Position numbers and translations under genes: made by a program. From positions 1 to 28,774 of the forward strand of contig JNET01034496.1 of NCBI GenBank assembly GCA_000697455.1: 28,774 nt of DNA, given 5' to 3'. This DNA comes from Basidiobolus heterosporus B8920. Taxonomy: Eukaryota > Basidiobolomycota > Basidiobolomycetes > Basidiobolales > Basidiobolaceae. Below, one piece after another: positions 1 to 28,774 of this stretch. The notes beneath the pieces are model-generated. The model was not told the DNA's origin. It saw only the letters and a program-made list of their open reading frames with translations, and ran no database searches. How positions within the stretch are numbered: the first letter of the stretch is position 1; the number at the start of each line of letters is the position of its first letter.

Positions 1-661
1 AAGACCTAGTACCATTGGGAGTGTGTATGGTGCATTTCCTAATCCAGATATTGTGGTCTTCTAATACAGGAATTGCCCTTATGGAAGTGTGCTAGAGAAA
101 ACCAGTTTTTGCTAAGTTAGTACGCGTATAGGCCAAGATATTCGTAGATGAATTAATATTTATTACAAGTACACATTATATAATGACTAGGGATCTAGTT
201 AACTAGACAGTTTAATGCGGATGTAATGTCATAATACTTTGTTCTAGATTTTCTAGGTACGCATGTCACGTTTTCTGCATTGTACTTGCTTGTAGAGCTT
301 CCTTGAAAGTATAAAATCAAGTACATGTTAAGTCAACAATCATCAACGCTTATTCAGCTGACATTAGCAAAGTATTATTTTAGCGTTTTTGGCTCCCATT
401 CCTTCTTTAGTCTCCTGGCTATTTTCCTTTTTGGGCGAAAGAATTTTCACATTCAAATTCTAGAAATCTTATTGGATACAAGTCTGGACATTTGGCCCGT
501 GATTTGGTGCTTGGCCCTTCTATATAACTCAATACATCTCGTCAACTTCTTTAGAGTTTCTCTCCTTTCCCTTTATTTCATTTTATCATATCATCATTAC
601 CTTTCAAAATTTATGCATTCTTATTCACTTCTACTATACTAAACAAGTAACTAACACCAAC
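1..661 (+). promoter_or_regulatory. 5' flank of the 662 gene, pyrimidine-rich near the start
   Basis: I see no convincing gene here. A 105-codon open frame at 325-642 reads as Leu/Phe/Ser/Tyr-rich low-complexity protein and lies in a CT-rich tract that ends about 20 bases before the next ATG. That pattern fits a promoter or 5' leader of the downstream gene better than a coding exon. Confidence 0.45.
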
Positions 662-1351
662 ATGATACATGCTAATTCCAACACGCCATATCGTGAAAGC
701 TTACCGTCACTTGAGGAAGATCTTGATTCTTCCACCGAGTCGACTACTTCCATTCAAACTGTTGACTCCTCGCTTAAACCCAACTATGTTTCTTTCATTC
801 CACCCGAGTTTCTTTCTCCTAGGTTGGAGAGAAAGCGAACTCTTTGTTATCGCTGGCCCATGTTGCTGATCCGTTGGTTAGTCCTTATTACTAGCATCGG
901 GTCCATCGTATCGGTCTTTCATTTTATCGATACCTGTGGAGTAAGCTCTACCACATGCTGGTTGGCAATCTGTGGAGTTCTATCAACCATAGTTGCAGTA
1001 ATTTACCTGACAAACTGGGCTCGTCGTCGAATTTGTTACCAACCACCAGTTCTACTTGATGCCTCTAAGGCTTTAGACTCTCCAATCAATGAACGGATAC
1101 CATTACTACTATGCCGACCCCATAGACATAGTAGAGCAGCCTTACATTTGCTAGTTCACATGACTTTGTCTTTATTCTGGGCTGGGGCGTTACTCGATCT
1201 ATACCTTCGTCGGAACAGGTGTTACGTTATAAATGGATATTTAGGATGTAGTGTACTTTATCTTTCGACTAGTCTGGTTGTATCCTGCTTGTTAAGCTGG
1301 GTGGCTGCTACCATTCTAATAGTATTGGATATCAAACGCAGAGAGTTTTAA
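662..1351 (+). CDS. orphan four-TM membrane protein
   Basis: This is a single-exon frame of 229 residues starting at an ATG with an A-rich context after a pyrimidine-rich leader. The first 60 residues are Ser/Thr/acid-rich and look disordered and cytosolic. Four hydrophobic segments follow at roughly 66-89, 98-119, 160-182 and 193-222, with a basic RRR loop after the second. This topology resembles small tetraspan fungal membrane proteins, but I see no diagnostic tetraspanin, claudin or MARVEL motif. The short C-terminus is basic. Several Cys residues lie in or near the loops and could form disulphides. The even hydrophobic periodicity and clean termination support a real gene. Function is unknown. 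Confidence 0.6.
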   Translation: MIHANSNTPYRESLPSLEEDLDSSTESTTSIQTVDSSLKPNYVSFIPPEFLSPRLERKRTLCYRWPMLLIRWLVLITSIGSIVSVFHFIDTCGVSSTTCWLAICGVLSTIVAVIYLTNWARRRICYQPPVLLDASKALDSPINERIPLLLCRPHRHSRAALHLLVHMTLSLFWAGALLDLYLRRNRCYVINGYLGCSVLYLSTSLVVSCLLSWVAATILIVLDIKRREF

Positions 1352-1388
1352 AAAGTTGATACTTGATAGCATAATGTCGTTCATTCCT

Positions 1389-1703
1389 TCACTGTACATA
1401 CAATGTGACATGGCCCAATTGTATATATACTCGGATGTATTCTGTTAAATATAAATCCACCCCTTTTAGTATGTAACAACTCTTGTAGTATGTCTCGAAA
1501 GAAATAAATCCTACATTACCAACCATAACCCCCTTGCCCCAGTGCCTTTGAATCAATTTCGTCATTTCCTCGCTGGTTTGGGGAAAGAAATTTTCCAATC
1601 TATCTTGTAATACTCTACTCGGAATATCTCGTGTAAATTCCATGACATGAGGTGACGATAAATCATACATGTTCTCGGCGATCTCTAATAGCGAACGTAC
1701 CAT
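1389..1703 (-). CDS. hypothetical ORF, possibly the last exon of a spliced gene
   Basis: An open frame of 104 codons starts at an ATG preceded in frame by TGA. The middle part, with acidic and amphipathic stretches and the motif QRHWGKG, has plausible protein composition, while the last 30 codons look less convincing. Just upstream on the same strand (about 1710-1850) lie further protein-like frames, one ending in IIAGNSWPM next to a good GTAAGT donor. The true gene may therefore have one or two more 5' exons and a different start. I could not find a splice combination that I trust. No family recognised; it could be spurious. Confidence 0.25.
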   Translation of the reverse strand: MVRSLLEIAENMYDLSSPHVMEFTRDIPSRVLQDRLENFFPQTSEEMTKLIQRHWGKGVMVGNVGFISFETYYKSCYILKGVDLYLTEYIRVYIQLGHVTLYVQ

Positions 1704-2608
1704 TCAAACTTACATGGGCCAACTATTACCCGCTATTATGTCAATTAAATCAACATCAAAAAGCTTAGTAACATTAACAGGTTCTCACACTGAATTTGCA
1801 CTTGATATTTTACTGTCTGGTGATGTCTAGGATGCATAGCATTGACCATGAGGAGTCAAGTAATAATTGTTATGTGATGTGCCAAGTTGGGCTTGATGGC
1901 ATTCTTTGTGCGCAAGTGGTGATATAAAGTAGATCACCTGATTGTATTCTCTAGATTCACAGTACTGTTCAAACCAAACGTGGCATGGATTTGCTAATGG
2001 TGTTGACTAGAGCGGATCATGGGTTAGAATCGAACTCTTTTGTTACACCAGCACAAAGCTTAATCTGTAGCTTATCTTTTGGCGCGTTTTCGTATGTGTA
2101 ACGTTTGTCTTCATAGTGAATGGCTAAATATTATGCAATGACAAAGATATAGACTGCTTTTTCTGGCACTAGTTTGGAAAAAGTATGGATTTTTATGTCG
2201 CGACATCTTCAGATTTCATGCGGAGAAATGAGATTATGATCAATCGATTAACCACTAAATCCCCGGAACGTTCGGAACTTAAATAGGAAACAGTCTCATG
2301 AAGGATTATCGCAAAAGTGGTCGTTACTCAATAACTTGACCTTTTTGATCTCAGTTTATCATGATTTACCCGAATGTTTTTGGATCTAGAACTTTCAAAG
2401 TTCTGGATCAGATTTAATGCCAAGTTGGTCATTGGCAATGCGGGTTCTCCAGGAAAGTGGAATTTTATGTTAGCTTTGGAAGGGATGATCGATTAGCTAG
2501 TGGAGTATAAATATTTATCTGGCGGGCTTGCCTTATTCAACGAGTTTCCAACGTTAATTCCATTTACTTGACGTTCTTAGACTCTTCTGTGACAGTTTGT
2601 ATTGTATT
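1704..2608. other. intergenic, mostly without recognisable genes
   Basis: About 900 bases with no open frame that I trust, apart from possible 5' exon material for the 1389-1703 frame at 1710-1850. The right end is the promoter and leader of the ETF-QO gene, with a TATA-like AT-rich run near 2505-2515 (AGTATAAATATTTA). Confidence 0.4.
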
Positions 2609-4737
2609 ATGGCTTCTTTGAAACTCGGACGAAGCCTTAGTGGTCTATTTTTGACTAAAGCTTCCAACGCTCGGTGTTTCTCGTCTTTTTCGAAAGCTAG
2701 ACCTTTCCCGATTACTGTACAGTCCAAAAATATATTTCGCGAGGTTAAACGTTCTTTTTCAGTTACTTCAGTCAGAGGCTTTGCCACGGAAGAGGAGGAC
2801 CCCACCAAAACGGAGCGCTTCGTTGACGAGACCGATGTTATTATAGTCGGTGGTGGACCCGCGGGGCTATCGGCTGCTATTAGGCTCAAGCAGCTTGCTA
2901 TCAAAGCCGACAAAGAGATCAAAGTGGTTGTTGTGGAAAAAGCTGGAGAAATTGGTGAGCGCGTTGAATGAATGCAGAGGTGTGGTATATTGAGCATATG
3001 CTAACACTCTCCTTTATTGGTGCCCATACCCTGTCTGGTGCCGTACTTGAGCCTAGAGCCTTGGAGGAACTCATTCCAGATTGGGCCGAGAGAGGTGTAT
3101 GTAACTCGTCTAATGATAGCATCCTTTGATTTCTGGGATACTGAGCATTAATTCATTATTGGATTTATTTTTAAGGCACCATTGAACCAACCCGCACTAC
3201 ACGATAAAATGCTCTTCCTGACCGAAAAATTCTCTATTCCAATGCCCCACCCGCCACAGATGTCTAACAAAGGAAACTATATTATTAGCTTGAACAACTT
3301 CACTAAATGGCTTGGTGAGCAAGCCGAAGAACTTGGTGTAGATGTCTACCCTGGTATCGCAGCCAGTGAAGTATGTACATATACAGAAATAGCTATTTGA
3401 AAGCTTAATAACAAGGCCAACAATTCACTTGCGTCAGGTAATTTACGATGAAGAGGGCCGAGTGAAGGGTATCGCCACCAATGATGTCGGTCTAGACAAA
3501 AATGGAAAACCCAAAGTATTTTATTTTTCTTGATTCACTACGTTAGTTCCTAAAATTCACAGTCATTTGCATAAAGGAAAATTACGAGAGAGGCATGGAA
3601 ATCCACGGAAAAGTCACATTGTTCGGTGAAGGCTGCCATGGTTCCTTGACTAAGACACTCTTCCAAAATTTCAATCTACGTGAACATTGCCAGCCTCAGA
3701 CCTACGCTATTGGCTTAAAGGAGGTTTGGGAGATCGACCCCGCTAAGCATGATCCTGGTCTAGTATTACATACCGTTGGTTGGCCAGTTGACTACAAAAC
3801 ATATGCTGGCTCTTTTGTGTACCACATGGAAAACAACCTGGTCAGCATCGGTTATGTCGTGGCTCTTGATTACGAGAACCCTTATCTTAATCCATACAAA
3901 GAGTTTCAGCGGTTCAAACATCATCCCGCCATCAAAAAGTACTTGGAGGGTGGAAAATGTATCTCCTATGGTGCGAGAGCTTTGAATGAGGGTGGCTACC
4001 AGTCTATTCCTAAGTTAGTGTTTCCTGGTGGCGCACTCATTGGATGCACTGCTGGATTTTTGAATGTGCCCAAGATTAAAGGCACTCACACTGCAATGAA
4101 GAGCGGAATGGTAGCCGCGGAAGCAGCCTTTGAGGCGCTTTCTGGTGACCAAACGGTGACTGATCCTATTACACTACATTCTTATGAAGAGAACCTCAAG
4201 AAATCCTGGGTTTGGGATGAGCTTTACCAAGTCCGCAATGTTAGGCCTTCCTTCCATAATCCTCTAGGTCTTTTTGGAGGAGTAATTTATTCCGGTTTAG
4301 ATACACTCTTTTTGAAGGGAAGGGTTCCATGGACTTTCAAACACCCAGCACCCGATTACGCTATGCTCAAACCTGCCAAGGATTGTAAACGTATTGAATA
4401 CCCTAAACCCGATGGCGAAATATCTTTTGAGCTACTTGAGAACTTGGCACGTAGTGGAACTAACCATGCTGAGAACCAACCCGTTCATCTCACCCTGCGT
4501 AACAAAGAGGTCCCTGTCCAGCGGAATTTAAAGGTCTTCGATGGACCAGAGAATCGTTTTTGTCCAGCTAACGTATACGAATATGTTGACGATGAAACCA
4601 AACCAGGTCACAAAAGATTACAAATCAATTCACAAAATTGTTTGCACTGTAAGACCTGTGATATCAAGGATCCTTCACAGAACATCAATTGGACAGTCCC
4701 CGAAGGTGGGGATGGACCTCAATACTCTTACACATAG
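2609..4737 (+). CDS. ETFDH: electron transfer flavoprotein:ubiquinone oxidoreductase, mitochondrial
   Basis: The product passes electrons from reduced ETF (fatty-acid and amino-acid oxidation) to ubiquinone at the mitochondrial inner membrane, using FAD and a 4Fe-4S cluster. Five exons are inferred: 2609-2954, 3020-3096, 3176-3370, 3438-3515 and 3577-4737, giving 618 residues, close to the family length of about 617. The first 60 residues are basic and Ser-rich, as in a mitochondrial leader. The FAD dinucleotide motif VGGGPAG is at 80-86. The four cluster cysteines are at 561, 587, 590 and 593 (CLHCKTC, then [11 protein letters not shown]). GTHTAMKSG and ALNEGG are typical family blocks. The start is the first ATG giving the leader. 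Introns 2-4 are normal GT-AG, but intron 1 ends in TG instead of AG, although its exon junction gives exactly the conserved GAHTLSGA-type block. Identification is firm. Confidence 0.96.
2955..3019 (+). other. ETF-QO intron 1 with a non-AG 3' end
   Basis: The intron starts GTGAGC, has a branch-like GCTAAC followed by a pyrimidine run, and ends TTTATTG before exon 2 (GTGCCCATACC). Splicing here restores the frame (phase 1) and the conserved GAHTLSGA-type segment. No AG at or near this point gives the conserved segment in frame. Either the site is a rare TG acceptor or the sequence has lost or changed one base. Confidence 0.65.
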
Positions 4738-5486
4738 AAACCACCTACTACTACGCCTTTTCTCTGTAAATGTTCAGGACGCTCTTCTTGCCAGTGTTAA
4801 ATAGTTCTTGCTTCTAGTATTTGACATTCAATGTTATGCTCATCTTTTGCCAAACTGATAACTATCATATTCTGAAATAGAAGTTATGTCTCTTCGTATG
4901 CTTTTGATACCTCGTTAGGGAATAAACATGAATAAACTACTGAAGTCAGCGAGATTATTGTCGTGAGAAGTGTGCCAGTTACGAGCAAACGCAACCAAGA
5001 ATAGGTTCAGTGGTAAACCAACGTATGAGGTATTTTAGTAGCTACGTCAATTCATTTGTTTGCTTCATGTTGTGAGGAAGCCTCAATTTATTGGTTAAAA
5101 TTCCTGGGTATCATGATGTTGATGTATTGGCCTCATAGGATTGGAGGAGAATTCGGTATTGGCTAATAATCTTGCAGTCATTTAGCTTAGCCATGTGTAT
5201 CAAGTACACTTGGTGTAAATACTTCAAGCTTACTGCCACCACTAAAGGGTGTTACTACCTATCTATTAAGAAACTTCACTTTATCAATAGAACTCAGGAT
5301 CACTGAGTTAAAGGACCACACTTGGTTGTCTTGATTCTTGTCGACTCTAGTCAGGACCGCCAATATGCCAGTAACAAGTCCAATATCGGTAAAGAACGCT
5401 TCCATTGAAAAAACTCCAGTTTGAGTAAATCCATACTTACCTAATTTAAAACACTCCATTGCCCTTAGAGAAGCACATGGGTAGGA
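4738..5486. other. intergenic: ETF-QO 3' end and mannosidase promoter
   Basis: Two AATAAA hexamers at 4921-4926 and 4931-4936 are candidate poly(A) signals for ETF-QO. A minus-strand frame at 5259-5459 is short and resembles no family I know. An upstream ATG at 5477 opens a short frame that overlaps the mannosidase start out of frame. Confidence 0.4.
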
Positions 5487-7326
<1,840 letters not shown>

Positions 7327-7461
7327 ACTTGCATGATTACATATGTATTTTTATCACGAGAACCAAACGTAAGGTCGAAAAGTCTGGGGTTCTTTATTAA
7401 ATCATTCCATCCCTCATTACTGGTATCCTTTTAGAGAAGTTAATAAAAATATCCTAATTTT

Positions 7462-7911
7462 TCAGGCTTTGAACATACTCTTTATTACTCCCATATCTAT
7501 CTTTATCTGATGTGTGTTGCTCCAGTCATATATTTCCTGTGCTTTTGGTCGAATCTCTGTATCATTCCACAGCTTTAACAGAGTCAACATTCCAGGCGGT
7601 TGCTCCGGATCCCAGGTAATCCCTTTACGACGTAATACTATGAATAGTGAATCCAAAGTCTCTGTAATTTGCTTGTCTTGAAGCGCTCGGCTCACAATTG
7701 GATGATTGGGGTTCAATATATTACTTACCCGAGCATGAGGAGTGGTCTGAAATTGTCGGAGAAAAAGGGATTTGATATGAAGTGGAGTCTTAGCTGGCTT
7801 ACGAACAAGGGTAAGTTTCCGGGTAAAACGAGAATGCGTAGAAAATAAAGGAAATATGACACCCTTGAGAAAGGTGGTAGTGCGTAAGATGCGAGGGACA
7901 ACAAAGAACAT
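7462..7911 (-). CDS. unidentified, probably mitochondrial protein
   Basis: A 149-residue frame with an ATG start. The N-terminus is rich in Arg, Thr, Phe and Leu and lacks acidic residues for about 60 residues (MFFVVPRILRTTTFLKG...), as expected of a mitochondrial targeting sequence. The C-terminal 85 residues are mixed and look folded (HPIVSRALQDKQ, EIYDWSN). No family recognised. A strong donor-like GTAAGTAATAT lies inside the frame near 7725, but the downstream frame reads as protein, so I keep the unspliced model; a hidden intron is possible. AATAAA on the minus strand at 7393-7398 could be its poly(A) signal, within the 3' region of the converging mannosidase gene. Confidence 0.5.
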   Translation of the reverse strand: MFFVVPRILRTTTFLKGVIFPLFSTHSRFTRKLTLVRKPAKTPLHIKSLFLRQFQTTPHARVSNILNPNHPIVSRALQDKQITETLDSLFIVLRRKGITWDPEQPPGMLTLLKLWNDTEIRPKAQEIYDWSNTHQIKIDMGVIKSMFKA

Positions 7912-8234
7912 CCCTTTGGACCGAGATTGTACTCTTTAGACGTTGACCCGAGTGTTATGAATGATGAATGCTTGTTCTTGTTGAACTTCAAAATACCTTG
8001 GTACAAGAAGAATTTTTCCGCAGTTCCATCAGGTTACACGATACACGAGATTACCAAGATTCTTGCATAGATCTAAATGACCAGATGAATTAACATTCAA
8101 TCTCAGTTGAAGCATTTATTATCTTAATATTCTATTCCAATTTTAAATAAATTTTACATATGTAGTGCATATTACTGTTTAGCTGGCGTCGATGATTCTT
8201 CTCCGCAACATCACAATGCTGATATGAGTTTCGT

Positions 8235-9151
8235 TTATAAAATACCCCACAAATCTTCAAGAGCACAGCAGACCTTGCCGCAAGCAACTGAGGCGGACAA
8301 TGGGTATTCACTGATTCCGATCTTCTCGTCAACATATGCGTCGGCAAAATTATCTTCACCGTGGGCTAAAGCACCAATGGAGACCACGAGGTTTTGGTCC
8401 TCAGGAATAGTCTTCACCCACTCAGAGAGACGAACAGTTGGTGCATCAAAGGAGAAACCTGAATGAGCATATGTTAGTATGGATCATTTAGCTGATATAT
8501 TTCATTGGCTCGTACAAATCTTCTTGGAATTGGCTGGGAGGTGATCTGTGATGGGATTTTTGATAACTTTCAAGAGTTTCTCTGAGCCATTGACCGACCG
8601 AATGCTCAATTTATGAAGAAGTTGGACTATATAATACCAAGAAGTTAGAACGCAGAACCATGCCTTTCATAAGGGCATAACTGTTTAATTACCCATAAGA
8701 CCCGAGAAACGCTTGAAAGTTCTAGGAATACGGACGTGTGGATTAACTTCAATTAAAACATTCTTGGCGGTGTGAATGTAAACTTGAAGCAAACCGGCCT
8801 TATTCAGGGGACTGTCTAAGAGAGTAAGAAGACACTATATAAAGTTGAACAAGAATTAAAAGGGGAATTCTTGAAACGACCCTCTGGGACTTGGCAAACC
8901 TGGTGGGTGATATCAGGGCGAGAATCAGCGATATCTTTTCCCATCTTCTTTAAGATTCCTTGATGGTCATCGCAATTGAGGAGTTGATAACGTGCTTCTT
9001 TGTTCTTACCGATTTTGTAAGTTTCAAGACAGGCCGATTCGAGAATAACAATCAAACGACGAGAATTTTCGCGCTCGGCTTTGGTCTTGGGGACCTTAGG
9101 TGCTTTCGGCACCATAAAAGCATCGGTGTCTTTACGCTTAACAGAACTCAT
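8235..9151 (-). CDS. EMG1: 18S rRNA pseudouridine methyltransferase EMG1/Nep1
   Basis: Nep1 is a SPOUT-class enzyme that N1-methylates a pseudouridine of 18S rRNA and is needed for 40S subunit assembly in the nucleolus. Four exons are inferred: 9151-8900, 8834-8693, 8626-8516 and 8458-8235, giving 242 residues (yeast about 252). The N-terminal 30 residues are Lys-rich. Family blocks in order are [32 protein letters not shown] with [43 protein letters not shown] and [15 protein letters not shown], then the SAM-site region [14 protein letters not shown] and [26 protein letters not shown] at the end. Introns are GT-AG. The start at 9151 is the first ATG giving the usual N-terminus; a GTAAGT at about 9222 suggests a possible 5' UTR intron. 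Confidence 0.95.
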
Positions 9152-9764
9152 AGACAGAAAGGTATGAAGTAAGGGGAAAAGCCAAGTCAAACTTCGAAAA
9201 ATACCACTTGCTAAAAACTTACATTGTGCCAATTTTAACCATCTTCAAATCGGAGTACTTTTTTTCTTTCCAGACTGCACTGATCTATTCTTTTTTTTTC
9301 TTTCAGACTTGATATTGATCAGGCTGAATGAATGCTGAATGAATACTTGAATAGATGCTTATATCAATTGGGGTTTGTCTAGTATTTAGCGAAGCCAAAT
9401 CAGATTTTGAGACGGTTGATTTGTCCCTAACTCTATGCACATTAACAACTTAGTAAACTACCCTAATCAAGCTGCATAACGAATGTAATTTTTATTCCAG
9501 TCGTCCATCTCTTAGACACTGAAGCTGAGCTATTTGCAAAGAGATCCCGTACAAAACAACATGCGCTTAAGATTGGTGTATATCAGATAAAGACTAAGTT
9601 TAAATAATCAATTAACTGTCTAAGCTCCGTCCAGGGCCTGGGAATGGGCTAGCTGATGCATTGTTAGGTTGGTTAGAGGAAGCTGTTCGGCTATCACAGA
9701 ATAAACAAGTTTAAATTAGTTGTTATGCAATAACATCAGTTTATATCGCAATGGGCAATTATAT
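9152..9764. other. EMG1 promoter and rhomboid 3' flank
   Basis: No gene seen. The stretch holds two T-rich runs near 9260 and 9290 and an exact 11-base tandem duplication (GCTGAATGAAT twice) at 9323-9344. Confidence 0.5.
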
Positions 9765-10771
9765 TTACATTCCACGTCTAGAGTCTGTATTAGTGCTCGA
9801 TGGGCCTTCTGATGCTTCGGTTTCTTGTTGGAAAGTAGGTAAAAGTCCGTATTGCTCCACACTACGTACAAAGCGTGGATGATTGACAATTCTGGTAAAG
9901 AAGGTTCTTTCTTCTAGCCTTTGGAAATAGTTTGTAGCAGGAATTATAAACTTCAAGAGATTATAGATATCTGTTGAAAATGGTTAGTGCTGCAGGCAAG
10001 GCAACTGTGCAACAGATTCCATGGCTTACATGCATATCCAACGGCCATGGCTATAGACTGGCCCCAGAATAATGCACCAGAAAACAATAGTGAGGTAAGC
10101 AGAAGTAAGAGGGGTGGATATGCAATTGAGGGAATGTTGAATAGCCCACAGAAGCTAAATGCAAATTCAAAGCATCATAAATATCGACATTCCGTTAAAA
10201 AAAGCAATAGAAGGGGTATAATACCTTAGTGGACGAAGAACTCGACATTCCCAAACAATAAGAATAAAGAACAAAGTGCTAGTTCCAGCCAGAAGTCCAG
10301 TCTCGACGAAGGGTAAGAGAGAAACGATGACATATATCGAGGCAGGTAAGAATGTAAACACCACAAAGAAAATATAAAGATAGCGAAATGTTCCCAAAGA
10401 CATCTCAAAATGGGAACTCAACGGAATAAACACGATCATGTTGAGAAAGATGTGAAGAAATCCGACATGTGGGAAAGGATAGGTGATCAGGCGATACACT
10501 TCGAAACAAATTCTATATTAGAAGTGGTAAAGTTTACCATTAGAATATTTAGAACTTTACCCTGTCCAGATTTCACACCTTCGGTCCATAAACCAAGCTC
10601 TGTCGCAAGGTTTAGTTTACCCCAAGTAAATGCGTTTATCGAATAACATGATGCGCAGATTGCAGCTATTCCCAACGTTAATATGGGCATAGTAAGTAGA
10701 TAATTTCTTAACGCCTCAACCCCATAATTAAAAGAATTTCGAACAGCTGGAAGATTGAGTCGTGAAGTCAT
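9765..10771 (-). CDS. RBD2: Rbd2-like rhomboid family protein, probably inactive
   Basis: Four exons are inferred: 10771-10561, 10498-10225, 10154-10030 and 9970-9765, giving 271 residues. All introns are GT-AG. The first TM is near 25-50, and the block VYRLITYPFPHVGFLHIFLN at 71-90 is typical of fungal Rbd2-type rhomboids. About six membrane segments are visible. The catalytic-serine region reads AGTST (Ser144), so a G-x-S is present. In the last TM, where active members have a Gly-His pair, the sequence reads FWGQSIAMAVGY, with Gln194 in place of His. Proteolysis is therefore doubtful, and the protein may be a rhomboid pseudoprotease of Golgi/ER membranes. The C-terminal 60 residues are hydrophilic. 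The ATG at 10771 is the only good start. The fold call is firm, orthology to Rbd2 moderate. Confidence 0.85.
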
Positions 10772-11116
10772 CAAACAGGTTTCAAGAATTAACGGAACAC
10801 TTTTCGGTTGAAATTAGAGGAACAGAAAAAGGAAGCAACTAAGTATACTTGACGTAAATACTTGGTCAAAATTGAAGTATTGGTTATTCGTGGCGGACTG
10901 CGTTATTAGACATGATACAATTAGGAGAATGAGGGCACCAAATTTGGTGAAGGGAAAAGGGGGCACTCACTAAACAAACCCGGATGAAAGTGACCCATTA
11001 AATATTGAATTGTTTAGCTGGTTTGTGTATTGTAAATCAATGAGGTGGATGGTGCTGGTTGATGGTGCTAGTGCTGGTGCTGGTGGATGGATTCATAATA
11101 TTACATGCAGGTTCAA
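10772..11116. other. intergenic with a short GGTGCT-type microsatellite
   Basis: A degenerate tandem tract of TGGTGC/TGGTTGA/TGGTGG units occupies about 11045-11090. The rest is the rhomboid promoter and the carrier 3' flank. No gene seen. Confidence 0.6.
11045..11090 (+). repeat. degenerate TGGTGC microsatellite
   Basis: Imperfect 6-mer repetition (TGGTGC with TGGTTGA and TGGTGGA variants) can be read directly. It lies downstream of the carrier gene and outside coding sequence. Confidence 0.7.
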
Positions 11117-12353
11117 CTAGTGCTTATTAATCAGCTCTAAGTCATGTTCAAATTCATTTCGAAGATACTCGAAACAGAGAAGCCCAAGAGAGGAAGCTGG
11201 TACAGCTCTCAGGGCATTGCTTACTACGCCCTTGAAAAGGAACTCTTGATAGCCCTTTTTATTTCCCAGTCTGATACACTCTCGAATGGTTTCCACATAC
11301 GTGGTACGAGTACGGTATTTAACTTCAGCCTGAGATGCCTTGACAAAGAAGACTTTGCGGATTCTTTCGAATGGATGATCAACGGCTTGATAGAATATTG
11401 CTGCTAGTGCTCCAGATCCAAGAACAAGTAAAGGCTGGACCCAGAACTTAGGCTTGACTGGCTGTACATTGGGATCAGTTAATTCCCTGTCACGATTTGC
11501 GTGGTCTATCGCCATCCTGTATCCTTGTTTTTTAGCTAACTCAAAAACACCAAAGAATATTCCATACCCCAACGAATCCTACATTTCTGTTTGTTAGTGA
11601 ATCGAGATGAAATTTCCATGGACCGTTGCTTACCTTGACAAGAGTCAGCCCTAGTCCACGATATAGAGTTGCAACCCCTAGCTCTCGGACCATACTTTTT
11701 GTATAGGCCATAACACTCCTAAACTTCCCATCAATCATTTCTTGAACATGGAATCTTGCTTGTATTGAGTCTAGTGGTGTTGCTATTGTAGACGAAACGG
11801 CTCCTGCCAGTGCTCCAGCAACAAAAGCATTGCCGAAAGTTCTATACCCAGAGGGATTAAGCCCCGACTCGGGGTCTAAAGATAATAGTGTTGCTGTATA
11901 CACAGTAAACAGAGAAACACCAACGGCTGTATTGGCCAGCAAAGGAGGAAGAATGTACCGATGAATAATGTCAAACTGTGCGAAATTATATGAGTATTAA
12001 GAGAAATAAAAGTAAACCATTATGTCGTTTCATACCCCGCCGTATTTGACCGCGGTAGAAATCATGCCAATGGAAGTGCGATACCCCATACGCTCCTTAG
12101 GTGGTATCAAAGCTTTTACAACACCAAGGTAATCCACCCTTAAAGGTCTAAACAACTAAAATTCGAATTTGATAAGCAACCATATAGGCTGAAAATAGCC
12201 CCTATCCTAGCTGACCTTTAACGGCGTTTTATACCAAAAATAAAGTGGTTTCATAATGACGGCTCGTACGATTCCACTGGTTATTCCGATATCTTTAGGA
12301 CGTTTGGTATCCGAATCAAAGTCGAAATCACTTATATATAGTTTGGTATTCAT
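11117..12353 (-). CDS. mitochondrial carrier (SLC25) family protein
   Basis: Four exons are inferred: 12353-12235, 12138-12036, 11975-11634 and 11578-11117, giving 341 residues, within the usual SLC25 range. Repeat 2 has the signature PLDSIQAR at 141-148 after the GALAGAVSSTIAT helix and before YRGLGLTLVKDSLGYG. Repeat 3 has PFERIRK at 257-263 after GSGALAAIFYQAVDH. Repeat 1 (before about residue 105) is degenerate: KPLYFWVDYL lacks the P-x-[DE]-x-x-[KR] motif, although RYILPPLLANTAVG resembles the even-numbered helix. This suggests a fungal-specific carrier, possibly with altered transport. Substrate cannot be told. Exon 1 is the weakest part: intron 1 was placed so that exon 2 stays in frame (phase 2, GTATAA donor), and an upstream exon is possible. 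Confidence 0.85.
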
Positions 12354-12588
12354 CTGCCTTAGGGTTGTAAATGGATTGAACGCTGTGCTTCTAGCCTCTA
12401 GAAAAGTTACCAAAGCTCTTTATTAAGGTAAAATTATTTGATCTCACTTTAACTGCAACAGTGGGGTGGACCATATTTGGCATCCCTTGCGGAATACAAT
12501 ATTAAAATAGTATACTGAATTGAGGTCACGTGACAAGGGTGTCATACACTTTATTGTATATGAAAATGATCTACAATTGAAATACAAT

Positions 12589-13902
12589 CTAAATGGTGGT
12601 TATTCTGCAGGCCTCTAAGATGGCACAACGAAGCTCAACTATGCCTAGTTTTTTACCAGCGCTAACGGGCAACACTTGGGGATAACAGCTGACAGTGTTT
12701 TGGGAGAGTTCAACTTCAATGTCTGAGCGTATTTGGGCCAGCGCGGATTTAGAGAGCTTGTCGATCTTTGTGAGTACAACCTAGGTTTTACCACTGGTCA
12801 GCTCATGGAGAATGAATGAATAAATATATTTATATCAACACTTGCCTGATAAGAAACACCCATGCCATCTAGAAGTGACATTAAATCCTGGTCTTTATCC
12901 TTAAAGCCGTGAGTTGCTTCTATTAAAACAAAAATGCGTCGAAGTCTGTTGGATGAAGGTCAGTTATTGTGGTCTAACATAGAGAAGTGATGAATACTTT
13001 ACTTGGTGCTTTCCCTGAAATAGTCCATGCTCATAGTACCCCACTCATCCCAACTACGAAACCCATAGCCCGGCATGTCAACTAACATCAATTTATCTGC
13101 CATGGAGAACGCATTCAACAGTTTCGTATGACCCTAAGATCAACCTATTAGTAAGGTGTATACAAGAATTGGACCGTGCAGTATTAGCGCTTACAGGACT
13201 CTTCGAAGTCTTTACTAAACGATTCCGATTAGCAAGGGCATTGATAACGGATGATTTCTACGAATAAAAGCTTAGATATTCCATCAAGTTCGACAAGAGA
13301 GTATCGACCGGAAAAGAACTGTACCCCAACGTTACTTCTACCCACAAAAGCTACCTGGTTTATCAGCGTTAAAAAACAGCAAGCATATTGCTAGATAAAT
13401 AAAAAAATTATATGAATATTCACACCTCAGGGAGAGTCTTCAGCTTGAAATCAGTGTGTTTAGGTGCGGATTGTACAAAATAAGAGTTCTTAGTAAATAC
13501 AAGGTTGGATAGGTCAACCAACTTTTTCCCTGGCTTGGCCTCCGTAAATTCCACTCTGAGAGATTCAGCAGAAGGTTTTGGCTTTTTACCAACGGGGACA
13601 TTGTTGTTTACAGACTTCTGAGTCGAGTTTTCTGATGTCAAGTTGACACTTTTTTTCCCAGAGCCTACTAGGGGTCTGGAGTTTTGAGGGGGAAAATGTT
13701 TCTGAATAGGTGGTGCCGTTCGACTTTGCGACTTGACTGGTTTTAAATCTGGCTTGATATTATATCGAATGGTTTTCCGGTTGGCAGAATTAAGGGCGTA
13801 TTTGATTCCACCAGAATGAAAGGACCTTTTCTCAAGTTGATACAGAAAGCTTGAAGTCAAATTTTCCCGAAAGGAGACTACACCTGGTCGATTGAACCAC
13901 AT
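12589..13902 (-). CDS. mitochondrial EngB/YihA-type GTPase
   Basis: This belongs to the TrmE-Era-EngA-EngB-type GTPases and is probably a ribosome assembly factor of mitochondria. Six exons are inferred: 13902-13426, 13354-13325, 13257-13195, 13133-13003, 12945-12846 and 12780-12589, giving 330 residues. The first 155 residues are basic, Ser/Pro-rich and probably a long transit and linker region. The GTPase domain starts near 158: G1 GRSNVGKS at 164-171, G3 DMPGYG, G4 TKID in LTKIDKL as usual in EngB, and G5-like SAGKK. Exon 2 is only 30 nt (VAFVGRSNVG), and the following intron cuts the P-loop between Gly169 and Lys170. The intron after exon 5 uses a GC donor (CAG|GCAAGT). The gene is divergent from the F-box gene, 255 bases away. 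Domain identity is firm. Confidence 0.92.
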
Positions 13903-14157
13903 TATCGATATAAGAGAGACAAGATAAATAATGACTGATCGGAAAACCTTTTAGCTAAAACCCAATTTGAGATGAGTTAAATATGACTAAATATATGACT
14001 ATCCAAACGATTATCCCATGCATTTAATTCTTGAGTAACGAGATCGATTATGGTTCCTAGATGTGACTGTAATATATTTGCACAGTCATCGTTAGATTTT
14101 TGTCGGGTATTGAAATTCCAATCATTCCAACAGTTCTCTTGAATCTTGTATCACCAA
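13903..14157. promoter_or_regulatory. bidirectional promoter, EngB (-) / F-box (+)
   Basis: The 255 bases separate two divergent start codons. An exact HomolD box in its inverted form (TGTGACTG) lies at 14062-14069, about 90 bases before the F-box ATG; in fission yeast HomolD acts as a core promoter element of ribosomal protein genes. An 8-base match is weak evidence on its own, and no clear TATA box competes with it. Confidence 0.4.
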
Positions 14158-15624
14158 ATGTTCACTTTGCTTCCTCAACCAACTTCCGATACCCAAAGAT
14201 CTATGCTTCCTCTTGACTGCCTCGACTCCATTTTTAAGTGGCTTCAACCGGACTGTGCAAGCTTATCAGCCTGCTGTCGAACCAACAAAAGGTGGTGTGA
14301 GCGTGGCTTGAGGATATTGTATTCCAGACCTTTTGACTTTCTACATTCACTCAACGCACCCAACTCCCCTGAAGAGCTCTACATAGAGCAACAGAGTACT
14401 GTAGACATATCTACCAGATTGCAGTCTTTCCTTTCAACCCTGATACGTGATGACTCTCGCAGACAGCACAAAGGAAAGGTTGGGTATATCGATTACTTAG
14501 GCCAACTAGACTTCCTTCTTATCAATTCTATATTGGGCGAGTCTTTTTCAGTCTTGGAAAGCTACAGTCAAGACGAAATTCAATGCACACTCAATATGTT
14601 AAAATACTGGCGAAACCTCGAATCCTTATCTTGCAACGAAAATGTATTCTACAAGCAACTATTAACATTGGATCCAAGAGTTCAATATGGTAGACTGCAC
14701 CATTTGGATATACATTTCGATAAGAATCAAGGTCCCGCATTATCCTCCCAAAACCTTCATCACATTGCTCAGTGTTGTCGCAATCTACGAGTACTTCGCA
14801 TACGAGCGAGAAATTCCTTTACAGACGGTGACCTAGCTATTCTAATTCAACAGCAGCAACCGAATTCTCTTCGAGAACTCACGATCGAACAATCGCAAGA
14901 GATCTCGTTTGAAAAATCACTGAGTGCTCTCTATACGCAACATAAAAACTCCTTTGTCAAGACCAGATTTCTGTGGTGCAATCAGCTCAGTACCCTGAAT
15001 GAGTTAGGGGCATTTCCTCGGTTAGAGAGTCTTGAGATCTCGAATTGCCATCGTTTCACGAACGTGGGGCTTTCTTCGCCAAATGGAAGTTTTAAGTCTC
15101 TTAAACATCTGGTTTTACGCGAAACCGCTATCAGCAGTTCTAAAGTGGCCTGCATATGCAAGAACTCAGGAGCGGCTTTGCAAACATTAAATGTTTCTGT
15201 TGATAGACAACTTCGAACCGACCTTGTCAAAGCTTTAGTAAATCATTGTCCAGGGTTAAAGAACTTGGCGTTCAGTTGTCTCCCTTTCGCACTTTCAGAT
15301 CTGGAATTGTTATCAAGTGGATGCGTGCACCTACAAAAACTCAAGCTTGGCCACCCTCAAGAAAACGACCTACGTCTAATTGAAACAGCTCTCTGTAATG
15401 CAATCGGGGCATGGAGTGAATTGGAGTATCTCGATGTGGGACATACTCCAATAACCCCGCTCGTCATCGGCCGGCTTAGCACTAGACAATCCTTGCGACA
15501 ATTGAGAATCGACTTTGCATTTCAATCCAATGTCTTTTGGACTCAGGTTGCCATGGCTTTAGGCGAACGGTTTATATGGAATGTTCATCGCAACGATCTT
15601 GATGTTGTCGTATACCAATTGTAG
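14158..15624 (+). CDS. F-box and leucine-rich-repeat protein
   Basis: A single exon of 488 residues. The start is the ATG at 14158; the frame extends a few codons upstream without another ATG. An F-box is visible at about 17-60 (LPLDCLDSIFKWL, then CRTNKRWCERGLRILYSRP). From about 180 onward come irregular LRR units such as LHHLDIHF, NLRVLRIRARNSFTDGDLAIL, LESLEISNCHRFTNVGL, LKHLVLRETAIS, LKNLAFSCLP, LQKLKLGH and LEYLDVGHTPIT. Such proteins act as substrate adaptors of SCF (Skp1-cullin-F-box) ubiquitin ligases, with the F-box binding Skp1 and the LRR binding the target; this role is inferred from the architecture. The early-diverging fungi carry many such genes. It converges with the PIK1 gene. 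Confidence 0.85.
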   Translation: MFTLLPQPTSDTQRSMLPLDCLDSIFKWLQPDCASLSACCRTNKRWCERGLRILYSRPFDFLHSLNAPNSPEELYIEQQSTVDISTRLQSFLSTLIRDDSRRQHKGKVGYIDYLGQLDFLLINSILGESFSVLESYSQDEIQCTLNMLKYWRNLESLSCNENVFYKQLLTLDPRVQYGRLHHLDIHFDKNQGPALSSQNLHHIAQCCRNLRVLRIRARNSFTDGDLAILIQQQQPNSLRELTIEQSQEISFEKSLSALYTQHKNSFVKTRFLWCNQLSTLNELGAFPRLESLEISNCHRFTNVGLSSPNGSFKSLKHLVLRETAISSSKVACICKNSGAALQTLNVSVDRQLRTDLVKALVNHCPGLKNLAFSCLPFALSDLELLSSGCVHLQKLKLGHPQENDLRLIETALCNAIGAWSELEYLDVGHTPITPLVIGRLSTRQSLRQLRIDFAFQSNVFWTQVAMALGERFIWNVHRNDLDVVVYQL

Positions 15625-15757
15625 ACGGTTAATCTCCTCTGAAATCATCATTTATCATAATATTATGGTTGGTTTGAATCAGAAAATTAATTAAAGACAT
15701 TTTATAAATATGGTAAAAATCAGTTGGGTAACATGAAGGAGATGGGAAAAGGGAGCA

Positions 15758-15778
15758 GGGGAGGGGGAGGGGGAAGGG
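15758..15778 (+). other. potential G-quadruplex in the convergent 3' region
   Basis: Four G-runs in tandem (GGGG-A-GGGGG-A-GGGGG-AA-GGG) fit the G3+ N1-7 quadruplex rule with very short loops, inside a purine-only tract at about 15736-15797. It lies in the 269-base gap between the 3' ends of the F-box and PIK1 genes. On the minus strand the same tract is C/T-rich. Confidence 0.6.
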
Positions 15779-15893
15779 ACAAGGAGAAAAGAGGAAGGTA
15801 CTGTACATAACGTGCAGAGCGATGATGATCTTATGATTTTCTTTACTCTGTTTTGAGTTCGGTATATTTGAAGAAACCATCTTATTAACGAGC

Positions 15894-18800
15894 CTATAAG
15901 ATCCCGTTAGAATAGTACTGGAAAGTGTCATAAAGACGGGTGAACACGTTGCAGCAACTGCTGATAATTAATTTTTCCAAGTATTCATCCACTTGAGCCT
16001 CAGTTAAAGAGAGCTGGAAACGATCACGTAGAGCAGCTACAGTAGACTCGCCAGTATTCGAGAAGCACGGAAGGCTCGAGTCTGGTTGGGGTGTTAGAGA
16101 TTACATATTATATACCTGAGATAGTATCAACCGTTACCTTTTTGCATGATCTCCACCAATAATATAATGTTATCGGCGAATTTACGGAGGGAAAGGAAAC
16201 CTTGCTTAAACAAGGCTTTGAATTCGGCAAATTTCTCGCTCTCAACACCTCCCAAAACATCCAAGTACTCTTGGGTTAACTTGAATGGAGCCATTTCAAA
16301 TCCGACAGAGCCGGGTGAATTAGACAGCATAAATCCAAAATCAATATCTAAATTCGATGTCAGTAGGATACGAGAAGCATTGAGCCTGGTACAAAAAATA
16401 CTAACGGATAAGATGGCCATCTGTTGCGAGAAGAACATTGCCGTTGTGCCTAGATTTCGGAGGCCGTTAGATTCGATCAGGATATAACGTAGTTAAATGA
16501 TTGGGTAGATGTCTACCTGTCCTTAAGGTGCAACACGTAGCAGACCAATGAATACCCAACCAGACTACGCATGAAATTATCTTGAGCACGTAGGAATTCT
16601 GGCGAGTCGGGTGTTCCAAATTTCTGGGGATAAGGGAAGCAGAATTATTGACGAGTCACTAATAAATGTGTATCGAATTCTCCAATACCTGAACGAAGTA
16701 GTCATACAAAGTGAACACGACTCCCTGCTGGTTCAGTCGCTTGGTGTAGCCTTCCTTTTTAAGAGAGTGTAACGAGATTGTGTTCCGGATAGTTTCGATA
16801 AATCCGGATGAGTCGGAGGTGACTAAGATACGGTAACTGTTTAAGGATAAGACTGGATTAGTATTTTTCAGTCAACATTACATATGCGTGAATCTGTCTC
16901 ACTATTTGACCCAGATATCAATATCTGCTTCCTTCCAGATTTTCTGCATCACAAGAATCAACTGGAGGGCAAGTTGCTCTTGTCTTAGATCACCACCAGT
17001 CTTGACGATGACGGGGAAGAGTTGCCAGTTGGGATGGCTACCGTATGGCGACGATGCGCGAATCCGTTCTTTTTTGGCATTCCAGTCTTCTTGTAATACA
17101 GCAGCTGGTTGTATAGAAAAAGATTAGACAATACTCGAAGATCGAAGATCAAATAAGTTAGAGTTACCGCTGGGGTCATCTTTGTGTTTGACGCTCTCTA
17201 AAATATCTCCGTCATCTTCTAAAGTTTCACCTCCTCCTCCTTCACCTCCATCGCCTCCAACTCCGCTACTGATGCCTTCGAGTTTCATTTTTGCAATTCT
17301 AGCCTCCTCTAAGGCCATCATTTTGTTGATGATCTTTTCCCGTATTAGATCGGTGGCTGTTTGATCTCTGCTTGAACTGGAGGTATCTGCAGCTTTTGCA
17401 TTAGACAATATACGGCTTGTTTCTCTCTTTTGTCGCTCCGTAAGTTGGGCAAGCATGACAGCAGCTGTACGCATGTGCTCAGCAAACCCATCGTCGGCAT
17501 TGGCACTACGGCGTGTGATGACTTTTTCGAAATACTCTTTGTTGGTCTTACAAGTATCAGGGCTAGGATGTGACGTCATCTTCTCAAACTCCGTGATATC
17601 TAAAGACTTGGCGCGTAGAATTGAAGTAGGGTTAAGTTCACTCCCTATCAATGGATTAGTTAACACGAGAAACCCAGCTAACGAAGCAGCTCACTAGAAG
17701 CATACCTGACTGAGCTAGCTCGCGGGAGGAGTCGGAGGAGTCTGAATCAGAGTCCGAATCGTTAGCCTCAGTCCGAGCGGGAGTCTCAGGCTTGTATTTG
17801 AGCAATATAGACTCGTCAAAGTCAGCATCCGTTTCAATGACCTCAACCATGATCAGATATGGAGCCTGAATATTGAAGCATCTTAGTGAATGTATCTATA
17901 GACACGAACACCAAGTTATTTACCTTCTCAGCTGAGTTCAGTACGACAGCGTCTGTCGGGGGAATACGCACAATTTTGTGATGGTATGGATTATCCGCAG
18001 TTGCCGGACACCACAAAGGTATGCACACATCAGCTGGCAGATTGTGGTTGAGCAGCGAAAGTTCGGCATGCAAAGAGCTAAGTATGAAAAGTTAAGGAGA
18101 ACTTCTACAGGCTGATACTCATAGTTGTAAGGGAGCATAAGGTAAATAAAGGATATTTCTTGCTTTTTTAGGCAGCATGCACAACCGATTCGATATATCG
18201 ACCAACGCTATGACAAACGACATTTCTGAATGGAAATAATGGCCGTCTATGAGTTGTTTGCGCCGTGAAGGCTCTGAACCAAGGAACAAATCGTATTCAA
18301 AGTCCGAATCAGCTTCTGGAACCGGTGAGGTAGCTTCAGAATATGACTCGGTCTCCCTTCTATCAAACGATCTCGAAGAAGAAAGGTTCAGCGTAGATAT
18401 ACGCTCGAAACTACGTCTACCAGCCGTGCTTTTTATGTAGTGGCCAAATGAAAAAGCCCTACCCTTGTGTAAGTCTTCTAACGTAGGAGAGGATGTGGGG
18501 ATACGAGAAGTGGTTGCAGGCAAACTAAGAGAAGGTGTACTTTGGTTTGGATTGTCAGTAGGTTCTGAATTAGCTTCCTTCTCCTGGGTCTCCAAGTTAT
18601 TCGTGGATGTCTTTTCATTCTCCTCTACCTGCTTAACAGGCGGATAAAAAGGCGCTCGTCTGCCTTGTTCGATAGCCATCTGTCCAGCACCTAAAGCAAA
18701 GGCCGGACTCACTATTCCCGCGAGAAGGGCACTCATCCCAACAAGTGCAGGGAAGGGATTCTCTCTTACTTTTGCCTTTCTTTTTGGTATCTCATTGTTG

Positions 18801-19309
18801 TCATCACAACCTTCAGTAAAGATTATGTTTTGAACTTGGCTGTGCATGCGCTTACATAATCTGTAAGAAGGAGAATGCGGAGTTGAAGAAAGATCAGACA
18901 TGTATGCCTGAAGATACCAAAAAGTCTAGAGAATATTAAGGTAAGAATGCAGTGACAAGTGTCTAGGTTATATGATGTATAAAGTACCAGGATTGCTAAA
19001 TGGGAAGAGATTTTGCACCGATCGAGCAAAAAGTTCTCTAGAGAAGCCGATTGTTCAGGGCGAGATATCAATAAATGGCTGTGGAAAAGAAGTAAGAGAG
19101 AAGTTCAAAATACATCAAAGGCGCATTAGCATATACCATATTTGCGGCAAGAAAAATTCGATTTCTGACAGAGGGAATTTCTTCAATTCGTTGCATAAGT
19201 AATGTTGAATACCAACAGAATCGGGGTATTTAAAGATGTAGGAGATTGCCAACCAAGATGTAAAGAATTCAGAGTTAAAAAGACGTAAAAGTAAAGAATT
19301 GGAAGTCAT
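15894..19309 (-). CDS. PIK1: phosphatidylinositol 4-kinase, Pik1/PI4K-beta type
   Basis: The enzyme makes PI4P at the Golgi for secretory traffic. Twelve exons are inferred: 19309-19137, 19078-18988, 18925-18157, 18081-17924, 17865-17706, 17644-17168, 17104-16903, 16836-16689, 16623-16517, 16449-16406, 16347-16138 and 16081-15894, giving 908 residues. The N-terminal lipid-kinase-unique region reads SLLLRLFNSEFF, GIQHYLCNELKKFP, EIEFFLPQICHLL. A fungal segment RENPFPALVG...AIEQGRR follows, then HAELSLLNHNLPADV and NSAEKAPYLIMVEV. The kinase has VIVKTGGDLRQE (Lys644), catalytic DRHNGN at 761-766 and HIDFG at 777-781, and ends LYDTFQYYSNGIL. A Ser/Asp run (exon 5) and a Gly/Glu-rich run (exon 6) look disordered. 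The intron between exons 3 and 4 is an apparent U12 AT-AC intron; the others are GT-AG. Identification is firm. Confidence 0.95.
18082..18156 (-). other. U12-type AT-AC intron in PIK1
   Basis: On the minus strand the intron starts ATATCCTTT (18156-18148), the full U12 AT-AC donor consensus. It contains TCCTTAAC (18098-18091), the U12 branch-site consensus, and ends CATAC at 18082, about 10 bases after the branch. The join is phase 1, gives ATT AGC TCT TTG CAT, and yields KKAR-ISSLHAELSLLN. Any GT donor further on is preceded by an in-frame TGA. Length is 75 nt. Confidence 0.88.
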
Positions 19310-19955
19310 GACTGTTTCAGTTGATCTCTAAGCAAACTAGACTTTTCATTTAAATTCACGAAAAGTAAGATGTGTCAAAACCACGGTTGTAGAGGTTTTT
19401 GCCTTAGGAGTTATCAACTGAGTTCCTATTTGACGTATATAAAACAAAAACCGCCGCGTAGGTCAAGTTTCTATTGTTTAGTAAATTGATCTCACATGAT
19501 TCAGACAGTTGATGCAAAATCCTAGATTATGCAACCTCATGATATAAGTATTGGCCCCCGTTATTGTTACAATTGTGGTTAGATTTACTGAAGTAAAGGT
19601 TAATTTTGAATGTAAATTTTGTTTTCATCAATCCATGCTCTTTTTGCTTAAATAAGTGACCAAGTCCAAAGTCAGATAGTCAAATTTTATTCAAAAGTTC
19701 GACTCAAAATCAAATAAAAAGTTGTTCATACGAGTTAGCAAAATTAGAAAATAGGATTATTGCATAATATACTCTTAACTTGTTGACCAAGTAAAGAAAG
19801 GTAAAGCGCACAGGATCTATTTTGGTATAAGTATTGGTTCATTGTTAATACAGGTTCAAAACTTTAGCTCGTCATCGCTAGTTTGTATCGTGTGAGAAAA
19901 AGATCCGGTGCTTGCTGTCGTGCTCAATTATCTAGTGTTTACCTCGCTTTAGATA
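19310..19955. promoter_or_regulatory. divergent promoter region, PIK1 (-) / CDK (+)
   Basis: A 646-base, AT-rich, gene-free gap between two divergent starts. I see no clear TATA box or conserved element. Confidence 0.5.
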
Positions 19956-22900
19956 ATGAACAATTCTCGTCAACAGTATACTGAATCGCCCTCGAATTCT
20001 TCACATAAACTATCAAAAAGTTTTTCACCTGGTATTTCTATCTCACAGAATTTCTCCTCAAGTTCAACATTCAGTAGCTCCTTTCTACATTCGGAGACCA
20101 GCACGAGCGCGTCTGGCGTTGAAGGAAAAGACAACTTAGGATCCCCCATTTCTACTCAGACTATATCTACCTCTATTTCAGTTGAAGAGCATGCCTTACA
20201 ATTCTCTCAAAGATCAAGAAACATGAGCACCGACGATCCTGAAAATTCTCAACTTACTCACCCTTTGTCAAATGATAATCGTGAAGTGAGTAACTTACAG
20301 GCCTCCACTTCTGCCGAAAGAACCGCAATATCAACGCAAACCATTTCTTCAGTTGCTAGAGAAATGCCGACCTCAACTGTCAAGTGTAATATACACGAAA
20401 AAGAAAAAGTGCGATTCTCTATTGTAAAGAAAACAGCAGGGAAAACAGCAAACGTATTTAAGAGCACTCTTTTTCAAAGCACACCTGATAATGAGGACGA
20501 AATCTCTCAAAAACAAAACAACAATCATGCCGCAGAAGAGGAAACGGGTGAGGATATAAGCAAGAAAGAAAAAAATCTTTCTCAAGCTAAGGATACTTCG
20601 CACATTGGAGGTTCGCATAACGAAACTCATAAAAGTGATTATGATAGAAGAAGATCCAGAAGTCGAGACTCCAACAGAGATGATCTCTCACAAAAAAGAC
20701 ACGCCCAGCCTTATCGAAGAGAATCTAAAACTTATACTTACGATTCTACGCGATATAGACGCTATTCTCCTCGAATGCGCTCAAGAAGTCCTCATGGGTA
20801 TGGGTCGCAATGGCATTACAGTCCAAGGGGACGTTCACGTAGTCCAGAATATTATCGAAGAAAAAGATCCAGAAGTCCAAGTCCTTATCGTTACAGTGGT
20901 AAAAGGGTAGTAAGAAGCCGTTCTCGAAGTCCCGCTTCTCGATATCAGCACTATGAACCTCGTCGGCGACGTTCCCACAGTCGATCAAGATCACCAATAC
21001 AAAGATATGACAATTGGGATTGGAGATCAAATGAACACAGAAGGTCTTACAGGACATACGATTCATACCGTAGTGGATACTCTAGAAGCCGATCACGAAG
21101 TCCATACCCTGCCTATGATGCATATCGACGACAATCTCCAAGAAGTCGCTCTAGAAGTAACTCTGGGATGTCCAGATACTACCAGAAGGCGTCTAGCAAT
21201 TGGACAAGAAATTACAGCTCAAGACTCGAAACTTCTTCAGGGGTATATCACAGAGACCACATCGATACATCCAGGAAGTATGAAAAGCGCGATCTAGAGG
21301 AAAGAAAAGGGGAACGGACTCAGAACCATCAAAACGGTGCATCACCACCACCGCCGCCACCAATGCAATCGCCAACACCTGCATCCACACCCGTGCCACC
21401 CCCTCCCCCACCTTTATCCGAGGCCAACAATGTGAAGCCACCGCCACCGCCTCTACCTGAGCTTGATGACCCAAAACCCCCACCACCCCCACCGCCAATG
21501 ACATCGGTAAATTCACCACTATCACCAACTAAGCCTGTGGAGGTGCAATCTACATCATCAGTCGCTCCAAGTTCACCAGCCAACAAAGAACCCCGAGACT
21601 GCAAGGGTCAATTTGAAACTGCGTCACCAACGGATGCCACCCCAAGTACTCCGGCGACAGGTGTCAAGTCACAATCCTTAGATATATACGAGAAGATTGA
21701 CCAAGTTGGAGAAGGAACCTATGGGTAACGAGCAAATGAATTTCTTTATTAGACTATAAACATATTAATAATGTCATCTTCATACATCTAGCAAGGTTTA
21801 CAAGGCAAGAAATAGAGAAACGGGGATTATTGTTGCCCTAAAAAGGATTAGAATGGAAAGTGAGAAAGAAGGGGTAAGTATTACTAAGTTGGTACCATTT
21901 GAATGTTAGAGGTATTCATCGCTACTACAATTGTATTCCATTAGTTCCCGGTCACTGCAATGCGAGAAATCAAATTGCTACAGAGCATGAACCACAAGCA
22001 CATTATCAAAATCCATGAAATCGCAGTTCATAAAGGTAAGAAATCCCCAAGTAGAATTCCTAATCATACGGATACTAAGTCATCATGAACAGGCTCTGTC
22101 TACATGGTATTAGATTACATGGACTACGATTTGACTGGGTTTCTTGCTTATCCTAAGCTTGAATTAAACCATGCCCATATAAAATGCTTGATGAAGCAGA
22201 CATTAGAGGGGATTCATTATCTCCACGCCAAGAATGTCCTTCACAGAGATATTAAAGGTAACTTTAGTGGAATATCAGACGCAAAAAACATTTGCTTAAC
22301 GTTATCCAGGATCGAACATCTTAATGAATAGAAAAGGCGAAATCAAGCTGGCAGATTTTGGACTTGCTCGAATCCATGAACGAAACCGATTAAAAGATTA
22401 TACTAATCGAGTCATCACACTGTGGTATCGCCCGCCAGAACTGCTACTAGGAGCAACCAAATATGGTGCAGAAGTCGATATCTGGAGTGTTGGGTAAGTA
22501 AGAAAGATCAATTACTTCCATGTGTTTACTAACAGCAACCCCAACCCCAACTGCAGCTGCATTATGATGGAGTTGTTTCTACGGAAACCAATATTCCAAG
22601 GAAACGATGAGATATCACAACTGGAGCAAATATATCGTATTATGGGCGCACCCAACAAAACGGATTGGCCTTCAGTAGTGGATCTACCTTGGTTTGGACT
22701 TGTTCGACCCAAAGACAAATCAGGGAAAAGGTTTCGGGATTATTTCAAGAAGTATGCGATTCGTTGATGTACTGTGTACCATTCAAGCCGTTTACCAACT
22801 TACCAACCCCTTTTAGAACTCTGACTCCAGCCGCACTTGATTTAGCCGAACGGTTACTCGCTATGAATCCCTCCAAACGTCCCTCTGCTAAAGAAGCTCT

Positions 22901-23139
22901 GAATCACCCATATTTTACTACTGAAGAGCCAGAAGCATGCTCAATCCAAAAGTAAGACTATGCATGATTAAAACTTCGCCATTCTTCGCCTTCTAACCCT
23001 TTTGTCTAGACTTCCCACTATCGATGGGGACTGGCATGAGTATGAAAGTAAGCAGAGAAAGAAAAAGCAAGCTTTGGAACAGCAGCGCAGTCACCCTCAT
23101 TCATCCACTCGTCCTAACAAAGAAACCCGTCAAGCTTGA
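19956..23139 (+). CDS. CTK1: CDK12/Ctk1-type RNA polymerase II CTD kinase
   Basis: A cyclin-dependent kinase that, by family, pairs with cyclin K/Ctk2 and phosphorylates Ser2 of the RNA polymerase II CTD during elongation. Eight exons are inferred: 19956-21724, 21792-21873, 21945-22035, 22093-22257, 22310-22493, 22557-22751, 22817-22951 and 23010-23139, giving 916 residues. Exon 1 encodes almost the entire non-kinase N-terminus: Ser/Thr-rich to about 200, an RS/RSRSP domain at about 225-410 and polyproline stretches at about 460-515. The kinase holds GEGTYG (585-590), Lys607, PVTAMRE in place of PSTAIRE (619-625), HRDIK (698-702), DFG (718-720) and T-loop Thr734 in [15 protein letters not shown] short basic tail follows. 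RS plus polyproline plus kinase matches the metazoan CDK12/13 layout. All introns are GT-AG. Cdk9-type is the main alternative; the RS domain favours CDK12. Confidence 0.93.
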
Positions 23140-23757
23140 CATAAACCTCTATTAATCCCAATAGACATATCTGCCGCATTACTCCTTAAAAAATCAGTTT
23201 TATAGAAATCAAGTATTGGTGTCGAATATGAGGCGGATAGAAGGCGGATATCAGCCATTCGATACCAGTACCAACCTATACAACTAGCCATGAGATAATA
23301 CACTACTTGTTGATTACATTACCTAAGATACACATCAATGCCCTCCCAAAATATCCTAGTCTTCGATCAGTTTTGTGAATGTATATTTGTACAGTATAGT
23401 TTGGCAGGTTGTGAAAATATCAGTCATTGATTACTTCTATAAAATTAATAATCAATTGAATGGATGTGCTTTAAATGTTGTTTAACTTTAGCTCGAACTG
23501 GGGATTTGTTCGAAATATCTTGGGTGATATGATTGGATCCCTCTCGATAGGTCAGTTGTTCGAATGATTGGGGAAATAAATGACCAAGAATGATCATAGT
23601 CGCTTTCTCTTTCCTCAATCCACATCAGAAGAGAGATCCACAACGATACTCTAGCATCTGGTGAGTTGATTAAATTGAATGAACATCTATATGATAAGCA
23701 TTTCCATCCATCAAATGACTAATTTCCTTGTGATTTTTAGTGGTAATTCTTACGGAC
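23140..23757 (+). promoter_or_regulatory. CDK 3' flank and eL6 promoter with a 5' UTR intron
   Basis: A pyrimidine run (CTTTCTCTTTCCTC, about 23603-23616) probably marks the eL6 transcription start. A GTGAGT donor at 23661 and a TTTTTAG acceptor at 23738-23740 define an 80-nt intron that ends 17 bases before the ATG, so the first exon is wholly untranslated. No HomolD or HomolE box seen. Confidence 0.6.
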
Positions 23758-24477
23758 ATGTCTCACAACCCTAGAAACTCTTTCCTCGCTCCTGGCATCA
23801 CCCGCCTTTCTCGCTCCAGCGTTTTTGCCAAGCGTGCTCTTTACAAGAAGCAAAAGGTCGCCGCTGCTCAAAAGGAGACTTCAGCCCAACCCACCAAGAC
23901 CGTCCAAGTTAACGGTGATAAGAATGGTAAGGAACGCGTTGTTGCCTTGAACAAGGCTCCTCGTTGGTACCCTGCTGAGGATGTTGCTCAACCTAAGGCT
24001 TCCCGCAAGACTGCCAAGCCCACCAAGCTCCGTGCCTCTATCACCCCCGGTACCGTCCTCGTCCTTTTGGCTGGTCGTTTCCGTGGAAAGAGAGTTGTCT
24101 TCTTGAAGCAACTCGCCTCTGGTTTATTGTTGGTTACTGGCCCCTACAAGGTCAACGGTGTTCCTCTCAGACGTGTCAACCAAGCCTATGTCGTTGCCAC
24201 CTCCACTAAGGTTGACCTTTCCAATGTTAAGATTGACGAGAAATTCGATGATGCTTATTTCAAGAAGGAGAAGTCTCCCAAGTCCGGAAAGACTGAAGAG
24301 GAATTCTTTGATGAGAAGCAACCCAAGAAGGTCGTTTCTGAGACTCGTTCTGCCGATCAAAAGGCTGTTGACAAGGAAATCTTAGCCGCTGTTGCCCAAG
24401 TTCCTCATCTTCGCTCATACTTGAATGCTTCCTTCACTCTTCGTAAGGGTCAAGCTCCTCATGCCATGAAATTCTAA
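23758..24477 (+). CDS. RPL6: 60S ribosomal protein eL6
   Basis: A structural protein of the large cytosolic ribosomal subunit. The 239-residue reading frame is uninterrupted. The core blocks KLRASITPGTVLVLLAGRFR, GKRVVFLKQLASGLLLVTGP, VNGVPLRRVNQAYVVATSTK and DAYFKK are typical of eL6, and the N-terminus is basic. The ending (LRSYLNASFTLRKGQAPHAMKF) is also usual. The ATG at 23758 is the first in the exon and gives MSHNPRNSFLAPG. Codon use is visibly more C-ending (CTC, ACC, GTC, AAG) than in neighbouring genes, as expected for a very highly expressed gene. Its only intron is in the 5' UTR. Confidence 0.97.
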   Translation: MSHNPRNSFLAPGITRLSRSSVFAKRALYKKQKVAAAQKETSAQPTKTVQVNGDKNGKERVVALNKAPRWYPAEDVAQPKASRKTAKPTKLRASITPGTVLVLLAGRFRGKRVVFLKQLASGLLLVTGPYKVNGVPLRRVNQAYVVATSTKVDLSNVKIDEKFDDAYFKKEKSPKSGKTEEEFFDEKQPKKVVSETRSADQKAVDKEILAAVAQVPHLRSYLNASFTLRKGQAPHAMKF

Positions 24478-24513
24478 CATGTATAGTCTAGTATAAAGTC
24501 AAAGATTTGTTTT

Positions 24514-24519
24514 AATAAA
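24514..24519 (+). terminator. poly(A) signal AATAAA of eL6
   Basis: An exact AATAAA lies 37 bases after the eL6 stop codon, a normal distance for a compact fungal 3' UTR. Confidence 0.6.
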
Positions 24520-24735
24520 CGGAACAAAACTGACGGTGGCAAATTCCTTGCATAAAGTCAATCTCTGATCCCTTTCATTTGAATTCACATCATCGACAAA
24601 CAATACCCGCAGTAATAATAATATGGTTGCATGTACGTCGGATAAATTATAGCATTGTATTGCTGTCATTAGTCATCACTGAATATAGGTATCATTTATA
24701 TGCTATAACCCATCCTTTACTTCATTACTCCTAAC

Positions 24736-25499
24736 ATGACTATACCTTCAGAAAATAATTCACATGACGAGACTAAAGTTGGCTTGATGGCTAGGACACA
24801 GTTTTATGTTTCTCTATGGTACAACAAACTACTTGCACAAACACTGTCGCCATTAAGTGGCTGGACTTGGTGGAATCGGTATAGTTTTTATGAATCACTT
24901 GCGTCAAGCTGTAGCTAACGTGATTTCAGTGTTGACGACACTGTTATTATAGGTGCTTTACCCGAAGAATCTTTTGTTAGAGAGTTGAAAAAAACGGAAA
25001 ATTTGAAATATGTTATCAATATGTGTAGAGAATTTGATGAATTATCTCAATTGTACAAAGAATTGGATATAATACAACTTCGCCTGGAAACTGAAGATTT
25101 TACCTTGCCAACGTTTGAAAATCTAACTGCTGGGGTGAAGTATATTGAGAATTGTGTTAAGAATTGCGATGGAACAGTTTACGTTCATTGTAAAGGTAAA
25201 TTTGGTGTCTATCATATTTCAGCAATTCGTATTAATATTTAACAGCCGGGAGGGGAAGGTCAGCGACTCTTGTGCTGTGTTATTTACTAAACCAGTATGA
25301 CTTGAATCCGGAACAAGCCCAGAATGTATTGATACAAACCAGAGCCCAGGTACTATAAGTATTTCATTGCAATCACCATCACAAACTAATGAGCTTATAG
25401 GTGGACAAACACATTTACAAAGCCACCGTTGTTCAAGAAATATATGATCAAATTTTAGACCGAGGGATCAAGAGAATTTCATATGAATGGCATAGGTGA
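24736..25499 (+). CDS. PTPMT1: PTPMT1-type phosphatidylglycerophosphate phosphatase
   Basis: A dual-specificity-type phosphatase; PTPMT1 dephosphorylates phosphatidylglycerophosphate in the mitochondrial matrix on the way to cardiolipin. Four exons are inferred: 24736-24878, 24930-25195, 25246-25349 and 25401-25499, giving 203 residues, about the family length. Family blocks are WWNRVDDTVIIGALP, YVINMCREFD, and the P-loop HCKAGRGRS (134-142) with catalytic Cys135; the intron after exon 2 splits Ala137 of this loop. Asp113 in ETEDFTLP is the likely general acid. A second ATG (Met18, MARTQFYVSLWYNKLL) may be the true start and gives a more typical amphipathic leader. The stop is followed at once by AATAAA (25502-25507), but a GTGAGC overlapping the stop could splice to a 4-codon tail. 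All introns are 50-51 nt. Confidence 0.9.
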
Positions 25500-25632
25500 G
25501 CAATAAAGTATGATAAGTGAATTTTTATTATGTACAGCGCATTGTCCTAAATCTAATGTTAATATTAGTATCAAGTATGAGAATTAAAGATGAATCTATC
25601 CAATATAGAAAGCTCAGGAACCTTCGCGTATA

Positions 25633-25944
25633 ATGAAAGTTCGCAGAGTGTCGTCATTATTTGGCTACGACTGGTGCCAGCAAGAACTCATCATTGCTTA
25701 CATATTGGACAGAAATAAAAAAGTATTATACATACCACTGGACATTATGGCTCTCGCATTGAGTACTGCTTTCATTATGAACAGTGCTAAGAATACTGAT
25801 ATTAGTGATGAATTCGGGCGAATAAAGGATAATATAATTGAGGTTGAATCAGGTCCAAAAAAAGGTATAATCATTGAATCATGTGAAACACGGATTGGAA
25901 AAAGCATCATTTACAACCTCAGTTATAGTCTAAGTAAAAGATGA
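25633..25944 (+). CDS. orphan hypothetical ORF
   Basis: An ATG-started frame of 103 codons shortly after the PTPMT1 gene. It is rich in Ile, Ser and Lys and contains YIPLDIMALALSTAFI, a moderately hydrophobic stretch. No family recognised and no targeting signal or repeat. The composition is that of AT-rich DNA, so it may be spurious or a remnant exon. Low confidence. Confidence 0.25.
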   Translation: MKVRRVSSLFGYDWCQQELIIAYILDRNKKVLYIPLDIMALALSTAFIMNSAKNTDISDEFGRIKDNIIEVESGPKKGIIIESCETRIGKSIIYNLSYSLSKR

Positions 25945-26084
25945 TACTTACAATTAAAAAGCAAACGGAAACTGGTAGATATATATACAATGTATATTTA
26001 AAAATGTGTTACGTCCTTCCTGAGATAAGATATTAGTACTGAATTTTAACAAATTAGATGTGGAAGGTTATCTGGGTTCAGAAT

Positions 26085-26154
26085 GTAAGCGAGAGTAAAG
26101 TAATTATCAGCAATGTTGTTCAGAAGCAGAACTGGCAAAACTTCTCTTTCATCA
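26085..26154 (+). repeat. 70-nt direct repeat, copy A
   Basis: It differs from copy B (26327-26396) at 3 of 70 positions by direct reading. An exact 11-base inverted repeat (TGGAAGGTTAT at 26061-26071, ATAACCTTCCA at 26161-26171) flanks this copy. On the minus strand a frame reads DEREVLPVLLLNNIADNYF. Confidence 0.85.
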
Positions 26155-26326
26155 TAGTAAATAACCTTCCATATAGAGTAAAATATACTTACATTGTAAA
26201 CACTATACTCATGGAGGGAATGGCATACAAGTTATCACAACTAGTACAGTGATACTATATTAATAGATATTAGTATTCGAAGAAGATAACGATAATTAAT
26301 GACTCATTGTGATTGATTAGTCAGGC

Positions 26327-26396
26327 GTAAGCGAGAGTAAAGTATGTATCAGCAATGTTGTTCAGTAGCAGAACTGGCAAAACTTCTCTTTCATCA
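26327..26396 (+). repeat. 70-nt direct repeat, copy B
   Basis: Starts at the same GTAAGCGAGAGTAAAGTA as copy A, 242 bases downstream. Flanks show only an imperfect inverted similarity (GTGATTGATTAG before, CTTAATCATATCAC after). The minus-strand frame is open here too and differs by one residue (Asn to Thr). Confidence 0.85.
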
Positions 26397-26489
26397 CTTA
26401 ATCATATCACAGATGAGTATTCAACTAAAGGAAAGAAATTTACCTGATGAAATTCTATTCAATGATCCGAAGTAGAAACATTAATCCAG

Positions 26490-26770
26490 AATTATCCTAA
26501 GAGTGGGAATATTAGAACATGTGCTGTATAGCAGGAGTTATCAGCTCTAATTAATGTTGGATCAGAAACGAGGAATTCCTAATTGCGGTTATGATTCATC
26601 AAGAAACGTCCGAAGAAGTTCAGGGTATCAATACGCGATTTCTTCATCTCAACAGTAAGAAGAGACAGATGGATAGAATGGAGAGTTGTTTACCTGTTGC
26701 CAGATGAATTGTTCGATCCAAGTGTTGGATGAAGATTAGACTTACCATCACTCGACATTTATAGATATTC
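26490..26770 (-). pseudogene. possible decayed or multi-exon gene fragments
   Basis: On the minus strand an ATG near 26759 opens MSSDGKSNLHPTLGSNN and reaches a GTAAAC donor. A second block reads KKSRIDTLNFFGRFLMNHNRN, and a third reads EFLVSDPTLIRADNSCYTA; each ends in stops or possible splice signals. I could not join them in one frame. They may be exons of an unrecognised gene, a decayed transposon or chance. Confidence 0.2.
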
Positions 26771-27344
26771 TCCATTGAGCTCAATTTCAAGGGCCCCCTG
26801 ATTAATCCGATTTTTTTCCTCGATTTTCTCCAGCACGAAAGATATATGGACCTTAAGTCTGATAATGATTGGCTATAAGTGATTTCGGTTTCTTACTGAA
26901 ATTTCATTTTATTTTACTGTAAGTAAATTTCCTATGGTTTTTTCCGCGTTGATATACCCTGGAGTAACATGAAGCTATGCATGGGGCAGTTATTTGCAAC
27001 TTGAATTGTCATTAGAAAGTTTTGATTTGGATTTCAACAACGATATATCACCCCGTGTTTATTCACTATTACAGTGGGATATCCTAAATACAAACACGCT
27101 TTTAAACAACTACTAAACTACTGTATTTTTTTTGCTCAAAATACCCCGTGTCATTATATATATTCAACCTTCAAAAAGTTTGATTTCGTAATTTCTAGCT
27201 TGATTATAGCCTCAAAAATCGGTTCGTTAAACTGGGCATTATTTAATAATAAAGTTAAAAGGTGCGCTATAATATATATATTTTGATAATGCTACGTTCA
27301 GTTTATAAATCGACTAGTTCCTTCTCAAGCAGCTATTGGAAATC

Positions 27345-28774
<1,430 letters not shown>

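Follow-up and report, generated by a model that had tools for sequence, protein, structure and literature searches.

Minor introns have been surveyed across eukaryotes, fungi included, in 'Where the minor things are', whose authors are reportedly Larue and Roy. The main text of that survey (2023; PMC10639083) lists 249 minor introns for Basidiobolus meristosporus, corresponding to 0.554% of its introns and to a density that no other fungus has so far been reported to reach, and 205 for Rhizophagus irregularis, in which all four minor snRNAs are reported. It also quotes about 20 U12-type introns for Phycomyces blakesleeanus and about 4 for Rhizopus oryzae, two species for which the accessible text of a 2010 paper (PMC2846911) describes U12-type introns of both the AT-AC and the GT-AG kind.

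The window analysed here (the whole stretch of DNA, 28,774 nt) belongs to the same genus as the first of these fungi. Its ETF-ubiquinone oxidoreductase matches two B. meristosporus proteins at 93% and 90%, and the other 118 listed proteins at no more than 75%. The expectation in the preliminary description that the host would be found in an early-diverging fungal lineage agrees with this placement, Basidiobolus being one.

Gene model and splice signals

The PIK1 gene and its putative AT-AC intron comprise the following features.

15894..19309, minus strand: PIK1 gene (phosphatidylinositol 4-kinase beta, PI4K beta), coding region with introns, 12 exons, 908 aa
19309-19137, 19078-18988, 18925-18157, 18081-17924, minus strand: exons 1-4
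17865-17706, 17644-17168, 17104-16903, 16836-16689, minus strand: exons 5-8
16623-16517, 16449-16406, 16347-16138, 16081-15894, minus strand: exons 9-12
18157..18925, minus strand: exon 3, last residues ...KKAR plus base 1 of the split codon
17924..18081, minus strand: exon 4, starting TT AGC TCT, which completes ATT (I) and continues with SSLHAELSLLN
18082..18156, minus strand: putative U12-type AT-AC intron, third of 11 in PIK1, 75 nt, phase 1
18148..18156, minus strand: predicted 5' splice site ATATCCTTT, 9/9 to RTATCCTTT
18091..18099, minus strand: predicted branch site CTCCTTAAC, 8/9 to TTCCTTRAY
18082..18083, minus strand: predicted 3' splice site AC

The identification of the gene as PIK1, made earlier from the letters, is borne out by its domains, by solved structures, and by its similarity to the PIK1 proteins of other Basidiobolus species. 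Both PF00454 (PI3_PI4_kinase) and PF11522 (Pik1) scored above their cut-offs, and the top structures were those of PI4K beta (8q6f and five more PI4K beta sequences); the Pfam scan, the structure matching and the homologue searches were run with an 812-aa model without exons 1-2. The 908-aa protein is 89.7% identical end to end to that of Basidiobolus ranarum and 89.4% identical to that of B. meristosporus, being about equally distant from both, so that the host is probably a different species of the genus. With 908 codons open, about 89% end-to-end identity to two relatives, and a donor, branch site and 3' end that all appear intact, it is extremely improbable that the site is decayed or misassembled, as it would be if the gene were a pseudogene whose donor had mutated, to name one case.

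U12-type introns are characterised by the donor consensus RTATCCTTT and by the branch-site consensus TTCCTTRAY located close to the 3' end. The PIK1 intron has the termini ATATCCTTT...CTCCTTAACTTTTCATAC and ends with the letters TTTTCATAC. The branch A is likely to be position 18092, 10 nt before the last intron base. Among the 12 other AT-AC candidates described below, the corresponding distance is 11 nt in six and ranges from 5 to 15 nt in the others, varying with the AC chosen. The predicted fold of the intron is unremarkable (z -1.05). The preliminary description had stated that the donor, the branch site and the spacing from branch to AC fit the minor-spliceosome consensus, and the matches of 9/9 and 8/9 and the distance of 10 nt agree with this; the coordinates (18156..18082, minus strand) and letters it gave, with KKAR joined to SSLHAELSLLN, are also correct.

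Recurrence of the U12-type signals in the assembly

The assembly searched comprises 8.14 Mb in 428 contigs. The strict AT-AC pattern was defined as ATATCCTT-N40..70-TCCTTRAC-N6..14-AC and the strict GT-AG pattern as GTATCCTT...AG, with the same patterns read backwards as controls. The AT-AC pattern occurs 13 times in the 8.14 Mb, including the PIK1 intron, versus 0 for its reversed control, and the GT-AG pattern yielded 19 rows, or 16 distinct matches (three rows being alternative ends), versus 1 for the reversed control. AT-AC introns would thus make up 13/29, or near one half, of the strict U12-type matches, although this share may be biased by the strictness of the donor pattern.

From the 28 other candidates, nine spliced peptides that looked like recognisable proteins were chosen by eye and scanned with Pfam. 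In six of the nine the predicted junction falls inside a domain scoring above its cut-off (ATP_bind_1 in L014, La in L026, Arf in L031, Cpn60_TCP1 in L036, Alg6_Alg8 in L027, and BRCT in L017), in two it lies beside or at the edge of a domain (MyTH4, Syf1), and in one it is within a sub-cut-off, WD40-like match. Since the junctions are inside Pfam domains in six of the nine scanned, at least part of the strict-pattern matches in the assembly are real introns.

The AT-AC termini do not by themselves fix the spliceosome, and the other ten PIK1 introns are all GT-AG, with lengths of 56 to 67 nt; excision of this intron by the major (U2) spliceosome, as a rare known subtype, was therefore considered. 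U2-type AT-AC introns share the terminal dinucleotides of U12-type ones, but their donor resembles a U1 site and they lack the branch site of the U12 type. In PIK1 the donor instead runs on as ATATCCTTT, the intron has an almost perfect U12 branch site 10 nt before its end, and the assembly contains 29 strict matches to the patterns of the U12 class, all of which makes U2-dependent removal very unlikely.

Splice alternatives and protein homologues at the junction

All introns of at least 20 nt within 18320..17924 were enumerated, giving 16801 frame-consistent pairs of splice sites, 7739 of them open. A conventional intron with other boundaries, resembling the U12 class only by chance, gains some room from the 14 open pairs with conventional termini (7 GT-AG and 7 GC-AG), yet none of these 14 pairs in the enumerated region keeps both flanking motifs, ISNRLCMLPK and AELSLLNHNL. 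Six of the 63 open AT-AC pairs keep both motifs, and five of these six add 3 to 9 residues. Among the 26 splices that have the correct length and both motifs, GT-AG, GC-AG or AT-AC termini are found only at 18156/18082. The earlier claim that only this splice keeps the frame thus does not hold literally, in view of the 14 conventional pairs and the five other AT-AC pairs, and holds in substance, as only 18156/18082 has the right length, both motifs and recognised termini. A related claim, that the nearest GT donor would leave an in-frame TGA, is accurate: the unspliced frame ends at a TGA immediately before the first GT past the donor (18118).

The homologues are likewise at odds with a conventional intron. 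In the best 120 of 841 homologues, 119 are ungapped over 34 junction columns. A search with the Massospora protein (best 120 of 167) added 34 further homologues, one of which (P0241) is without the junction region, while the other 33 span it and are all ungapped. Consequently, 152 of the 153 listed homologues spanning the junction are ungapped, as the AT-AC splice predicts, and the sole gapped exception is the PIK1 protein of Massospora cicadina (P0200). Furthermore, when the window was shuffled 300 times with its dinucleotides preserved (8.6 Mb), neither the composite AT-AC pattern, present once in the window, nor the strict GT-AG pattern was found. A conventional GT-AG or GC-AG intron at this place is hence hardly credible.

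Taken with the enumeration, the ungapped homologues indicate that removal of the AT-AC intron restores the conserved protein exactly, with the codon split after base 1 (A|TT) and ...PKKAR joined to (I)SSLHAELSLLN. On the basis of the sequence signals and of the protein comparison, both of which support the U12-type class and the boundaries proposed in the preliminary description, we consider 18156..18082 to be a minor-class (U12-dependent) AT-AC spliceosomal intron of Basidiobolus PIK1 with a probability of about 0.97. The steps of its splicing can be proposed from the known biology of the U12-type class. U11/U12 would bind the donor ATATCCTTT jointly with the branch site CTCCTTAAC, with U6atac then replacing U11 on the former. 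The attack would come from the branch A at 18092, and joining of the exons as A|TT would restore the frame in a conserved part of the protein that precedes the kinase domain.

Search for the minor-spliceosome machinery

No U11, U12, U4atac or U6atac snRNA was found above cut-off with the Rfam models in the 8.14 Mb assembly, which is probably partial (E up to 0.001 for RF00007, U12; E up to 10 for RF00619, RF00548 and RF00618), and the 48K, 59K and 25K proteins were likewise not found above cut-off in the same 8.14 Mb (PF05253, PF16021 and PF18036, E up to 1). The positive controls U2 and U4 were also not found in this assembly at E up to 0.1. U6 was found by the same kind of search, the best of six weak U6atac hits being U6 itself at 78 bits and the other five scoring 14.1 bits or less. 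The U6 snRNA gene (L001 1474-1592) is located between two tRNA genes, and its 3' part has extra bases when compared with the consensus in Rfam.

A U12 snRNA pattern gave nine matches, no more than its reversed control (13). These nine matches and a weak U4atac hit (18.5 bits, L039) were rejected, as comparison with Rfam at E up to 1 identified no snRNA among them, just one sub-cut-off SCARNA7 hit. On the protein side, the PF18036 (25K) hit is an ordinary ubiquitin-like protein and was discarded, and a 48K-like hit (L040) scored below cut-off; PF05253 itself passes its own cut-off in one prokaryote control genome. A weak similarity to PDCD7 (U11/U12-59K) was observed at L042 1504-1689 on the minus strand, with 17.2 bits versus a cut-off of 27 bits.

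Since even the shortest contig behind L001 to L038 slightly exceeds 10 kb, the assembly searched was probably stripped of its short contigs. Since U2 and U4 were missed as well, scores were given to just some of the first-look candidates, and the assembly is probably partial, the absence of the machinery here is uninformative.

An insertion at the same position in Massospora cicadina

The exception among the homologues, P0200, has a net insertion of eight residues exactly at the junction of the PIK1 AT-AC intron, with residues 269-278 forming the apparent read-through. Its sequence there, SRHILLLLFHGFSLQAEL, reads KASR-HILLLLFHGF-SLQAEL, versus SR-QS-SLQAEL in the nearest listed relatives, P0169 and P0187. 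The residues H-I-L-L following R fit C|AT ATC CTT TTR, as expected if the donor ATATCCTTT were translated in phase 1, and the unspliced frame of the Basidiobolus gene likewise gives R-N-I-L-Y. The four-residue signature [HNDY]IL[FLSYCW], which was written after the insert had been seen, has 94 matches among the 152,230 positions of 154 homologues.

Because the H-I-L-L insert fits a phase-1 read-through of the donor ATATCCTTT, we infer that Massospora PIK1 carries an AT-AC intron at this position that has gone unrecognised. A gene finder ignorant of AT-AC introns apparently read through the donor when P0200 was annotated. It is moderately likely, judging from this hint at the protein level, that the PIK1 intron is older than the split between Basidiobolus and Entomophthorales and is still removed by the minor spliceosome in Massospora cicadina. 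The comparison suggests a minor intron common to Basidiobolus and Entomophthorales that has been overlooked. The main text of the 2023 survey (PMC10639083), supplements apart, does not mention 'Entomophthor', and no paper on minor introns in Entomophthorales, or on Massospora together with the minor spliceosome, was found in the open-access literature searched. If true, this reading would extend minor introns to the insect-pathogenic Entomophthorales, and scanning annotated proteomes for translated donors at otherwise ungapped positions could be a cheap route to overlooked minor introns.

Comparison with known systems

The preliminary description presented the intron as a lineage marker and as evidence of U12 splicing in its host. 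This weight is too high: 249 minor introns have already been reported in B. meristosporus (PMC10639083, main text), so that the class and its richness in Basidiobolus are known, and what is new is the individual PIK1 intron in this species. No paper on a minor (U12-type) intron in PI4KB or phosphatidylinositol 4-kinase was found in the open-access literature searched. The intron points to minor splicing in one further Basidiobolus species and, being well placed in a conserved gene, suits tests of minor splicing.

The minor introns of B. meristosporus share with the PIK1 intron both the genus and the intron class, but they belong to another species, with a PIK1 protein about 89% identical. Rhizophagus irregularis likewise has minor introns and stands outside Ascomycota and Basidiomycota, but its lineage is distant; its PIK1 protein (P0136) is ungapped at the junction, an observation at the protein level that is silent on the presence of an intron. 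Phycomyces blakesleeanus and Rhizopus oryzae are early-diverging fungi with the same AT-AC and GT-AG subtypes of U12-type introns, but they have far fewer of them than B. meristosporus.
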